Below, in pieces: positions 1 to 64,000 of a stretch of 64,000 nucleotides of DNA. This stretch comes from Natronomonas halophila (lineage in GTDB: Archaea; Halobacteriota; Halobacteria; Halobacteriales; Haloarculaceae). The position numbers and the translations under genes were made by a program. Every line of letters begins with the position of its first letter. The stretch's first letter is position 1. The DNA is taken from contig NZ_CP058334.1 of NCBI RefSeq assembly GCF_013391085.1, forward strand, positions 2,480,001-2,544,000. The letters run 5' to 3'. The notes beneath the pieces are model-generated. The model saw only the letters and a list, made by a program, of their open reading frames with translations, had not been told where the DNA came from and did not search any database.

Positions 1-12
1 ACATGTTGGTAT

Positions 13-666
13 ATGTCCGCCGACCCCTCCCGCGTCGTGGACGCTCGGTTCCGTATCGAACTGCCCGACGACGCGTGGATTTCGGAGGTTTCCCGGGAGT
101 TTCCCACCGCCGACCTCCGCCTGCTCGTGGGGTATCGCACTGAAGACGGGGCGATGGAACTCGGGGAAGTCGTCGCGGATGACCCGACGCCGGTGAGCGA
201 GGCCATCGAATCCCATCCGGCAGTCAACACCTATCAGCGCCTGCACGCGGACGACGAGCGCACGTTAGCCCGATACGAGGCCGATGGATCCGGGTTCTAC
301 GAGTTCGTCGAGCGGTCGCCGCTGACACCCGAGTATCCGGTCGTCGTCCGAAACGGCTGGTTTACCGTCGACGTCACCGCGACGCGGGATTCGTTCGACG
401 CGTTCCGGGCGGGTCTGGAGGCCTCCCCGAGGGACTACGAACTGCTCTCGGTGGTCGGCGCCGTCGACGACGAGGGGGTGTTAACCGACAGGCAGCGCGA
501 GGTACTGGAACAGGCGCTGCAGGCGGGCTATTTCGAGGTGCCACGAGGCTGTACCCTCACGGATGTCGCAGCATCGCTCGACGTCGATAAATCGACGGCC
601 AGCGAGATTATCAGGCGGGCCGAGGGCCGCCTCGTCGCGCGGTATTTGAGTTCATCCGGCGTGTGA
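13..666 (+). CDS. Bat-like HTH_10 transcriptional regulator
   Basis: This 217-residue protein has the layout of haloarchaeal bacterio-opsin-activator-like regulators. An N-terminal alpha/beta sensing domain (about residues 1-145) is followed by a C-terminal helix-turn-helix at about 158-215, beginning LTDRQREVLEQAL and containing VAASLDVDKSTASEIIRRAE. The protein probably binds DNA in the cytoplasm; its ligand and targets cannot be read from the sequence. No stop codon precedes the chosen ATG in frame within the 12 available bases, so the true start could lie outside the window. It is followed after 55 nt by a separately promoted gene. Family assignment rests on the HTH motif and overall organisation. 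Confidence 0.8.
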   Translation: MSADPSRVVDARFRIELPDDAWISEVSREFPTADLRLLVGYRTEDGAMELGEVVADDPTPVSEAIESHPAVNTYQRLHADDERTLARYEADGSGFYEFVERSPLTPEYPVVVRNGWFTVDVTATRDSFDAFRAGLEASPRDYELLSVVGAVDDEGVLTDRQREVLEQALQAGYFEVPRGCTLTDVAASLDVDKSTASEIIRRAEGRLVARYLSSSGV

Positions 667-685
667 GCGACCCGACGCCCCGAGG

Positions 686-693
686 TTTTTATC
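686..693 (+). promoter_or_regulatory. TATA-like box before the small gene at 722
   Basis: TTTTTATC lies about 29-36 nt before the ATG at 722, the spacing expected for a leaderless or near-leaderless haloarchaeal transcript. Confidence 0.45.
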
Positions 694-721
694 TGATGCC
701 GGGGCCAGCGCCGTCCACCAG

Positions 722-1054
722 ATGACGGCCGACGGTGACGCTATCGATGTCGATACGGACCGGGTGAAAGCCTCCCTGCGGCGTCTCACGGACACCGATG
801 ACGCCACCGTTATCGCACGGGCCGACGCGGCCATTGACGACCTCGATAAAGCGGCCGCGTTCGTCGAATCGGTCGGACTCGATAGACTCGAAGCCGCCGT
901 CGAGGCGACCGAGGCACCGACCCGCCGCGAGACGGGCGAACGCGCACTCGAAGCCTTCCGTCGATTTCGCGCGGCGGCATCCGGGGACGGCGTTCACTTT
1001 CACCGTGGTCGCGGAACCGATTTAAGAGGCGGTACCGAAGAAAGCACCAGATGA
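722..1054 (+). CDS. Small acidic haloarchaeal protein upstream of mre11
   Basis: A 110-residue acidic, largely helical protein whose function I do not recognise. Its final codons overlap the mre11 start in an ATGA arrangement (1051-1054), so it is probably co-transcribed and translationally coupled with mre11-rad50. The last third (GDGVHFHRGRGTDLRGG) looks like an extended tail. It has no membrane segment, cysteine motif or signal peptide. The coding call rests on the TATA-like box about 30 nt before the ATG, haloarchaeal codon usage and tight packing with mre11. A role in double-strand-break repair would be inference from position only. Confidence 0.65.
   Translation: MTADGDAIDVDTDRVKASLRRLTDTDDATVIARADAAIDDLDKAAAFVESVGLDRLEAAVEATEAPTRRETGERALEAFRRFRAAASGDGVHFHRGRGTDLRGGTEESTR
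1019..1027 (+). promoter_or_regulatory. Possible internal TATA box for mre11-rad50
   Basis: ATTTAAGAG lies inside the preceding gene and is centred about 28 nt before the mre11 ATG. It could give mre11-rad50 its own leaderless promoter in addition to read-through. Confidence 0.35.
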
Positions 1055-2445
1055 CACGGGTGATTCACACCGGCGACACCCACCTCGGCTACCGACAGTA
1101 CCATCTGCCGGAACGGCGGGAGGACTTCCTCGACGCCTTCCGGCAGGTCGCCGAGGACGCGGTGGAAGACGACATCGACGCCGTCGTCCACGCCGGCGAC
1201 CTCTTTCACGACCGCCGCCCCGGCCTGCCCGACCTCCTGGGGACGATCGACGTCCTCGAAACGCTCGACGAGGCCGGGGTTCCGTTCCTCGCTATCGTCG
1301 GCAACCACGAGACCAAGCGCGACGCCCAGTGGCTGGACCTCTTCGAGGCCATGGGCCTCGCGACCCGTCTCGGCGATGACCCGGTCGTAATCGGGGATAC
1401 CGCCTTCTACGGGCTCGACTTCGTCCCGCGCGCACAGCGCGATAGCCTCGACTACGAGTTCGAATCCCACGACGCCGACCACGCGGCGCTCGTCTCCCAC
1501 GGCCTCTTTTCGCCGCTGGTCCCCGACTACGGCAACGTCGAATGGGACGCCGAGGAAGTCCTTGCCGAGGCCAACCGCGAGTTCGACGCGATGCTGCTCG
1601 GCGACGAACACGCCCCCACGCGCGAGCAAATCGGGGGCACGTGGGTGACCTACTGTGGCTCCACGGAGCGCGCAAGCGCGAGCGAACGCGACGAGCGAGG
1701 CTACAATATCGTCGAGTTCGACGACGGCGTCTCCGACGGAACGTCGGAGGCTCGTCAGACGGAGTCTGACGGTGGCGTTCACATCTCCCGACGGGGCATC
1801 GAAACCCGAGAGTTCGTCTTCATCGACCTCGAACTCGGCGAGACGGAGGGCTTCGACCGCGTCCGGGACCGCCTCCGGGAACACGACCTGACTGACGCCG
1901 TCGTTCACGTATCGCTGGAGGGCGACGGCGAGGATGTTTCGGCCGCCCGCATCGAGGAGTTCGCCGCCGACGCGGGCGCGCTGGTCGCTCGCGTCAACGA
2001 CCGACGGGAGGTCTCCGAGGAGACGGACCTCGACGTCGCCTTCGCCGACCCCGATGAGGCCGTTCGCGAGCGCGTGCGTGACCTCGGTCTCAGCGGCGCG
2101 GCCCGTGACCTCGATGAGATGATTCGTGCCAGCAAAATCGCCGACTCGAACGTCGCCGACGAGGCCGAAGACCGAATCGCGGACTTACTCGACGACCCGA
2201 GCGCCTTCGACTCGGCGCCCGCCGAGGAGACCGAAACCGTCGCCGACCGGATGGGCGATGATGCGTCGGCTGACGGGGCTTCCGAGGAGACGGATGCGGA
2301 TGTAGAAGCGGAAGCTGACGAGACACCGGAACCGAGCGACGAACCTCCCGCTGAGGAACCGACTCCTGACCCCACCGACGGGGATGGCCAACAACCACCG
2401 GCCGCACAGGGTGAAGACCAGGCCTCGATGGAGGATTACCTATGA
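1051..2445 (+). CDS. mre11: DNA double-strand break repair nuclease Mre11
   Basis: Mre11 is the Mn-dependent exo/endonuclease of the Mre11-Rad50 complex, which processes DNA ends in recombinational repair. The 464-residue protein shows the calcineurin-like phosphoesterase motifs in order: GDTHLGY near the N-terminus, HAGDLFHD (about 49-56), GNHE (about 90), SHGLF (about 150) and a degenerate last motif GDEH (D185, H187) where GHxH is usual. The catalytic domain ends near residue 330. A long acidic low-complexity linker follows, ending in ASMEDYL, which resembles a C-terminal partner-binding tail. The gene overlaps rad50 by 4 nt (ATGA), supporting co-translation of the two partners. The missing first His of the last motif is the only odd point. 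Confidence 0.96.
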
Positions 2446-5105
2446 GGTTCGACCGGATTCGCCTACAGAACTTCAAGTGCTACGCCGATAGCGACCTCTC
2501 GCTGCGCTCGGGCGTGACGGTCATCCACGGCGTCAACGGCAGCGGGAAATCCTCCCTGCTTGAGGCGTGTTTCTTCGCCCTCTACGGCACCGACGCCATC
2601 GATGGCACGCTCGATGACGTCATCTCGAACGACGCCGAGGAAATGACCGTCGAACTGTGGTTCACCCACAACGGCGCCGAATACCGCGTCGAACGTGAGG
2701 TCAAACTCCGCGGCGACAGCGCCCAGACCACGACCTGTCTGCTGGAAACCCCTGAGGGAACCATCGAGCAGGTCACCGACGTCGAAAACCACATCGAGAG
2801 CCTCCTGCGGATGGACGCCGAGGCGTTCGTCAACTGCGCGTACGTCCGGCAGGGCGAGGTGAACAAACTCATCAACGCCTCGCCGAGCGACCGACAGGAC
2901 ATGATCGACGATCTCCTCCAACTCGGCAAACTGGAGGAGTACCGCGAACGGGCGAGCAAGGCCCGCGTCGGCGTCGGCCGCGTCCGAGACGACAAACAGG
3001 GTGCGCTCTCACAGGTCGAAGAGCAGATCGCCGAGAAGGAAGAGCAGAACCTCCACGAACGGCTCAATGGCCTCAAAAGCGACCTCGCAGAGATAAACGA
3101 AGACATCGAGGAGAAAACCGAACAGCGCGATGCGGCCAAAGAACGCCTCGAGGAGGCGAATGCCATCCTCGAAGAGTTCGAACAGCGCCGCGAGGAAATC
3201 GCGGACCTCGAAACCGAAATCGAGGAGCTCACTTCGACCATCGCCGACGCCGAAACCGAACGCGAGAAACTGGCCGAGCAGGTCAGGACGCTCCGAGAGG
3301 AAGCGGACGAACTGCGGGAGGAGATGGACGAGGCGGTCGCCGAGACTGACCTCGAAGAGGCCGACCCCGATGCCGTCGACGAACGGCTCACGGAACTGGC
3401 CGAACGGGCCGACGAGATTCGCGATGATATCGAGGAGCGGCGGCTGGAAGCCCAAGAACACGCTGGTACCGCCGAAACGAAACGCGAGCGGGCCGCGGAA
3501 CTCCGCGAGCAGGCCAGCGGAGCGGGGGAGGAAGCAGACGCCCTCGAAACCGAAGTCGAGGAGGAGCGCGACAAACTCCGAGAGCGTCGCGAAGACCTCG
3601 CGGACCTCGACGAGGAAATCGAGGGGCTGCGCGAGGAACTGGACGAGGCACCGGTTGCTCGCGACGAAATCGACGTCCACCGCGAGGACGTCGGCAAGGA
3701 GCTAACCGAAGCGAAAGAGCGGGTCGCGGAACTCACCGCGAGCCTCGAAAACGCCGAGGAGACGGTCGCCGAAGCAGAGCGCCTGCTGGAGGAGGGCAAA
3801 TGCCCCGAATGCGGCCAACCGGTCGACGACTCGCCGCACGTCGAATCCATCGACGAGGACCGCGAACGGGTCTCGGAACTCGAAACGGAACTCGAAACCG
3901 CCGAGGCGCGCGTCGAAGAACTCGAAGAAAAACGCGAGCAGGCCGAAGCGCTGGCCGAAACCGCTTCGGAACTGTCGCGACTCGAAGATTCCCGGGAGAA
4001 CGCCACCCAACTCATCGACCAGAAGGTCGAATCGGTCGAGGAGAAGGCTGACCGAGTTGAGGAACTCCGCGAGGAAGCCGAAGAGTACGAGGAGGCCGCC
4101 GACGAAGCCGACGAAGCGGCCGAGGAAGCGGAATCGAAGGCCGACGAGGCCCGACAGGCTATCGGCGAGTTGAACCAGCAAAAGGCGTCCATCGACGAGT
4201 CCCGAGAGCGTCTGGAGCGCATCGAGGAACTGCTCGAAGAAATCGACGACACCGAACAGCGAATCGAGCAGTTGCGCGAGCGCCGGGACAACAAGGAGGA
4301 ACTCAACGAACAGCGCCGCGAGCGACTCTCCGACAAGCGTGAGCGGAAGGCCGAACTCGAAGACGAGTTCGACGAATCTGCCCTTGAGAAGGCCGAAGCC
4401 CAGAAAAAGAAGGCCGAGGGCTATCTGGAGGACGTCGAACCGTATCTGGACGACCAGCGCGAGACGCGCGACGAACTCCAGAACAAAATCGGCGCGGTCG
4501 AAAACGAAATCGAGGAACTGGAGAACCTCCGCGAACGGCGCGAGGACCTCCAGCAGACCGTCGACCGCCTCGAATCCCTCTACGACGAGGCCCACGACCT
4601 CCAGGAGATGTACACGGAACTGCGGGCCGACCTCCGACAGCGGAACGTCGAGAAACTGGAGGCGATGCTCAACGAGACGTTCGACCTCGTCTACCAGAAC
4701 GATTCGTACGCGCGCATCGAGTTGGACGGCGACTACGAGTTAACCGTCTACCAGAAGGACGGCACGCCGCTGGACCCCGACCAGTTGTCGGGCGGCGAGC
4801 GCGCGCTGTTCAATCTCTCGCTGCGATGTGCCATCTACCGCCTCCTCTCGGAGGGCATCGAGGGACAGGCCCCGACGCCGCCGCTCATCCTCGACGAACC
4901 GACGGTCTTCCTCGATTCGGGCCACGTCTCGAAACTCGTGGAACTGGTCGAATCGATGACCGACCACGGCGTCGACCAGATCGTCGTCGTCAGCCACGAC
5001 GAGGAACTGGTCGGTGCGGCCGACGACCTCATCGCCGTTCACAAGGACCCGACGACGAACCGGTCCTCGGTCGAACGTTCGGCGACCGTCGAGGCGCTGT
5101 CCTAA
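2442..5105 (+). CDS. rad50: DNA double-strand break repair ATPase Rad50
   Basis: Rad50 is the SMC-like ATPase that holds DNA ends and regulates Mre11. The 887-residue protein has a Walker A motif VNGSGKSS (31-38), a long Glu/Arg-rich antiparallel coiled coil (about 180-740), a central zinc hook CPEC (C454, C457) for dimerisation, an ABC signature LSGGE (782-786) and a Walker [12 protein letters not shown] followed by a D-loop. The length is typical of archaeal Rad50. The gene follows mre11 with a 4-nt overlap. Its stop codon (5103-5105) overlaps that of the convergent downstream gene, so the two 3' ends interlock. All key ATPase residues appear intact. Confidence 0.97.
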
Positions 5106-5518
5106 TCGCGGAGGCCGGCGAGGCCCTCTTTTCCGCCTTCGGTGAGTCCGTAGCCGCGCTCGCCGTTGACGGTTGCCTCTTCGACCAGCCCCGCGGCCCG
5201 TAACTCGGCGAAGGTGCCGTGGATATCGGATTCACAGAGGTCGTAGGCGCCGAGGATTTCCCGAACAGAAAGGGGACCGCGTTCGTCCAGTTCCACGAGA
5301 ACGCCGAGAGTCTGCTCGGAGTGAACCGCGGTTACGACCTTTCGGACAGGGGAGGGAACGCGTTCGGCGGCCACCGTGAGCGGGGAGTCACCGGTCGCTT
5401 CCAGTTCGTCGTTCGGCAGGTACTGCTCGTCGCCGGTTTCGGGGTCACGAACGAGACTCGATTCGTCGGAGCGTTTGACGAGCAGGTACCGCTCGCCCTC
5501 GTGTTCGACGGTTCTCAT
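5102..5518 (-). CDS. Winged-helix haloarchaeal protein (DUF7346-like)
   Basis: A 138-residue protein with two parts. An N-terminal beta-rich half ([20 protein letters not shown]) probably binds a ligand or partner. The C-terminal half (about 60-138) reads as a winged helix: [32 protein letters not shown], then [21 protein letters not shown]. It is likely a small DNA-binding regulator. The family name DUF7346 is recalled, not checked. The gene directly abuts the membrane-protein gene upstream on the same strand (that stop overlaps this start), so they form a two-gene operon. Its stop codon overlaps the rad50 stop on the opposite strand. Confidence 0.75.
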
Positions 5519-5940
5519 CAGTTGGTGTCCTCCTCGTGGCCGATGTCGGACTCTTCGGTATCTTCCGTGTCTTCAGTCTCTTCCTTTCTTTCGTCGCGTT
5601 CCCGGAGTTTTCGTTTGCCTTTCAGATAGAAGCGAACCGTGAAGACGGCCGCTATCGAGCCGACGAGCAGCGCGGGTCCCCCCATCGCCCAATCGCCGCG
5701 GAAGTAGACGAGCATCGCACCGATGGAAAGCGCCGCAAGCGCTGTGTTGAGGAAGACGACGGCACCCCAGAAGGCCCGGAAGAGGCCCTCCTCCATGTCG
5801 GCGGTCGCGCCGAGTGACTCCTTGACCCGCGAATCGACGTTCGCGGTGGGGTCGGGCGTGTCGGGGCCGAGGTCCTCCGGGTCGAACCCCTCCGGTTCGT
5901 CCGGCCAGGCCTCCTCCTCCTCGTCTTCCAGGGGGTTCAC
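5518..5940 (-). CDS. Small haloarchaeal two-TM membrane protein (DUF7322-like)
   Basis: A 140-residue protein with an acidic, proline-rich N-terminal half (PDEPEGFDPEDLGPDTPDP), two hydrophobic segments at about 57-82 and 85-105, and a charged C-terminal tail rich in Glu/Asp/Thr. It probably sits in the cytoplasmic membrane with both termini in the cytosol. The family name DUF7322 is recalled, not verified, and the function is unknown. It is the first gene of a two-gene minus-strand operon with the winged-helix gene. It faces the geranylgeranyl reductase gene across a 105-bp divergent promoter region. Confidence 0.72.
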   Translation of the reverse strand: MNPLEDEEEEAWPDEPEGFDPEDLGPDTPDPTANVDSRVKESLGATADMEEGLFRAFWGAVVFLNTALAALSIGAMLVYFRGDWAMGGPALLVGSIAAVFTVRFYLKGKRKLRERDERKEETEDTEDTEESDIGHEEDTN

Positions 5941-6005
5941 AGTCGATGTGACGGCCTGGAGAACGAAAAGTCACGCGACCTTCTCGCCAGTCGACGGACG
6001 CGACG

Positions 6006-6021
6006 TTGGTAAAGAGTTTTG
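6006..6021 (+). promoter_or_regulatory. Promoter block shared with the ferredoxin gene
   Basis: TTGGTAAAGAGTTTTG lies 25-40 nt before the ATG of the geranylgeranyl reductase. The identical 16 bases occur at 56392-56407, 26-41 nt before the 2Fe-2S ferredoxin ATG. The position matches a BRE/TATA region, so the two genes may share a promoter type or regulator. Confidence 0.55.
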
Positions 6022-6045
6022 CCGCCGCGGGGATGAGAGACGGGC

Positions 6046-7416
6046 ATGACTACGTTCGAGTACGACGTCGCTATCGTCGGTGCCGGGACAGCAGGGTGTT
6101 ATGCCGGCGCGACGATCTCGGATGCGGGATACGACGTCGTCATCGTCGAGCGGAAAGACGAGGAGGAAGCGGGCCACATCGCCTGCGGTGACGCGCTCAA
6201 GGGAGCGGACAAGTTCCCGAAATCGATACCGAAATCCGAAATCGAGAGCTCCTTTACCAACACCGATGTCGACCACGGCCTCTTCGATATTCCCCGGGAG
6301 AACGCGACTCTCGATATCCCGGTTCCGGGTGAACTCGCGGTCATCGACCGCTGGGAGTACGGCCGACAGATAATCGACGGTGCCGAACGCGCCGGCACCG
6401 AGTTCCACTACGACACGGTCGTGCAGGACGTCCTTCAGGACGACACCGGTCGCGTCTATGGTCTCAAGGCCATCAAACAGGGCGAGCCGCGAACCTACGA
6501 GGCCGACGTCGTCCTCGACGGCGCGGGCGCGCTGTCGATTCTGCAGGACAAGGCCGACTTCGAGGGAACGACCTTCGATACGAACGTCCGCTACTCGCAG
6601 TTCTCCTCGGCCTACCGCGAGGTTATCGAAGTCGACGAACCGGTCGAGTGGTCCGACGCGCTGGTCATCAAGCCGACCAAGCGCTCGGCGGGCTATCTGT
6701 GGTACTTCCCGCGGACGCCGACCGAGATTAACGTCGGCCTCGGCTTCCAGATGAACGAAGAGCCGATGCAACTGGTCGAGGACCTCCGGGAGGACATCAG
6801 CCAGCGGCCGGAACTCAAAAACGCCACCGTCAAGGACAAACTCGGCGCTGCGCTGCCGACCCGACGGCCCTACGATTCGGCGGTCGCACCGGGATTCATG
6901 GCTATCGGCGACGCGGCGGCCCACGTCAACCCCATCAGCGGCGGCGGTATCGCGGGCGCCGCCTACGCCGGCCAGTACGCCGGCGAGAAGGCCATCGAGG
7001 CTATCGAGGAGGACGACGTGAGCGAGGAGAACCTCTGGGAGTACAACGAGCGTGTGATGGACCACTACGGTGCCCGATATGCGGCGCTGGACGTCTACAA
7101 CATCTTCGCGACGGCCTACGACCTCGATGACCTGCTGGGCCTGCTGGCGGCGATGCCCGCCGAAAAGCTCTCGGACGCGCTGTATTCGGGGTCGGCCAAC
7201 GTCGGCCTCGGCCTCAAACTGCAGGTGCTCATCAAGAGTTTCGGCCACTGGGACACGCTGAAGAACCTCTACGACACGAAGAAACTGGCCGACCGCCTGC
7301 TGGACCACTACGAGACGTATCCCTCCAGTCCCGAAGGGTTCGCCGACTGGCAGCGCAAGCGGGACCGCATCATGGACGACATCTACGCCGAAACCGGCGC
7401 CGAAGCCAAATACTGA
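6046..7416 (+). CDS. Geranylgeranyl reductase family flavoprotein
   Basis: A 456-residue FAD enzyme of the geranylgeranyl/digeranylgeranylglycerophospholipid reductase family, which saturates isoprenoid chains of archaeal lipids at the membrane. The N-terminal dinucleotide-binding motif VGAGTAGCYAG (about 11-21) is followed by the VIVERKDEE strand. The motif GDAAAHVNPISGGGI (near residue 286) is the second FAD-binding motif that places the flavin near the substrate. The C-terminal part is helical, as in the family. Haloarchaea carry several paralogues, so the exact substrate (phospholipid, menaquinone side chain or free diphosphate) is uncertain. Its promoter shares a 16-bp block with the ferredoxin gene, and some archaeal family members take electrons from ferredoxin. 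The next gene starts 7 nt downstream. Confidence 0.9.
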   Translation: MTTFEYDVAIVGAGTAGCYAGATISDAGYDVVIVERKDEEEAGHIACGDALKGADKFPKSIPKSEIESSFTNTDVDHGLFDIPRENATLDIPVPGELAVIDRWEYGRQIIDGAERAGTEFHYDTVVQDVLQDDTGRVYGLKAIKQGEPRTYEADVVLDGAGALSILQDKADFEGTTFDTNVRYSQFSSAYREVIEVDEPVEWSDALVIKPTKRSAGYLWYFPRTPTEINVGLGFQMNEEPMQLVEDLREDISQRPELKNATVKDKLGAALPTRRPYDSAVAPGFMAIGDAAAHVNPISGGGIAGAAYAGQYAGEKAIEAIEEDDVSEENLWEYNERVMDHYGARYAALDVYNIFATAYDLDDLLGLLAAMPAEKLSDALYSGSANVGLGLKLQVLIKSFGHWDTLKNLYDTKKLADRLLDHYETYPSSPEGFADWQRKRDRIMDDIYAETGAEAKY

Positions 7417-7423
7417 GCAGCGA

Positions 7424-8014
7424 ATGCCCGCCCCTGACGCCGTCGACCCACCGGCGATTCCCGAACGCCGACTGCTCGACTCCGGGTGGGCGAAAAAAGA
7501 AGAGGTGGTCGAAACCGTCGCCTCGGTGGCGGGTATCACGGTGCGGGCACACACCGCGATTTACGACGATATCGACCTCCGGCGGCGAGTCATCGAGGCG
7601 GGCGGCACCGACCGGGTGTGGCGCTTCTTTTTTGCCAGCCGACTGGTCTTTACGCCTTCGCTGAGTTCGAGCATCGTCCGGTTCGCCAAGCCTCGCGTCT
7701 TTCGGGAGTCCCGCGAGGGATTCGCCGACCAACTACGGGAGCGGGGCTTCGATGGAGTCAGTATCGGCGAAACGACCGGGATGCACATCGACAGCGATAC
7801 CACGGGCAAACTGACGACGTACGAGGCGGGTTTCGAGGCTGAAGACCGAACGGTGCCCATCGCTGGCCGGTCGGCAACGTGGTACGACGGAACGTTCTAC
7901 GTCGCTGGTGACGCCTATCCGACCGAGAACCTCGATGTCGAGTTGTCGACCGAAGAATACGACCGAGAACTGCGGGACCTCATTCGAAGCGTGGGAGAAA
8001 CCGCGCGAACGTGA
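7424..8014 (+). CDS. Uncharacterised haloarchaeal protein downstream of the reductase
   Basis: A 196-residue soluble protein of unknown function. It starts 7 nt after the geranylgeranyl reductase stop, so it is probably in the same transcript. The middle region (WRFFFASRLVFTPSLSSSI, then VRFAKPRVFRESREGFADQL) and the later beta-rich part (GMHIDSDTTGKLTTYEAGF, RSATWYDGTFYVAGDAYP) suggest a single mixed alpha/beta domain. There is no recognisable catalytic or metal-binding motif. Its 3' end overlaps the convergent methyltransferase gene by 35 bp. A role in lipid metabolism would be inference from operon position. Confidence 0.68.
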   Translation: MPAPDAVDPPAIPERRLLDSGWAKKEEVVETVASVAGITVRAHTAIYDDIDLRRRVIEAGGTDRVWRFFFASRLVFTPSLSSSIVRFAKPRVFRESREGFADQLRERGFDGVSIGETTGMHIDSDTTGKLTTYEAGFEAEDRTVPIAGRSATWYDGTFYVAGDAYPTENLDVELSTEEYDRELRDLIRSVGETART

Positions 8015-8726
8015 GATAGCCGGTGTGGCCGACGCCGGCCGTCGAGGGCCGGGAGCCGCGGTCGTCGAAGTCCATCTGCCGCTGGATGGTTTCGAGCGTC
8101 TCGATTTCCGAGAGGCCGGCCTCGCGGGCGGCTTCCGTACACTCACGTGCGGATTCGACGAACGGCGTGTAGGTGGCGACGAAGCCGCCCGAGGCGAGCA
8201 GGTCCGGCGCCTGTTCGACGACGGCGGCCGCGTCGGCGGTATCGAGGGTGATGAGGTCGAATGGACCCTCGATGTCGTCCAGTTCTTCGACGATGTCGCC
8301 GGTCCGAACGTCGACGCTCTCCGAGACGCCGGCGAGGTCCATGTTCTCGCGGGCGATGTCGGCGAAGTCGGGGTCCTGCTCGTAGGTCGTCACGTCGACG
8401 CCGAGGCGGCCGAGATACGCCGACAAGACGCCGGTACCGGTCCCGGCATCGAGGACGCGGTCGCCCGAGGCGACGCCGGTATGGCCGATGACGAGCCCGA
8501 TATCTCGGGGCATCATCGGCGCGCCGGTTCGTTCGAGATGGTCGAAGAGGTCGGGGCCGCGGAGTCGTCGGACCTCGAACTCCTCGTCGAGATGCGTCTC
8601 GAGGACGGTACCGGGCTCGACGTCCTCGGGTATTTCGAGGACGCCGAGGTCGGTCTCCTGTGTCGCGCCGGGTTCGACGAGGAACTCGCGGTTGCCGCGG
8701 ACGACCAGTACGCGCCGGTCGCTCAC
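7980..8726 (-). CDS. trmI: tRNA (adenine-N1)-methyltransferase, TrmI family
   Basis: A 248-residue SAM-dependent methyltransferase of the TrmI family, which makes m1A in the T-loop of archaeal tRNA (position 57/58). The N-terminal beta domain ([20 protein letters not shown]) is followed by the Rossmann domain with motif [17 protein letters not shown] (about 93-108), an acidic residue after motif II ([16 protein letters not shown]) and LITLDTADA in place of the more usual LDxPxP motif. The start codon is GTG, in a GTGA overlap with the upstream nac stop, so the two genes are translationally coupled. The 3' end overlaps the opposite-strand gene by 35 bp. Confidence 0.87.
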
Positions 8727-9127
8727 TCTGTTTCGAGTTGCTGGACGGCCGCCGCGAGGTCGCCGGTCTCTTCGAGGGCCTCACGCGCCTTTTCCGGGGA
8801 GACTTCCGCCCGTCGGGCGACGATTTCGACGTCCTCGTCGGAGAACTCGGGCGTCGACTCGATTTCGGGGTCGCCACCGGCCTCCTCGACTTCCTCGGTT
8901 TCCGTACTGCCCTCGCCGCGCGGACGGGTGTCGGGTTCGCCGACGATCTGGTAGGTCTTCTGCCCCTGGGCGTCCATCTCCTGGACGTCCGCGTCGTGGA
9001 AGACGAGTTCCTCGTCCTCCGTGCGGATGATGACCTCCTCCGCGTCGATTTCGGTGAGGTCGATACCCATCTGGTTCATCATCTGTTTCATCTTGCGCGG
9101 GTTCATCCCGCCGCCTCCTCCAAACAT
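8723..9127 (-). CDS. nac: Archaeal nascent polypeptide-associated complex protein
   Basis: Archaeal NAC binds ribosomes and emerging polypeptides as a homodimer. The chosen start gives [20 protein letters not shown], the standard beginning of the family, rather than a 9-residue longer version. A NAC beta domain follows (about 20-60, [20 protein letters not shown] and QTYQIVGEP-like strands). After an acidic linker comes a C-terminal UBA domain ([20 protein letters not shown] onward). At about 134 residues it has the usual length. The stop codon overlaps the GTG start of the TrmI-like gene, linking translation factors and tRNA modification in one operon. Confidence 0.93.
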
Positions 9128-9175
9128 ACCCGAACGGAGGGTGCGACGGGGCAAAAAGCCTGATGTTACGCCTCC

Positions 9176-9637
9176 CTATTCGGCGGGCACGCCCTCGCGG
9201 ACCTGCACGGCCATGCCCGTGTCGAAATCCGCCATCGCGTCGGCGGACAGTTCCGCCCGCCCGACGGCGATGAGGTGGCCGTCGTAGTGCTCGATAAGGA
9301 CTTCGTCGCCCGGTCGGACCGCGGGGTCGACGTCGTGGACGAACTTCGCGAAGACGTTCTTCTCGTCGCGGACGAACGGTTCGCTGTCATCGCCAACCAC
9401 GACGCGATAGGCGGGGGAGTCGAGGGCTGCCTGCAATCGCCGCCCGCCGCCGATACCAAGCGTAAAGCGGCCGTCGGTACCGTAGGAAACGACACGGTCG
9501 CCGTCGGCGAGAATCTGCTGCGGCCGGCCGGAACTCGTCCGCTGGACGACGATATCGCCGTCGAACAGCGCCGTCCCCGCGCCGCTCCCGAACTGGTAGT
9601 CGGCGATGGTCCGCAACGCGTCGATGTCCCTGCTCAT
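9176..9637 (-). CDS. PUA domain protein
   Basis: A 153-residue protein whose second half (about 75-150) reads as a PUA RNA-binding domain: YRVVVGDDSEPFVRDEKNVF, then VRPGDEVLIEHYDGHLIAVG, with the characteristic GDEV and G-x-A elements. The first half (IADYQFGSGAGTALFDGDIV) is typical of haloarchaeal stand-alone PUA proteins. It probably binds structured RNA such as tRNA or rRNA; the partner is unknown. It lies 48 nt upstream of nac on the same strand and is likely the first gene of a PUA-nac-trmI transcription unit devoted to translation. Confidence 0.85.
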   Translation of the reverse strand: MSRDIDALRTIADYQFGSGAGTALFDGDIVVQRTSSGRPQQILADGDRVVSYGTDGRFTLGIGGGRRLQAALDSPAYRVVVGDDSEPFVRDEKNVFAKFVHDVDPAVRPGDEVLIEHYDGHLIAVGRAELSADAMADFDTGMAVQVREGVPAE

Positions 9638-9723
9638 ACACCTGCTATCGGCCGTGCGTCGAATACGCCTTTCGAGTCCGTGTCTCTGTGTGATATTCTC
9701 ACCCGCTGCTTCCGATTCCGCTA

Positions 9724-9732
9724 CACTTAAGC
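9724..9732 (+). promoter_or_regulatory. TATA-like box before the small membrane protein
   Basis: CACTTAAGC is centred about 28 nt before the ATG at 9756, consistent with a leaderless transcript. Confidence 0.4.
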
Positions 9733-9755
9733 GGGGAAATTACCAACGAGCGTAC

Positions 9756-9935
9756 ATGGCAACGGACGTTCGTAAACTCGGGCTCGGTGCGGTCGTACTC
9801 CTCGCCAGCAGTATCGCCATCCTCGCGACGGGATCGATTGCGTCGATTCCGAACGTACTCGCTGGAGTCGCGGCACTCGGCCTCGCGGCCGGCGCGCTGC
9901 TGGTCGGCCTCTCGGAAGAGGACGCCGCGGTCTAA
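9756..9935 (+). CDS. Small two-TM membrane protein
   Basis: A 59-residue protein starting MATDVRKLGLGAVVLLASS. It consists almost entirely of two hydrophobic helices (about 8-29 and 33-53) and a short acidic tail (SEEDAAV). A longer reading frame is open upstream. The internal ATG is preferred because a TATA-like box lies 28 nt before it and the upstream codons look unlike protein. It is probably an integral membrane protein of unknown function. It is followed by its own spacer and the S49 peptidase gene, which has a separate promoter. Confidence 0.6.
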   Translation: MATDVRKLGLGAVVLLASSIAILATGSIASIPNVLAGVAALGLAAGALLVGLSEEDAAV

Positions 9936-9999
9936 AATCCGCTTTTTCCGACTTCGCTTATCGCCCATACTTAACAGCCAGCCGTCCGTCCCGTGAGGT

Positions 10000-10995
10000 A
10001 TGAATCGACTGGATTCGGTCGGCCGCGCCGCCATCGCGCTCGTCGCGGCGGCGGTCGCCGCGGTCGTTGGCTGGCTGTTGTTCGTCCGAGCACCGGCGGA
10101 CATCGCCGAACTGGTCGGCGTTCTGCTCGTCATCGTCACCGTCGTTCTCGGACTCCGTGTCGGGAGCAATATCGCCAGTGGGATTCTCCCGGGGTATAAC
10201 GTCGCCGAGGTAGCGGTCAAGGGGCCGATAACCCGCGACGGCGGCGGATTTCCACCGGGCGCACCGGGCCTTCCGGGTGCCGACGAAATAGTCGACCTCA
10301 TCGAACAGGCCGACGAGGACGACAACGCCGAGGCACTTCTACTCCGGCTGAATACGCCCGGCGGCGCCGTCGTTCCGAGCGACGATATCCGGCGTGCGGC
10401 CGAACGCTTCGACGGACCGACCGTCGCCTACGCGACTGACACCTGCGCCAGCGGCGGCTACTGGATCGCCAGCGGCTGTGACGAACTGTGGGCCCGGGAG
10501 GGCAGCATCGTCGGCTCCATCGGCGTTCGGGGCTCGCGGATGACCGCCTCGGAACTCCTCGACAAGGCCGGCCTCGAATACGAGCAGTTCACCGCCGGCG
10601 AATACAAGGAAGCGGGCACTCCGTTCTCCGAGATGGACGAGGACGAACGCGAGTACCTGCAGGGGCTTATCGACGACTACTACGACCAGTTCGTCGAGAC
10701 GGTCGCAGAGGGCCGCAGCATGGATGCCGAAGCCATCCGCGAAACCGAGGCCAAGGTGTTCCTCGGCCAGCAGGCTCACGAGATGGGCCTCGTCGACGAT
10801 ATCGGTACCCACGAGGACGTCGAAGAGCGACTCGAACACCTGCTCGACGAGGACGTCGAAACGACGGAACTGGAACCGAGCCACGGCGTTGCCGAACGAC
10901 TGCGTGGTGGCGCCGAACGTGTCGCCTTCGCGGCTGGTGCTGGTGTCGCAAGCCGGTTTACCGACGACAACGGCGAGTTCAAATTCCAGGTCTGA
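10000..10995 (+). CDS. sppA: S49 family signal peptide peptidase (SppA-like)
   Basis: A 331-residue membrane serine protease that would degrade cleaved signal peptides or membrane-protein fragments. Two N-terminal hydrophobic segments (about 8-28 and 37-60) anchor a ClpP-fold domain. The catalytic Ser-Lys dyad can be placed at S151 in TCASGGYW and K203 in GEYKEAGTPF. The surrounding motifs (LRLNTPGGAV, GSIGVRGS, AHEMGLVDDIG) are typical of the family. The C-terminal tail after about 290 is variable. A TATA-like CTTAA lies about 28 nt before the ATG. The length suits a single-domain archaeal SppA. Confidence 0.92.
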   Translation: MNRLDSVGRAAIALVAAAVAAVVGWLLFVRAPADIAELVGVLLVIVTVVLGLRVGSNIASGILPGYNVAEVAVKGPITRDGGGFPPGAPGLPGADEIVDLIEQADEDDNAEALLLRLNTPGGAVVPSDDIRRAAERFDGPTVAYATDTCASGGYWIASGCDELWAREGSIVGSIGVRGSRMTASELLDKAGLEYEQFTAGEYKEAGTPFSEMDEDEREYLQGLIDDYYDQFVETVAEGRSMDAEAIRETEAKVFLGQQAHEMGLVDDIGTHEDVEERLEHLLDEDVETTELEPSHGVAERLRGGAERVAFAAGAGVASRFTDDNGEFKFQV

Positions 10996-11014
10996 GCGGG
11001 CCACAGCCTGAAGG

Positions 11015-11020
11015 CTTTTA
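11015..11020 (+). promoter_or_regulatory. TATA-like box before the DUF373 gene
   Basis: CTTTTA lies 25-30 nt before the GTG start at 11045. It supports that non-ATG start and a leaderless transcript. Confidence 0.4.
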
Positions 11021-11044
11021 CTCCGGCGTGAGCAACGCTTCCCT

Positions 11045-12172
11045 GTGAGTACTCTGGTCGTCTGTGTCGACCGCGAGGGGGGCCTCGGCCCCGATGGCCC
11101 AATCGTGGGGTGGGAGGCTATTCAGGCGCTTGTCACGGATGTCGGGGTGAACGACCCCGAGGACAGCCGTGTCAACTGTCTGCTGGAGACGCTTCGCGTC
11201 GCGCGTGACCTTCGGGATGGAGGCGAGGAGGCCGTCGTCGCGGTGGTCTCCGGCGGCGGCGATGGCGTCAACAGCGACCGTACGGTCGCCCGACAGACCG
11301 ACCAGCTCGTTGCGGATTACGACCCCGAATCGGCCATCGTCGTCACGGATTCGGCCAGCGACGAACGCCTGATACCGATAATCGAGAGCCGTGTGCAGGT
11401 CGACGCCGTCGACCGGGTCGTCGTCCGGCAGTCCCACGACATCCAGTCGACGTACTACCTGCTCAAACAGTTCTTGGCCGACGAGGAGTTGCGAGGGACC
11501 GTGCTCGTGCCCATCGGTGCGGCGCTGCTGGCGTTTCCCGTGCTGTTGTTACTCGCCGACAGTGTCGCCGTTGCGCTGTCGGCTATCGCTGCCGTTATCG
11601 GAACCTTCCTGCTGTACAAGGGCCTCGGCATCGACGATTTCGTCTCGACGCTCCCTCGGCGGGTGCAGGACGCGTTCTACTCGGGACAGATGTCGCTCGT
11701 CACCTACGTCGTCGGCGCGGGACTGGCGCTCGTCGGCGTCTTCGCGGGCGGGATTAGCGCGACGTCGATGGGAAGTACCAGCGAGCTTCTGGTCGGATTG
11801 CGGTTCGTCTTCGACAGCGTGCCGTGGTTCGCGGCGGCGGCGCTGGCGGCCGCCACGGGCCGACTCATCGACGAACTTCTGGCCGAAGAGGGCGTCTCCA
11901 GCGCGCTGATGAACCTTCCCTTCGGCGTCATCGCGGTCGGCCTCGTCGTCCGGGGCTTTACCGGCTATTTCCTCGAACGGTCGGACGTAATCGAGGCCTT
12001 TTCGATGCCGCCGATAAACGCCGGTCCGGTCTTCGTCGAGGGGTTTACCCTCTCGATTTGGGGCCGCCTCGCACTGTACGTCGCGGCCGGCATCCTCGTG
12101 AGCTTTGCCGGCGTCGCCTTCACCTCGCGGATGAGCGAGGCCGACCAGTCGGTCGAGGAATACCCCGAGTGA
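11045..12172 (+). CDS. DUF373 family membrane protein
   Basis: A 375-residue protein matching the archaeal DUF373 family. The N-terminal cytosolic alpha/beta domain (1-150) contains LVVCVDREGGLG, VAVVSGGGDGVNSDRTVARQ, then VVTDSASDERLIPIIESR and VVRQSHDIQSTYYLLKQFLA. The C-terminal half has about six hydrophobic segments (from about 155 to 365). The function is unknown. The conserved Asp/Gly motifs suggest nucleotide or metal binding coupled to a membrane process, which is inference. The start is GTG, chosen because MSTLVVCVDREGG is the usual family beginning and a TATA-like CTTTTA lies about 27 nt upstream. Confidence 0.85.
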   Translation: MSTLVVCVDREGGLGPDGPIVGWEAIQALVTDVGVNDPEDSRVNCLLETLRVARDLRDGGEEAVVAVVSGGGDGVNSDRTVARQTDQLVADYDPESAIVVTDSASDERLIPIIESRVQVDAVDRVVVRQSHDIQSTYYLLKQFLADEELRGTVLVPIGAALLAFPVLLLLADSVAVALSAIAAVIGTFLLYKGLGIDDFVSTLPRRVQDAFYSGQMSLVTYVVGAGLALVGVFAGGISATSMGSTSELLVGLRFVFDSVPWFAAAALAAATGRLIDELLAEEGVSSALMNLPFGVIAVGLVVRGFTGYFLERSDVIEAFSMPPINAGPVFVEGFTLSIWGRLALYVAAGILVSFAGVAFTSRMSEADQSVEEYPE

Positions 12173-12215
12173 CCGAACCGACGCCCCTATAGCCGCCGCT
12201 CGGCTACCGCAGGAT

Positions 12216-12935
12216 ATGGATCCGTGGGTGAGCCTCTTTTCGGGGGGTAAGGACTCGTCGTGGGCGCTCTATCGGGCGCTCCAGCAGGACAAGCCGGTCG
12301 AACGACTGGTCACGGTCCACCCGGAAGGAGACTCCTTCATGTACCACGTCCCGGCGACGGAGTTGGCGTCGCTGGCCGCCGAGAGTGTCGGGATTCCGCT
12401 CGTCGACGTGCATCCCGAGGACTTCGAGGCGGAAGCCAGCATGGACGAGGACAGCGGCGAGCGCGGCGACCGGGAACTCGAACCGCTCGAAGACGCGCTG
12501 GTCGACCTTAGCGAGGAACTCGGCGGGATCGACGGCGTAACCGCTGGTGCCGTCGAAAGCAGCTATCAGACGACCCGCATCGAGGGGATGTGCGAGCGGC
12601 TGGACGCCGAGCTATTCGCGCCGCTGTGGCAGGAGGACCCCCGCGAACTCGCCGAGGCGATGCTCGATGCCGGCTTCGAGATCACCATCATCCGCGTGGC
12701 CGCCTACGGCCTCGACGAGTCGTGGCTCGGGCGAACGCTCGACGCCGAGGCGCTCGCGGAACTCGAAGACCTCAACGACGAATACGGGGTCCATATCCTC
12801 GGAGAAGGCGGCGAGTTCGAGACGCTGGTCACCGACGCGCCACACATGGACCGACCCATCGAACTCGAATACGACACCGAGTTCGACGGCTCCCGCGGGA
12901 CGTTACGGATTACCGACGCGTGGCTGGGCGAGTAG
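12216..12935 (+). CDS. dph6: Diphthine-ammonia ligase (Dph6-like)
   Basis: A 239-residue adenine nucleotide alpha-hydrolase family enzyme. It probably performs the ATP-dependent amidation of diphthine to diphthamide on elongation factor 2. The PP-loop SGGKDS (9-14) binds ATP. The family motifs GAVESSYQTTRIEGMCERL, LFAPLW, and GEGGEFETLVTDAP near the C-terminus are present. Length is normal for the archaeal protein. A TATA-like CCCTATAG lies about 28 nt upstream. The gene appears monocistronic and is followed by the 168-bp promoter region of the nucleotidyltransferase gene. Confidence 0.88.
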   Translation: MDPWVSLFSGGKDSSWALYRALQQDKPVERLVTVHPEGDSFMYHVPATELASLAAESVGIPLVDVHPEDFEAEASMDEDSGERGDRELEPLEDALVDLSEELGGIDGVTAGAVESSYQTTRIEGMCERLDAELFAPLWQEDPRELAEAMLDAGFEITIIRVAAYGLDESWLGRTLDAEALAELEDLNDEYGVHILGEGGEFETLVTDAPHMDRPIELEYDTEFDGSRGTLRITDAWLGE

Positions 12936-13039
12936 CGAACAGGCGGAACGTTCGACGGTTCGACAGCCCGCGTCCCACACTCCCGCCTCGACGGGCCGCC
13001 GGTATCGGTCAGGTCACGGGCGGGATGGCTTCCTTTTTG

Positions 13040-13061
13040 TTTATAAATGGACGGAGCGTCC
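13040..13061 (+). promoter_or_regulatory. TATA box and adjacent inverted repeat before the nucleotidyltransferase
   Basis: TTTATAAA (13040-13047) is a strong TATA box. GGACGgagCGTCC (13049-13061) follows at once and would lie between the TATA box and the transcription start, a position where a repressor could block initiation. The predicted leader is about 30 nt, so this transcript is not leaderless. Confidence 0.45.
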
Positions 13062-13103
13062 GTTACAAAAGACACTTGACCACGGGTTTTGTCGGTTCCT
13101 GTA

Positions 13104-14075
13104 ATGAAAGCCGTCGTCCTCGCTGGTGGTTATGCGACGCGTCTGTGGCCGATTACGAAGCACCGTCCGAAGATGCTGTTACCCATCGGCGAAACCACCG
13201 TCATCGACCGCATTTTCGAGGCTCTGGAGCGTGACGACCGAATCGATGAGGTCTACGTCTCCACGAACGAGCGGTTCGCCGAGGAGTTCGAGGCTCATCT
13301 CGCCGAAAGCGACTTCGAGAAGCCGACCCTCTCGGTCGAGGACACGACCGAGGAATCCGAGAAGTTCGGTGTCATCGGCGCGCTCGGCCAACTCGTCGAC
13401 CGCGAGGGCATCGACGACGATCTAGTCGTCGTCGCCGGGGACAACCTCATCGGCTTCGACCTCTCGGAGTTCGTCGACTTCTTCGAGGAGAAAGGAACTA
13501 CCACCATCGCCGCCTACGACGTGGGCGACCGCGAGAAGGCCAAATCCTACGGGCTGGTCGACCTCGAAGACGACCGGGTCGTCGACTTCCAGGAGAAACC
13601 CGACGAACCCAAGAGCACGCTTGTCTCCATCGCTTGCTACGGATTCCCGGCCGAATCGATTCGCTTCGAGGAGTATCTCGCGGGCGACAACAACCCGGAC
13701 GAACCGGGCTGGTTCATCCAGTGGCTCCAGTCCCGGGAGTCGGTACACGCCTTCGTCTTCGAGGAGCCGTGGTTCGACATCGGAACCCCCGAGTCGTATC
13801 TGGAGGCGATTGCGTGGGAACTCGACGGCGACAGCGTCATCGCCGAATCGGCGACCGTCGAACGGTCGACTATCGGCGATAACGTTCACGTCATGGACGG
13901 CGCCGAAATCGTCGATGCGACGCTGGACCGCTCTATCGTCTTCGAGAACGCGACGGTCGCCGACTGTGAAATCCACGAGACCATCATCGACGAGGGGACT
14001 CGCATCGAGAACGTCGACCTCGCGGGCGCGCTCATCGGCGCCCACACGCAGTTGACGAACGGAACCGAGGAGTAG
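13104..14075 (+). CDS. NDP-sugar pyrophosphorylase (sugar nucleotidyltransferase)
   Basis: A 323-residue nucleotidyltransferase that would join a sugar-1-phosphate to an NTP, giving an activated sugar for glycans or S-layer glycosylation. The N-terminal signature LAGGYATRLWPITKHRP with the catalytic region PKMLLPIG covers residues 6-29. VVAGDNLIGFDLS holds the metal-binding Asp. GLVDLEDDRVVDFQEKP is the usual sugar-binding region. The C-terminal 80 residues (ESATVERSTIGDNVHVMDG onward) form a short left-handed beta-helix of hexapeptide repeats. The substrate could be glucose- or mannose-1-phosphate and is not determinable. The ATG at MKAVVLAGG is preferred to an in-frame codon 15 nt earlier. 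Confidence 0.88.
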   Translation: MKAVVLAGGYATRLWPITKHRPKMLLPIGETTVIDRIFEALERDDRIDEVYVSTNERFAEEFEAHLAESDFEKPTLSVEDTTEESEKFGVIGALGQLVDREGIDDDLVVVAGDNLIGFDLSEFVDFFEEKGTTTIAAYDVGDREKAKSYGLVDLEDDRVVDFQEKPDEPKSTLVSIACYGFPAESIRFEEYLAGDNNPDEPGWFIQWLQSRESVHAFVFEEPWFDIGTPESYLEAIAWELDGDSVIAESATVERSTIGDNVHVMDGAEIVDATLDRSIVFENATVADCEIHETIIDEGTRIENVDLAGALIGAHTQLTNGTEE

Positions 14076-14105
14076 GTTTTAGCCCGTCGACTACCCAGTG
14101 CGGGT

Positions 14106-14396
14106 ATGGAGGGCGCAGAGCAAACGACCCGACAGCGAATCGCAGATTTTCTTCGGCACGAATCGGCCGAGGCGAGCACGCTCGCAGCCGAATTCGAGAT
14201 TACGACGCCATCGGCACTCTCCCATGTCGAACACATCGCTCAGTCGCTGGAGGGGACCGACGAGGAACTGCTCGTTGCACCGCCGGAGTGTCAGGACTGT
14301 AGCTTCCACGAGTTCGACGACCTCATCAACCGCCCCTCGCGCTGCCCGGAGTGTAAAAGCGAGAACGTGAGCGACCCCGTCTTCACCATCGAGTAG
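14106..14396 (+). CDS. HTH and zinc-ribbon predicted transcriptional regulator
   Basis: A 96-residue protein with an N-terminal winged-helix-like segment (TRQRIADFLRHESAEASTLA, then EITTPSALSHVEHIAQSL). A C-terminal zinc ribbon has two CxxC knuckles, CQDC (about 62-65) and CPEC (about 79-82), followed by a short strand. This layout matches a family of small archaeal predicted regulators in which a degenerate HTH is joined to a metal-binding domain. It follows the nucleotidyltransferase by 30 nt, with a TATA-like GGTTTTAG of its own. Targets are unknown. Confidence 0.82.
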   Translation: MEGAEQTTRQRIADFLRHESAEASTLAAEFEITTPSALSHVEHIAQSLEGTDEELLVAPPECQDCSFHEFDDLINRPSRCPECKSENVSDPVFTIE

Positions 14397-14421
14397 GGCG
14401 CTGGGACGGTGTTCGGAGGGC

Positions 14422-15567
14422 TCAGAAACTGTTTTTCAACTTCTCGAAGAAGCCCTGCTCGACGTCGATTTCCTCGCCGCCGGCCTCGGCAAAGGCTTCG
14501 AGGGCCTCCCGCTGTTCCTCGTTGAGATTGTCGGGCGTGACGACCTGTACCTGCACGTAGAGGTCGCCCTGCCCGCGGCGCTGGAGGCGCGGCATCCCCT
14601 TGTTACGGAGGCGGAACGTCTCGCCGCTCTGGGTGCCCGCGGGGATATCCATCTCGACGGTGCCGTCGAGCGTCGGGATTTCGACGGTGTCGCCGAAGAC
14701 GGCCTGCGGGAAGGAGATCGGGTGATGATACTGCAGGTCGTCGCCGTCACGGTCGAACTCCTCGTGGTCCTCGACCTTGATTTCGACCAGTAGGTCTCCC
14801 TTCGGTCCGCCGTTCTCGCCGGGGGCACCCTCGCGGTCCATCCGGAGGGTCTGGCCGCTCCGGATGCCGGCCGGAATCTCGACTTCGAGGGTGGATTCCT
14901 CCTGAACGTGGCCCTCGCCGCGGCAGGTCGAACACGTCTCCGAATAGATGGTCCCCTCGCCGTCACACTGCGGACAGGTCTGGGTCTGCTGGACGCGGCC
15001 GAGCGGCGTCTGCCGGACGGTGCGCTGCTGTCCTTGACCGTTACAGGCCGAACAGGTGCGGGCGTCGGCGTCCGGCGGGTGGCCCGCGCCGTCACAGTCC
15101 GGACAGCGCTCGGGCCGGTTGACGGTGAGTTGCTTCGTGACGCCCTCGAAGGCGTCTTCGAGGTCGATGGTAAGACGGGTCCGGAGGTCCGCGCCCTGCT
15201 GGGGACCGGAGCGGGAGCCGCCACCACCGAAGAACTGCTCGAAGATGTCGTTCATGCCGCCGCCACCGCCAGCGCCGCCGAAGGGGCCACCGCCCATGCC
15301 CCCCATGCCGCCGGCGCCGCCCTCGGTCGCGCCGTGTTTTTCGGCTTCCTGGAAGCGTTCGTGGCCCATCTGGTCGTACATCTGCCGCTTTTCGTCGTCC
15401 GTCAGGACCTCCTTGGCCTTCTTGGCCTTCTTGAACTTCTCCTCGGCGTTCGGATCGTCGGAGACGTCCGGGTGGTATTCGGTGGCTTTCTCGCGGAAGG
15501 CCTGCTGTATCTCCTCTTCGCTCGCGTCTCTGTCGACGCCCAGCACCGAGTAGAAGTCCTCGCTCAT
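14422..15567 (-). CDS. dnaJ: Chaperone DnaJ (Hsp40)
   Basis: Type I Hsp40 co-chaperone that delivers substrates to DnaK and stimulates its ATPase. The 381-residue protein has a J domain with HPD at 32-34, a Gly/Phe-Met-rich linker ([18 protein letters not shown]), four CxxCxGxG zinc motifs (CPDCDGAG, CSACNGQG, CPQCDGEG, CSTCRGEG) and the C-terminal substrate-binding domains. The ATG at MSEDFYSVLGVDRDAS is the standard family start; an upstream in-frame extension is rejected. It lies on the same strand as dnaK and grpE but is separated from them by 2.2 kb holding two opposite-strand genes. Confidence 0.97.
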   Translation of the reverse strand: MSEDFYSVLGVDRDASEEEIQQAFREKATEYHPDVSDDPNAEEKFKKAKKAKEVLTDDEKRQMYDQMGHERFQEAEKHGATEGGAGGMGGMGGGPFGGAGGGGGMNDIFEQFFGGGGSRSGPQQGADLRTRLTIDLEDAFEGVTKQLTVNRPERCPDCDGAGHPPDADARTCSACNGQGQQRTVRQTPLGRVQQTQTCPQCDGEGTIYSETCSTCRGEGHVQEESTLEVEIPAGIRSGQTLRMDREGAPGENGGPKGDLLVEIKVEDHEEFDRDGDDLQYHHPISFPQAVFGDTVEIPTLDGTVEMDIPAGTQSGETFRLRNKGMPRLQRRGQGDLYVQVQVVTPDNLNEEQREALEAFAEAGGEEIDVEQGFFEKLKNSF

Positions 15568-15691
15568 TCGTTGAAAGGGCCTAATCGGTTGAGACACTTG
15601 AAAAGAACGGGTCGCGGCCCACAGATGACATATCGAATACAAAACAGCAGTTCAGGGAATCGTTAACACTCCGTACGCCGTTCGTCTTCCC

Positions 15692-17431
15692 ATGTCCGCC
15701 GAGCACTACGTCCCGGTCTGTGAGCTCGCTGACCTCGAAGCCGAGGGCCGACAGGTCGTCCAGGAGAACGGTCAGGCAATCGCGCTGTTCTTCCACGAGG
15801 AGGAGGTCTACGCCGTCGACAACCGCTGTCCGCATATGGGCTTTCCGCTCGCCCGCGGGACCGTCGACGAGGGAATTCTCACCTGCCACTGGCACCACGC
15901 CCGGTTCGAGTTGGAAAAGGGCGACACCTTCGACCCGTGGGCCGACGACGTCCAGACGTTCCCGGTCGAGATTCGCGACGACGAGGTCTATCTCGACCCC
16001 GACCCCGAACCGACCGTCCCGCCCGCGACGCGCTGGCGGAACCGCCTTGCGGACGGCCTGCAGGAAAACCTCTCGCTCGTGCAGGCGAAGTCGGTTATCG
16101 GTCTGGATGACTACGGCGACGGCTTCTATACGCCCGTCGAGACGGCGGTCAACTTCGGCACGAAGTACCGCGCCTCCGGGTGGGGCCGCGGCCTGACGAC
16201 GCTGTCGTACATGGCGGAACTGTACGACGACGTCGGCGGCCGCGACAAGCGTCGGGCCATGTTCGCCGGCGTCCGAGAGGTGGCCGACAACGTCGCTGGC
16301 GAGGCGCCGCGGTTCCAGCAGTACTCCTTCGAGAACCGCGACCTCTCGAAGGAACGTCTCAAATCGTGGTTCCGGGAGAACTGCGAGGTGCGGGACGCCG
16401 ACGGCGCCGAGCGGACACTGTTGACAGCCATCGACGCGCTCCCGCCGGAGGACGTCGTCGAGATCCTGGTTGCGGCGGCAACCGACCACCTCTACATGAA
16501 CAGCAGCCACACGCTGGATTTCATCAACAGCGCGCTGGCGACTCTGGACCATCTCGGCTGGGAGGAGCACGCTGAGTCCGTCCTCGCGTCGACGGTGCCG
16601 CAACTCACCGAAGCGGGCCGCTCGGAGGAACTCTCCTCGTGGCGCCAGCCGGTCGACATCGCCGAACTCTGCTTCGATGCCCACGACCGGCTCGACTCGC
16701 TCGTGGCAGCCGGCGAGGGGAAGACGTGGGACGAACCTGACGGCTTCATCGAGACCATGCTGTCCGACGACGCCGAGGCTATCATCGACGCGCTCTGTGA
16801 TGCCATCGCCGACGGCGCCACACAGGAGGAACTGACCGACGCCGTCGCCCGCGCGGCGACCCGGCGGGTGGCTTACTTCGCGACGAACAACGAGTTCGGC
16901 GACTGGGACACTGTCCATCACACGTTCGTCTACGCTCACGCGGCCCACGAACTGGCCCACCGGACCGACGCCACGGAAGTCTATCGGGCCTGCTTCGATG
17001 GCGCGATGAGCGTCTACCTCGACCGCTTCCTCAATAGCCCTCGCGCTCCCGAACCGACGCCCGGTGATACGGGCCGCGACCCCGAAGAAATCCGCAGCGA
17101 CCTGCTGGAGGCCTTCGACCGGCAGGGGGATGTCAACCGCGCGGGTCGACTCGTGGCCGAACACTTCGAGGCCGACGGCGACCCCGCGGACCTCAAGCGC
17201 ATCCTCGGCCGCGGCCTGCTCCGAGAGGACGCGGACTTCCACACGTTCCAGAACGTCTCCGGGTCCTTCCGCCGATTCGACGCGCTGGAAGACGACGAAG
17301 AGCGCCGCTACGCGCTCGTCGCCGGTGCCCGATATCTCGCGGCCCACACGCCGACCAACCGAGAACACGAACAGACGTTCTCCATTGCCACCCGCCTCCA
17401 CCGCGGCGAACGACTCCACGAGGCCGAGTAG
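15692..17431 (+). CDS. Rieske domain fused to a large His-rich helical domain
   Basis: A 579-residue protein. Residues 1-105 form a Rieske-type 2Fe-2S domain with ligands C46-x-H48 and C65-x2-H68, the exact family spacing of 16 residues between H48 and C65. No signal peptide or membrane anchor is present, so it is cytosolic. The remaining 470 residues are alpha-helical with recurring His motifs (NSSHTLDFINSA, FDAHDRLD, HHTFVYAHAAHELAHRT, FHTFQNVSGSFR). These could bind a metal or cofactor and distantly recall questin-oxidase-like oxygenases, which I cannot confirm. The Rieske part may feed electrons to the helical part. It sits between dnaJ and dnaK on the opposite strand with its own TATA-like box (ATCGTTAACA). 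Confidence 0.85.
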   Translation: MSAEHYVPVCELADLEAEGRQVVQENGQAIALFFHEEEVYAVDNRCPHMGFPLARGTVDEGILTCHWHHARFELEKGDTFDPWADDVQTFPVEIRDDEVYLDPDPEPTVPPATRWRNRLADGLQENLSLVQAKSVIGLDDYGDGFYTPVETAVNFGTKYRASGWGRGLTTLSYMAELYDDVGGRDKRRAMFAGVREVADNVAGEAPRFQQYSFENRDLSKERLKSWFRENCEVRDADGAERTLLTAIDALPPEDVVEILVAAATDHLYMNSSHTLDFINSALATLDHLGWEEHAESVLASTVPQLTEAGRSEELSSWRQPVDIAELCFDAHDRLDSLVAAGEGKTWDEPDGFIETMLSDDAEAIIDALCDAIADGATQEELTDAVARAATRRVAYFATNNEFGDWDTVHHTFVYAHAAHELAHRTDATEVYRACFDGAMSVYLDRFLNSPRAPEPTPGDTGRDPEEIRSDLLEAFDRQGDVNRAGRLVAEHFEADGDPADLKRILGRGLLREDADFHTFQNVSGSFRRFDALEDDEERRYALVAGARYLAAHTPTNREHEQTFSIATRLHRGERLHEAE

Positions 17432-17438
17432 GCCACGG

Positions 17439-17447
17439 GTTTATATG
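17439..17447 (+). promoter_or_regulatory. TATA box before the antitoxin-like gene
   Basis: GTTTATATG is centred 28 nt before the ATG at 17471. It supports the small gene and a leaderless transcript. Confidence 0.55.
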
Positions 17448-17470
17448 TCCACGAAGCGAACGGTTCCGAT

Positions 17471-17629
17471 ATGCCCGAAGTCCACCTCGACGCCGAAACC
17501 GTAGAGAAACTCGACGGGCTCCGACGTGATGACGAGTCCTACGACGAACTCATCAACGAACTCATCAATATCTACGAGGCCGGCGAGCGCACCCTCGCCC
17601 ACGGTGGCGACCACGTCAGTTCGGAATAA
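17471..17629 (+). CDS. Small antitoxin-like protein (DUF7557/VapB-like)
   Basis: A 52-residue protein, MPEVHLDAETVEKLDGLRRD at the start, then ESYDELINELINIYEAGERT. The short N-terminal strand followed by two helices resembles the ribbon-helix-helix of VapB-type antitoxins, and haloarchaea carry many such stand-alone proteins. No PIN-domain or other toxin gene is adjacent, so it is probably an orphan regulator. The call rests on a good TATA box at leaderless spacing and typical codon usage. The family name is recalled, not verified. Confidence 0.65.
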   Translation: MPEVHLDAETVEKLDGLRRDDESYDELINELINIYEAGERTLAHGGDHVSSE

Positions 17630-17770
17630 CGGCGTCATTGCGGCTTGCAGTCCCGATTTCTCCCGATTCATTAGGCCGTCCAGCGACATGCTAGTCGCTG
17701 CGCTATCAGGGTATCGAAACCGCAAAAAACCGCTGAAGGGAGGACTCGTGCTCCCTACGGTCGCGTCTCG

Positions 17771-19726
17771 CTATTCTTCGTCGTCTTCGTCGACGTCCTC
17801 GAAGTCGGCGTCGACGAACTCCTCGTCGTCGCCGTCGGCACCGGCAGCGCCGCCGGGGCCAGCGCCACCGGGACCGGCACCGCCCATGCCACCCATGCCG
17901 CCCATACCGCCGGCACCACCAGCGCCCGCACCGGCGCCGCCTGCGCCGGCCTGGGCCTCCTGCTGGTACATCTGCTTGCCGATCTCTTGGAGGGCCTCCG
18001 AGAGGCTCTCGGTGGCCGCTTCGAGGGCCTCGGTGGCCGCTTCGAGTTCGTCGCTGTCGACCTCGGCGTACTCCTCGAGGGCTTCCTCGATGGCCTCGAT
18101 TTCGGCCTCGATGTCCTCGCGGGTCTCCTCGTCGACCTGCTCTTCGTTCTCTTCGAGGAGGGTCTCGGCGCGCTGGACCGAGGATTCGGCATCGTTGCGG
18201 GCCTCGACGAACTCACGCCGCTTCTCGTCTTCTTCGGCGTGCTTTTCGGCTTCCTCCTGCATCTCCTCGATTTCCTCGTCGGAGAGGCCGACGCCGCCCT
18301 CGATGGTGATGTCCTCGCTGTTGCCGGAGCCTTTGTCCTCGGCTTCGACGTTGACGATACCGTTCTCGTCGATGTTGAACGTCACTTCAATCTGGGGCGT
18401 TCCGGCGGGCGCCGGCGGGATGCCGGTCAGCTGGAAAGCGCCGAGCAGTTCGTTCTCCTCGGCGATTTCGCGCTCGCCCTGGAAGACACGGATGTTGACC
18501 GAGGTCTGGTTGTCCGCGGCGGTCGTGAAGACCTTGGATTCCTCGGTCGGAATGGTCGTGTTCTTGTCGATGAGACGCTCGAAGATGCCGCCCTTGACCT
18601 CGATACCGAGGCTGAGGGGCGTCACGTCGAGCAGGACGATGTCGTCGACGTCGCCGGAGAGGACGCCACCCTGAATGGCCGCGCCGAGCGCGACGGCCTC
18701 GTCGGGATTGACGTTCTTCTTGGGTTCCTGACCGGCGAGGTCCTCGACTTTCTCTTGGACTTGCGGCATCCGCGTGGAGCCACCGACGAGGATGACCTCG
18801 TCGATGTCACCCTTGTCGTAGCCGGCGTCCTGAAGAGCCTGCTCCGTCGGGCCGACGGTCCGCTCGACGAGGTCCGAGGTGAGCGATTCGAACTTCGCGC
18901 GAGTGAGTTTCTCTTCGAGGTTGAGCGGGCCTTCGTCCGTCGCGGCGATGAACGGGAGGTTGATGGTGGTCTCCTTCCGCGAGGAGAGTTCGATTTTGGC
19001 CTCCTCGGCGGCGTCCTTCAGGCGCTGGAGGGCCTGCCGGTCGTCGCGGAGGTCGATGCCGTGTTCCTCCTCGAAGGAGTCAGCGAGGTAGTCGATGATG
19101 GCGTGGTCCCAGTCGTCGCCACCGAGGTCGTTGTCCCCGTTCGTGGCGACGACCTCGTAGACGCCCCCACCGAGGTCGAGAACGGAGACGTCGAAGGTCC
19201 CCCCACCGAGGTCGTAGACGAGCACGGTCTGGTCGGATTCGTCGTCGAGGCCGTAGGCCATCGCCGCCGCGGTCGGCTCGTTGACGATGCGTTCGACCTC
19301 GAAGCCGGCGATTTCGCCGGCGTCCTTGGTCGCCTGTCGCTGCTTGTCGTTGAAGTAGGCGGGAACCGTGATGACGGCCTTCTCGATATCGTCGCCGAGG
19401 TACTCCTCGGCGTCGTGTTTGATTTTCTGGAGAATCATCGCCGAAATCTGCTCGGGCGTGTAGTCCTCGCCCTCGATTTCGACGGTGTAGTCGTCCTCGC
19501 CCATGTGCCGCTTGATGGACTGGATGGTCCGCTCGGGGTTCTGGACGGCCTGGTTCTTCGCCGGTTTCCCGACGAGTCGCTCACCGTCGTCCGAGAACGC
19601 GACGACCGAGGGCGTGGTTCGCTCACCCTCGCTGTTTACGATAATCTCGGGGTCGCCACCCTCCATGACCGCGAAGGCGGAGTTGGTGGTACCGAGGTCG
19701 ATACCGAGAATCTTGTTGCTCGCCAT
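17771..19726 (-). CDS. dnaK: Chaperone DnaK (Hsp70)
   Basis: Hsp70 ATPase that binds unfolded polypeptides in a nucleotide-dependent cycle with DnaJ and GrpE. The 651-residue protein shows the phosphate-1 motif GIDLGTTNS (8-16), the [17 protein letters not shown] segment, [12 protein letters not shown], the phosphate-2 motif [18 protein letters not shown], the substrate-binding beta domain and helical lid. The Gly/Met-rich tail ends in an acidic DDEE terminus typical of haloarchaea. The start at [14 protein letters not shown] matches the family and has a TATA-like box (CTTTTAACC on the minus strand, 19753-19761) about 30 nt upstream. grpE lies upstream with its own promoter. Confidence 0.98.
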
Positions 19727-19752
19727 GTTGCCCGTAGATACCGGACTGAATC

Positions 19753-19761
19753 GGTTAAAAG
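19753..19761 (-). promoter_or_regulatory. dnaK TATA-like box
   Basis: On the minus strand CTTTTAACC lies 27-35 nt before the dnaK ATG. I see no inverted repeat that would mark a heat-shock operator. Confidence 0.5.
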
Positions 19762-19912
19762 TTGCTAGACACACCGACACAGGGCGCCGGCAGGAGTGCT
19801 CGTTCCGGTGGTTTTCGAACCTCCGACCGATCGAATCACCAAATATAAACAGAAGCGCAAAACAAGCCGTCAGAGCGTCCGTCCCGGCGGTTCCCGGCGG
19901 CGGAAACTGACC

Positions 19913-20560
19913 CTACTCCTCGGCGACGGTCACCTGCGCCGGACGCAGGACCTTGCCGGCCATCTCGTAGCCGGGCCGTTGCACGTCGTCGACGGTGCCG
20001 GCCGGCTGGTCGCTCTCCACGCGGAGCAGGACCTCGTGGCGCTGGGGGTCGACGTCCGTGCCCGGTTCGGGTTCGATGGGGTCGACGTTCTCGGAGGCGA
20101 GCACGTCGTCCAGTTGGCGGAAGGTCGCCTCGACACCTTCGCGGATGTCGGTGCCCTCGTCCTGTTCGAGCGCGCGCTTGAGGTTGTCCCGAACCTCTAG
20201 CAGTTCGGTCACGAGGTCCTCGGTGGCTCGCTGGCGTTCCTGCTCGCGGCGTTTCTCCTGTCGCTTCTTGTAGTTCTGGAACTCCGCTTGCTTGCGCTTG
20301 AGGCGGTCCTCGAAGTCCTCGCGCTCGGTGCGGGCCTCCTCCAGTTCCAGTTCGAGGTCGCCGACCGCCTCGCGGAGGGTCGCGATTTCCTCGGCGACTT
20401 CCTCGGGGTCGCTGTCGGCGACGTGTTCCTGTATCTCGCCGACGTCGACCGTTTCGACGTCGATATCGGCGTCGACACCGCCGAGGCTGACGTCCTCGTC
20501 GGCCGCTGCGTCGGCGTCGGCGCCGTTCTCGGAGTGTTCGACTCCCTGCTCCTCGGTCAT
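19913..20560 (-). CDS. grpE: Nucleotide exchange factor GrpE
   Basis: GrpE releases ADP from DnaK. The 215-residue protein has an acidic N-terminal region, a long coiled coil (about 60-130, EELEEART-like heptads with EREDFEDRLKRKQAEFQNYK) and a C-terminal beta domain (EVLLRVESDQPAGTVDDVQR, then GYEMAGKVLRPAQVTVAE). The ATG at MTEEQGVEHSENG is preferred over a much longer upstream frame because a TATA-like CCTTATAC lies 24-31 nt before it on the minus strand. It precedes dnaK by 186 bp on the same strand. Confidence 0.95.
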   Translation of the reverse strand: MTEEQGVEHSENGADADAAADEDVSLGGVDADIDVETVDVGEIQEHVADSDPEEVAEEIATLREAVGDLELELEEARTEREDFEDRLKRKQAEFQNYKKRQEKRREQERQRATEDLVTELLEVRDNLKRALEQDEGTDIREGVEATFRQLDDVLASENVDPIEPEPGTDVDPQRHEVLLRVESDQPAGTVDDVQRPGYEMAGKVLRPAQVTVAEE

Positions 20561-20583
20561 ACATGGAAAGAGCCGTTCGGCGC

Positions 20584-20591
20584 GTATAAGG
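20584..20591 (-). promoter_or_regulatory. grpE TATA-like box
   Basis: CCTTATAC on the minus strand, 24-31 nt before the grpE ATG. It fixes that start against a longer in-frame alternative. Confidence 0.5.
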
Positions 20592-20682
20592 ATTGAGAAA
20601 CCTCGCGTGCGGTGCCTCGACTCCCGGTCGCGGACCGCCGCTCGCCCGTCGGAGTTAAACCGTCGCGTCGCCGACTCCGTTT

Positions 20683-22035
20683 GTGGTCCGGCTTCGATAC
20701 GACGACGGGACGATACGCGTCGACGGCGAGGGTGCCGACGCGCTCGATGGGCTGTCCTTCGTGACGGCCGACGAGCGCTCACAGAGCCGCCGCGCCCCCG
20801 CCTTCCGCTACCCGTTCGTCCGCGATACCTGTTACAACCGGAACCTCCCGGTCGACGACGCCGTCCTCGATACGCCGGACCTGCCCGCCCTCTCGACGGC
20901 CTACGAACTCCGCCCGTACCAGCAGGACGCCCTCGACGCCTGGCGCGGCGGCAACGACCGTGGCGTCGTCGAACTCCCGACCGGCAGCGGCAAGACCGTC
21001 CTCGCCATCGCGGCCATCGCCGTCCTCGAAACGCCGACGCTCGTGGTCGTCCCGACCATCGACCTGCTGGAGCAATGGCGCGGCGAACTCCAGGCCGAGT
21101 TCGGCGACAGGGCCGCCATCGGCCAGTTGGGCGGCGGCACTCAGCAGGTCGAACCCATCACTGTCACCACGTACGATTCGGCCTACCTCCGGGCCGACGA
21201 GTTGGGCGACCGCTTCGGCTTCCTGATCTTCGACGAGGTCCACCACCTCGGCGGCGAGGGCTACCGCGATATCGCCCGCCTGATGGCCGCACCCGCCCGC
21301 CTCGGCCTCACCGCGACCTTCGAGCGGCCCGACGGCGCCCACGAAGCCATCGAGGAACTCGTGGGGTCGGTCGTCTACGAGCGTTCGGCGGACGAACTGG
21401 CCGGCGACCACCTCGCCAACTACGCCATCAAGCGGCTCGAGGTCGACCTGACGCCCGAGGAACGCGAACGCTACGAGGAGCATCAGGGCACCTTCACCGA
21501 CTACCTCGCCAAATCGAGCATCGAGCTCCGCAGCGGCAGCGACTATCAGGAACTCGTCAAACGCTCCGGGACCGACCCCGAAGCACGGGAGGCCCTGCTC
21601 GCCAAGCAGCATGCCCGCGAAGTGATGATGAACGCCGACCGGAAGGTCGAGAAACTGGCCGAGATTCTCGACAGACACGCCGAGGACCGCGTCATCATCT
21701 TTACGGCCTACACGGACCTCGTCTACGACCTCGCCGAGCGCTTCCTCATCCCACCGATTACGAACGAGACGGGCGCCGAGGAACGCCGCGAAATCCTCGA
21801 CCGCTTCCGCCGCGGAGACTACTCGCGGGTCGTCACCGCCAACGTCCTCGACGAGGGCGTCGACGTCCCCGACGCCAACGTGGCCGTCGTCCTTTCGGGG
21901 TCCGGCAGCGAGCGGGAGTTCACCCAGCGACTCGGCCGGGTCCTCCGTCCCAAAAGCGACGGTGGGCGCGCCCTTCTGTATGAAGTCGTCACCAGCGAAA
22001 CGGCCGAAGAGCGAGTGTCGCGCCGCCGACGGTAG
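20683..22035 (+). CDS. rad25: XPB/Rad25-like DNA helicase
   Basis: A 450-residue superfamily 2 DNA helicase of the archaeal XPB type, implicated in nucleotide excision repair and promoter opening. An N-terminal damage-recognition-like region (1-70) precedes helicase domain 1, with a Q-like motif LRPYQQDALDAWR, Walker A PTGSGKT (99-105), DEVHH and LTATFERPDG. Domain 2 holds IFTAYTDLVYDLAE, VLDEGVDVPDANVAVV and QRLGRVLRPK. The start is GTG, with a TATA-like GAGTTAAAC about 27 nt upstream. Archaeal XPB is often followed by the Bax1 nuclease; here a small membrane-protein gene follows instead. Confidence 0.92.
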   Translation: MVRLRYDDGTIRVDGEGADALDGLSFVTADERSQSRRAPAFRYPFVRDTCYNRNLPVDDAVLDTPDLPALSTAYELRPYQQDALDAWRGGNDRGVVELPTGSGKTVLAIAAIAVLETPTLVVVPTIDLLEQWRGELQAEFGDRAAIGQLGGGTQQVEPITVTTYDSAYLRADELGDRFGFLIFDEVHHLGGEGYRDIARLMAAPARLGLTATFERPDGAHEAIEELVGSVVYERSADELAGDHLANYAIKRLEVDLTPEERERYEEHQGTFTDYLAKSSIELRSGSDYQELVKRSGTDPEAREALLAKQHAREVMMNADRKVEKLAEILDRHAEDRVIIFTAYTDLVYDLAERFLIPPITNETGAEERREILDRFRRGDYSRVVTANVLDEGVDVPDANVAVVLSGSGSEREFTQRLGRVLRPKSDGGRALLYEVVTSETAEERVSRRRR

Positions 22036-22044
22036 CCGATAGCC

Positions 22045-22055
22045 CTTTTAAATAT
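22045..22055 (+). promoter_or_regulatory. TATA box before the three-TM membrane protein
   Basis: CTTTTAAATAT lies 18-28 nt before the ATG at 22073 and is a good haloarchaeal TATA match. Confidence 0.45.
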
Positions 22056-22072
22056 CCGGACGACTCGGAAGT

Positions 22073-22420
22073 ATGGTCGACAGGTCGCTCTTCGTCAACC
22101 GGCGCGTTGCCGTCGCGTTCGTCCTTCAGGTTCTGGGCTACGCCGCGCTATTAGCGGTGTACCCACACAGCGAACTTTCGCCTGTCGTCGAGACGTTGCA
22201 GGCCGTCCCGACGATTCTCTTGATTCCCTTCGCGTTTCCCGCCATCCCGGCCTTTCTCCTGACCCTTGCGCTCGGCGGTATCCTCTCACTTATCGGCCTG
22301 TCACCACAGTCGCTGCCCGCTCTCCTGCTCGCCCGCGGCGACGTACTGTTCTTTATAAGCGCCTACGCTATCGGCGTCGCCAGCGCGTGGGCGAACCGCC
22401 GGGCCGATGAACTGCGGTAG
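22073..22420 (+). CDS. Small three-TM membrane protein
   Basis: A 115-residue integral membrane protein. Hydrophobic segments at about 10-30, 40-75 (possibly two helices broken by a proline-rich stretch PFAFPAIPAF) and 85-108 are separated by short loops, and the C-terminus is charged (WANRRADELR). I recognise no family and can offer no function. It has its own promoter and is separated by 44 nt from the following small gene. Confidence 0.68.
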   Translation: MVDRSLFVNRRVAVAFVLQVLGYAALLAVYPHSELSPVVETLQAVPTILLIPFAFPAIPAFLLTLALGGILSLIGLSPQSLPALLLARGDVLFFISAYAIGVASAWANRRADELR

Positions 22421-22464
22421 GGAACGACCCCTAATCACATCCCAGAAGCCACCCAAGCCATCCC

Positions 22465-22731
22465 ATGGGCGAGAAGACCACGGCGCTGAGCAAGCAGGAG
22501 GGGTGGCGAAGCGAGGGCTACGCTGCGCGGGTCCACTACGAGGGTGCGACCGAGCAGTACAGCATCGAATACTACGAGCCGACCGACCGCGTCATCTACT
22601 GGCGAGTCCGCGACGACGATGAGGCGGTGCCGGTCAGCCGAGATTCGGTGCCTGACCCGCTCCGACGGCGTATCCGTGAGGATCTGGCTGAGGTCGGTAT
22701 CGACCCTGAGGTGGAAGGGGAGATGCTGTAA
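22465..22731 (+). CDS. Small haloarchaeal protein of unknown function
   Basis: An 88-residue soluble protein. A beta-rich first half (GYAARVHYEGATEQYSIEYY, RVIYWRVRDDDEAVPVSR) is followed by a short helix (DPLRRRIREDLAEVG) and an acidic end. It resembles a small compact domain that may bind a ligand or protein, but I recognise no family motif. A weak TATA-like CCCCTAATC precedes it. Structured element A begins about 54 nt after its stop codon. Confidence 0.62.
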   Translation: MGEKTTALSKQEGWRSEGYAARVHYEGATEQYSIEYYEPTDRVIYWRVRDDDEAVPVSRDSVPDPLRRRIREDLAEVGIDPEVEGEML

Positions 22732-22784
22732 CGCGAAGAAGGGGCCTTGCCGAAGCTAACACTCAATCGGATTTAAATAATCAA

Positions 22785-23052
22785 GCATCCGCCGAGCGGG
22801 GCGCTTGAAAAGCGCCCCCGAGGCGGTTCCCGCTGGCGACCGAAGGGAGCCAGCGTAGCGCCGACTGACTAACGCTCAGCCGACCGTAGGGAGGCTGAGC
22901 GGCTGGAAGGAGGGCGCATATTTTCACCACGTTTTTGCCGTCATCAGACCGCGACGCGGTCTGATTGCCCATCAGATTCCTGCGGAATCTGATGACCGCG
23001 GAGGCGGGTTCGGCGCCTCGCGCGCCGAACCGCCGGAGCGTGCAAAAAGTGG
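22785..23052 (+). repeat. Structured intergenic element, copy A (3' half form)
   Basis: This fills the space between convergent genes. Conserved linkers (GCATCC, CGAGGCGGTTCCC, GTAGCGCCGACTGACTAAC, GGCTGGAAGGAGG, CGCATATTTTC) separate stem-loops: an inner GGGGCGCTT/AGCGCCCC hairpin, CGCTGGC/GCCAGCG (22831-22855) and GCTCAGCC/GGCTGAGC (about 22874-22900). The end is an imperfect stem, CCAC(g)TTTTTGC at 22927-22938 pairing with GCAAAAAGTGG at 23042-23052. It encloses two tandem hairpins also found in copy D, and a third hairpin GGTTCGGCGC/GCGCCGAACC. The 5' half present in copies B and C is absent. The conserved end abuts the aCPSF1 stop codon. Confidence 0.85.
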
Positions 23053-23054
23053 TT

Positions 23055-24974
23055 TTACTTGAACCGAAACGTCTCCAGGTTCTTCGGCGCGAAGGTTCGC
23101 ATGTTGAACTCGTGGTAAAGCGCGGAAGAGAGGTCCTGCACGGAGGATTCGTCGCCGTGGACACACAGCACTTTCTCGGGCCGCGGGTTCATGGTGCGGA
23201 CGAAGTTCATGAGGCCCTGCCGGTCGGCGTGACCGGAGAAGCCGTCGACGGTTTCGACGTTCATGTTGAGGGTGAGTTTGCCGCGGCTGCCGCCACGGTC
23301 GTCCATCGGAATCTCGTCCCAACCGTTCTGAATACGGCGGCCGAGGGTTCCCTGTGCCTGATAGCCGACGAAGGTCATCGTCGAGTCTTCCTCGCTGCCG
23401 AGATGCTGGAGCCACGACATGATGGGGCCGCCTTCGACCATCCCGGACGTCGAGAGGACGACACAGGGGCCGCCGTCGGCGACCTCCTGGCGTTCTTCCT
23501 CGCCGCCGTCGATGTGGTTGAACTGGTCGGCGAGGAAGGGGTTCTGGTCCTCGTGGAAGATGCGGTCCCGGAGGTCGTCACGGAGGTACTCGGGGTAGGT
23601 CGTGTGGATGGCCGTCGCCTCCCATATCATGCCGTCGAGGTGGACCGGGATTTCGGGGATTTCGCCTTTGCGCATGGCCTCTTCGAGGACGAGCATGATC
23701 TCCTGTGAGCGGCCGACGGCGAAGGCGGGAATGAGGACCTTGCCGCCGCGTTCGGCGGTCTCGCGGATGACCTTCTTGAGCTCCTCCTCGGAGTCCGTCT
23801 GGTCGGTTTGGTAGTCGTTTCGGCCGCCGTAGGTCGACTCCATGACCAGCGTCTCGACGCGGGGGAACTCGTTCGTCGCGCCGTTGAAGAGGCGCGTGTC
23901 GTCGTAGTGGATGTCACCGGAGAAGGCGACGTTGTAGAGGCCGTCGCCGATGTGGAAGTGGGTGACTGCGGAGCCGAGAATGTGGCCGGCGTTGTGGAAG
24001 GTGAGTTTGAGGTCCGGCGCGATGTCGGTGACGTCGCCGTACTCCAGCGGGATGCAGTGTTTGATGGCCTCCCGGACCTGTTCGGACTCGTAGGGCGGCG
24101 CGCGGCCCTCCTTGGCGGCGACGTCGAGGTAGTCCAGCGTCAGCAGGCCCATCAGGTCGCGGGTCGGCTCCGTACAGTAGATGGGGCCGTCGTAACCGTA
24201 TTTAAAGAGGAGCGGGATGAGCGCGGAGTGGTCGAGGTGGGCGTGGGTGAGCACAACGGCGTCGATGTTCTGGGCGCCCGCGCCGAGGGCCTCGGGCACC
24301 TGCAGGTAGGGCACTTCGCCTTCGGCACCGGGCTTGTCACCGCAGTCGATGAGGACGCGCGTTTCGGGCGTGTTGAGGATGAAGGCGGCCCGACCGACCT
24401 CGCGGCAGCAGCCGAGGGTGGAGATGCGGACCCACTCGTCGTCGGACATCTCCTCGCGGTGAATCTGTCGACCGACGCGTTCGAGGATGTCCCGACGCTC
24501 GTCGCGTTCGTGCTTCAGGAAGTTCCGGACGTTCGAGACCGTCGAGGACTCGATGGGCGGCGTCCGGACGACTTCGGGCGTCCAGCCGACCTCCTGGGTA
24601 ATCTCCCGGAGGGTCGACCCGTGGCGGCCGATGACCATGCCGGGCTTTTCGGCCTCGATGACGACTTCGCCGGTGTCGGCGTGGAAATCGAGGTCCGTGA
24701 CGCCGGCTTCCTCGGGGATGACGGCTTCGACCTGCTCGCGGGCCTTCTCCGGTCGGGTGAGCACGTCGGGGTCCGGACGGACGGTGATTCGCTTGCGGAG
24801 TTTGGAGGCGAGGCGTCGAACGAGGTCGCCGTCTCCGGCGAACTTCTTGGGGTCGCGGGTGTAGACGACCAGTTCGGGCCCTTCGTATTTCACGTCCGAA
24901 ATCGAGATGTCGCTCGGGACCTCGTCGGTGATCGTTTCCTTGATATCTTCGAGTTTCCGCTCTACTGCGCTCAT
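23055..24974 (-). CDS. fttA: aCPSF1 (FttA) ribonuclease and transcription termination factor
   Basis: A 639-residue archaeal CPSF73-like protein that cleaves nascent RNA and terminates transcription. N-terminal KH domains (about 1-150, with VIGRHGSTLREITQEVG) bind RNA. The metallo-beta-lactamase core follows with HAHLDH (244-249), GHILGSA, FSGD and ESTYGGR. The beta-CASP domain and C-terminal motifs include PAFAVGRSQE, STSGM, YQAQGTLGRRI and FSGHADR. The start at MSAVERKLEDIKE matches the family; an 11-residue extension is rejected. Between it and the divergent gene lies a near-perfect inverted repeat. The gene reads towards structured element A, whose T-run abuts its stop. Confidence 0.95.
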   Translation of the reverse strand: MSAVERKLEDIKETITDEVPSDISISDVKYEGPELVVYTRDPKKFAGDGDLVRRLASKLRKRITVRPDPDVLTRPEKAREQVEAVIPEEAGVTDLDFHADTGEVVIEAEKPGMVIGRHGSTLREITQEVGWTPEVVRTPPIESSTVSNVRNFLKHERDERRDILERVGRQIHREEMSDDEWVRISTLGCCREVGRAAFILNTPETRVLIDCGDKPGAEGEVPYLQVPEALGAGAQNIDAVVLTHAHLDHSALIPLLFKYGYDGPIYCTEPTRDLMGLLTLDYLDVAAKEGRAPPYESEQVREAIKHCIPLEYGDVTDIAPDLKLTFHNAGHILGSAVTHFHIGDGLYNVAFSGDIHYDDTRLFNGATNEFPRVETLVMESTYGGRNDYQTDQTDSEEELKKVIRETAERGGKVLIPAFAVGRSQEIMLVLEEAMRKGEIPEIPVHLDGMIWEATAIHTTYPEYLRDDLRDRIFHEDQNPFLADQFNHIDGGEEERQEVADGGPCVVLSTSGMVEGGPIMSWLQHLGSEEDSTMTFVGYQAQGTLGRRIQNGWDEIPMDDRGGSRGKLTLNMNVETVDGFSGHADRQGLMNFVRTMNPRPEKVLCVHGDESSVQDLSSALYHEFNMRTFAPKNLETFRFK

Positions 24975-25036
24975 ATTAGAAATCCTTGGTTGTGGGCTTG
25001 CCGGCACTGCGGCGGACTGCTGTCGGCGCTCGCGGA

Positions 25037-25107
25037 CGGACTGTCCGACGGTTGTTGTGACAGCAGGTCATGTGTTTCGACGTAAGGGTTACCTGTCGGC
25101 AGGTAAC
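25037..25107. promoter_or_regulatory. Two inverted repeats in the aCPSF1 divergent promoter region
   Basis: CGGACTGTCCG (25037-25047) and GTTACCTGTCGGCAGGTAAC (25088-25107, two 8-nt arms around 4 nt) lie in the 217-bp region between aCPSF1 and the divergent gene at 25192. Either could be an operator or form a hairpin. The aCPSF1 transcript would include both if it starts far upstream. Confidence 0.4.
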
Positions 25108-25159
25108 GACCGCGGGAGGTACCGGAAAACCCGCTCGTATTCGGTGCTTACCCACCACT

Positions 25160-25170
25160 CATATAAAATC
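25160..25170 (+). promoter_or_regulatory. TATA box before the gene at 25192
   Basis: CATATAAAATC lies 22-32 nt before the ATG, a strong haloarchaeal TATA match at leaderless spacing. Confidence 0.5.
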
Positions 25171-25191
25171 CTTCGCAAACGGAAGTAGGAT

Positions 25192-25671
25192 ATGTACGTT
25201 ACAGCCGATACCGTCGCCGACGAACACGAGTGGGTCCGAAGCCGCGAGCAGGTCCCGGCCCTGATAAACGACGTCCGAGGACGCCTCGGCCCGCTGTTCG
25301 ATACCGAGGTCGGTGAGGTGACCGCCGCCGAATACCAGCAGGAAGTCGACGCCGTCTTCGCCGACGGCGACTGTGCGGTCAACGTCGCGGCGCTCTGTGG
25401 CCTGCTCCGGGAACTGGACTGTGAAGGTGATTACCCGGGCTTCGTCGTCGACGAGTTCCTCGGCCGGAAACTCGCCGCGACGATTGCGGGCGGCCAGCCG
25501 CTTGCCCTCCTCGCGGAGGCGACCTTCCACTTCGCGGACGTCCACACCCACGGCGAGGAAGGGGAGACGGCGGGCGCCGATGACCTCGATGCCGCACTCG
25601 CCGCGGGCTTTCAGACCCGGATGCCGGGCTGGGACTGGACCGCGACGGAAAGTCCTTTCTCGGTCGAGTAG
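25192..25671 (+). CDS. Uncharacterised acidic haloarchaeal protein
   Basis: A 159-residue acidic soluble protein with no signal peptide. The region TFHFADVHTHGEEGETAGAD contains a cluster of His and acidic residues that could bind metal. PLALLAEATF, VNVAALCGLLRELD and VVDEFLGRKLAATIAGG suggest helices. I do not recognise a family. It has a strong TATA box at leaderless spacing and is divergent from aCPSF1, with which it may share regulation. It ends 85 nt before the cupin gene, which has its own TATA-like ACTTTTATC. Confidence 0.68.
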   Translation: MYVTADTVADEHEWVRSREQVPALINDVRGRLGPLFDTEVGEVTAAEYQQEVDAVFADGDCAVNVAALCGLLRELDCEGDYPGFVVDEFLGRKLAATIAGGQPLALLAEATFHFADVHTHGEEGETAGADDLDAALAAGFQTRMPGWDWTATESPFSVE

Positions 25672-25726
25672 CGAGGACGAAGGCCGGGGCCGACTGCGGC
25701 ATGTCAACGCTGGCCGCTGAATGTAG

Positions 25727-25735
25727 ACTTTTATC
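25727..25735 (+). promoter_or_regulatory. TATA-like box before the cupin gene
   Basis: ACTTTTATC lies 22-30 nt before the ATG at 25757. Confidence 0.4.
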
Positions 25736-25756
25736 GGATGCTTCCGACCGACGCTC

Positions 25757-26239
25757 ATGGAACGCGTCACTATCGAGGACGTCGAGGCCGAACCGCATCC
25801 GATGGGCGTCAACCGCGAGCGCCAACCGGTCACCGACGCCCTCGGCGCCGAGCACATGACGGCCGTCCACTACGAACTCGACCCGGGCGAGCAGTTCTCT
25901 GGCGGCCTGCACACCCACCACGACCAGGAGGAACTGTTCTACGTCATGGAAGGCACCGCCACCTTCGAATACGGGACCGACGGCGAGAAGACACCGGTCG
26001 AGGCGGGCGAAGTCATTCGATTCGAACCCGGTGAGTTCCAGTGCGGCCGGAACGAAAGCGACGAGCAGGTGGTCGGCCTCGCGCTCGCTGCGCCGGGAAG
26101 CCAGCACAACTGGGCGGACCTCGAATCCATGGCGCCCTGTCCGGAGTGCGACGAGGTGACGCCACACGGCGTCGAGGAACCCGACGAATCGTTCGTCATC
26201 TTCTGCAAGGAGTGCGGCAACGAGATGCGAATCGCCTGA
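25757..26239 (+). CDS. Cupin protein with C-terminal zinc ribbon
   Basis: A 160-residue protein. The N-terminal cupin barrel (about 20-115) shows metal-binding motif 1 HTHHDQEELFYVMEG, where the His residues and a Glu would bind metal, and motif 2 PGEFQCGRN, in which the usual His is not obvious. The C-terminal 45 residues carry two CxxC pairs, CPEC (about 128-131) and CKEC (about 151-154), which form a zinc ribbon. The combination suggests a small regulatory or ligand-sensing protein rather than a dioxygenase. The substrate is unknown. It stands alone with its own promoter. Confidence 0.83.
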   Translation: MERVTIEDVEAEPHPMGVNRERQPVTDALGAEHMTAVHYELDPGEQFSGGLHTHHDQEELFYVMEGTATFEYGTDGEKTPVEAGEVIRFEPGEFQCGRNESDEQVVGLALAAPGSQHNWADLESMAPCPECDEVTPHGVEEPDESFVIFCKECGNEMRIA

Positions 26240-26299
26240 CTGAGGCCAGACACGCGGGAGACGACACGCATTTCAGACACGATACCGACCCTTCGGGGT

Positions 26300-26875
26300 A
26301 TGAAGCGACGTGAGTTCCTCGCTGCGGCCGGCGCCGCCGCGGGAACTGCGCTGGCTGGTTGCCTCGGCGGTGCGACCGGGACGCTCGCCACGCGGATAAC
26401 CCAGCAATCCGGCGACATCGACGACTTCGAAGCCTGTGTCGTCACGATTTCGGAACTCCGCGTCATGACGGGAACGACCGAGGGCGGCACGGCGACCGGA
26501 AGCGGACAGACTGCCCAGACCGAAATCCCGACCGTCGAAGGCGAACAGGCCTACGAGGTGGCCGATGCCGAAATCGACCTCGTGCAGGTTCGGGACGGCA
26601 ACACCGCGCTCATCGACGAGCGGGAACTGGAGACGGGCGACTACCAGTACCTGAAACTGCTGGTCTCGAACGTCGACGCGACGCTCGGGGACGGGAGCGA
26701 GGCGGACGTGCAGATGCCGAACGGCGCCCCCCTGAAATTCGACGCGCCGTTCGAAATCCGGGAGAGCACGCGGACGGTCTTTACGGCGAACTTCGCGCCC
26801 GTCAAGCGTGACCAGCAGGACGGCTACGTGCTCCGACCGGTCGCCGACGCTGTCGGCGTCTCCTACGAGGAATAA
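26300..26875 (+). CDS. Tat-exported DUF4382 lipoprotein (first of a tandem pair)
   Basis: A 191-residue secreted lipoprotein. The N-terminus MKRREFLAAAGAAAGTALAG with the lipobox Cys at residue 21 is a twin-arginine lipoprotein signal, so the protein is anchored outside the membrane. The rest is a DUF4382 domain, a beta-sandwich family of unknown function, with hallmarks DIDDFEACVVTISELRV, ELETGDYQYLKLLVSNVDAT and a conserved closing strand (VFTANFAPVKR onward). A paralogue follows 70 nt downstream. The pair probably arose by duplication. Confidence 0.88.
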   Translation: MKRREFLAAAGAAAGTALAGCLGGATGTLATRITQQSGDIDDFEACVVTISELRVMTGTTEGGTATGSGQTAQTEIPTVEGEQAYEVADAEIDLVQVRDGNTALIDERELETGDYQYLKLLVSNVDATLGDGSEADVQMPNGAPLKFDAPFEIRESTRTVFTANFAPVKRDQQDGYVLRPVADAVGVSYEE

Positions 26876-26945
26876 CGCGTCCGGCACCGATATCGCAGTT
26901 TTTGCGTCAAGTGGCCAGCAGGCATATGAGTCGCTGGAGCGAAAC

Positions 26946-27683
26946 ATGTCGTATATGAGACGACGAGATTACCTCGTAGCAACCGGTAGTGCCGTGGCCG
27001 TATCGGCCTTCGCCGGATGTATGGGCGGTAACGGCGGCGATGACGGCAACGGCGGAAACGACAGCGGCCTCCTCGCCACGCGCGTGACAGACCAACCCGG
27101 CGACATCGACGACTTCGAATCCTGTGTCGTCACCATCACTGCGATTCGCCTCAAGCCTGCCGAGGGAGACGACGAAGGCACCGAAGAGGAAGACACAGAG
27201 GGAACTGCCGACGAGACGGCGACGCCGGAAGAAACGCCGACGGAATCCGAAGGCACCGAGACCGAAGGCGACGACGAGGCCGAGGACGAAGTCGTCTACG
27301 AGGTCGACGACGTCGAGGCCGACCTCGTGGAACTGCAGGACGGAAACACGAAACTCGTCGACGAGCGGGAAATCGAGACTGGCGAGTACGAGTACATGAA
27401 ACTGACCGTCAGCGAGGTCAACGGGACGCTCAAGGACGGCGGCGAGACCGAGGTTGACACGCCCGGCAACGCGCCGCTGAAGTTCAACGAGTCCTTCGAG
27501 ATTCGTGCGAACACGCGGACGGTCTTCACCGCGGACTTCACGCCGGTCAAGCGGGGCCAGCAGAACAGCTACATCCTCCAGCCGGTCGCCTCCGGCGTCG
27601 AGGTTAGCTACGAGGACGTCGAAACCGACGACGGGACCGAGAACGGCACCGACCAGCAGACCGAAACGCCGACCGAAGCGTAA
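26946..27683 (+). CDS. Tat-exported DUF4382 lipoprotein (second of a tandem pair)
   Basis: A 245-residue paralogue of the preceding gene. The signal MRRRDYLVATGSAVAVSAFAG precedes the lipobox Cys, then a Gly/Asn/Asp-rich spacer, and the DUF4382 domain (DIDDFESCVVTITAIRLKP, EIETGEYEYMKLTVSEVNGT, FTADFTPVKRGQQNS). Unlike its neighbour it has a long acidic Thr/Glu insertion (about residues 70-110) inside the domain and an acidic Thr-rich tail. The start could be ATG 26946 or the ATG 9 nt later. The latter gives a more typical Tat start, so the N-terminus is uncertain by three residues. Confidence 0.86.
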   Translation: MSYMRRRDYLVATGSAVAVSAFAGCMGGNGGDDGNGGNDSGLLATRVTDQPGDIDDFESCVVTITAIRLKPAEGDDEGTEEEDTEGTADETATPEETPTESEGTETEGDDEAEDEVVYEVDDVEADLVELQDGNTKLVDEREIETGEYEYMKLTVSEVNGTLKDGGETEVDTPGNAPLKFNESFEIRANTRTVFTADFTPVKRGQQNSYILQPVASGVEVSYEDVETDDGTENGTDQQTETPTEA

Positions 27684-27758
27684 CTCGCTCCCGCCTCCGC
27701 GCTCGCGTTCTTTCGTCGAAAGGCAAGGCCTGTAAGCCAGCCGTGGCTACCGGCGGCT

Positions 27759-28445
27759 ATGCCATCTCGTCGCGGTTCGTTCGGTGCGGGTGCCCGCGCC
27801 GTCGTGCCCGTTCTTCTCGGCGTCATCCCCTTCGGCCTCGTCGCCGGGGCCGCGGCGGTCCGTGCGGGCCTTTCCGGGCTGGAGGCCGTCGGCCTGTCGG
27901 TCATCGTCTTCGCCGGTGCCTCACAGTTGGCGGCCATCGAACTGTTCGGGCAGGACGCCCACGCCGCCGTCATCGTCGCCACGGCGCTTGTCATCAACCT
28001 TCGGATGACGATGTACAGCGCCTCGCTAGCGCCGCATTTCCGTGGGCTTTCGACCCGACTGCGTGCGGGGCTGGCCTACCTGTTGACCGATCAGGCCTAC
28101 GCCCTCTCGGTGGCCCGCTTTCGGACCGACGAGGACGTCGACCGGGCCTGGTTTTATCTGGGGGCGGCCGCGCCGATATGGGTGGTCTGGGTTATCTGTA
28201 CCGTCATCGGTATCCTCGTCGGCGCGCGAGTGCCCGACTCGCTGCCGCTGGAGTTCGCCGTTCCGCTGACCTTCCTCGCACTTCTGGTGCCGACGATTAC
28301 CGACTCGCCGAGTGCGCTCGCGGCGGCCATCGGCGGCACGGCGGCGACGCTCGGTGCCGGCCTGCCGCTGAACCTCGGCCTGATTACGGGCGCCGTCGTC
28401 GGCGTCTTCGCCGGCCTGCTCATCGAAACGGGGTGGCAGCGATGA
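27759..28445 (+). CDS. azlC: AzlC family branched-chain amino acid exporter subunit
   Basis: The large subunit of an AzlCD two-component exporter for branched-chain amino acids (or azaleucine) across the cytoplasmic membrane. The 228-residue protein has about six to seven hydrophobic segments. The family motif GVIPFGLVAGAAAVRAGLSG lies at the N-terminus, with INLRMTMYSASLAPHF and LTDQAYALS in the middle. The stop overlaps the azlD start (ATGA), so the two subunits are translationally coupled. Substrate specificity is inferred from the family only. Confidence 0.92.
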   Translation: MPSRRGSFGAGARAVVPVLLGVIPFGLVAGAAAVRAGLSGLEAVGLSVIVFAGASQLAAIELFGQDAHAAVIVATALVINLRMTMYSASLAPHFRGLSTRLRAGLAYLLTDQAYALSVARFRTDEDVDRAWFYLGAAAPIWVVWVICTVIGILVGARVPDSLPLEFAVPLTFLALLVPTITDSPSALAAAIGGTAATLGAGLPLNLGLITGAVVGVFAGLLIETGWQR

Positions 28446-28762
28446 CCGCCGTCTGGCCGGCCATCGTCGCTATCGGGGTCGGAACGTTCCTGATTCGGTT
28501 TTCCTTCCTCTTTCTCTTCGAGTACGTCTCGGAGGTACCCGAGAGCATCGAGCGGGCGCTTCGGTTCGTCCCGCCGGCGGTGTTGGCGGCGCTCGTCGTC
28601 CCCGCCGTCGTCATGGTCGATGGCTCGCTGGCCATCGCTGTCGGCAACGAGCGTCTCATCGCGGCTGGAATCGCCGCCATCGTCGCCTGGCGCACCGAGA
28701 ACATTTTCGCCACCATCGCCGTCGGGATGGTCGCGCTGGTCGCTCTCCAGAGCCTTATTTAG
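28442..28762 (+). CDS. azlD: AzlD family branched-chain amino acid exporter subunit
   Basis: The small subunit of the AzlCD exporter, 106 residues with four hydrophobic helices. Features are VGTFLIRFSFLFLFEYVSEV, then ALRFVPPAVLAALVVPAVVM and a closing helix. RALRFVPPAVLAAL is the most conserved element of AzlD proteins. The ATG lies inside the azlC stop codon. A 144-bp spacer follows, with an AT-rich stretch that probably holds the promoter of the next gene. Confidence 0.9.
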   Translation: MTAVWPAIVAIGVGTFLIRFSFLFLFEYVSEVPESIERALRFVPPAVLAALVVPAVVMVDGSLAIAVGNERLIAAGIAAIVAWRTENIFATIAVGMVALVALQSLI

Positions 28763-28906
28763 CCTCTGTGGGGTCTGGCCCCCCGAGTTCGGGTTTCGCT
28801 ATAGTTCGGGGGGACCGGGTCGGCATCCAGTAATAAACTAATACTGGTTACGTACTGGACGAATGTAAGACGTTATTATTACGTTCTTGCCCTCCAGATC
28901 GTTCGT

Positions 28907-29128
28907 ATGGACGCGTTCCGCCGTCGGCCGCACCAGCAACTCTCGCGGGCGGTCGCCAAGACGCTCGGCTATCGCTTCTTCATGGTGTGTATCACCGTCG
29001 CCGTCGCCTTCCTCGTCGTCGGTGACGTCGGGGACGCACTGAGTATCGGCCTCGTCGCCAACGTCGTGAAGACGGGGACCTACTTCGTCTACGAGCGGGC
29101 GTGGGACCACATCGACTGGGGCGTCTAA
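28907..29128 (+). CDS. DUF2061 membrane protein
   Basis: A 73-residue membrane protein matching the DUF2061 family (KTLGYRFFMVCITVAVAFLV, VANVVKTGTYFVYERAWDHI). Two hydrophobic helices are followed by the conserved YERAWDxIxWG ending. The function is unknown; family members in bacteria are often found near sulfur or transport genes. An AT-rich TTATTATTACG lies about 30 nt before the ATG. The gene is monocistronic and precedes proS. Confidence 0.85.
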   Translation: MDAFRRRPHQQLSRAVAKTLGYRFFMVCITVAVAFLVVGDVGDALSIGLVANVVKTGTYFVYERAWDHIDWGV

Positions 29129-29201
29129 GGGGTCGTCTCCCCACGCCACCCGTTCCCGACGATACGCCGGGTTTAATACTCGCCTGCGGGACGTTTGTGG
29201 T

Positions 29202-30662
29202 ATGAGCGACGAATCGGGGACACAGGAACTCGGCATCACCGAGTCCAAGGAGCACAGTCCCGGCGAGTGGTACGCGGAAGTCGTCCAGAAGGCCGGTCTC
29301 GCGGATTACGCCCCCATGGGCGGCTTTATCGTCACCCGTCCGCGCGGCTACGCGCTGTGGGAGCGCCTGCAGGACCACCTCGACGGCTGGTTCAAGGAGA
29401 CGGGCGTCCAGAACACCTACTTCCCGATGTTCATCCCCGAGAGCTATCTCGAACGGGAGAAGGACATCGTCGAAGGGTTCGACCCCGAAGTGGCGTGGGT
29501 GACCCACGGCGGCCACGACGAACTCGACGAGCGGCTCGCCGTCCGGCCCACAAGCGAGTCCATCATCACGCCCTTTATCGCCGAGTGGGTCCGCAGCCAC
29601 CGTGACCTCCCGATGCGGCTGAACCAGTGGTGTTCGGTCGTCCGGTGGGAGGCCACCGAGACCAAGCCCTTCTTCCGGACCAAGGAGTTCCTCTGGCAGG
29701 AGGGCCACACCGCCCACGCCGACGAGGAAGGCGCCTGGGAGGAGACGATGACCCGCCTCGGTCAGTACGAACGGCTCTACGAGGAGGTCATGGCCATTCC
29801 CGGGATGACGGGTCGCAAGCCCGAACACGACAAGTTCCCCGGTGCCGACACCACGACGACCATCGAGGCGCTGATGCCCGACGGCAAGTCCGTGCAGGCC
29901 GGCACCTCCCACTACCTCGGGACCTCCTTCGCGGAGGCCTTCGACATCGAGTACACCGACGAGGACGAAAACGAACGGCTCGCCCACACCACCTCGTGGG
30001 GCCTCTCGTGGCGCGCACTCGGCGCGCTCATCATGACTCACTCCGACGACCAGGGACTGGTCATCCCGCCCAAACTCGCGCCCACGCAGGTCGTCATCGT
30101 CCCCATCTGGCAGGCCGACACCGAGGAGAAAGTCAAGGAGTACGCCGCCGACCTCGCCGCCGAACTCGACGAGGAGTTCCGGGTCGAGTTGGACGACCGC
30201 GACGAGCGGAATCCCGGCTTCAAGTTCAACGAACACGAACTCAACGGCGTTCCCCTCCGCATCGAAATCGGCCCCAACGAGGTCGACGACGAGGAGGCCA
30301 CGCTGGTCCACCGTCCCGACGGCGAGAACGAGGTCGCCGACCGCGAGGGCATCACCGAATCCGTTCAGGACGCCCTCGATACGGTCTACGCCAAACTCTA
30401 CGCCGACGCCGAGGAGACCCTCGAAAACAACATCCGCGAGGCCCACGGCCGCGGCGAAATCCTCGGCACGCTCGGCAAGCACGGCGGCTACGTCAAGACC
30501 GGTTGGTGCGGCGACGAGGACTGCGAAGCCGAAATCAAGGACCAGATCGCCGCCGAAATCGTGATGCTCCCCCTCGAAGAGGACTACGACCCCGTCCACG
30601 ACACCTGCGGCGTCTGCGGTGAGGACGCCGAGGAGACGGCGTACTTCGCGAAGAGTTACTAA
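29202..30662 (+). CDS. proS: Proline-tRNA ligase
   Basis: Class II aminoacyl-tRNA synthetase that charges tRNA-Pro. The 486-residue protein is of the archaeal/eukaryotic type without the bacterial editing insertion. Motif 2 is visible at NQWCSVVRWEATETKPFFRT with KEFLWQEGHTAHA. Motif 3 lies in TTSWGLSWRALGALIM. An anticodon-binding domain follows (about 285-380). The C-terminal domain has Cys pairs CGDEDCEAE and CGVCG that would bind zinc, and ends in the conserved aromatic KSY. A TATA-like GTTTAATAC lies 28 nt upstream. Structured element D begins 2 nt after its stop codon. Confidence 0.96.
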   Translation: MSDESGTQELGITESKEHSPGEWYAEVVQKAGLADYAPMGGFIVTRPRGYALWERLQDHLDGWFKETGVQNTYFPMFIPESYLEREKDIVEGFDPEVAWVTHGGHDELDERLAVRPTSESIITPFIAEWVRSHRDLPMRLNQWCSVVRWEATETKPFFRTKEFLWQEGHTAHADEEGAWEETMTRLGQYERLYEEVMAIPGMTGRKPEHDKFPGADTTTTIEALMPDGKSVQAGTSHYLGTSFAEAFDIEYTDEDENERLAHTTSWGLSWRALGALIMTHSDDQGLVIPPKLAPTQVVIVPIWQADTEEKVKEYAADLAAELDEEFRVELDDRDERNPGFKFNEHELNGVPLRIEIGPNEVDDEEATLVHRPDGENEVADREGITESVQDALDTVYAKLYADAEETLENNIREAHGRGEILGTLGKHGGYVKTGWCGDEDCEAEIKDQIAAEIVMLPLEEDYDPVHDTCGVCGEDAEETAYFAKSY

Positions 30663-30664
30663 AG

Positions 30665-30816
30665 CCCACTTTTGCACGTTCGGTGCGGCTTCGCCGCGCC
30701 TTGCAGTCATCAGATTCCCGCGGAATCTGATGGGCAATTAGACCGCTACGCGGTCTAATGACGGCAAAAACGTGGGAAAAATATTCGCGCGTTACTCCTT
30801 TCGCGCGGATGCTCCG
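30665..30816 (-). repeat. Structured intergenic element, copy D (internally deleted)
   Basis: Read on the minus strand, this short copy starts GCATCCG, lacks the central hairpins, and continues with AAAGGAG, GCGCGAATATTTTT and CCCACGTTTTTGCCG. It then carries the twin hairpins seen in copy A: ATTAGACCG/CGGTCTAAT with a C-to-T and matching G-to-A change relative to A, and CATCAGATTCC/GGAATCTGATG. A further hairpin follows and it ends CGTGCAAAAGTGGG. On the plus strand this end gives CCCACTTTTGCACG directly after the proS stop codon. Confidence 0.8.
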
Positions 30817-30907
30817 ATGTTCCTTTATTAATCGGCCACCGCCCATCGATAGCGGAGGATGTTGTAGCAGTCGGAATTTCGGTATTACTGGGTACTGAGT
30901 ATCGAAT

Positions 30908-31423
30908 ATGAGCGGTTCGTTGGCTCTCCGTCGCTATCGCCCGTCTGACCACGAGCGGGTGCTGGAGCTTCACGAGGCGGCGATGCGGGACGTAGGCGCG
31001 TACGTGGACGGAGTTCCAGAACCAGACCTCGACGATATCGAGGGGGCGTACTTCGATTCGGGCGGCGAGTTCCTCGTGGGCACCGTTGACGGCGATATCG
31101 TCGCGATGGGCGCGTTCCGACCCGCGGAGGGGTATATAAGCGAATTTCTCGATGGCCTCTCGAATCCGGCGGAACTCAAGCGAATGCGGGTCGACCCAAC
31201 CCACCAGCGTCGGGGGTATGGACGGCGAGTGTACGAAGAACTGGAGCAGCGGGCACGAAACCGGGGGTTCGACGAGTTCGTCCTCGATACCATGCCCGTC
31301 CAGACTGCTGCACGGGCGTTCTACGAATCGGCGGGGTTCGAGCAGGTTCGACGCGAACGCCTCGAACACGACGGCGACACGTTCACCCTTCTGTTCTATC
31401 GGCGGCCGCTGGGCGAGGAGTAA
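30908..31423 (+). CDS. GNAT family N-acetyltransferase
   Basis: A 171-residue acetyltransferase. The acetyl-CoA binding motif A is MRVDPTHQRRGYGRRVYEEL (around 98-117) with the Q/R-x-x-G-x-G core QRRGYG. Motif B follows with ARAFYESAGFEQVRRERLE. The substrate cannot be predicted; it may be a small molecule or a protein N-terminus. Upstream, a TATA-like GGTATTACT lies 20-28 nt before the ATG in a 91-bp stretch after structured element D. It appears to be transcribed alone and is followed by the gltB promoter region. Confidence 0.87.
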   Translation: MSGSLALRRYRPSDHERVLELHEAAMRDVGAYVDGVPEPDLDDIEGAYFDSGGEFLVGTVDGDIVAMGAFRPAEGYISEFLDGLSNPAELKRMRVDPTHQRRGYGRRVYEELEQRARNRGFDEFVLDTMPVQTAARAFYESAGFEQVRRERLEHDGDTFTLLFYRRPLGEE

Positions 31424-31492
31424 GACCCGACGCATGCAGGCGGATTCGGTCGTCTAATGGTCGTCACTCAACCACACACTCTTTGCCTTAAA

Positions 31493-31546
31493 TTACCTTA
31501 TATGGGGTAAACCCACCATTAGTCTTTGAGGGGAAGCCTCTTATTC
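31493..31546 (+). promoter_or_regulatory. gltB promoter region with inverted repeat around TATA
   Basis: TTACC(31493-31497) and GGTAA (31506-31510) flank TTATATGG, so a regulator binding the repeat would cover the TATA box. A second TATA-like CTTATTCC lies about 28 nt before the ATG. Two transcription starts are possible. Confidence 0.4.
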
Positions 31547-31568
31547 CGGTATCGGGCAAGCACAGGTA

Positions 31569-34500
31569 ATGCCTGAGCGAACCGACTCTTCTGCGGGGAC
31601 GGCCGGCCTCGCGGACCCTGACGACTACCGCGCCAACTGTGGGGTAGGCGTCGTCATGGACCTCGACGGCGGCCGGTCCCACGAGACGGTCGACGATAGC
31701 CTCGAACTACTGGAGAACCTCGAACACCGCGGCACCACCGGCGCCGACGAGAACACCGGCGACGGCGCGGGCATCCTCTTCCAGATGCCCCACGAGTTCT
31801 TCGCCGATGAAATCGACGGGCTTCCGGACCGCGGCGAGTACGCCGTCGGCTCCATCTTCATGCCGAAGGACCCCGACGCCGCCGCCCACCTGCAGGACAT
31901 CGTCGAGGACGTCCTCGCGGACCACGGCCTCGACGTCTTCGCGTGGCGCGAAGTCCCGACCGAAAACGACTCCCTCGGCGAGACGGCTGCCGAATCCGAA
32001 CCCGCCGTCGTCCAGTGTTTCGTCCGCTCCGAACTGGACGAGGACGCCTTCGACCGCGCGCTCTACGTCGGCCGCCGCGACCTCGAAAAGACCGTCGAGG
32101 ACCGCCGTCCCGACGGCTACGCTCGCTTCTATATCTGCTCGCTGGACCGCGACACGCTCGTTTATAAAGGTCTGCTGACGGCCGAGCAACTGCCGGCGTA
32201 CTACCCCGAACTCTCCGACGAACGCTTCAAGTCGACCTTCGCGATGGTCCACGCCCGGTTCTCGACGAACACCCTCGGCGCGTGGCATCTCGCCCACCCC
32301 TACCGCAACATCATCCACAACGGCGAGTTCAACACGATTCAGGGGAACATCAACTGGATGCGGGCCCGCGAGGACGACCTCGAACACCCCGAGTTCGGCG
32401 ACGATATCGACACCCTCCGCCCGATTATCAACGACCCCGAACAGTCCGACACCGCGAGCGTCGACAACGCCCTCGAACTCCTGATGGAAGGCGGCCGCGA
32501 CATGCCGCATGCCCTCCGAATGTTAATCCCCGAGGCCTGGCGCGGCGAGGCCAACCGCGTCCCCGAGGACCGACGCGAGTGGTACGACTACCACGCCTCG
32601 CTGGTCGAACCGTGGGACGGTCCCGCCCTCGTCGCGGCGACCGACGGCGAACGCATCGGTGCCGTGCTGGACCGGAACGGCCTCCGACCCTGCCGGTACG
32701 ACGTGACGACCGACGACCGACTCATCATGGCCAGCGAGGCCGGCGCGCTGGAACCCGATTTCGGCGACATCAAACGCCGTGACCGCCTCCAGCCCGGCCA
32801 GCTGTTCGTCGCCGACCCCAACGAGGGACGGGTCATCCCTGACGACGAGATCTTCGACGAACTCGTCGACGAGAAGTACGCCGACTGGGTCGACCAGGAA
32901 CAGGTCGACATCGACGATATCGCGGATGCCGACGATGCCCTGCCGGAGGGAGACGTCACGGAACTCCGCTCGCATCAGGCGCTGTACGGCTACACCCACG
33001 ACGAGATGGACCACCTCATCGAGCCGATGGCCCGCGACGGCAAGGACCCTGTCGGGTCGATGGGCGACGACACGCCGCTTTCCGTCCTCTCGCAGTTCAA
33101 CCGCCCGCTCTTTACGTACTTCAAACAGCTCTTCGCGCAGGTCACCAACCCGCCGCTTGACTACATCCGCGAGGAACTGGTCACCTCTCTGGAGTCCCGC
33201 CTCGGCTTCCAGCGCAACCTGCTCGACGAGACGCCGGAACACGCCCGGCAACTCGTCGTCGACTCGCCGGTACTGACCGACGCGAAGACGAAATCCATCA
33301 AGGACCTCGACGGTGAGGGCGGCCTCTCCTCGGCGGTCGTCGATATCACCTTCGACCCCGAGACGGACCTCGAAACCGCCGTCGAGAACGTCCGCGAGGA
33401 AGCCACCCGGACCGCACGGGAACACGATATCCTCGTGCTTTCGGACCGCGCGGCCGGCGAGGATGCCATCCCGATTCCGGCGCTGCTGGCGACCGGCGGC
33501 GTCCACCATCACCTCGTCCGAAACGGGCTTCGGAACCACGTCGGCCTCGTCCTCGAATCGGGTGACCCGCGTGCGGTCCACCACGTCGCCACCTGCATCG
33601 GCTACGGTGCCGGCGCTGTCAACCCCTACCTCGCCTACGAGTCCATCACGGACCTCGTTGCCGGCCCCGACGGTGCCGACGAAAACGCGGCCGTTCAGGC
33701 CTACATCAAGGCCGTCGAGGACGGCCTGCTGAAGACGATGGCCAAGATGGGTATCTCGACGGTCGAATCCTATCAGGGCGCCCAGATTTTCGAGGCAGTC
33801 GGCCTCGATTCGGAGTTCGTCGCCGAATACTTCGAGGGCACCACCGCCCGAACCGAAGGCATCGACATCGAGGACATCGAGGAAGACCTGAAACGCCGCT
33901 ACGAGGTCGCCTTCGGCGACGACCCGGACCTCGAAATGCAGGGCGAGTACGAACACCGCTCCTCGGGCATGTTCCACGAGTGGAACCCCGAGTCGGTCGG
34001 CACGCTCCAGAAGGCCGTCCGACAGGGCGACTACGAGCAGTACCAGGAGTTCGCCTCGATGATGAACGACCAGCAGGAGAACCTCCAGAGCCTTCGGGGC
34101 CTGCTGGAGTTCGATTCGGACCGCGACCCGGTCGACATCGACGAGGTCGAACCCGTCGAAGACATCGTCAAACGGTTCTCGACGGCCGCGATGAGTCTCG
34201 GGAGCCTCTCGCCGGAAGCCCACGAGAACAACTCCATCGCGATGAACCGCCTCGGCGGCAAGTCCAACACCGGTGAGGGCGGCGAACCGCCCGAACGGTT
34301 CAACACCGAAAAGGAGTGTACCGTCAAGCAGGTCGCCTCCGGTCGCTTCGGCGTCACCTCGGATTACCTCACCAACGCCGACGAGATTCAAATCAAGATG
34401 GCACAGGGCTCCAAGCCCGGCGAGGGCGGCCACCTGCCCGGCCGGAAGGTCAACGAGATGATCGCCCACGTCCGCTACTCGACGCCGGGTGTCGGTCTCA

Positions 34501-36098
34501 TCTCGCCGCCGCCGCTGCACGACATCTACTCCATCGAGGACCTCAAACAGCTCATCCACGACCTGAAGGCCGCCAACCCGGACGCGGACATCAACGTCAA
34601 ACTGGTCTCGGAGGCCGGCATCGGGACGATTGCGGCCGGCGTCGCGAAGGCCAACGCCGACGTGGTCCACATCTCGGGCCACTCCGGCGGCACCGGCGCC
34701 TCACCCAAAACGTCCATCAAGAACGCCGGCCTGCCGTGGGAACTCGGCCTCGCCGAAGCCAACCAGATGCTCCGGTCGACGGACCTGCGCTCCCGCATCC
34801 GCGTCACCGTCGACGGCGGGATGAAGACCGGCTACGACGTCGCCGTCGGCGCCCTGCTCGGCGCCGAGGAGTACGTCTTCGGGACCGCGCCGCTGGTGAC
34901 TTCTGGCTGTGTGATGGCCCGGCAGTGCCACGAGAACACCTGTCCGGTCGGCGTCGCCACCCAGGACGAGGACCTCCGGAGTCGCTTCCCCGGCGAACCT
35001 CAGCACGTCATCAACTACATGACGTTCATCGCGCAGGAACTGCGCGAAATCATGGCTGACCTCGGCTACACGAGCGTCGAGGAGATGATTGGACGCGTCG
35101 ACGCCCTCAAACAGCGTGAGGACGTCGAACAGGAGAAGGCCAAGAAACTCGACCTCTCGTCGATTCTCGCGGAACCCGCCGGCGACCAGCGCACCAAGAC
35201 CGAACCGCAGACCCACGAAATCGACGAGGCGCTGGACTGGGACCTCATCGACGAGGCCGAGGACGCCATCGAGCACGGCGACCCCGTCCATCTGGACCGC
35301 GACATCTCGAACAACCACCGCGCGGTCGGCGCCACGCTCTCGAACCGCATCTCGAAGGCCCACGGCACCGAGGGTCTGCCCTCGGATACCATCACCGTCG
35401 ACTTCGGCGGCACGGCCGGCCAGAGTTTCGGCGCCTTCCTGCAGGACGGCGTCACCCTCCAGTTGACCGGCACCGCCAACGACTACGTCGGCAAGGGGCT
35501 GTCGGGCGGCAAACTCGTCGTGAACACGCCGAACGACGCTCCCTACGAACCCGAGAAGAACATCCTCGTCGGCAACGTCGCCCTCTACGGTGCGACGCAG
35601 GGCGAGGCCTACATCAACGGCATGGCCGGCGAGCGCTTCGGCGTCCGCAACTCTGGTGTCAAGGCCGTCGTCGAATCGGTCGGCGACCACGGCTGTGAGT
35701 ACATGACCGGCGGCGTCGTCGCCTGCCTCGGCGAGACGGGCAAGAACTTCGCCGCGGGCATGTCCGGTGGTGTCGCCTACGTCCTCGACCGCGAGGGCGA
35801 CTTCGAACAGAAGGTCAACTACGGCATGGTCTCGACCTCGCAGGAACTCGACCAGAAGGACCGCGAGATGCTCCGCCGTCTCATCGAGAACCACGTCGCC
35901 TACACCGATTCGGACCGCGCCGAATACATCCTCGACAACTGGGAGGAGGAAGTCGAGAAGTTCGTCAAGGTGCTGCCCGATGCCTACGCGGAAATCATCG
36001 AGGACCGCGAGGAGGCGGACGTCCGCAACGACCTCCCCGAAAGCGCGACGCCCGAGGCCGAAACCGACGCGGCCGGGCACGTAGCGAGCGACGACTAA
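31569..36098 (+). CDS. gltB: Glutamate synthase, large subunit type
   Basis: Glutamate synthase transfers the glutamine amide to 2-oxoglutarate. The 1509-residue protein has an N-terminal class II glutamine amidotransferase domain whose catalytic Cys is C24 after a short propeptide. A central linking domain (about 430-800) follows, then the FMN-binding synthase domain (about 850-1220) with 3Fe-4S ligands C1114, C1120 and C1125, and a C-terminal GXGXG beta-helix domain (about 1240-1480). No gltD-like small subunit gene is adjacent, which fits a ferredoxin-dependent enzyme. Structured element B starts about 20 nt after the stop. Confidence 0.96.
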   Translation: MPERTDSSAGTAGLADPDDYRANCGVGVVMDLDGGRSHETVDDSLELLENLEHRGTTGADENTGDGAGILFQMPHEFFADEIDGLPDRGEYAVGSIFMPKDPDAAAHLQDIVEDVLADHGLDVFAWREVPTENDSLGETAAESEPAVVQCFVRSELDEDAFDRALYVGRRDLEKTVEDRRPDGYARFYICSLDRDTLVYKGLLTAEQLPAYYPELSDERFKSTFAMVHARFSTNTLGAWHLAHPYRNIIHNGEFNTIQGNINWMRAREDDLEHPEFGDDIDTLRPIINDPEQSDTASVDNALELLMEGGRDMPHALRMLIPEAWRGEANRVPEDRREWYDYHASLVEPWDGPALVAATDGERIGAVLDRNGLRPCRYDVTTDDRLIMASEAGALEPDFGDIKRRDRLQPGQLFVADPNEGRVIPDDEIFDELVDEKYADWVDQEQVDIDDIADADDALPEGDVTELRSHQALYGYTHDEMDHLIEPMARDGKDPVGSMGDDTPLSVLSQFNRPLFTYFKQLFAQVTNPPLDYIREELVTSLESRLGFQRNLLDETPEHARQLVVDSPVLTDAKTKSIKDLDGEGGLSSAVVDITFDPETDLETAVENVREEATRTAREHDILVLSDRAAGEDAIPIPALLATGGVHHHLVRNGLRNHVGLVLESGDPRAVHHVATCIGYGAGAVNPYLAYESITDLVAGPDGADENAAVQAYIKAVEDGLLKTMAKMGISTVESYQGAQIFEAVGLDSEFVAEYFEGTTARTEGIDIEDIEEDLKRRYEVAFGDDPDLEMQGEYEHRSSGMFHEWNPESVGTLQKAVRQGDYEQYQEFASMMNDQQENLQSLRGLLEFDSDRDPVDIDEVEPVEDIVKRFSTAAMSLGSLSPEAHENNSIAMNRLGGKSNTGEGGEPPERFNTEKECTVKQVASGRFGVTSDYLTNADEIQIKMAQGSKPGEGGHLPGRKVNEMIAHVRYSTPGVGLISPPPLHDIYSIEDLKQLIHDLKAANPDADINVKLVSEAGIGTIAAGVAKANADVVHISGHSGGTGASPKTSIKNAGLPWELGLAEANQMLRSTDLRSRIRVTVDGGMKTGYDVAVGALLGAEEYVFGTAPLVTSGCVMARQCHENTCPVGVATQDEDLRSRFPGEPQHVINYMTFIAQELREIMADLGYTSVEEMIGRVDALKQREDVEQEKAKKLDLSSILAEPAGDQRTKTEPQTHEIDEALDWDLIDEAEDAIEHGDPVHLDRDISNNHRAVGATLSNRISKAHGTEGLPSDTITVDFGGTAGQSFGAFLQDGVTLQLTGTANDYVGKGLSGGKLVVNTPNDAPYEPEKNILVGNVALYGATQGEAYINGMAGERFGVRNSGVKAVVESVGDHGCEYMTGGVVACLGETGKNFAAGMSGGVAYVLDREGDFEQKVNYGMVSTSQELDQKDREMLRRLIENHVAYTDSDRAEYILDNWEEEVEKFVKVLPDAYAEIIEDREEADVRNDLPESATPEAETDAAGHVASDD

Positions 36099-36116
36099 CA
36101 ACCACGTTCTACACCG

Positions 36117-36544
36117 AACTTTTTGCACGGGTCGGCTTCGCCGACCCGGCAAAAACTTCGATGAAAAAGACACTTCGACCCTCCCTACGGTCGGGTCTCG
36201 GTCCCGCGCCTCACTTCGTTCGTCGCGGTGAACCGCTCGCGCCCTGCGGGCGCTCGCGGACATCATTATTTTTTGCTGAGGTAGCCGGCACGAGAACTCA
36301 GGTTCGGCCAGCGGATACAGGAACGGAGGTTAGCATCCGCCGAGTGGGGCCTTCGAAGAAGGCCCTCGAGGCGGTTCCCCGGACAAGGGCGTCTCCGGCG
36401 CCCGCAGTCCGGTAGCGCCGACTGACTAACGCGAGCCGAAGGCTCGCGGCTGGAAGGAGGCGCGCATATTTTCACCACGTTTTTGCCGCGGAGCCGGGTC
36501 TGGCGCCGTAGCGCGCCAGACCGGCGGAGCGTGCAAAAAGTGGG
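36117..36544 (+). repeat. Structured intergenic element, copy B (full length)
   Basis: The 514-bp gap after gltB is mostly this element. The ends are an 11-bp inverted repeat, CTTTTTGCACG and CGTGCAAAAAG. The 5' stem is TTTTTGC(a)CGGGTCGGC with GCCGACCCGGCAAAAA (36120-36155). The linker CTTCGATGAAAAAGACACTT follows, then hairpins GACCC/GGGTC, CCGCG/CGCGG and GCGCCC/GGGCGC. GTTAG (36329-36333) can pair with CTAAC (36426-36430) around the CCGCC/GGCGG and GGAC/GTCC hairpins. GCGAGCC/GGCTCGC and the CCAC(g)TTTTTGC...GCAAAAAGTGG stem, enclosing GGTCTGGCGC/GCGCCAGACC, complete the 3' half. The remaining 68 bp before the next gene hold a TATA-like CTTTTGTAG. Confidence 0.88.
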
Positions 36545-36612
36545 TTCGTTTGGACGGATTTGTCAGAACCTTTTGTAGGGGTTCGGGTTACCTCAGCGTG
36601 TGAGTCTCAAGC

Positions 36613-39600
36613 ATGAGTGAAGACCCATTCGACGGGTCGCCGGTCTCTCGCCGGCGATTCATGGCGCTATCGGCAGCCACGGGCGCGGCGCTGACGCTCC
36701 CGGCGAACGCGACGGCGGATGCGAGTTCGCCCGCGTTCACGACGGAGTATCAGTACGTCCTGAACCACACGCCGGAGGACCACGCGGTCCCGACGCTGGT
36801 ACGCTTCTCGGACCCGAGCGGCACGACCGCGATGGAGGGGGCCCTCGACAAGGAGGTCCATACGACGACCAGCCCTGAACCGGCGGGCTACGCGCAGGTG
36901 ACGACCGCCGAAGCCCAGATGCTGGCGGACCTGCCGAACGCCAGCGAGTTTCAGTTCGCACCGGGGTCGAATCCCTTCTGGCGAATCGGCTACTACCCGA
37001 TGGGCGTTTTCCCGGAACCGCGACGTTCGGTGGACTACATCGGTTTCGAGCAACTGAAGGACGGCCTCAACGTGCTCGAAGAACGGTATCCGGACAAGAT
37101 TCGGGTCAAGCGAGTCGGTCAGTCGCCGGGCCACCACAACAACGTCACCGACCGCCCCGACCCCAAGGGGATGTACGTCGCCGAGTTGACGAACTTCGAT
37201 TCGGAGACGGACTTCGAGGACAAGGAGAAGGTGTTCTTCTCCTGTTCGCTGCACGGGTTGGAGATGGCCGGTCGGGAGACGGGCGCTCGCGTGCTCGAAA
37301 ACGCGGCCCGTGGCTCCGAACCGGACGTCGACGGCAGCGACGCGAAACTCGAACCGCTGCTGGACGACGTCGTCGTCATCATCGGCTTTACGAACCCCGA
37401 CGGCTGGGCGGTCCGCAACCCGCAGTACGATTCCGGGTGGCAGGTCGGTGGTCCGGGTACCGGAACGCCACGAGCGCCCGCCGCACCGCTGTACGAGCGC
37501 GGGAACGCGGAGGTGTTCGATACGAACCGCCAGTACCCCGCTGTGGGGTACATCAACCCCGCCCACTATCCGGCGGCCCCCGCGAATTACGAGGGCGACG
37601 AGCCGGGGTTCGTCAACGAGAAGGTGCCGGACGCCAAGGCCTTCGTCGACTACTTCCAGGATTACGAGAACCTCAACTACGGTGCCGACCTCCACGGCGG
37701 TCCCGTCTTCAACAATTTCGTGTTGGGGCTCATCTCGCAGGACCAGTTCAACACGCGGGAACTCCACGAGGTCTACGAGATGTGTCGCAACATCAACGAG
37801 ACGCTTGCGTCGGCCCTTAGCACGTGGGAAACCGTCGGTCAGGCGCGGGTCGACCTCGTGGGGGACCAGCAGTTCTCCCCGGTCCTGTTCGGCGTCGTCC
37901 CCGAGAGCGCCTTCGACTACGCCACCATCTACGACACCATCGGCTACACGGTGTCGGGCGCGTTCCTCGACTGGATGGCCCACCCCGAGCCCATCGGCCT
38001 CGACATGACGACGCTGGACTTCGAGATGTCGTTCAACCACATGCTCGGAGGGAACGTCTACAACCCCGAACTGTTCGAGATGGAGGTCACGGGCTATCGC
38101 GCGGCCATCCGAACCATCACCCAGTTCGCCGTCAACAACACCGACACGCCGACGACCGACGAGGAGTTCAGCACCGAAACAAAGACCAGCGGCGATACGG
38201 TCGCCTACATCACGACCGGCGAGGTCGGGTCCAGCGAGGACGCACTCCGACGGACCGACGGACAGCTCGATTTCGACTACGAGGGAACCGAGTTCTACGA
38301 GACCAGCGAAGAGGGCGAACTCGCTGCCGACCTGACGGAGTTCACCTTCGACGTCGAGCGGACGGACATCCATAGCATGGGTGTCCACCTCCACGGGGAG
38401 GGCATCGTTGCGGACCTCGACTTAGTCTCGCCGTCCGGCGAAACGGTCTACGAGTTCGAGGGCGTCACCGACGAACGTGTCGGCGGGAAATGCTGCGGCC
38501 TGCCGGAGTTCACGGTTAGCGACCCGGAACCGGGAACGTGGTCGCTCCAGATCGCCAACTATCAGGATGCCGGACAAATCGTCGAAATGCAACGCTGGAC
38601 GCTGGCCGCTCAGGGCGCGCCCGACCCCACGCAGGCCTGGGGCAGCGAGGGATACGAACAGGCGCCCTACGACGTGACTCCCTTCGAGTTCTTCAAGGAC
38701 TACGAATCCGCCGAAAAGCGTGGCAACCTGCGGAACTTCATCAGGGACGGCGGCTCGGTCGAGCCGGTCACCGTCGACGAGGTCCGGAGCGGCAAACTCG
38801 CCGACGAGAACTACGACCACGCGGTCCTCATCCACGACTACGTCTCGCCGAAAAAGCGTATCTCCGGCGGGACCGACAATCAGATGGGAGACATTACCGG
38901 AAACGCGTCCGGCGATGTCGTCGACGATTACACCGACGCGCTCGATGACTTCGTCGACAGCGGCGGGAACCTCGTCGTGACCGACACGGGGACGTACGTC
39001 CTGCCGGAACTCGACAACGAACTCCTCGATGGGTCGAAAATCAACCGCGAAAGCGACGTCGAGCGGCAGTTCCTCGACGTGGCCCGCTTCACGAGCAAGA
39101 ACCTCGACCATCCGCTGTTCGACAAGCACGTTCGGGAGATACAGAACCAGCTCTGGAAGGTCCAGCCGCTGGGCTATCAGGTGACCGGCGAGGCACCGAT
39201 GGACCTCGTCAGCGAGGCGGCTTTCACCGGCGCCGCCACCGACGACGGCGTCGCCTCCATCGCCGGCCGGACGAACAGTCTGGTCGCCGCCGGTTCGATT
39301 ACCGAGGCCGAGGATTCGGGCCGCGGCATCCACTACATCTCCTCGCTGCTGCCACCGGCCTGGCAGGCGAACCTGCACCCGTTCGGCCTCCAGAACTACA
39401 CCGTGACGTTCCTCGGCAACATCCTGCTCACTTCGGCGCTCGGCTTCGAGCAGGTCCGGACGGCGGGCGATACGAAACGTCGGTACGGACGCACCGACGG
39501 GTGGAACGTCGGCGGCAGCGACCCCACCGACGACCTCACCGCCAGCGGGTCCCGGACGGTCGACAGTAGCGTCGTTACGGGCGAGCAGGCCCACCGGGTC

Positions 39601-39924
39601 GAACTCACGGTCTCGAACCTCAGCGAGGACGCGGTCATTCGCGACCAGTTCCCCGACGGTTGGGACCTCCTGCCGTGGGCCCAGGGCACGGAAGTCGACG
39701 ATGGCGTCGTCGAGTTCAGATACAGTGACGACTCTCGGGCCGTTCCGGCCGACGAGGTCGACGGTGGCGACGAGTCGGTCACCTTCACCTACTTCGTCGA
39801 ACCGCCGGGCGGCGTCCAGAACTCCAACGTCGCGAGCTACGGCCCCGCAATCGCCAAGGTCGGCGAGGAGACGGCTAACTTCGCCGGACAGGACGACGTC
39901 GTCTTCGTCGGTGTCGACACATAG
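36613..39924 (+). CDS. Tat-exported M14 zinc carboxypeptidase with P-domain
   Basis: A 1103-residue secreted protein. The twin-arginine signal SRRRFMALSAATGAALTLPA ends near residue 37. The M14 peptidase domain (about 135-520) shows zinc ligands H214 and E217 in LHGLE and a second His in ADLHGGPVFN. LDFEMSFNH may supply the catalytic Glu. A proprotein-convertase P-type beta domain follows (about 575-665: FDVERTDIHSMGVHLHGEGI, LVSPSGETVYEF, GTWSLQIANY). The remainder (670-1103) looks like a Ca-dependent or GATase-like alpha/beta region and a C-terminal beta domain, which I cannot name. It probably digests extracellular peptides and has no membrane anchor. Confidence 0.88.
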   Translation: MSEDPFDGSPVSRRRFMALSAATGAALTLPANATADASSPAFTTEYQYVLNHTPEDHAVPTLVRFSDPSGTTAMEGALDKEVHTTTSPEPAGYAQVTTAEAQMLADLPNASEFQFAPGSNPFWRIGYYPMGVFPEPRRSVDYIGFEQLKDGLNVLEERYPDKIRVKRVGQSPGHHNNVTDRPDPKGMYVAELTNFDSETDFEDKEKVFFSCSLHGLEMAGRETGARVLENAARGSEPDVDGSDAKLEPLLDDVVVIIGFTNPDGWAVRNPQYDSGWQVGGPGTGTPRAPAAPLYERGNAEVFDTNRQYPAVGYINPAHYPAAPANYEGDEPGFVNEKVPDAKAFVDYFQDYENLNYGADLHGGPVFNNFVLGLISQDQFNTRELHEVYEMCRNINETLASALSTWETVGQARVDLVGDQQFSPVLFGVVPESAFDYATIYDTIGYTVSGAFLDWMAHPEPIGLDMTTLDFEMSFNHMLGGNVYNPELFEMEVTGYRAAIRTITQFAVNNTDTPTTDEEFSTETKTSGDTVAYITTGEVGSSEDALRRTDGQLDFDYEGTEFYETSEEGELAADLTEFTFDVERTDIHSMGVHLHGEGIVADLDLVSPSGETVYEFEGVTDERVGGKCCGLPEFTVSDPEPGTWSLQIANYQDAGQIVEMQRWTLAAQGAPDPTQAWGSEGYEQAPYDVTPFEFFKDYESAEKRGNLRNFIRDGGSVEPVTVDEVRSGKLADENYDHAVLIHDYVSPKKRISGGTDNQMGDITGNASGDVVDDYTDALDDFVDSGGNLVVTDTGTYVLPELDNELLDGSKINRESDVERQFLDVARFTSKNLDHPLFDKHVREIQNQLWKVQPLGYQVTGEAPMDLVSEAAFTGAATDDGVASIAGRTNSLVAAGSITEAEDSGRGIHYISSLLPPAWQANLHPFGLQNYTVTFLGNILLTSALGFEQVRTAGDTKRRYGRTDGWNVGGSDPTDDLTASGSRTVDSSVVTGEQAHRVELTVSNLSEDAVIRDQFPDGWDLLPWAQGTEVDDGVVEFRYSDDSRAVPADEVDGGDESVTFTYFVEPPGGVQNSNVASYGPAIAKVGEETANFAGQDDVVFVGVDT

Positions 39925-39985
39925 CCGCCGATAGCCGACTGGCCGAACCGTCCCCTTTTTCGCCGGCCGGCCCGCAGGCGGTGGT

Positions 39986-40981
39986 ATGAGCGACCACGTC
40001 TTCGTTATCGGCGGCACGCGATTCATCGGCCGACACACCGTCGAGGAGTTCCTCGATGCGGGCTACGAGGTCACGATTTTCAATCGCGGCAACCACGACA
40101 ACCCTTTCGCAGACGACGGCCGCGTCGCCCACATCGAGGGCGACCGGACCAACGAGGGTGACCTCCGACGTGCGGGCCTCGATGTCGCCCCCGACGTCGT
40201 CGTCGACTGTGTGGCCTACCAGCCGCGGGACGTTCACGCCGCGACGGACATCTTCAGCGACGTGGACGCCTACGTCTACATCTCCTCGGGGGCGTCCTAC
40301 GGCGAGGAGCGAATCCCGAAACGGGAGGGCGAAACCGAACTCAATGACTGTTCGCCGGAGGAGGCCATCGACGACACGATGGAGACCTACGGCGCCCGGA
40401 AGGCAGAGGGCGACCGCGCGGTCTTTTCGGCCGCCGACCGCGGCGTCAACGCGATGGCCGTCCGGCCGCCGGTCGTCTACGGCCCCCACGATTACACCGA
40501 GCGCTTCGACTACTGGATCGACCGTGTCGATAACCACGACACTGTCGTCGTACCTGGCGATGGGACGAACCTCTGGCATCTCGTCTACGTGAAGGACGTC
40601 GCCAGCGCGCTGCGAACGGTCGCCGAGGAGGGCACGCCCGGCGAGGCCTACAACGTCGGTGACGGCCACGCGCCCGTGCTGGGTGAGTGGGTCGACCTGA
40701 TTGCGGATGCGTGTGACACCGACGTCGAGACGGTGTTCGCCAGCGAGCGGGAACTCGGGACCGTCGACCTCTCGCTGGACGATTTCCCTATCTATCGTGA
40801 CTACCCGCACCTGCTGGAGACGAACAAACTCCGGTCGCTCGGTTGGGAATCGACCGACCACGAGGAGGCGCTGGCCGAAACGGTCGCCGAGCATCGCGAA
40901 TCCGAGCGAACGGGCCGGGAGAACGGCCCGGACCGCGAGGCCGAGGAGCGACTGCTCGACGTGCTGGGAACGGTGCAGTAG
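39986..40981 (+). CDS. NAD-dependent epimerase/dehydratase (extended SDR)
   Basis: A 331-residue extended short-chain dehydrogenase. The NAD-binding motif is GGTRFIGRHTVEEF (about 9-22), followed by the acidic region FNRGNHDNPF, typical of a group of plant chloroplast RNA-binding-like SDRs. ISSGASYG and the catalytic YGARK follow, with VRPPVVYGPHDY and the substrate domain. The Ser-Tyr-Lys catalytic set is present. The substrate is probably a nucleotide sugar or related compound, but this subfamily has no firm function. It sits 62 nt after the carboxypeptidase gene and 66 nt before egsA, with a promoter-like CCCCTTTTT. Confidence 0.86.
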   Translation: MSDHVFVIGGTRFIGRHTVEEFLDAGYEVTIFNRGNHDNPFADDGRVAHIEGDRTNEGDLRRAGLDVAPDVVVDCVAYQPRDVHAATDIFSDVDAYVYISSGASYGEERIPKREGETELNDCSPEEAIDDTMETYGARKAEGDRAVFSAADRGVNAMAVRPPVVYGPHDYTERFDYWIDRVDNHDTVVVPGDGTNLWHLVYVKDVASALRTVAEEGTPGEAYNVGDGHAPVLGEWVDLIADACDTDVETVFASERELGTVDLSLDDFPIYRDYPHLLETNKLRSLGWESTDHEEALAETVAEHRESERTGRENGPDREAEERLLDVLGTVQ

Positions 40982-41016
40982 GCGGACCGCTTCCGGCCGA
41001 CCGCCCGAGGCCAAAC

Positions 41017-41025
41017 GGTTTTACC
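41017..41025 (+). promoter_or_regulatory. egsA TATA-like box
   Basis: GGTTTTACC lies 23-31 nt before the egsA ATG at leaderless spacing. Confidence 0.45.
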
Positions 41026-41047
41026 CCGGCGTTGCGCACTCCCCGGT

Positions 41048-42106
41048 ATGTTCAGCAAATCGACGTGGATTCGCCTCCCGCGGAGCGTCGTGGTCGGCCA
41101 CGGCGTGCTGGACCGGGCGGTCGAAGTCGTCGACGAACTCTATCTCGACGGGCGACCGCTCATCGTCACCAGCCCCACGCCGGAGGAACTCGCGGCCGAC
41201 CGCCTCGTGGATGATTTCGAGGCGGCCGGCTTCGAACCGGCAGTTGCCATCGTCGAGGAGGCCTCCTTTTCGGCCGTCGAAGACGTCCTCGAAGCCGCCG
41301 ACGAAATCGATGCGGGCTACCTCATCGGCCTCGGCGGCGGCAAGCCCATCGACATCGCGAAGATGGCCGCCGACGAACTGAACTGCGGGTTCGTCTCGGT
41401 ACCGACCGCGGCCAGCCACGACGGCATCGTTTCGGGTCGAGGGTCGGTCCCCGAGGGCGATACCCGCCACTCCGTTGCGGCCCATCCGCCGCTTGCGGTC
41501 ATCGCGGATACCGAACTCATCGCCAACGCGCCGTGGCGGCTGACGACCGCCGGCTGTGCCGACATCATCTCGAATTACACCGCGGTCAAAGACTGGCAAC
41601 TCGCCCATCGGCTGAAGAACGTCGAATACAGCGAGTACGCGGGCGCGCTCGCACAGATGACCGCCGAGATGCTCGTCGAGCGCTCGGATTCCATCAAGCG
41701 CGGCCTCGAAGAGTCGGCGTGGGTCGTCGTGAAAGCGCTCGTCTCCTCGGGCGTCGCGATGTCGATTGCGGGGTCCTCGCGGCCGGCCTCGGGCGCGGAA
41801 CACCTCATCTCACACCAACTGGACCGTATCGCGCCCGGGGAGGCCCTCCACGGCCATCAGGTCGGTATCGCCTCCGTCGTCACCGAATACCTCCACAGCG
41901 GCGAGGGCGGCGAGTGGAAGCAGGTCAAGCAGGCGCTGGCCAGTATCGACGCGCCGACGACGGCCAGCCAACTCGGCATCGACGACGAACAGTTCATCGA
42001 GGCGATGACGACGGCCCACGAGATTCGGGACCGCTATACGATTCTCGGCGACGGTATCGAGGAGGACGCCGCCATCGAGGCGGCGACGACGACCGGCGTC
42101 CTCTAA
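41048..42106 (+). CDS. egsA: sn-Glycerol-1-phosphate dehydrogenase
   Basis: Makes the sn-glycerol-1-phosphate backbone that defines archaeal lipids, by NAD(P)H-dependent reduction of dihydroxyacetone phosphate. The 352-residue protein belongs to the iron/zinc alcohol dehydrogenase-like superfamily. It shows the dinucleotide motif GLGGGKPIDIAKMAA (about 98-112), the VPTAASHDGIVSGRGSV region and metal ligands in ASHDG, SGAEHLISHQ and LHGHQVG. The length matches the family. Together with the prenyl diphosphate synthase at 49929 and the reductase at 6046, it covers several steps of ether-lipid synthesis within this window. Confidence 0.96.
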   Translation: MFSKSTWIRLPRSVVVGHGVLDRAVEVVDELYLDGRPLIVTSPTPEELAADRLVDDFEAAGFEPAVAIVEEASFSAVEDVLEAADEIDAGYLIGLGGGKPIDIAKMAADELNCGFVSVPTAASHDGIVSGRGSVPEGDTRHSVAAHPPLAVIADTELIANAPWRLTTAGCADIISNYTAVKDWQLAHRLKNVEYSEYAGALAQMTAEMLVERSDSIKRGLEESAWVVVKALVSSGVAMSIAGSSRPASGAEHLISHQLDRIAPGEALHGHQVGIASVVTEYLHSGEGGEWKQVKQALASIDAPTTASQLGIDDEQFIEAMTTAHEIRDRYTILGDGIEEDAAIEAATTTGVL

Positions 42107-42126
42107 CCTCCGTCGCGTGGTTTAAC

Positions 42127-42148
42127 GGCCCCTTCGAGTCCAGGGGCC
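42127..42148 (+). terminator. Possible hairpin after egsA
   Basis: GGCCCC and GGGGCC are separated by 10 nt, just after egsA and before the next promoter. There is no T-run directly after it, so its role as a terminator is uncertain. Confidence 0.25.
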
Positions 42149-42167
42149 CCGTGAATAATAGAACGGG

Positions 42168-42173
42168 TTTATC
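42168..42173 (+). promoter_or_regulatory. TATA box deciding the start at 42198
   Basis: TTTATC lies 25-30 nt before ATG 42198 but only 13-18 nt before an upstream in-frame ATG at 42186, favouring the later start. Confidence 0.45.
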
Positions 42174-42197
42174 AGTCCGAACGACATGGTGGGGTGT

Positions 42198-42653
42198 ATG
42201 TCCGGTCGGCACCCTTCCGATGACGTCGCTGCCTATCTCGGCGCGCTCTACGAGCGCCACGACGGCTTCGACGTAACCCAGACCACCGTCAGCGTCGGCG
42301 CCGACGAGTTCGCCGAGATGAAAGAAGGCGGTGACATCGCCCGCGTTCGGGCCCGAATCGAGGGTCCAGACGGCTTGCTCGCAGTCCCCGACGACGACGG
42401 CTGGACGGTACCGCAGGCCATCGTCGACGAACCGACAGAGGCTGTCGCCGACGAAATCGTCCGCGACCAGACCGGCGTCGACCCGAACATCCGGGCGCTG
42501 CGGTCGGTATCGCTCGTCTGTCTCCAGTGTGAGGAACTCGGCGACGAAATCTGGGAACTGTCGGCGGTCTTCGAGGGCGACGCCGAATCCGGCACGCCCA
42601 GCGAGGAGGCGACGTGGCGCGAGAGCCTGCCCGAACAGTCGGCTGCCTTTTAA
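42198..42653 (+). CDS. Degenerate Nudix-like haloarchaeal protein
   Basis: A 151-residue protein. The segment DDDGWTVPQAIVDEPTEAVA, then DEIVRDQTGVDP, resembles a Nudix box and its preceding glycine region. However, the catalytic REx2EE core is replaced, so hydrolase activity is doubtful. The preceding strands and C-terminal part (SLVCLQCEELGDEIWELSAV) are compatible with a Nudix fold. It might bind a nucleotide without cleaving it. The start is set by the TATA box. The stop lies 49 nt before nth, with which it could be co-transcribed. Confidence 0.62.
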   Translation: MSGRHPSDDVAAYLGALYERHDGFDVTQTTVSVGADEFAEMKEGGDIARVRARIEGPDGLLAVPDDDGWTVPQAIVDEPTEAVADEIVRDQTGVDPNIRALRSVSLVCLQCEELGDEIWELSAVFEGDAESGTPSEEATWRESLPEQSAAF

Positions 42654-42702
42654 GCCACATCTATCCCGACACACCAAAGGGTCGGCCGGCCGCGCTTCCG
42701 GT

Positions 42703-43386
42703 ATGGGAACGCAACTCGATTCGCGCGAAGAACAGGTCGTCGAGGTACTCGACCGACTCTACGAGCAGTACCCCGAACCTGAAATCTCGCTGAATTTCTC
42801 GAACCGGCTGGAGTTGCTCATCGCCGTCGTCCTCTCCGCGCAGTGTACCGACGAGCGGGTCAACAAGGTCACTGCCGACCTCTTCGAGAAGTACGACGGC
42901 CCCGCCGACTACGCCGAGGCCGACGAGGAGGAACTCGCCGAGGACATCAACTCGATTACCTACTACAACAGCAAGGCCGGCTACATCAAATCGGCCTGTC
43001 AGGACATCATCGAGAAACACGACGGCGAGGTTCCCGACACGATGTCCGACCTTACGGACCTTGCCGGCGTCGGCCGCAAAACGGCCAACGTCGTCCTCCA
43101 GCACGGCCACGAGGTCGTCGAGGGCATCGTCGTCGACACCCACGTCCAGCGCATCTCGCGGCGCCTCGGCCTGACCGAGGAGCAATCCCCCGAGAACATC
43201 GAGGAGGACCTGATGGGAATCGTTCCCGCGACCGACTGGCAGGAATACACGCATCTGCTCATCAGCCATGGCCGGGAGACCTGCACCGCGCGGAACCCCG
43301 ATTGTGAGGACTGCGTGCTTGAGGACATCTGTCCGTCCTCGAAACTCGACCACGACGTCGACCTCGCCGACGGGTCCGAGTGGTAG
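42703..43386 (+). CDS. nth: Endonuclease III
   Basis: Bifunctional DNA glycosylase/AP lyase that removes oxidised pyrimidines in base excision repair. The 227-residue protein has the helix-hairpin-helix AGVGRKTANVV with catalytic K126, the conserved D145 in VVDTHVQR, and the 4Fe-4S cluster ligands C194, C201, C204 and C210 in the exact C-x6-C-x2-C-x5-C spacing. The start MGTQLDSREEQ is preferred over a much longer upstream frame that would overlap the preceding gene. It is convergent with the respiratory-cluster membrane protein that follows. Confidence 0.96.
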   Translation: MGTQLDSREEQVVEVLDRLYEQYPEPEISLNFSNRLELLIAVVLSAQCTDERVNKVTADLFEKYDGPADYAEADEEELAEDINSITYYNSKAGYIKSACQDIIEKHDGEVPDTMSDLTDLAGVGRKTANVVLQHGHEVVEGIVVDTHVQRISRRLGLTEEQSPENIEEDLMGIVPATDWQEYTHLLISHGRETCTARNPDCEDCVLEDICPSSKLDHDVDLADGSEW

Positions 43387-43413
43387 GGCCGTCTGTGCTC
43401 CGCGCGGGAACGC

Positions 43414-43896
43414 TCAGACGAGGTATATCGAGACGTACCGCGCGAAGCCGGTCAGAAACGCGATAATCCAGCAGAGGGTGTAACCGAAGACGCCGACCCG
43501 GAGGCGCCGCCGCCAGAACTGCATGTTCTCGTCGCCGATTTCGTCCAGCAGGACGTCCTCGTCGTATTCGGTATAGAGGTCGTGTTCGTATTTGGCGCGA
43601 AAGATACGGACGATACCCGTAAAGCCGAACGCGAGGAAGGCGTAGGCCTGCAGGCCGAAGAAGGCGTGGACGGCGGCGAAGCCGCCGAACTGTTCCAGCA
43701 GGCGGGGGAACATCCAGAAGAGAAGCGGACCGGTGGTCAACACCAGCCCCGTGAGGATGAACTTGAGGTGGTAGACGAGGATACCCCACGTAATCTCGTC
43801 GTGGTCGATCATGATCCACGCGCCGTAGATGAAACAGGGAAAACTGGCGGCGACGGCGAGGAGGACGACCGTCGCAATCGCGGCTTCCGAGACCAT
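43414..43896 (-). CDS. Four-TM membrane protein of the bc-complex cluster (DUF7321-like)
   Basis: A 160-residue membrane protein with four hydrophobic helices (about 5-27, 38-62, 70-95, 130-155). Conserved-looking His residues (IDHDEITWG, YHLKFILT, VHAFFGLQ) sit near helix ends, as in proteins that bind haem or quinone. It is divergent from the respiratory cluster that follows. Its neighbours suggest an accessory or assembly role for the cytochrome bc complex. The family name DUF7321 is recalled, not verified. A direct role in electron transfer is inference. Confidence 0.72.
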   Translation of the reverse strand: MVSEAAIATVVLLAVAASFPCFIYGAWIMIDHDEITWGILVYHLKFILTGLVLTTGPLLFWMFPRLLEQFGGFAAVHAFFGLQAYAFLAFGFTGIVRIFRAKYEHDLYTEYDEDVLLDEIGDENMQFWRRRLRVGVFGYTLCWIIAFLTGFARYVSIYLV

Positions 43897-44007
43897 TGCC
43901 GGGGGTTCGGGCGGGAGTCGCTTGAGTGTGCCGTGTCCGGTCCGAACGGACGGTCTCGGCAGGTAGGTGTCGGAAAGCGTAAGCCGTTCACACCACTACG
44001 GCCAGTA

Positions 44008-44913
44008 ATGGCTGACTCCCGGCAATCCTCGGAGGACGAGTCCGACGGGTCCGCGGACACGGACGCCGGGGCCGACGCCCCCGGGGAGACGGAGGAGCTT
44101 TCGACCGAGGAACTCCGCCAGCAGGTCGAAGAACAGTACGATTTCGAGAAGTTCAGTCCGGCGGATATGGCGGAGATGTCCGTCGAGGAGTGGGAGGCGG
44201 TCTTCGACCCCGACAGCTGGATTACGGGGTCGGAACTGCTGGACCGCGTCGAGGCGGAACTGCGGCACAACGTCCAGACCCGGCAGGTCTTCGCCGCCGT
44301 CGAGCGGGTCGGCGACGGCGAGGACGAACGCGTCGTCGCCTACTCCGACGAGGGCTACGTCATCGTTCGGCCCGACGGGTCGATTCAGGGGACGGGGACG
44401 ATTCTGCGCGACGTCGAGCCGATGGTCGCGCTCTGTTCGATGGAGGACTACGACGTGCCTGACGTCGACGAGGACGCCGGCCTGCCGCATCCGGAGTCGG
44501 TCCCCGAGGCCAGCGGCGATTTCGGCAACCAGATGCTACAGGTCGTCGCCGGCGTGCTCTCGCTGTCGGGGCTGGCGTTCATCGGGTCGTGGCTGGCGAG
44601 TCTCGTCGGGGCGCTGGACCTCGGCTTTGCGGGCGCTATCGTCCTGACGCTCGGCATCGTCTTCCTGCTGATGGGCATCGTCCTGTTCGTCACGGTGGCG
44701 AACGCCCGGCTCTCCGACCGGATGCGCTCCCAGCAGTACCGCGACCGGTTGCGCGCGGTCGGTGCTGGCTCCGAGGGGCGGCCGTCCTTCCTGCCCGATG
44801 AGGCCTTCGAAGCCGGCGGCCGGCAACTGGAGGTCGAAATGGAGCGAGTCCACCGCGAGGCCCTCGCCGTCGAGGACGAATCGGAGCAATCCCGTGAGGA
44901 GACGGGCGAATAA
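44008..44913 (+). CDS. Two-TM membrane protein of the bc-complex cluster (DUF7319-like)
   Basis: A 301-residue protein. An acidic N-terminal region precedes a soluble cytosolic domain (about 40-160: LLDRVEAELRHNVQTRQVFA, ERVVAYSDEGYVIVRPDGSI). Two long hydrophobic helices (about 178-203 and 208-236) and a charged C-terminal region follow. The ATG at MADSRQSSEDESD is preferred to an upstream extension because a TATA-like GCGTAAGCC lies about 28 nt before it. It precedes the halocyanin gene on the same strand. The function is unknown; the neighbourhood suggests a respiratory accessory protein. Confidence 0.72.
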   Translation: MADSRQSSEDESDGSADTDAGADAPGETEELSTEELRQQVEEQYDFEKFSPADMAEMSVEEWEAVFDPDSWITGSELLDRVEAELRHNVQTRQVFAAVERVGDGEDERVVAYSDEGYVIVRPDGSIQGTGTILRDVEPMVALCSMEDYDVPDVDEDAGLPHPESVPEASGDFGNQMLQVVAGVLSLSGLAFIGSWLASLVGALDLGFAGAIVLTLGIVFLLMGIVLFVTVANARLSDRMRSQQYRDRLRAVGAGSEGRPSFLPDEAFEAGGRQLEVEMERVHREALAVEDESEQSREETGE

Positions 44914-45015
44914 GGTGTCTGGCCCGCGGATGCGGCGGTCATGTTGGCGGACGAAACCCCGCCGATAGGCGTTCAAACGGCTGTTTCTTGGTGGCTCGCG
45001 CGGCCGCCATCGGTG

Positions 45016-45024
45016 GGTTTAAGC
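45016..45024 (+). promoter_or_regulatory. TATA-like box for the bc-complex operon
   Basis: GGTTTAAGC lies 26-34 nt before the halocyanin ATG. The next four genes are only 2 nt apart, so this probably drives the operon. Confidence 0.5.
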
Positions 45025-45049
45025 GGGCACAGGCCTGACGGCCGAACGT

Positions 45050-45706
45050 ATGAGAAGGCGGGAGTTCATGCGTACTGCCGGTGGCGCGACAGTCGCCGCA
45101 GGCGCAACTGCGGGCGCGGTCCAGCCGGCCGCCGCTGCCGAAGGAGGAGGCGACTCCGGAGGCGGCGGTGGCGGTCAGGAGCCGGCTTTCGGTTCCTATC
45201 TGGACGATGCTCGTGGATACGAAACGACAGAGGACCTCCGAGACCAAGACGAGGTGACCATCACGGTCGGTGCCGGTGAGGGGCTCTCGTTCGACCCGGC
45301 CGCTATCTGGGTCTCCCCGGGCACGACGCTTATCTGGGAGTGGTCGGGCAACGGCAGTCACAACGTCGTCGTCAACGAAGGGCCGGCCGGTTTCTCCCAC
45401 GAGGATATCGTCGGCGAGGAGGGCTACACATACGAATACGAGGTTACCGAGGAGGACGCCGGCATCACGACCTACTACTGCTCGCCCCACGAGGGGCAGG
45501 GCATGAAAGGCGGCGTCGCCGTCGGCGACGACGTCGAGACGGTTTCGACCGGCGGCCCCGAGACCAAAGACCCCATCCACTTCGGCGTGCACCCGCACGA
45601 GCACTGGGTCGGCGTCTCGGTCATGCTGATGATGTCCGTTTCGCTGGTGTTCACGTTCTTCACGCTCAAATACGGCGAATCGCCGCATACGAGTGGAGGT
45701 GACTGA
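45050..45706 (+). CDS. Membrane-anchored halocyanin (blue copper protein)
   Basis: A 218-residue type 1 copper protein. The twin-arginine signal RRREFMRTAGGATVAAGAT is followed by a Gly/Ser-rich linker and a cupredoxin domain with ligands H104, C144, H147 and M152 (NGSHNV, YYCSPHEGQGM). A C-terminal helix (about 186-206) anchors it, so the copper domain faces outside. It probably accepts electrons from the Rieske/cytochrome b complex, replacing cytochrome c. It starts the operon of halocyanin, DUF7318-like, Rieske, cytochrome b and subunit IV. A close paralogue lies at 53401. Confidence 0.94.
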   Translation: MRRREFMRTAGGATVAAGATAGAVQPAAAAEGGGDSGGGGGGQEPAFGSYLDDARGYETTEDLRDQDEVTITVGAGEGLSFDPAAIWVSPGTTLIWEWSGNGSHNVVVNEGPAGFSHEDIVGEEGYTYEYEVTEEDAGITTYYCSPHEGQGMKGGVAVGDDVETVSTGGPETKDPIHFGVHPHEHWVGVSVMLMMSVSLVFTFFTLKYGESPHTSGGD

Positions 45707-45708
45707 AC

Positions 45709-46107
45709 GTGGCAGACGACAACAGCTACGGTGCGATACACCGGTACGAACCGGCGCGTGAGAGCACGGTCGCAGCGATTACCATCGTCCTGCTGTCGGT
45801 GCTTCAGATCGTCCTCGTCGGCCTGTTCGCCTATGGTCTGACGACCGGGTGGGCCGTCGGGACGTCGACTGGGACCGACGCCGGGAACGTCCTGCTTGGA
45901 CTCATCCTGGCGGCGGTGTTCATCAACCTGTCATTCATCCTCCTGCTGTACCGCAAGGAGTTCCTCCCGGACGTGATGGTCGTCAAGAAGCGACGTCGGA
46001 AATGGGAGGACCTCTACGTGCGTGAAGAGGACATGGAAGGTACCCAGGCTGGCGGCGATATGGTCGAGAAACTGAAACGCGCTATCTACCCCTACTACAA
46101 GCGATAA
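45709..46107 (+). CDS. Two-TM membrane protein of the bc-complex operon (DUF7318-like)
   Basis: A 132-residue membrane protein starting with GTG 2 nt after the halocyanin stop. Two hydrophobic helices (about 20-46 and 60-80) are followed by a basic and acidic cytosolic tail (VVKKRRRKWEDLYVREEDME) ending YPYYKR. It is 3 nt from the Rieske gene. The tight packing makes it a likely subunit or assembly factor of this bc complex, though no motif shows electron transfer. The family name is recalled. Confidence 0.75.
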   Translation: MADDNSYGAIHRYEPARESTVAAITIVLLSVLQIVLVGLFAYGLTTGWAVGTSTGTDAGNVLLGLILAAVFINLSFILLLYRKEFLPDVMVVKKRRRKWEDLYVREEDMEGTQAGGDMVEKLKRAIYPYYKR

Positions 46108-46110
46108 CCA

Positions 46111-46956
46111 ATGAGCGAAGACAAATATCCGAGCGAATCCGGACGTCGACGGTTCGTCAAAGGCGTCGTCGGTAGTGCTGCACTCTCCGGCGTCGGCGTC
46201 GGCGGTGCGGCGACGATCGACCTCGCAACGCAGCCGTCCGGCGGCGGTGGGGGTCCGACCCCCTACGTCGGTATCCAACTGATGGGTGGTCCCGCCCCGC
46301 GTGGGATGCCGTACATCCCGATTGAACTGGACGAGGAAGGCTACATCCGCGGCATCTGGCCCGAAGCCGAAACCGTGACCGAGGGCGGGGCGTCCTACGA
46401 GGTCGCGGAGACCGAAATCGGCGGCCAGACCTACTCCTCGGAGTGGTTCCAGTACTGCGGGCGTCAGCAAACCGAGGCAGTCGTGCCGAGCGCTGACCGG
46501 AACAACTACTTCCTGTCGTCGGCCGACCCGGACTACGAGTGGCAGGCCGATGCACTTTCAGAGGGTGACCGACTCCACGTCGACCACTTCTCGGATTACG
46601 AGTCGTGGGGCAACAACATCGGTGACGAGGGCGTCGGCAAGCCAGCCCAGACGACCTGGCGCTCCGAGGGCCTCGATACGGTCCTTCCGGTTACCGTCAT
46701 CCGGAGTCCCATCATCGAGGAGAAAGCCCAGCAAGGCGGCGAGGTCGGGAACTGGTATTCGGGCGCAGCCGAACAGGGCTTCATCGCGTACATGAACGTC
46801 TGTACGCACTTCTGCTGTGTTCCCGGCTACAAAACCAACAGCGACGCACCGAGCTACAACGCGGAAAACGGGGTCTACTGTCAGTGCCACCAGTCGCGTT
46901 ACGACCCCTTCACCCCGGAGTTCGGGACGTTCACCGCACTCCCCCGACCTGACTAA
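46111..46956 (+). CDS. petA: Rieske iron-sulfur subunit of the cytochrome bc complex
   Basis: A 281-residue Rieske protein that carries electrons from quinol to halocyanin. The Tat signal SGRRRFVKGVVGSAALSGVG also serves as the membrane anchor. The 2Fe-2S ligands are C231 and H233 (CTHFCC, disulfide Cys C236) and C257-x-C259-H260 (CQCHQS). In the canonical CTHxGC the Gly is C235 here, an unusual substitution. The domain between the anchor and the cluster is longer than in bacteria. Start MSEDKYPSESGRRR follows the preceding stop by 3 nt. Confidence 0.95.
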   Translation: MSEDKYPSESGRRRFVKGVVGSAALSGVGVGGAATIDLATQPSGGGGGPTPYVGIQLMGGPAPRGMPYIPIELDEEGYIRGIWPEAETVTEGGASYEVAETEIGGQTYSSEWFQYCGRQQTEAVVPSADRNNYFLSSADPDYEWQADALSEGDRLHVDHFSDYESWGNNIGDEGVGKPAQTTWRSEGLDTVLPVTVIRSPIIEEKAQQGGEVGNWYSGAAEQGFIAYMNVCTHFCCVPGYKTNSDAPSYNAENGVYCQCHQSRYDPFTPEFGTFTALPRPD

Positions 46957-46958
46957 CC

Positions 46959-47762
46959 ATGAGCATCGAACGAAAAGACGAACACGACCACGAAGCGTGG
47001 ATGGAGGGCAAGGACCTCTCGCCCATCGAGGAGGTCTACCTCACCACGCTCATCTGGATGGACCGTCGGCTCCGCATCGTCGATTACCTCGAGATGCTGG
47101 AGGACATGTACTACAAGACGAACCTCCAGATGCCGAAGAGCCACACCGAACAGTACAACCTCGACAACAAGTTCTGGTACTGGTATCCCCTGTACGCGTT
47201 AGGGTCGTTCAGTACAATCGCCTATGTGGTAGCCGCCATCTCCGGCGCACTCCTGGGCTTCTATTATGCCCCCTCGACGGCGACGACGGAGGGTGCCCGG
47301 ACGGTCGCCTACTCGAACGTCCTGTTCATCATGGGCGACCTGAACTTCGGGTTCTTCCTCCGGAGTCTTCACCGCTGGTCCGCACAGGTGATGACCGCCG
47401 CGGTCTTCCTACACATGCTCCGTGTCTACTTCACGGGCGCGTACAAGGAGCCGCGTGAACTGAACTGGATTCTCGGCATCGTCCTCATCTCGCTGACGAT
47501 GGTCTTCGGGTACACGGGCTACCTGCTGCCGTGGAGCCAGCTGTCCTACTGGGCGGGCCAGATCGGCGTCGAAATGGCCCTTTCCATCCCGCTTATCGGC
47601 GAGTGGGTCGCACAGCTCATCTTCGGCGGCTTCTCGCTGGGTGAGGCGACGCTACAGCGGATGTACATCCTGCACGTGTTCGTCCTGCCGTTCGTCGTCA
47701 CGGCCCTCATCGCCATCCACATCGGCATCGTCTGGATGCAGGGCATCGCGGAACCCCACTAA
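46959..47762 (+). CDS. petB: Cytochrome b, N-terminal subunit (b6-type)
   Basis: The haem-carrying subunit, 267 residues with four core transmembrane helices. Haem ligands are H138 and H152 (SLHRW, FLHML) and H239 and H254 (ILHVF, IAIHIG). The 15-residue step between the second pair equals the cytochrome b6 spacing rather than that of mitochondrial cytochrome b. No Cys for a covalent haem c is apparent near the N-terminus. An extended acidic N-terminal region (1-75) precedes the first helix. It starts 2 nt after the Rieske stop. Confidence 0.95.
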   Translation: MSIERKDEHDHEAWMEGKDLSPIEEVYLTTLIWMDRRLRIVDYLEMLEDMYYKTNLQMPKSHTEQYNLDNKFWYWYPLYALGSFSTIAYVVAAISGALLGFYYAPSTATTEGARTVAYSNVLFIMGDLNFGFFLRSLHRWSAQVMTAAVFLHMLRVYFTGAYKEPRELNWILGIVLISLTMVFGYTGYLLPWSQLSYWAGQIGVEMALSIPLIGEWVAQLIFGGFSLGEATLQRMYILHVFVLPFVVTALIAIHIGIVWMQGIAEPH

Positions 47763-47764
47763 CA

Positions 47765-48523
47765 ATGAGCGACAAGGAACCCAAACCCGACGGAGGCATC
47801 GTCCCGCAGGACGACCAAGCACCGACCTGGTCCGAGCGGAAAGAGCGTACACAGGGACTGGCTCGACTCACCTACGAGTACTTCGAGCGGTCCCGCCGCG
47901 AGGACGAGGAACTGCGTAAGGAATCCGATTACGTCGAGCGTGACGTGCTCGCGTTCCCGACGTGGCCCCACGAGATGATTCGCAATCTCGCGATCACATC
48001 GTTCTTCGTCGGCCTGATGTTCTTCATCGCGGCGGCGATTCCCATCGGCGTCCCCGAACCCGCCAACCCCAACTCGACGCCGGCGGTCATCCTGCCGGAC
48101 TGGTATCTCTACTGGTCGTTCGGCCTGCTGAAGCTGCCGCCGCTGAACCCCGAACTCTCGCTGCTCGGCGGCGAGAAGCTTCTGGCCGACCGGACCTACG
48201 GTGTGCTCGCCAACCTCGTGGTCGTCGGCGCCATCGCCATCGTCCCGTTCCTGAACAAGGGCAACGCCCGCCGTCCCGTCGAGGAGCCCTTCTGGGCCTC
48301 TATCGGCGTCGGCGGCGTCGTCTTCGCCTTCACCATCGCCGTGCTGGCCGTCAAGAACCTCGTTGCCGGGACGTTCCCGCTTGGCAACCACGAACTGTTC
48401 GACCTGACGTTCCTGCTACCCGTCGTCGCCGGTTTCATCACCTACGGGGTGCTGAAGGCGATGCGCGAGGGGTACATGTTCGAACTCAACCGTCGGTACT
48501 ACCGGCTGCGGCCGCCGAAGTAA
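47765..48523 (+). CDS. petD: Cytochrome b, C-terminal subunit (subunit IV type)
   Basis: The second half of cytochrome b, which shapes the quinol oxidation site. The 252-residue protein has hydrophobic segments near 72-95, 112-128, 140-160, 175-200 and 205-225. The quinol-site motif is PDWY (111-114), where PEWY occurs in ubiquinol- and plastoquinol-oxidising enzymes. PDWY is typical of menaquinol oxidation, in line with haloarchaeal menaquinone. The N-terminal 65 residues are charged and cytosolic. It is 2 nt from petB, and the operon appears to end here before a new promoter. Confidence 0.94.
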   Translation: MSDKEPKPDGGIVPQDDQAPTWSERKERTQGLARLTYEYFERSRREDEELRKESDYVERDVLAFPTWPHEMIRNLAITSFFVGLMFFIAAAIPIGVPEPANPNSTPAVILPDWYLYWSFGLLKLPPLNPELSLLGGEKLLADRTYGVLANLVVVGAIAIVPFLNKGNARRPVEEPFWASIGVGGVVFAFTIAVLAVKNLVAGTFPLGNHELFDLTFLLPVVAGFITYGVLKAMREGYMFELNRRYYRLRPPK

Positions 48524-48541
48524 CCGACCGCCGCTTTCGGC

Positions 48542-48550
48542 ACTTTTAGG
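48542..48550 (+). promoter_or_regulatory. TATA-like box after petD
   Basis: ACTTTTAGG lies 25-33 nt before the ATG at 48575. It could start a second transcript of the cluster. Confidence 0.4.
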
Positions 48551-48574
48551 CTCGCGCCCGCTGTTTTCCCGGTA

Positions 48575-48961
48575 ATGGCCTCATCCGAGGATTCGACCGA
48601 CCAGCCGACCGCTCCCGAGTCGTCGGCTGCGGACGATGCCGCCGATGCGAGTGCCGACGGTGCCGCCGACGCCGATGCTCCGGGCGGCCGTGATATCGTC
48701 GTCCCGCTGCGGCTCTACAAGACGATTACTGTCTTTTCGACGCTTATCGCCGTCGTCGCTATCCTCGCGGGGTTCGTCCTGCTGGACCGGGGCACCCAGC
48801 GTGCGACGGCGAGTCCCGACGAGGTGAGTCTTCCCGTCGTCGCGCTCGGCCTCGGCCTCATCGTCGGGGGAAGTGTGGTCTACGTCTTCTCGACACGGTT
48901 CCGGACCGAGGGAATGGGAAAACCTAAAGACGACACCGACGAACCAACCGATAATGGCTGA
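48575..48961 (+). CDS. Two-TM membrane protein of the bc-complex cluster (DUF7315-like)
   Basis: A 128-residue protein with an acidic Ala/Asp-rich N-terminal region (1-45), two hydrophobic helices (about 50-70 and 85-105) and a charged tail. It overlaps the next small gene by 8 nt, so they are coupled. No catalytic motif is visible. The conserved neighbourhood suggests an accessory subunit. The family name is recalled, not verified. Confidence 0.68.
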   Translation: MASSEDSTDQPTAPESSAADDAADASADGAADADAPGGRDIVVPLRLYKTITVFSTLIAVVAILAGFVLLDRGTQRATASPDEVSLPVVALGLGLIVGGSVVYVFSTRFRTEGMGKPKDDTDEPTDNG

Positions 48962-49217
48962 CGAATTCGCAAAGGGACTCGGCATCCTCGCCGGCAGCGG
49001 GATGATATGGATCGCTATCTCCACGTGGCTGACGACCGAGAGCTTCGCGGGGACACAGCTCATCGCGCCGCCGCCGCAGGACCCCGGTACCTACGCACAG
49101 CTCCTGCTCGTGTTGCGGGACGTCGTGTGGTGGTTCATGATCTTCGGCGTCGTCACCTTCTGGATTCTCATCCCGATGGCCCGACAGGTTCAGTCCTACC
49201 GGCAGGAAAGCGCATAA
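48954..49217 (+). CDS. Two-TM membrane protein of the bc-complex cluster (DUF7314-like)
   Basis: An 87-residue protein starting MADEFAKGLGILAGSGMIWI within the last codons of the preceding gene. Two hydrophobic helices (about 7-26 and 50-76) surround a short external loop containing PPPQDPGTYAQL. The start was chosen because it fits the coupling and gives a natural N-terminus; an upstream in-frame extension lies in the neighbouring gene. Probably an accessory subunit of the bc complex or another respiratory protein. Confidence 0.68.
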   Translation: MADEFAKGLGILAGSGMIWIAISTWLTTESFAGTQLIAPPPQDPGTYAQLLLVLRDVVWWFMIFGVVTFWILIPMARQVQSYRQESA

Positions 49218-49420
49218 CGCTCCGGTCGGCTTTCGCTCGGTTTCTCTCCCGTCTCTCCTCCGTTCGCTGATTTCGCTTCTCGTGGCAGTGTAATTCTCGT
49301 GGCGCCTCGCGTGTCCATCGGGGTAACGTGTCAGGAGAGGCCGAGCTATCGGCTTGCGCGTGACAAACAGCATGAAAAGCGGTGACGAACGGAACCGGCC
49401 CGGAACCGAGGGGGCCGGCG
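49218..49420. other. Spacer between convergent genes
   Basis: A 203-bp region between convergent ends of the bc-complex cluster and the next membrane-protein gene. I see no gene, RNA or clear terminator in it. Some C/T-rich stretches follow the plus-strand stop. Confidence 0.4.
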
Positions 49421-49858
49421 TTAGACGATGGCGCTCCAGTAGGGTTCGATGAGGAAGAACAGCGCCTGATAGGCGATGTACGCGAGCGCGACCATCGAGG
49501 CACCGATGGCGCCCTTCGGGCGCTCGATGTCCCATCCCTGTCGGGCCTCGACCTTGCGGGCCTCGAACTCGAAGAAGTCAGTGAGGAAGAGGCCGACGAC
49601 CAGCAGCGTCACGATCATACCGGCGTGGCGCTCGACGGTGAGGTAGTAGAAGGCGCCGACGACGAGCAGGAAGTTCGTCGCGACGGCGAGGGGGTGGCGA
49701 CCGACGGCGTCGGCACCGTCCTCCGACTGGTCGACGATGCGGTTGTATTCGAGGCCGCGGGCGACTATGTTGAGCACGATGAGTGCCAACATCACGTACG
49801 CAATGTACGGCGCCACGTACGTGTCGACCGGGCCGAACAGCGTCACCGATGGATCCAT
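49421..49858 (-). CDS. Four-TM membrane protein of the bc-complex cluster (DUF7313-like)
   Basis: A 145-residue membrane protein with four hydrophobic segments (about 13-33, 57-76, 78-95, 115-138), an N-terminal short external end and a loop rich in charged residues (EARKVEARQGWDIERPKG). It lies at the end of the bc-complex cluster on the opposite strand and resembles its other small membrane proteins. The family name DUF7313 is recalled. A TATA-like CATTAATGG lies about 28 nt upstream. Confidence 0.7.
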   Translation of the reverse strand: MDPSVTLFGPVDTYVAPYIAYVMLALIVLNIVARGLEYNRIVDQSEDGADAVGRHPLAVATNFLLVVGAFYYLTVERHAGMIVTLLVVGLFLTDFFEFEARKVEARQGWDIERPKGAIGASMVALAYIAYQALFFLIEPYWSAIV

Positions 49859-49928
49859 ATCTGGTCGTGGGTACGGGGCCCATTAATGTGTTTCCAAATT
49901 CCGGCTTGGCTGTCGACTGTCGGGAACG

Positions 49929-50990
49929 TTAGATTTCGCGCTCGACGACGAAATCGGCGAAAGTCGTCAGTTTGGCCTTCGGGCCGGATTCGAGTTCGAG
50001 GCCTTCGAGGTGGGCCTTCGACTGTTCTGCCAGTTCGACGGCCACCTCCCGTGCGTACTCGATACTGCCGGCGGATTCGAGAATCTCGATGGCTTCCATG
50101 ACCTCCTCGTCGGTGTTCTCCTCGGCCCACAGGAGTTCTTCGAGGCGGGCGACCTCCTCGGGGTCGGCGTGTTCGGCGGCGTGGATTACCATCAGCGTCT
50201 TCTTGCCCTCGCGGATGTCGTTGCCGATGCCCTTGCCGAACTCGCCGCCTTCCTCCATGGCGTACTCGACGTCGAGGACGTCGTCGGCAATCTGGAAGGC
50301 GACGGCCATGTCCTCGGCGTAGTCGGCGACCGCGTCCTCCGCGTCGAGGTTCTCGGTGACGATGGCCGCGAGGCGAGCGACGATGCGACCGAGACAGCCG
50401 GTCTTGCAGGCACACATCTCCAGGTATTCGGCCTCGTTGATGCGGACCTCCTTTTCGTTGTGCCAGCAGATGTCCATCCCCTGACCGAGATGCGTCCGGT
50501 TGAGTTCGTGCATCAGCATCTCGTAGGCGGCGAGACGGACCTCCGGCGGCAGGTCACCGGGGTTGCGGGTGATGATTTTCAGCGGGAGGAAATACATCGC
50601 GTTGCCCGCGTTGAGCGCGACGTCGGTGCCGTGTGTGTGATGGAGCGCGGGTTCGCCGCGGCGGTGGGTCGCGCCGTCCTCGACGTCGTCGACGATGATG
50701 GTGCCGTTATGGAGGATCTCCGGGATGATGGCGTACTGAAGGTGTTCTTCGGGTTCCTCGCCGAAGGCATCGACCAGAAGCAAAAACAGGACCGCACGCC
50801 ACCGCTTGCCGCCGCGGTCGAGCAGGTCCCAGATGGGGTCCGACAGCGCGCGCTGAATCGCCGTCGGTTCGTAGGCGTGTGAGGCGTCGCCGAAGAAATC
50901 CGTGAGATACGCGTCGTCGATCTCCCGCGGCAGCACCGACTCGATGGTCTCATCGACGGCCGGCCGCCATTCTTCGAGTACGCTGCGCAT
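49929..50990 (-). CDS. idsA: Polyprenyl (geranylgeranyl/farnesyl) diphosphate synthase
   Basis: A 353-residue trans-prenyltransferase that condenses isopentenyl diphosphate with allylic diphosphates to make the lipid side-chain precursor. The first Asp-rich motif is DDVED (101-105) with the conserved GATHRRGEPA and RG loop, and the second is DDVLD (236-240) in AFQIADDVLDVEYA. The preceding GGKRWRAVLFLLLV gives the substrate-binding Lys/Arg. Length and motifs fit an archaeal short-chain synthase; the product chain length depends on residues I cannot judge. The TATA-like GTTTTTATTC lies about 27 nt before the ATG on the minus strand. Confidence 0.93.
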   Translation of the reverse strand: MRSVLEEWRPAVDETIESVLPREIDDAYLTDFFGDASHAYEPTAIQRALSDPIWDLLDRGGKRWRAVLFLLLVDAFGEEPEEHLQYAIIPEILHNGTIIVDDVEDGATHRRGEPALHHTHGTDVALNAGNAMYFLPLKIITRNPGDLPPEVRLAAYEMLMHELNRTHLGQGMDICWHNEKEVRINEAEYLEMCACKTGCLGRIVARLAAIVTENLDAEDAVADYAEDMAVAFQIADDVLDVEYAMEEGGEFGKGIGNDIREGKKTLMVIHAAEHADPEEVARLEELLWAEENTDEEVMEAIEILESAGSIEYAREVAVELAEQSKAHLEGLELESGPKAKLTTFADFVVEREI

Positions 50991-51011
50991 ATGACGTGGC
51001 TTGCGGTGGCA

Positions 51012-51022
51012 GAATAAAAACC
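51012..51022 (-). promoter_or_regulatory. TATA box before the prenyl diphosphate synthase
   Basis: GGTTTTTATTC on the minus strand lies 22-32 nt before the ATG at 50990. Confidence 0.5.
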
Positions 51023-51075
51023 CTCCCGTGCGTCGGCCGTGTGGTCGACCGTACCGCTGCCACGCGACGGTGGCC

Positions 51076-51083
51076 TTTTTGAA
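51076..51083 (+). promoter_or_regulatory. TATA-like box deciding the NAD-kinase-like start
   Basis: TTTTTGAA lies about 28 nt before ATG 51108, supporting that start against an in-frame ATG 69 nt upstream. Confidence 0.4.
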
Positions 51084-51107
51084 TCCCCCGTCCGTTCCTC
51101 CGAGCAG

Positions 51108-51827
51108 ATGAGCCGACAGCGCGTTGGTGTCGTCGGGGACGAAACGCTCGCGACGGCGGTTGAGGCCGCCGGCGGCGACCCGCAGGTCACCACACCGGAA
51201 CAGGTCGAATCCGTGGCGTTCGTCGTCGCCGCCGGCGAAGCCGCGGTCGTCGACCTCGCACGGTCGGGCGTGGACGCCCCCGTCCTACCCATCGAAGCGG
51301 GTGAGGGCGTCCGGTCGGTCTCCCGGCCCGCGGCCGACGAAACTATCGAGCGCCTCGTCGGGAGCGACTACCCGACCGAGCGCCACCCGGTGTTGTCGGT
51401 GTCGGGGCCCGATACCGACACGCGGGCGGTCTTCGATGTGACGCTCGCGGCCGCGGAACCGGCGCGTATCTCGGAGTTCGCGGTCCGGTCCGGCGGCGAG
51501 TCGGTCGCCCGCTTTCGGGCCGACGGCGTCGTCGCCTCGACCCCTGCCGGCAGCGTCGGCTACAACCGCTCGGCGGGCGGGCCGGTCGTCGCTCCCGAGA
51601 CGGACGTGGTGTCGGTCGTCCCGCTGGCGCCCTTCGCGACCGACGCCGACCACTGGGTGCTGCCCGCCGAGGAAGTAACCCTCTCGGTGACCCGCGACGA
51701 GACGCCGGTCGAACTCCTCGCCGACGGCCGCTCGGAGGGCCTCGTCGAGACGGGCGAACCCATCGACCTCGCGTACGCGGGCGCAATCGAAACGTTCGTC
51801 GTCCCCGAGAGCGCTCGCTTCTTCTGA
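51108..51827 (+). CDS. NAD-kinase-like protein lacking the GGDGT motif
   Basis: A 239-residue protein whose C-terminal beta-sandwich half matches NAD kinase: DGVVASTPAGSVGYNRSAGG at 140-159 corresponds to the NAD-binding STPTGSTAY segment, followed by PLAPFATDADHWVLP. The N-terminal Rossmann-like half is degenerate. Where the family has the catalytic GGDGT, it reads AAGEAAVV (41-48), and the following GINxGxLG reads PIEAGEGVRS. It may therefore bind a dinucleotide or regulate without phosphorylating it. A true NAD kinase presumably exists elsewhere in the genome. It precedes the M42 peptidase by 51 nt. Confidence 0.8.
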   Translation: MSRQRVGVVGDETLATAVEAAGGDPQVTTPEQVESVAFVVAAGEAAVVDLARSGVDAPVLPIEAGEGVRSVSRPAADETIERLVGSDYPTERHPVLSVSGPDTDTRAVFDVTLAAAEPARISEFAVRSGGESVARFRADGVVASTPAGSVGYNRSAGGPVVAPETDVVSVVPLAPFATDADHWVLPAEEVTLSVTRDETPVELLADGRSEGLVETGEPIDLAYAGAIETFVVPESARFF

Positions 51828-51847
51828 ACGCCTGCAAGAATTGCAAC

Positions 51848-51855
51848 GGTTTAAC
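51848..51855 (+). promoter_or_regulatory. TATA-like box before the M42 peptidase
   Basis: GGTTTAAC lies 24-31 nt before the ATG at 51879. Confidence 0.45.
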
Positions 51856-51878
51856 TCGCGGCCCGCCGAAGCGCGGAT

Positions 51879-52937
51879 ATGGAATCCCAGTTCGACTACG
51901 ACCTGCTCGTCGAACTCACCGAAGAGCGCGGCGTCCCCGGCTACGAGGACCGCGTTCGACGACTCGTTCGTGAGGAACTCGAACCGCACGTCGACCGCGT
52001 CCGCTCGGATGCGATGGGCAACCTCGTCGGCACCATCGAAGGCAGCGAGAACCCGGACTACGACGTCGTCGCCCCGGCACACATGGACGAAATCGGCTTC
52101 ATGGTCCGGCATATCGACGACGACGGCTTCATCGAACTCGACCCCCTCGGCGGCTGGGACCCCCGCATCCTGCGCGCCCAGCGCGTGACCATCCACGCCG
52201 ACGACGAGGACCTCTCCGGACTCATCGGCTCGGTCCCGCCGCATACCCTCTCCGAGGAGGAACGCGAAAAACAGCCCGACGTCGATGACGTCCACGTCGA
52301 CCTCGGCCTCGATGCCGAGGAAGTCGAAGAACGCGTCTCGGTCGGCGACCTCGTCACCATCGACCAGACGACCGACCGCGTCGGCGAGTTCGTCACCGGC
52401 AAATCCCTCGACAACCGCGTGTCGGTGCTGGCGCTCATCGAGGCCGCCCGCCGCATCGATGACCCCGACGTGACGATTCACCTCGCCGCGACCACACAGG
52501 AGGAGGTCGGCGTCCGCGGCGCCGAGGCCCTCGGCGTTGACCTCGACCCGGACCTCGTCGTCTGTCTCGACACCACCGTCGCCAACGACGTACCCGGCTT
52601 CAAAGGCGGCGAATACGTCACCGAAATCGGCGAAGGAGCGGGTATCAAACTCAAGGACTCCAGCGTCATCACGAACCACAAGGTCCACCGCCGTATCCGC
52701 GATGTCGCCGAGAACCGCGACATCGACCACCAGTTCGAGGTCCTGCCCGCCGGCGGTACCGACACTGCCGGCCTCCAGCGCACCTCCGGTGCAACCCCTG
52801 CCGGCGCCATCTCCTTCCCAACCCGCTATCTCCACACGCCGACCGAGAGCGTCCACGAGGACGACGTCGATGCTGCTATCGACCTCCTCGTCGGCGTCCT
52901 CGAGACCGAGGACGGCGAGCACGATTACACACTCTAG
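51879..52937 (+). CDS. M42 family metallo-aminopeptidase
   Basis: A 352-residue dinuclear zinc/cobalt aminopeptidase of the tetrahedral TET type, which trims peptides in the cytosol. Metal ligands lie in PAHMDEIG (His), GKSLDNR (bridging Asp), TTQEEVGVRG (catalytic Glu and ligand Glu), VCLDTTVAND (Asp) and PTRYLHT (His). An insert domain of about 120 residues (about 85-165) follows the first ligand region, as in the family. Specificity is uncertain. Structured element C begins directly after the stop codon. Confidence 0.92.
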   Translation: MESQFDYDLLVELTEERGVPGYEDRVRRLVREELEPHVDRVRSDAMGNLVGTIEGSENPDYDVVAPAHMDEIGFMVRHIDDDGFIELDPLGGWDPRILRAQRVTIHADDEDLSGLIGSVPPHTLSEEEREKQPDVDDVHVDLGLDAEEVEERVSVGDLVTIDQTTDRVGEFVTGKSLDNRVSVLALIEAARRIDDPDVTIHLAATTQEEVGVRGAEALGVDLDPDLVVCLDTTVANDVPGFKGGEYVTEIGEGAGIKLKDSSVITNHKVHRRIRDVAENRDIDHQFEVLPAGGTDTAGLQRTSGATPAGAISFPTRYLHTPTESVHEDDVDAAIDLLVGVLETEDGEHDYTL

Positions 52938-53363
52938 CCACTTTTTGCACGCTCCGCCGGTCGCGCGCGCTGCGGCGCGCGACACGGCTCCGCGGCAAAA
53001 ACGTGGGGAAAATATGCGCGCCTCCTTCCAGCCGCCTCGCTCCGCTCGGCGTTAGTCAGTCGGCGCTACCGGACGCTCGGCCTTCGGCCTCACGTCCGGG
53101 GAACCGCCTCGAGGGCGACCTTCGGACGCCCCACTCGGCGGATGCTAACCCAAAGTCCTGTCTCAGCAGGCTGAATCAGGGTATCAGTGCAGGCTACCTC
53201 GGCAAGAAATAGGTGGGTGTCCGCGAGGGCGCCCAAGGCGCCCGAGCGGTTCACCGCGCGACCGTAGGGAGCGCGGGACCGAGGCCCGACCATCGGGAGG
53301 GCCGAAGTGTCTTTTTCATCGAAGTTTTTGCCGGCGCGCCGCAGGCGCGCCGTGCAAAAAGTT
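52938..53363 (-). repeat. Structured intergenic element, copy C (full length, inverted)
   Basis: A second full copy, on the minus strand, filling most of the 463-bp gap. Compared with copy B the linkers are nearly identical but the stems change together: 5' stem CGGCGCGCC/GGCGCGCCG (B has CGGGTCGGC/GCCGACCCG), GGCCC/GGGCC (B GACCC/GGGTC), CCGCGC/GCGCGG, GGGCGCC/GGCGCCC, and the terminal hairpin GTCGCGCGC/GCGCGCGAC (B GGTCTGGCGC/GCGCCAGACC). GTTAG and CTAAC are also kept. The ends are CTTTTTGCACG and CGTGCAAAAAG. One end directly follows the M42 stop codon; the other lies 37 nt before the halocyanin start. Confidence 0.88.
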
Positions 53364-53400
53364 CGAAGGATTGACGACGGGGTGGTCGCAAGGGATGGGT

Positions 53401-54012
53401 ATGAGCACGAACGACATGAGTCGCCGTGGGTTTCTGACGGCGACGGCGGGGACCGCCGCGGCCGGCGCGGCGGCCGGGACGGCGACGGCCCAACAGCAGG
53501 TGCCGGATTACGGCGCGTATCTGAACAACGCCAACGGATACACCGACGGCGAGTACACGGACCTGCGCGGCGAGTCGGAAGTCACGATTGCGGTCGGTGC
53601 GGGCGACGGCGGCCTCGCGTTCGACCCTGCGGCCGTCTGGATCGACCCCGGCACGACGGTCACGTGGGAGTGGACTGGCAACGGCAGTCACAACGTGGTC
53701 ACCAACGAAGGTCCCGCTGGCTTCGAGCACTCGGATATCGTCGGTGAGGAGGGTTACACCTACCAGTACGAGTTCACCGAGGAGGACGCCGGCATCACGA
53801 CCTACTTCTGTTCGCCCCACGAGGGGCAGGGCATGAAAGGCGGTATCGCCGTCGGCGGGGACATCTCCACGGTCGAAGTCGGTGGCGGTCCGCCCATCCA
53901 GATTCCGGACCAAGCGTATTCGCTGACGATGGCGACGTTCATCGCGATGGTGACGACGCTCGGACTCGGCTACTTCTTCATGAAGTACGGCGGCGACTAC
54001 GAGACACAGTAG
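53401..54012 (+). CDS. Second membrane-anchored halocyanin
   Basis: A 203-residue type 1 copper protein, a close paralogue of the bc-operon halocyanin. The Tat signal SRRGFLTATAGTAAAGAAAG lacks a lipobox. The cupredoxin ligands are H97, C137, H140 and M145 in NGSHNV and YFCSPHEGQGM. A C-terminal helix (about 177-193) anchors it. It is separated from the bc complex by 4.8 kb and follows structured element C. The start chosen, MSTNDMSRRG, gives a typical Tat N-terminus; earlier in-frame ATGs (53371, 53395) are possible. It probably acts as an alternative electron carrier. Confidence 0.92.
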   Translation: MSTNDMSRRGFLTATAGTAAAGAAAGTATAQQQVPDYGAYLNNANGYTDGEYTDLRGESEVTIAVGAGDGGLAFDPAAVWIDPGTTVTWEWTGNGSHNVVTNEGPAGFEHSDIVGEEGYTYQYEFTEEDAGITTYFCSPHEGQGMKGGIAVGGDISTVEVGGGPPIQIPDQAYSLTMATFIAMVTTLGLGYFFMKYGGDYETQ

Positions 54013-54018
54013 CGCCGT

Positions 54019-54513
54019 TCAGGCTGTCTCGATTTCTATCGTTACGTCCCGTCGTTCCCCTTCGAGGTCGTGGACGATGCGTCGCACGACGCGTTCGGCT
54101 TCCGCTTGGACTTTCGGCTTGACTTTCTCGATGACCCAGTCCAGCGAGACGAATCTGGGGAGGGAAAGCGCGTTGTCGTCCGCGGAGTCGGGGTGGTATT
54201 CGACGCGGAGCGTGACTTCCGTCCCTTCATCGCCGGGTTCGACGAGCCACTGGCCGACGGCGTCGATGTCCTTGATGATACGCCAGTCGATTCGGTGGGG
54301 TCGGTCGACGTCGGTCACTCGCGACCGGGCCGTGTAGTCGAGTTTCCACCACGCGAAATCCAGTTCGTATTCGGTGCCGGGGTCGCCGTCGCCGTGCTGT
54401 CGAACGTCGGTCAGGTGTTCGGAATAGCGCGCGTAGCCCGGGAAATCCAGGAGGAACTCGTAGACCTCTTCGGGCGGGAGATAGACGACGGTCGTAACCT
54501 CGACGGTATCCAC
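54019..54513 (-). CDS. SRPBCC (START/Bet v1-like) protein
   Basis: A 164-residue protein with the polyketide-cyclase/SRPBCC pattern: an N-terminal strand EVTTVVYLPPEEVYEFLLDF, aromatic-rich strands (ELDFAWWKLDYTARSRVTDV, IDWRIIKDIDAVGQWLVEP) and a long C-terminal helix (VQAEAERVVRRIVHDLEGER). Such proteins form a helix-grip cavity for hydrophobic ligands; the ligand is unknown. The start is GTG, supported by a TATA-like GGCTTAGGG about 28 nt upstream. It follows the Get3-like gene on the same strand (38 bp apart) but has its own promoter-like sequence. Confidence 0.82.
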   Translation of the reverse strand: MDTVEVTTVVYLPPEEVYEFLLDFPGYARYSEHLTDVRQHGDGDPGTEYELDFAWWKLDYTARSRVTDVDRPHRIDWRIIKDIDAVGQWLVEPGDEGTEVTLRVEYHPDSADDNALSLPRFVSLDWVIEKVKPKVQAEAERVVRRIVHDLEGERRDVTIEIETA

Positions 54514-54551
54514 GAACGACCAGTTGGGCGTAAGGCCCCTAAGCCTTCGGC

Positions 54552-55493
54552 TCAGAGACGGTCGGCGATGGTCTCGACGGCCTCCAGACCGTGGACCTCG
54601 CCGTGCAGCAAGGGCAGCAGCGTCAGCGGCATATCGAACTTCTCGCGGGCCTCCTCGATGCGTTTCTGCTGGCTCGAATAGCGGGACTGACAGAGGTCAC
54701 AGTCCGGGGTCGGGTCCTCGATGACCTTGTTGACGACGGCGCGGTCGGCGGGGATGTCGTAGGCGTCGAGTTCCGCGAGCAGGCGCTCGGTTTCGAGGAT
54801 GGCCATCGTCTCGGGAATGAGGACGGGCCGGAACTCGGTTCGTTCGGGGTCCCGGAGGGCGTCGGCCACGCGGTCCATGCGGTCCTGAAGGTCCTGGAGA
54901 TCCACGTCGACGTCGTGGTCGGATTCGTCCGCCTCGTCGTCTTCCTCGTTGCCGAAGAAGGTGCGAACGGAGTCGGCGAGCGTGGAAACCTGCGATTTGA
55001 CGGACATGAGTTTGCCCATCGCTGAACTCATCACGTCGGGGAGTTTGAGCAGGCGGAGGGTGTGGCCGGTCGGCGCGGTGTCGAAGACGATGTACTCGTA
55101 GCGGGGGTCGTCCATGTAGTCGACGAAGAGGTCCATGGCGGCGGCCTCGTCGGTACCGGGGGCGACGCCGGCCTCGATGACGTCGTCGAGGTCGCCTTCG
55201 TCCAGCGAGATACCGAGGTCGTCGAGTTCGTCGAGCGCGGCGCTGACCTGCCCGCGGTACTGGCCGATGCGCTCTTCGGGGTCGACTTCGACGGCCCACA
55301 AATCGAGGTCATCGCGAACGTGGGTCGGTTCGGACCCGACAGACTGGTCGAAGACGTCCGAAAGGGAGTGGGCGGGGTCGGTCGAGATGACGAGCGTGGG
55401 ATGATCCTCGCGGGCCTTTTTAAGTGCGGTCGCCGCGGCACAGGTCGTCTTGCCGACGCCGCCCTTGCCGCCGTAGAGTACGTACTGCGTCAC
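54552..55493 (-). CDS. get3: ArsA/Get3 family ATPase
   Basis: A 313-residue deviant Walker ATPase of the ArsA/Get3 family, which in archaea probably targets tail-anchored membrane proteins. Walker A is GGKGGVGKTT (8-17). VISTDPAHSLSDVFDQ (switch I) and FDTAPTGHTLRLLKLPD (switch II) follow. The CxxC at C265 and C268 in CDLCQSRY is the zinc-binding pair that joins the Get3 homodimer, favouring Get3 over arsenite ArsA. The helical subdomain (about 160-215) is acidic. The start is GTG with a TATA-like GGTTTAAGCC on the minus strand at 55515-55524. Confidence 0.9.
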   Translation of the reverse strand: MTQYVLYGGKGGVGKTTCAAATALKKAREDHPTLVISTDPAHSLSDVFDQSVGSEPTHVRDDLDLWAVEVDPEERIGQYRGQVSAALDELDDLGISLDEGDLDDVIEAGVAPGTDEAAAMDLFVDYMDDPRYEYIVFDTAPTGHTLRLLKLPDVMSSAMGKLMSVKSQVSTLADSVRTFFGNEEDDEADESDHDVDVDLQDLQDRMDRVADALRDPERTEFRPVLIPETMAILETERLLAELDAYDIPADRAVVNKVIEDPTPDCDLCQSRYSSQQKRIEEAREKFDMPLTLLPLLHGEVHGLEAVETIADRL

Positions 55494-55514
55494 GGTCGGA
55501 TGTACGGCGGGGCG

Positions 55515-55524
55515 GGCTTAAACC
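55515..55524 (-). promoter_or_regulatory. TATA-like box before the Get3-like gene
   Basis: GGTTTAAGCC on the minus strand lies 22-31 nt before the GTG start and supports it. Confidence 0.45.
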
Positions 55525-55578
55525 GTCTCCCGTTTCGAAACGGCGGGTTTTGTAGGGGGACCGAGCGAAGGCCCGGAT

Positions 55579-56361
55579 ATGAGCGACTCCGAAACGGACG
55601 AACCACGCGTTGTCGTCGTCGGCGGTGGCGTTGCCGGCCTGACCGCGGGTACCTTCACCGCCCGCGCCGGCTTCGATACCGTCGTCGTCAATCACGGTGA
55701 GTCGATTCTGCGTCGAAACGGCCATCTCGAGAACGTGCCGGGCTTTCCGGCGGGTGTCAACCCGCGGCTCTTCCTCGATTTGCTCGAAGAGCAGGCGGGC
55801 CGCAACGGCTGTCTCTTCGAGCAGGGCCTCGTCACGAACCTCCAGCCGACCGAGGAGGGTTTCCAGTTGCGCGTCGAGGCCGACGACGAGTTCGACCTCG
55901 TGGCCGACTACGTCATCGTCGCCTCGTGGTCCGACTCCGACTATCTGGAAGATATCGAGGACGTCGGTCTCACCAAGCGTGGGTCGAAGACCTACATCCA
56001 GATCGACGACGACGGTCGCACCGACGTTGACGGGCTCTATGCGGCCGGTCGCATCGCCGGCAAGGAACACCAGACCGTCATCTGTGCGGGCCACGGCGCG
56101 GACGTGGCGCTGACGCTCGTTCACGACTCCGACGTCCCGTTCTATCACGACTGGGTCGCTCCGGAGGGCTACTTCACCGAGCGGGACCGCGAGGTGCCGC
56201 CGGGCGTCGAGGAAATCGACGAGGAGGAACGTCGACGCCGCGAGCGGGAGTCGATGGAAATCATGGCCGAAGCGTTTGAGGATTACCATCCCGACGACCC
56301 GACGATGCATCCGAGCGTCGTCGAGAAACGGGAAGAGGGGAGCAACGGCGACGACGAGTAG
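55579..56361 (+). CDS. Short FAD-dependent oxidoreductase, TrxR-like
   Basis: A 260-residue flavoprotein with the FAD motif VVVGGGVAGLTAGTFTARAG (about 12-31), GFDTVVVNHGESI and the second flavin motif GLYAAGRIAGKEHQTVICAG (about 148-168). It aligns with thioredoxin-reductase-like enzymes but lacks their separate NADPH-binding domain and active-site CxxC. It may therefore take electrons from another partner or have a structural role. The C-terminal 50 residues are highly charged. It is divergent from the Get3 gene and 71 nt before the ferredoxin gene. Confidence 0.8.
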   Translation: MSDSETDEPRVVVVGGGVAGLTAGTFTARAGFDTVVVNHGESILRRNGHLENVPGFPAGVNPRLFLDLLEEQAGRNGCLFEQGLVTNLQPTEEGFQLRVEADDEFDLVADYVIVASWSDSDYLEDIEDVGLTKRGSKTYIQIDDDGRTDVDGLYAAGRIAGKEHQTVICAGHGADVALTLVHDSDVPFYHDWVAPEGYFTERDREVPPGVEEIDEEERRRRERESMEIMAEAFEDYHPDDPTMHPSVVEKREEGSNGDDE

Positions 56362-56391
56362 TCTCCTGTCGCTTTCTCGGTGCCAGAATGG

Positions 56392-56407
56392 TTGGTAAAG
56401 AGTTTTG
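56392..56407 (+). promoter_or_regulatory. Ferredoxin promoter block identical to that at 6006-6021
   Basis: TTGGTAAAGAGTTTTG ends 25 nt before the ferredoxin ATG (56433). The same 16 bases precede the geranylgeranyl reductase gene at almost the same distance. Confidence 0.55.
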
Positions 56408-56432
56408 TCGGGGTTGGACGTAGGCCTCACGC

Positions 56433-56771
56433 ATGACCGACTACACCGTCGAGTTCGTCGGGACCGGCGAGGAGATTACGGTCTCCGACAAGGAGACGAT
56501 TCTCAGCCGGTGCATCGAGGAGGGTATCGCACAGGAGTACTCCTGTCGCGTCGGGATGTGTCTCGCCTGTTCGGCGAAAATCGTCTCCGGTGACGTTGCC
56601 CAACCGGCCGCCCGCGGCCTCACCGAGGAGGAAGCCGAGGAGTACGCACTCACCTGTATGGCCCGCCCGCTTTCGGACCTGCAACTCGACCGCGGGAAAT
56701 ACCCCCCGAGCATCGAGGACGACGTTCCCGCCGACCACGACGGCTCCGACGCGGCCGCGGCCGACGACTGA
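56433..56771 (+). CDS. fdx: 2Fe-2S ferredoxin, plant type
   Basis: A 112-residue soluble electron carrier. The four cluster ligands are C38, C43, C46 and C75 in the C-x4-C-x2-C...C pattern of plant/halobacterial ferredoxins (SCRVGMCLACSAK, TCMARP). It lacks the N-terminal insertion typical of the main haloarchaeal ferredoxin, so it is probably a specialised one. An acidic tail follows. It could serve the glutamate synthase at 31569, the flavoprotein upstream or the geranylgeranyl reductase, with which it shares a promoter block; none of these is shown. Confidence 0.92.
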   Translation: MTDYTVEFVGTGEEITVSDKETILSRCIEEGIAQEYSCRVGMCLACSAKIVSGDVAQPAARGLTEEEAEEYALTCMARPLSDLQLDRGKYPPSIEDDVPADHDGSDAAAADD

Positions 56772-56852
56772 CGGCCCGACCGCTCCCGGCGGTATCTTCC
56801 CGGCATATCCAGCAATAGACACATTTGCGGCCGAACCGAACTCCACGATACG

Positions 56853-57713
56853 ATGGCACCCGAACGGCGTCCGGCGTCCCACCGCGCGTTCGGGTCCGTG
56901 CTGCTCTCGCGGTCGTCGTTTCTCGACGCCGCGCTCATCCTCGCGGTCCCGACGGTTCTCATCGCGGTGTTCGCGCTCCCCGCAAGCGTCCGGGAGACCT
57001 ACGTGCTCGCATATACGGCGCCGACGCTGGCGACGATGTTCACCTCCCATTTCGTCCACCAGACGCAATCCCACCTCCTGGCGAACCTGCTCGGCTACGG
57101 CTTCGTCGTCCCGCTTACGTACCTGCTCTGTGTGCTCAGTGGCCGCCGACAACTGTTCCGCGTCGTCTTCGTCTCGCTGCTGGTGTCGTTGCCCTTCGCC
57201 CTTTCGGCACTGAACCTGCTTTTCATCCGCCCCCGTGTCGGCTACGGCTTTTCCGGCGTCGTGATGGGCTATTTCGGATTTTTGCCGCTGGCGCTTTTCG
57301 GCTATTTCGAACAGCAGGTCGCCCTCGACGTCGACAGACACCACTCGCCGATACTCTTCTTCCTCGGCATCGCGACGATTTCGGTCGCCGTGACCTCGGC
57401 GACCGCCGCGGGGGTCCTCATCGCCGCCGCGGCGCTTGTCATCTGTGGCGTCTATGCCAAGCGACTGTTCGGTTCGGTCGATATCGTCGGCCGCCTCTCG
57501 TCGGGACTCCGTGAGACGACGCCCGGCTATGCGGAACTCGGCGCCGTCGGGGTGGTGGTCTTTCTCAGCTACCCCTTCGTCGCCTTCCCGTCGAACCCCA
57601 TCGGCGACGGCACCGTCGTCAACCTCTATACGCACCTGCTCGGCTTCGCCCTCGGTTTCATCTCGACGTACTCGCTCCGACTGATGACGGGCTTCGGTTT
57701 CGACGAAACCTGA
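56853..57713 (+). CDS. Rhomboid family intramembrane serine protease
   Basis: A 286-residue membrane protein with about six to seven helices. The catalytic dyad can be placed at S134 in GYGFSGVVMG and H261 in YTHLLGFALG. HFVHQTQSHLLANLLGYG (66-83) is the conserved loop and second helix of rhomboids. It would cleave membrane protein segments; its targets are unknown. It is 81 nt after the ferredoxin gene, and its 3' end lies directly at the convergent amidase stop (57713/57714). Confidence 0.87.
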   Translation: MAPERRPASHRAFGSVLLSRSSFLDAALILAVPTVLIAVFALPASVRETYVLAYTAPTLATMFTSHFVHQTQSHLLANLLGYGFVVPLTYLLCVLSGRRQLFRVVFVSLLVSLPFALSALNLLFIRPRVGYGFSGVVMGYFGFLPLALFGYFEQQVALDVDRHHSPILFFLGIATISVAVTSATAAGVLIAAAALVICGVYAKRLFGSVDIVGRLSSGLRETTPGYAELGAVGVVVFLSYPFVAFPSNPIGDGTVVNLYTHLLGFALGFISTYSLRLMTGFGFDET

Positions 57714-59156
57714 TTACTCGGGATACTCCCACGGACTGACGTCTTCGAGTGCGGCCGCAATGCGCAGCAACTCGGCTTCGGTGTAGGTTTCGCCGACCAA
57801 CTGCATGCCGACCGGGAGGCCGTCGACGGGGTCGGCGGGCACGTTGACGACGGGATGGCCGGTCAGGTTCAGCGGCCACGCCATCGTCCAGTCGGTGGGC
57901 ATGCCGGTCGTCCGTTCGCCGTCGATTTCGGTCGGCATCGGTTCGTCGTGGGTCAGCGGCGGCGTCGCCAGCGTCGGGCAGGCCAGCGCGTCGTACTCCT
58001 CGAAGACGCTGTCGATGGCATCGAAGAGGTCGGTCCGCTGGAAGTCGGCCGTCGCGACGTCGATGGCGTCGTTGCTCTGGCCCATTCCGACGAGTGATTG
58101 CAGTCCGGTCGGCACGCCGTCGGCATGGTCCTCGAGGAGGTCAATCCCCAGCGAGTCGTTGATTTCGGCGACCGACGTGGCGAAGAACGTCGTCACGGCG
58201 AGGCTGTAGGCGTGGGTCAACTCGCCTTTCGGCGGGGTATCGAGGTCGACACGGTCGACGGTCGCGCCCTCGCGTTCGAGGTCGTCCAGTGTCGATTCGA
58301 GTGCTTCCCGGACGTCGGGGTCCACCGCGAAGATATCGAGGTCCGGCGAGTAGGCGATATCGAGGTCCGCGGGGTCGGGGGCCTCGGCGACGGCGTCCGC
58401 ATAACTGTCCTGTTTGGGGACGCTGAACGGGTCCGAGGGGTGTTTGCCGGCTTCCACGTCGAGCATGACCGCGAGGCTCTCGATGTCGCGGGCCATCGGT
58501 CCGAGGACGCCGACCGGCGTGTGACCCCGGTAGCCGTTGGTTCGGTTGCCACGCGGGACGAGGCCGTGGCTGGGTTTGACCGAGACGATACCGCAACAGG
58601 AGGCGGGATTGCGGAGCGAGCCGCCGACGTCGGACCCGGTCGCCAGCGCGGCGAGACCGTCGGCCAGCGCCGCCGCCGACCCGCCCGAGGAACCGCCGGC
58701 GTTGTATTCGGGGTCGAACGGCGTCCCCGTCGGGCCCTGCAGCAGGTTGTCGGTCCGGACCGTATGCCCCAGTTCGGGCGTGTTCGTCGTCCCGACGACG
58801 ACCGCGCCGGCAGCTTCGAGGCGCTGAATCGTCGGACTCGTCGTGTCGGCGACGTTGTCGGACAGCGGCTTGAGCCCCTTCGTGTTCCGGACGCCGGCTT
58901 TCGATTCCGAGAGGTCCTTCATCGCCAGCGGCACGCCCGCAAGCGGCAGGTCGTCGGCCTCGCCGTTTTCGACCTGCTCGCGCACCTCGCGTGCGCGTTC
59001 GCGTGCTTCGTCGTCCAGTATCGTCACGAACGAGTTCGTGATTTCGTTGCGTTCCTCGATACGGTCGATGAAGGTGTCGACGATTTCGACCGGGTCGTAT
59101 TCGCCGTCCCGTACCCCTGCCGCGAGGTCCACTGCGGACTCGTAATGGAGACTCAT
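57714..59156 (-). CDS. Amidase signature family enzyme
   Basis: A 480-residue amidohydrolase. The Ser-cisSer-Lys triad is K80 (PLAMKDL), S156 (AGGSSGGS) and S180 (GSDVGGSLRNPA), with the typical 24-residue step between the two Ser. It is shorter than GatA and no gatB/gatC is nearby, so it is probably a stand-alone amidase for small amides rather than the tRNA amidotransferase subunit. The N-terminal helices and C-terminal WPLNLTGHPVVNVPAD fit the family. A TATA-like GTTTAGTTC lies about 28 nt before the ATG. Confidence 0.9.
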   Translation of the reverse strand: MSLHYESAVDLAAGVRDGEYDPVEIVDTFIDRIEERNEITNSFVTILDDEARERAREVREQVENGEADDLPLAGVPLAMKDLSESKAGVRNTKGLKPLSDNVADTTSPTIQRLEAAGAVVVGTTNTPELGHTVRTDNLLQGPTGTPFDPEYNAGGSSGGSAAALADGLAALATGSDVGGSLRNPASCCGIVSVKPSHGLVPRGNRTNGYRGHTPVGVLGPMARDIESLAVMLDVEAGKHPSDPFSVPKQDSYADAVAEAPDPADLDIAYSPDLDIFAVDPDVREALESTLDDLEREGATVDRVDLDTPPKGELTHAYSLAVTTFFATSVAEINDSLGIDLLEDHADGVPTGLQSLVGMGQSNDAIDVATADFQRTDLFDAIDSVFEEYDALACPTLATPPLTHDEPMPTEIDGERTTGMPTDWTMAWPLNLTGHPVVNVPADPVDGLPVGMQLVGETYTEAELLRIAAALEDVSPWEYPE

Positions 59157-59238
59157 GGGAACAACACACAGACGGGGCCGAACTAAACGTTGTGCAGTCG
59201 TCGGATGGTGCCGGTGTTCGATACCCGACTCGCTTCCG

Positions 59239-59742
59239 TCAGGGGCCCGACATCACGTCTCCGAACCCCGCGAGGACGGTGAAGACGTACGCGGGTCCGA
59301 CGAGGAGGACGAGATACCAGGCGAGACTGGCGACGACGAGCAGTACGGTCGACGGCGAGTAGCCGCGTGGGTCCCAGTCGAATCCCTTCTTCGGGAGCAC
59401 GTACAGGAGCAAAAGCGGCCACAGGACTAGCGAGACGGCCGTCGCGATGACGATGCCGTCGATGCCTGCAGCGTAGAGTTCCGACGCGTCTCCCGGGGAG
59501 AAGACGTCACGGCTCAACGAGAGACCGCTTCCGAAAAAGAACCCCCAGACGGCTGCCGGAAGCGGAATCCAGAGGGCGTAGTTCGGAAGCCAATCGGACG
59601 GTGGCACCGTTTCGAGGAGTCGCCGAAACCGCTCGGCGAAGAGGAACGGTGACCAGAGGATTCCGATGAACCATCCGTACAGGCCGGCGGCGACAGCGAA
59701 GAACACGCCGGTGTGGAGAATCGAGAGTGGCTGGAGGGCCAT
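59239..59742 (-). CDS. Four-TM membrane protein of unknown function
   Basis: A 167-residue membrane protein, start MALQPLSILHTGVFFAVAAG, with hydrophobic segments at about 9-30, 50-72, 91-115 and 130-160 and short loops. I recognise no family motif. The ATG is preferred to a much longer upstream frame because a TATA-like CCCTTATCAG lies about 27 nt before it on the minus strand. It sits 82 bp beyond the amidase start on the same strand; the amidase has its own TATA-like box. Confidence 0.68.
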   Translation of the reverse strand: MALQPLSILHTGVFFAVAAGLYGWFIGILWSPFLFAERFRRLLETVPPSDWLPNYALWIPLPAAVWGFFFGSGLSLSRDVFSPGDASELYAAGIDGIVIATAVSLVLWPLLLLYVLPKKGFDWDPRGYSPSTVLLVVASLAWYLVLLVGPAYVFTVLAGFGDVMSGP

Positions 59743-59818
59743 ACACGGGTGGCGCAGGCAACTGATAAGGGCTTTATGCTGTCTCAGTGGCTCCAACCGA
59801 GGAAAAAAGAGACGTGGC

Positions 59819-62122
59819 TTAGGCGAGGAAGACGTGTCGCGGTCGGTCGGCCAGCACGTCGCGGCCCCACTGGACGGTATCGCGGAACGCCTCGGAGCGG
59901 AAGAACTCCATGGCTGCCTCCTTGTCCTCCCACTGGCTGGCGATGAACATGTCGTTCTCGTCGTTCTGGTTGACCATGAGGCGGGTGTCGAGGTGACCGT
60001 CCAGCTCTCCGAGGGCCTCGCCGACCTCCTCGAAGGTGTCGACGAAGTCCTCGCGATGCTCAGGTTTGACGGTGTAGAACATACCCATCGTGCCGAACCC
60101 GGATTCTTCCTCGCCCGCGCGGGCGACGATTTCCGGCAACTCCGACAGGAAACTGCCGGCCTTCTCGGCGGCCTCCTGAGTCTCCCAGATGGAGACGATG
60201 GCGGAGCGGTCTCCAGCGTGCTCGTCCGCGTACACTGCGGATTTAACGTGCGTATCGTAGTGGTCGAACCGCTCGCGGAGGTCGGACAGTTCCGCGCGGA
60301 GGTCCTCGGGGTCGGCCTCCGAGTAGAGGACCATCGCGTAGACGTCCTCGCCGTGCGGTTGGCCGGCGTAGATGTCGAGGTCGTCGAGTTCGCCGCGGAT
60401 ATCGTCGTCCTCGTCGGTGCCGTGGGACGCGGCGTCGTCACCGCTTGCGTCGTCCCCGTCTTCGGTTTCGAGACTCGTGCCGACGCCCGGACCGGCCCCC
60501 GAGAGGTCCGAAAGGAAGCCGGAGGCGGTGTTAGCGGCGCGTTCGTTGGCCCACAGCGAGACGACGGCGGTATCGCCCGCGTCCGCGCGGACGGTCGTCA
60601 GGACGTGGGTGTCGTAATGGTCGAAGTTCTCCCGAAGGCCGTCGACCTCCTCGACGAGGTCCTCGGCGGCCGTCGTCGACCGGAACATCAGCGCGTAGCC
60701 TGCCGTTGGGTGTTCGTCGAGGTCGATACCGAAGCGGTGGACGCGGCGCGCGAAGTCCTCGGTGTCGATTCCCTCGTGTGGCGGTTCGCCGCCGGTCGGC
60801 GGCCCACCGTGGGATTCCTCGGAGTCGGCTTCCGAGCCTTCTTCGGCCGCCGTTTCGGCCTCCGCGGCCGCCGAGAGGTCGGCGCCGACGCCGTCGCCGA
60901 CGCCCGGCAGGTCCGACAGGAAGCCGGAGGCGGTGTTGGCGGCGCGTTCGTTGGCCCACAAGGAGATGACGGCCACGGAGTCGTCGTCGGTCTCGACGAC
61001 CGTTTTCACATGCGTATCGTAGTGGTCGAAGTTCCCGCTCAACTCCTCGACTTCCTCGTCGAGGGTCGCCTCGTCGGCGTCGGATTCGAACAGCAGGCCG
61101 TAGCCGGCATCGGTGGCGGCGACGTCGATGCCGTAGGTGCCGACCTTCCGCGTGAAGGTGCTGGCGTCGATTTCCTCATGCGGCGCGTCACCGGGCGAGG
61201 GTCGGCCGCCGCCACCGGAGTCGCCTTCCCCGTGGCCGGAATCCGCTTCCTCGCGGCCGTGGGACGCGTGGTCCTCGCCGGCGTGGGGACGACCCTCGGC
61301 GGCGATATCGAGGGTGTCGCCTTCGAGGTCCTCGTCTGTGGGGACCGCCTCGCCGTCGAAGAAAGCCTCCAGGTCCGTCGGCGGGAACTGCCGGCCGACG
61401 TAGAAGTGACCGAACTCCGCGAACTTCGAGGTCGAGGGGTCGAACCGCATCTCGTAGAGGAGATGTTTGATATCGGTCGGGTCGTCGGCAAAGAGCGTGA
61501 CGCCCCACTCGTGGTCGTCGAGGCCGACGCTGCCGGTGATTATCTGGGTGACCTTGCCGGCGTACTCGCGGCCGATGTCACCGTGGGCCGACATGTACTC
61601 CGCACGCTCCTCGAAGGGGAGGTCGTACCAGTTGTGTTCGGGCCCGCGGCGCTTGTCCATCGGGTAGAAGCAGACGTGGTTCCCGTCGGGAATCTCGGGG
61701 TAAATGCGCTGTTTCATGTAGTTGCGCATCCCCTCGTCCTCGATATCGTCGAGGCCGTCGGTGAGGTCCTCGTGCATGTAGCCCGAAACCTCGGTCACCG
61801 AGACGTACGAGGAGGTCCGTTCGGTGAACTCCGCGAGCGCGGTCGATTCGAACCGGCGCTCGATGCGGTCGAGGTGTTCGAGCGTCGGGCGGAGATGCAG
61901 GACCATGAGGTCGGCCTTGTGGCCGACGATAGAGAAGACCGAACTCCCCCCTTCCTCGCTGTCTTCGAGGGCCTCGTGGGCCTGCAGGAACTCGATGCCT
62001 TCCTCGATGGCCCGCTGTCTCGTAGCCTGTGGCGCGTTCCGCCACGCCTCCCAGTCGATGCGCCGGAGATCGTGAAGGGCGTACCACCCCTCCTCGGTAC
62101 CCGGCGGTCGGCGTCGTACCAT
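59819..62122 (-). CDS. pitA: PitA-like Cld-ABM haem protein with three inserted repeats
   Basis: A 767-residue protein. Residues 1-250 form a chlorite-dismutase/HemQ-type domain with the likely proximal haem ligand H180 (EYMSAHGDIGREYAG) and the closing FAEFGHFYVGR. A His/Gly-rich linker (270-315) follows. Three repeats come next (about 330-408, 464-545, 583-668), each with NFDHYDTHV or a near match; repeats 1 and 2 share WANERAANTASGFLSDL exactly. The C-terminal 95 residues (675-767) are an antibiotic-biosynthesis-monooxygenase-like domain. Haloferax PitA combines only the two end domains, so this is an extended version. Haem decarboxylation or haem binding is inferred from the family. Confidence 0.88.
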   Translation of the reverse strand: MVRRRPPGTEEGWYALHDLRRIDWEAWRNAPQATRQRAIEEGIEFLQAHEALEDSEEGGSSVFSIVGHKADLMVLHLRPTLEHLDRIERRFESTALAEFTERTSSYVSVTEVSGYMHEDLTDGLDDIEDEGMRNYMKQRIYPEIPDGNHVCFYPMDKRRGPEHNWYDLPFEERAEYMSAHGDIGREYAGKVTQIITGSVGLDDHEWGVTLFADDPTDIKHLLYEMRFDPSTSKFAEFGHFYVGRQFPPTDLEAFFDGEAVPTDEDLEGDTLDIAAEGRPHAGEDHASHGREEADSGHGEGDSGGGGRPSPGDAPHEEIDASTFTRKVGTYGIDVAATDAGYGLLFESDADEATLDEEVEELSGNFDHYDTHVKTVVETDDDSVAVISLWANERAANTASGFLSDLPGVGDGVGADLSAAAEAETAAEEGSEADSEESHGGPPTGGEPPHEGIDTEDFARRVHRFGIDLDEHPTAGYALMFRSTTAAEDLVEEVDGLRENFDHYDTHVLTTVRADAGDTAVVSLWANERAANTASGFLSDLSGAGPGVGTSLETEDGDDASGDDAASHGTDEDDDIRGELDDLDIYAGQPHGEDVYAMVLYSEADPEDLRAELSDLRERFDHYDTHVKSAVYADEHAGDRSAIVSIWETQEAAEKAGSFLSELPEIVARAGEEESGFGTMGMFYTVKPEHREDFVDTFEEVGEALGELDGHLDTRLMVNQNDENDMFIASQWEDKEAAMEFFRSEAFRDTVQWGRDVLADRPRHVFLA

Positions 62123-62390
62123 GGCCCGTGTTTGGAACCCGCGGATAATGGTGTTTTTGAGTTACTCGGCACAGGCTCCGTCCTCCCAGTCGTACTCCTG
62201 TCTCTCCCAAAAATCAGCGAATAACGCGTTAAATCGGCTTATAAAACTTCTAACGGATTCTCAAAAAGTCTCTAAGATTCGAAAAAGACGCTGAAAGGTC
62301 TCTCAGTCCCTCGAACCGAGACGAATTGAGCGTAAGGCTCTGGTCTTTATATGGTAATGGCGGTCCCAGAGAGAAGCGAGGAGAGCCCAT
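62123..62390. promoter_or_regulatory. AT-rich divergent promoter region
   Basis: For the minus-strand PitA-like gene, CCATTATCC (62143-62151, minus strand) lies at leaderless spacing. For the plus-strand gene, TCTTTATATGG (62344-62354) is the TATA box, with a GAGGAG ribosome-binding site at 62378-62383, so this transcript has a leader. CTTATAAAAC at 62238-62247 is a further TATA-like sequence without an assigned gene. Confidence 0.45.
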
Positions 62391-62636
62391 ATGTCAAGTG
62401 CAACGCCACCCCAATCGTCCCCCGCGACCGCCGAGCTCCATCGGCTGGCCGCAGCTTGTGCCGACAGAGTCGCCACCGGCGTCCGCGCGATGGCCTTCTG
62501 GTCCGCCGCGCTACTGCCGCTCGTCATCGTCACCGCGCTGTTCTCCGGCGCGATTGGCATGAATGCCGTCGGAACCGCTCTCGCCGTCAACGCGGCGTGT
62601 GCAATCGTCGGACACAGTTACACCCCCAACGCATGA
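62391..62636 (+). CDS. Small one- or two-TM membrane protein
   Basis: An 81-residue protein. A hydrophilic Ser/Pro/Ala N-terminal part (1-33) precedes a hydrophobic stretch (about 34-75) that could form two helices with a short turn (FSGAIGMNAVG). It has an unusual ribosome-binding site GAGGAG 8 nt before the ATG. Its end overlaps the next gene in an ATGA, coupling their translation. I do not recognise a family. Confidence 0.62.
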   Translation: MSSATPPQSSPATAELHRLAAACADRVATGVRAMAFWSAALLPLVIVTALFSGAIGMNAVGTALAVNAACAIVGHSYTPNA

Positions 62637-62890
62637 GCACGAACACCTCCACCGTCGAGTCCCCGTATCGATCCCGGAAAGCCGAACGCCTCGCCGAGTA
62701 CCTCCGCGCGGAAGCCGAGAGAGCCGACAGCGACCTCTACGTCAAGGGCAAGTTCATCGCCGAGGACGTGGACCTCTCGCCGAAGGAAATCGGCGCCCTC
62801 CTCTCCCAGCTTCAGGGAAGCGTCCCCGGGCTGGAAATCGAGAAGTGGTCCTACACGTCGGCGACCACCTGGCGCATCGCGACCTGTTAA
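62633..62890 (+). CDS. DUF7123-like small protein
   Basis: An 85-residue protein ending DLSPKEIGALLSQLQGSVPG, then LEIEKWSYTSATTWRIATC. It has a basic N-terminal region and a compact winged-helix-like core, so it may bind nucleic acid or protein. The pattern ADVDLSPKEIGAL and EKWSYTSATTWR resembles the haloarchaeal DUF7123 family, a name I recall but have not checked. It is translationally coupled to the preceding small membrane-protein gene. Function unknown. Confidence 0.68.
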   Translation: MSTNTSTVESPYRSRKAERLAEYLRAEAERADSDLYVKGKFIAEDVDLSPKEIGALLSQLQGSVPGLEIEKWSYTSATTWRIATC

Positions 62891-62971
62891 AACCGACTCC
62901 GGGCTCTCACCCGGTCCCCGCGGATTCCCCTCCACCCTCCGCCTTTTAAACACCAGTTAGCCGCAGACCCA

Positions 62972-64000
62972 TCAGGAGAGCAGTTGTGGCACGAACAGCA
63001 GGCCGAGCAGGCTGAGTATCATCAACGCGCTGATGGCGGTTGTGATGACGGTCGCGGTCGTTGGCGTTGCCTCGCCGGGCAGCCGTGCTAACACCGCCTC
63101 GACACATGACCGGAGGATGTGGCCGCCGTCAAGCGGATACGAGGGAATACAGTTGAAGATGCCGAGGTTGATATTGACCCAGCCGGTCCAGAAGAGGGCG
63201 TTGACGAGGCCGAAGACGAGACCCGCGCTCAGCGGCCCGGAGACGGCATAGAAGTTCGTGATAGCGCCGTTGAACCCGGCGAAGTTGTAGCCGAGACTCG
63301 GGTCGACGACGCTGGCGAAGGGCAATACGAGGATGACGAACATCCGCGTGATGAAGGTATTAATCGGGTTCTCGCCCAATCCGGCGCCGCCGAGGAACGA
63401 GTGGTACTGGTCGGCGGGGTAGGTGTCGATGCCGAAGTCGTTGATGGCGACGCCGCTCGTCCCGCCCTGAATCCCGCCGACGCCGAGGAAGCCGTAGTCA
63501 CCCCGCGGGTTCTCGTCGAGCGTGACCTGATAGGTGTGACGGGTGCCGTTCCAGGGGTCGGCGCCGTCCGGGTTCTCGTTGTGATAGGCGACGACTTCGA
63601 CGGTCTGGCCGGGTTCGGTCTCCTCCAGCACCGCCGTCAGCGCCTCGGGGGTCGGCGTCCGCTCGCCGTCGATGCTGTGAATCAACATCGGCTGGTCGGG
63701 CGCGCCGCCGTCGGCCCCGAGGGGGTCGTCGCCGGGGACCGTGCTGACGTAGGTACCGATGGGGAAGCGGACCGTCCCGTACATGGTTTCGAGTTCGACG
63801 ACCTCCGAACCGTTGATGGCGGCCTCGAACTCCGAGCGGGTCTGTACCCGTTCGCCATCGACCACGCGAATGTCGTCGCCGGCCGCCAGTGGCGCGTCGA
63901 CGACGGCGCGGGTGACGATGAGGTTCCGTTGGACGGTGACCGCCTCGTCGCTCCGCCGGTCGACGGTCACCTCGCGGTCGGCGTCAGCCAGCGCGGCCTC
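62972..64000 (-). CDS. Site-2 protease family membrane metalloprotease (5' end missing)
   Basis: A 3' fragment of 342 residues; the start lies beyond the right edge. It contains a PDZ-like region (about 30-150: DDIRVVDGERVQTRSEFEAA, VEVVAYHNENP), several hydrophobic helices and the family motif SYPLDGGHILRSCVEA near the C-terminus, which supplies the third zinc ligand of S2P proteases. The N-terminal HExxH lies outside the window. Such enzymes cut membrane-bound regulators. The reading frame remains open to base 64000. Confidence 0.85.
   Translation of the reverse strand, partial: EAALADADREVTVDRRSDEAVTVQRNLIVTRAVVDAPLAAGDDIRVVDGERVQTRSEFEAAINGSEVVELETMYGTVRFPIGTYVSTVPGDDPLGADGGAPDQPMLIHSIDGERTPTPEALTAVLEETEPGQTVEVVAYHNENPDGADPWNGTRHTYQVTLDENPRGDYGFLGVGGIQGGTSGVAINDFGIDTYPADQYHSFLGGAGLGENPINTFITRMFVILVLPFASVVDPSLGYNFAGFNGAITNFYAVSGPLSAGLVFGLVNALFWTGWVNINLGIFNCIPSYPLDGGHILRSCVEAVLARLPGEATPTTATVITTAISALMILSLLGLLFVPQLLS

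Follow-up and report, generated by a model that had tools for sequence, protein, structure and literature searches.

The multi-copy intergenic elements analysed here seem to be transcription stops formed by structured RNA, in a family not described before; that they are transcribed is inferred. The reading we prefer, to which we give an even chance of being right, is that of a gene-end cassette family: each member would fold and would stop transcription heading into the 3' end of a neighbouring gene, with both transcription and termination being inferences. We preferred it because it best joined four observations, namely folding on one strand together with a T-run, a palindrome at the stop codon, the retention of sites across species and the interchangeability of the unit types.

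Within the window (the whole 64-kb stretch of Natronomonas halophila DNA that was analysed), an earlier note had placed four copies of an intergenic element. All four were found there when the sequence was checked: A at 22785-23052 (plus), D at 30665-30816 (minus), B at 36117-36544 (plus) and C at 52938-53363 (minus). The 5' stems quoted for B (CGGGTCGGC/GCCGACCCG) and C (CGGCGCGCC/GGCGCGCCG) are in the sequence, and so are the 3' hairpins quoted for A, B and C. Copies B and C are head-to-head pairs of two different units each, which diverge from a central spacer of about 70 nt; the type I unit is on the minus strand in B and on the plus strand in C, and the type II unit is on the plus strand in B and on the minus strand in C. 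Copy A is a lone type II unit. Copy D is a type II remnant, matched at E<=1e-4 by neither of the two covariance models, R1 (built from type I units) and R2 (built from type II units). The parts of the four copies are listed in Table 1.

Table 1. Parts of the four copies in the 64-kb window, with strand and basis.
Feature	Position	Strand	Basis
Copy A, type II RNA core (h1, h2, h3 with internal loop, TATTTTC run)	22785..22934	+	R2 match, 133 bits
Copy A, terminal palindrome CCACGTTTTTGCC..GTGCAAAAAGTGG with a two-hairpin module inserted	22926..23052	+	sequence
Copy D, degenerate type II remnant and terminal palindrome	30665..30816	-	sequence, Pfam
Copy B, terminal palindrome of the type I unit	36116..36155	-	
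Copy B, type I RNA core	36153..36263	-	R1 match, 125 bits
Copy B, central spacer between divergent units	36264..36332	no strand	
Copy B, type II RNA core	36333..36475	+	R2 match, 140 bits
Copy B, terminal palindrome of the type II unit	36475..36544	+	
Copy C, terminal palindrome of the type II unit	52938..53006	-	
Copy C, type II RNA core	53006..53145	-	R2 match, 129 bits
Copy C, central spacer between divergent units	53146..53216	no strand	
Copy C, type I RNA core	53217..53327	+	R1 match, 118 bits
Copy C, terminal palindrome of the type I unit	53325..53364	+	

Copy A ends just beyond the FttA/aCPSF1 stop codon (gene 23055-25007, minus), and copy D lies 3' of the prolyl-tRNA synthetase gene (29202-30662, plus). 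In copy B, the type I palindrome sits about 20 nt beyond the gltB stop codon (gene 31569-36098, plus) and the type II palindrome is upstream of an M14 peptidase gene (36613-39924, plus). In copy C, the type II palindrome comes immediately after the stop codon of a plus-strand M42 peptidase gene, and the type I palindrome is upstream of a plastocyanin-family gene (53395-54012, plus). The FttA/aCPSF1 gene adjoining copy A itself encodes the archaeal transcription termination factor. Nested two-hairpin modules, TCATCAGACC..GGTCTGATTGCCCATCAGATTCC..GGAATCTGATGA, were seen within the terminal palindromes of copy A (22936-22997) and copy D (30705-30770); such modules also occupy the loops of many genomic copies and recall SMRs inserting into palindromes. 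A tRNA was considered as well, and none is in the window.

The element proved to be multi-copy on a larger scale than the four copies reported: 76 folding units were parsed genome-wide. The 3.21-Mb genome gave 55 BLAST matches, together with 54 matches to R1 and 52 to R2, two lists that overlap; the units were parsed from the stretches around the matches, not from a reading of the whole genome. The earlier note was right about the element, its copies and its paired stems; what escaped it were the two unit types, their fixed place behind stop codons and the fact that other species keep the same sites.

The two main types, I (about 110 nt) and II (about 135 nt), occur singly or as head-to-head pairs. 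On the folded strand, both open with GCATCCGC (variants GTATCC, GTGTCC and GCATACGC), followed by helix h1 (CCGC..GCGG), TTC and helix h2. After h2, type I continues with GGGACCRAG, helix h3, GMMGTGTC and TTTTTCAT, and type II with TAGCG, a long helix with an internal loop, CGCGCAT and ATTTTC. The type II internal loop is conserved, with GACTAA or GACTAC opposite GCTGGA or ACAGGA. In both types, the terminal palindrome has the form TTTTTGC..GCAAAAA inside outer arms CCAC/GTGG, CGAA/TTCG or GAAC/GGTTC. The mini-hairpins follow the pattern GA-NN-GNA-NN-GA, in which a GNA triloop caps two pairs and tandem G·A. As regards a possible MITE, paired units carry inverted ends, ACTTTTTGCACG, and single units are without them. 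Minimal members consisting of h1 and h2 alone (type III) were found in other genera and families. Two type II copies (C1:1224155-1224328 and C1:2123532-2123711) have the h3 apex and the conserved internal loop inverted, with the outer helix intact. By eye, no three-nucleotide bulge lies beside the tandem G·A, so a kink-turn in the internal loop of type I or II was dropped. The terminal palindrome occurs 58 times in the genome (0 for a reversed-pattern control) and never in genomes without units. As nearly all 58 are joined to a unit and the palindrome is absent where units are absent, it was rejected as an independent terminator.

Compensatory change in the stems, which the earlier note had taken as the sign of a selected structure, is statistically strong, with covariation far above both shuffled and slid controls. 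For 22 type II copies, counted on a plain MAFFT alignment not fitted to the model, the covariation score was 0.431 vs 0.132 (sd 0.012) after shuffling and 0.04-0.09 with the partners slid; 20 of the 34 pairs were altered on both sides, and 96.2% of the cells were paired. Larger sets of 76 and 90 distinct sequences scored 0.408 vs 0.116 and 0.341 vs 0.078, respectively, on alignments that were model-fitted and are therefore biased towards the model. Type I pairs were counted only on a model-fitted alignment and by RNAalifold, which gave double-sided change for 12 of 28 pairs in type I and 20 of 36 in type II. The controls consisted of shuffling and sliding and were not tree-aware.

Covariation extends to the loops. 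Among type I sequences, the R in CCRAG covaries with the first M in GMMGUG: 48 of the 49 distinct sequences have A with C or G with A. At the equivalent loop position in type II, 54 of 59 have A with G or C with A. By base-pair isostericity, both swaps are inferred to be the change expected for trans Hoogsteen/sugar-edge pairs. The linked loop states co-occur with many different h3 stems; the unpaired linkers and T-runs are almost invariant among copies, and the GAC/GGA core of the internal loop is invariant. The loop statistics assume independent copies, and the copies are not fully independent.

The units are polarised. The strand running from GCATCC to the palindrome was the more stable one in 75 of the 76 units with RNA parameters and in 70 with DNA parameters, and perfect triloops of the GNA form numbered 121 on this folded strand vs 24 on the opposite one. 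T4+C, present as a T4-5C run, was found on the folded strand in 72/76 units and on the other strand in 12. The earlier note had left undecided whether an RNA or a DNA hairpin is formed; because the loops are strand-specific, the T4-5C run is one-sided and the covariation includes non-canonical positions, the data favour a folded RNA, transcription itself being inferred. In Haloferax volcanii, termination at an inserted T5C is 95% efficient, and a plain T-run is enough for termination in haloarchaea (PMC7237163). The same 72/76 units meet, on the folded strand, the feature of T-stretch terminators, T4-5C downstream of a gene end or hairpin. The units are like the T5C terminators of H. volcanii, which have an optional upstream hairpin (PMC7237163), in the T4-5C run, in the upstream hairpins and in the intergenic place after genes. 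However, the Haloferax terminators are a loose hairpin near a T-run, whereas the units, for which termination is an inference, are multi-helix, with internal loops, fixed linkers and dozens of copies. Since a plain T-run suffices in haloarchaea, termination by itself does not account for loops so elaborate and conserved, a point against the cassette reading.

The position of the units is equally regular. In 55 of the 76, the palindrome ends no more than 10 nt from the stop codon of a convergent gene; gene calling relied on a simple rule based on composition, and a few of these 55 may be wrong. Convergent genes with units include thermosome subunits and nuoI, as recognised from their protein sequences. 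At the other side, the GCATCC end faces a convergent neighbour's stop codon in 31 single units, and in 22 (tandem) it faces the start of a gene oriented away from the unit. With no promoter at a fixed distance, the source of a folded-strand transcript is unclear in these 22 tandem cases.

A mechanism can be proposed from these sequence features. Read from its GCATCCGC end, each unit presents two or three helices with conserved internal loops and GNA-capped mini-hairpins, then the T4-5C run, and then a bidirectional palindrome 3-10 nt beyond the convergent neighbour's stop codon. A polymerase moving towards the neighbour's 3' end, whether by convergent read-through or on an antisense transcript, would make the folded RNA and may be released at the T4-5C and T5G runs. 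The T5 of the palindrome on the opposite strand would end the neighbour's own mRNA.

Of 28 type I loci found by pattern in other species, 19 sit at a gene end that also bears a unit in N. halophila, vs 4 of 200 control windows taken from the same contigs; two of the 19 possibly concern a paralogue. These shared-site loci include Halosegnis rubeus (L129) and metagenome-assembled Halobacteriales. At the end of gltB, where N. halophila has type I(-)/II(+), the same place carries a short type III-like(-)/II-like(+) pair in two genomes (G001 and G009) and II-like(-)/I(+) in a third (G015). The end of nuoI has an antisense type I unit in four genomes, an antisense type II unit in three and none in several; other species have related-looking units in sense there. 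Types I, II and minimal III can stand in for one another at a given site, so the function is probably tied to the site in general and not to a particular sequence. The lack of a unit, in some species, at a site that others keep (nuoI) counts against the cassette reading, both loss and gain being possible.

Retention of a site does not mean retention of its sequence. In sequence, orthologous copies resemble each other no more than randomly chosen paralogues do (mean relative rank 0.53), although for two close species the agreement reaches 0.89. Judged from such comparisons, the sites appear to persist while their content gets replaced or homogenised. Units behind the same genes in other genera and families suggest very old gene-specific sites. 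At three loci from other genera or families, L061 (G024), L102 (G041) and L092 (G040), units stand behind apparent thermosome genes and behind the same gene (ending DLGYM) as in N. halophila. In G002 (L208), a related-looking sense element stands past the nuoI stop codon, and beyond it the last 27 codons of nuoI recur, a hint of capture through duplication. A remnant is kept in G019 (L210).

Three other explanations have to be weighed. The units could give rise to stand-alone small non-coding RNAs, which would start near GCATCCGC, end at the T4-5C run and act in trans via the internal loop, for example through a bound protein, itself only inferred. We regard this as unlikely, yet it explains the conserved internal loops, with their isosteric-looking swaps and invariant core, better than the cassette reading does, and it agrees with the polarity of folding. 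TATA-like AT tracts ahead of many units would also fit. These tracts, however, stand at scattered distances (-9 to -30), many of them where the promoter of the neighbour sits; a search for an AT/TATA peak at a fixed distance upstream of GCATCC found none, and an own promoter for the units was rejected on that ground. Besides, a role in trans needs neither the swap of types I and II at one site nor dozens of fixed copies at gene ends.

Somewhat more doubtful still is a mobile but non-autonomous palindromic repeat of the kind seen in Haloquadratum (PATEs and SMRs), with the hairpins as recognition sites of an IS200/IS605-type transposase acting on single-stranded DNA and the copies as old insertions behind genes. 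The many copies, the two-hairpin insertions nested in loops, the range from 0 to >50 copies per genome within the genus Natronomonas and the palindromes near the ends, as in PATEs (PMC3119063), all suit such an element, and the nuoI tail duplicated around a related element in G002 means that it perhaps explains the origin of the family. What it leaves unexplained is the retention of sites common to species and genera. Near-identical copies were not found either, the best paralogue identities being about 0.72-0.87, and the number of Y1 transposase genes does not track copy number: Y1_Tnp counts are 0 in the drafts G010 and G012 with many copies and four in G002 with few, and the N. halophila genome has one such gene, at 2909290. 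The collections of viral, plasmid and phage sequences that were searched yielded no units. The PATEs and SMRs of Haloquadratum walsbyi (PMC3119063) are alike in being many short palindromic repeats without a transposase gene, with small repeats nested in palindromes; unlike them, the units are tied to stop codons, occupy sites common to species and genera and do not conserve stem sequence, and neither insertion nor an empty-site difference has been shown for them.

The third explanation, that there is no structural selection and that replication template switching copies one palindrome arm onto the other and flips loops, is highly improbable and already largely refuted: it accounts for whole stems that differ among copies, for some inverted loops (TTC for GAA) and for the inverted h3 apex in two copies (1224155, 2123711), but not for near-invariant linkers and T-runs, the strand bias of 75/76 or the retained sites, and arm copying cannot yield the loop covariation because those positions are non-complementary.

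The bacterial REP and BIME elements (REP superfamilies, PMC3733652) offer a further comparison. Roles in termination and mRNA stability have been proposed for REP/BIME elements, and REPs are 20-40 bp long. The units, unlike REPs, are multi-helix elements of 110-200 nt with covarying stems, and their copy number did not track that of Y1 transposase genes. They are alike in forming many intergenic palindrome copies.

The family extends well beyond N. halophila. A search of haloarchaeal genomes with covariance models, which the earlier note had proposed, gave R1 matches at E<=0.001 in 90 of 116 genomes and in 21 of the 22 sampled genera of the organism's family; the R1 count for each genome is an at-least value, among the candidates scored. 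Full-length type I occurs mainly in Natronomonas and a few other genera. The family remains unnamed, as the earlier note had held: an Rfam search, which excluded a known RNA family, returned no match at the gathering score or at E<=10, and no description was found in the literature searched.

A broader proposal is tentative, and we consider it possible rather than probable: the units may be a class of structured RNAs widespread among haloarchaea, whose conserved internal loop binds a protein or ligand and which arise at dozens of gene ends in each genome as convergent or antisense transcripts. Together they may serve as a dedicated system for insulating 3' ends, one that spreads between sites by gene conversion, with interchangeable RNA types being exchanged at fixed genes. 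How the transcription of tightly packed convergent archaeal genes is kept separate is an open question, and a cassette of conserved structure behind dozens of housekeeping genes, family-wide and type-swapping, would be a natural set of candidate terminators. It is also an example of RNA structure staying constant while sequence turns over, with orthologous copies losing identity. Minimal units can be arrayed as well: at positions 1501-1862 of L104 (G002), three of them form a tandem array with a period of 142 nt and score equally.
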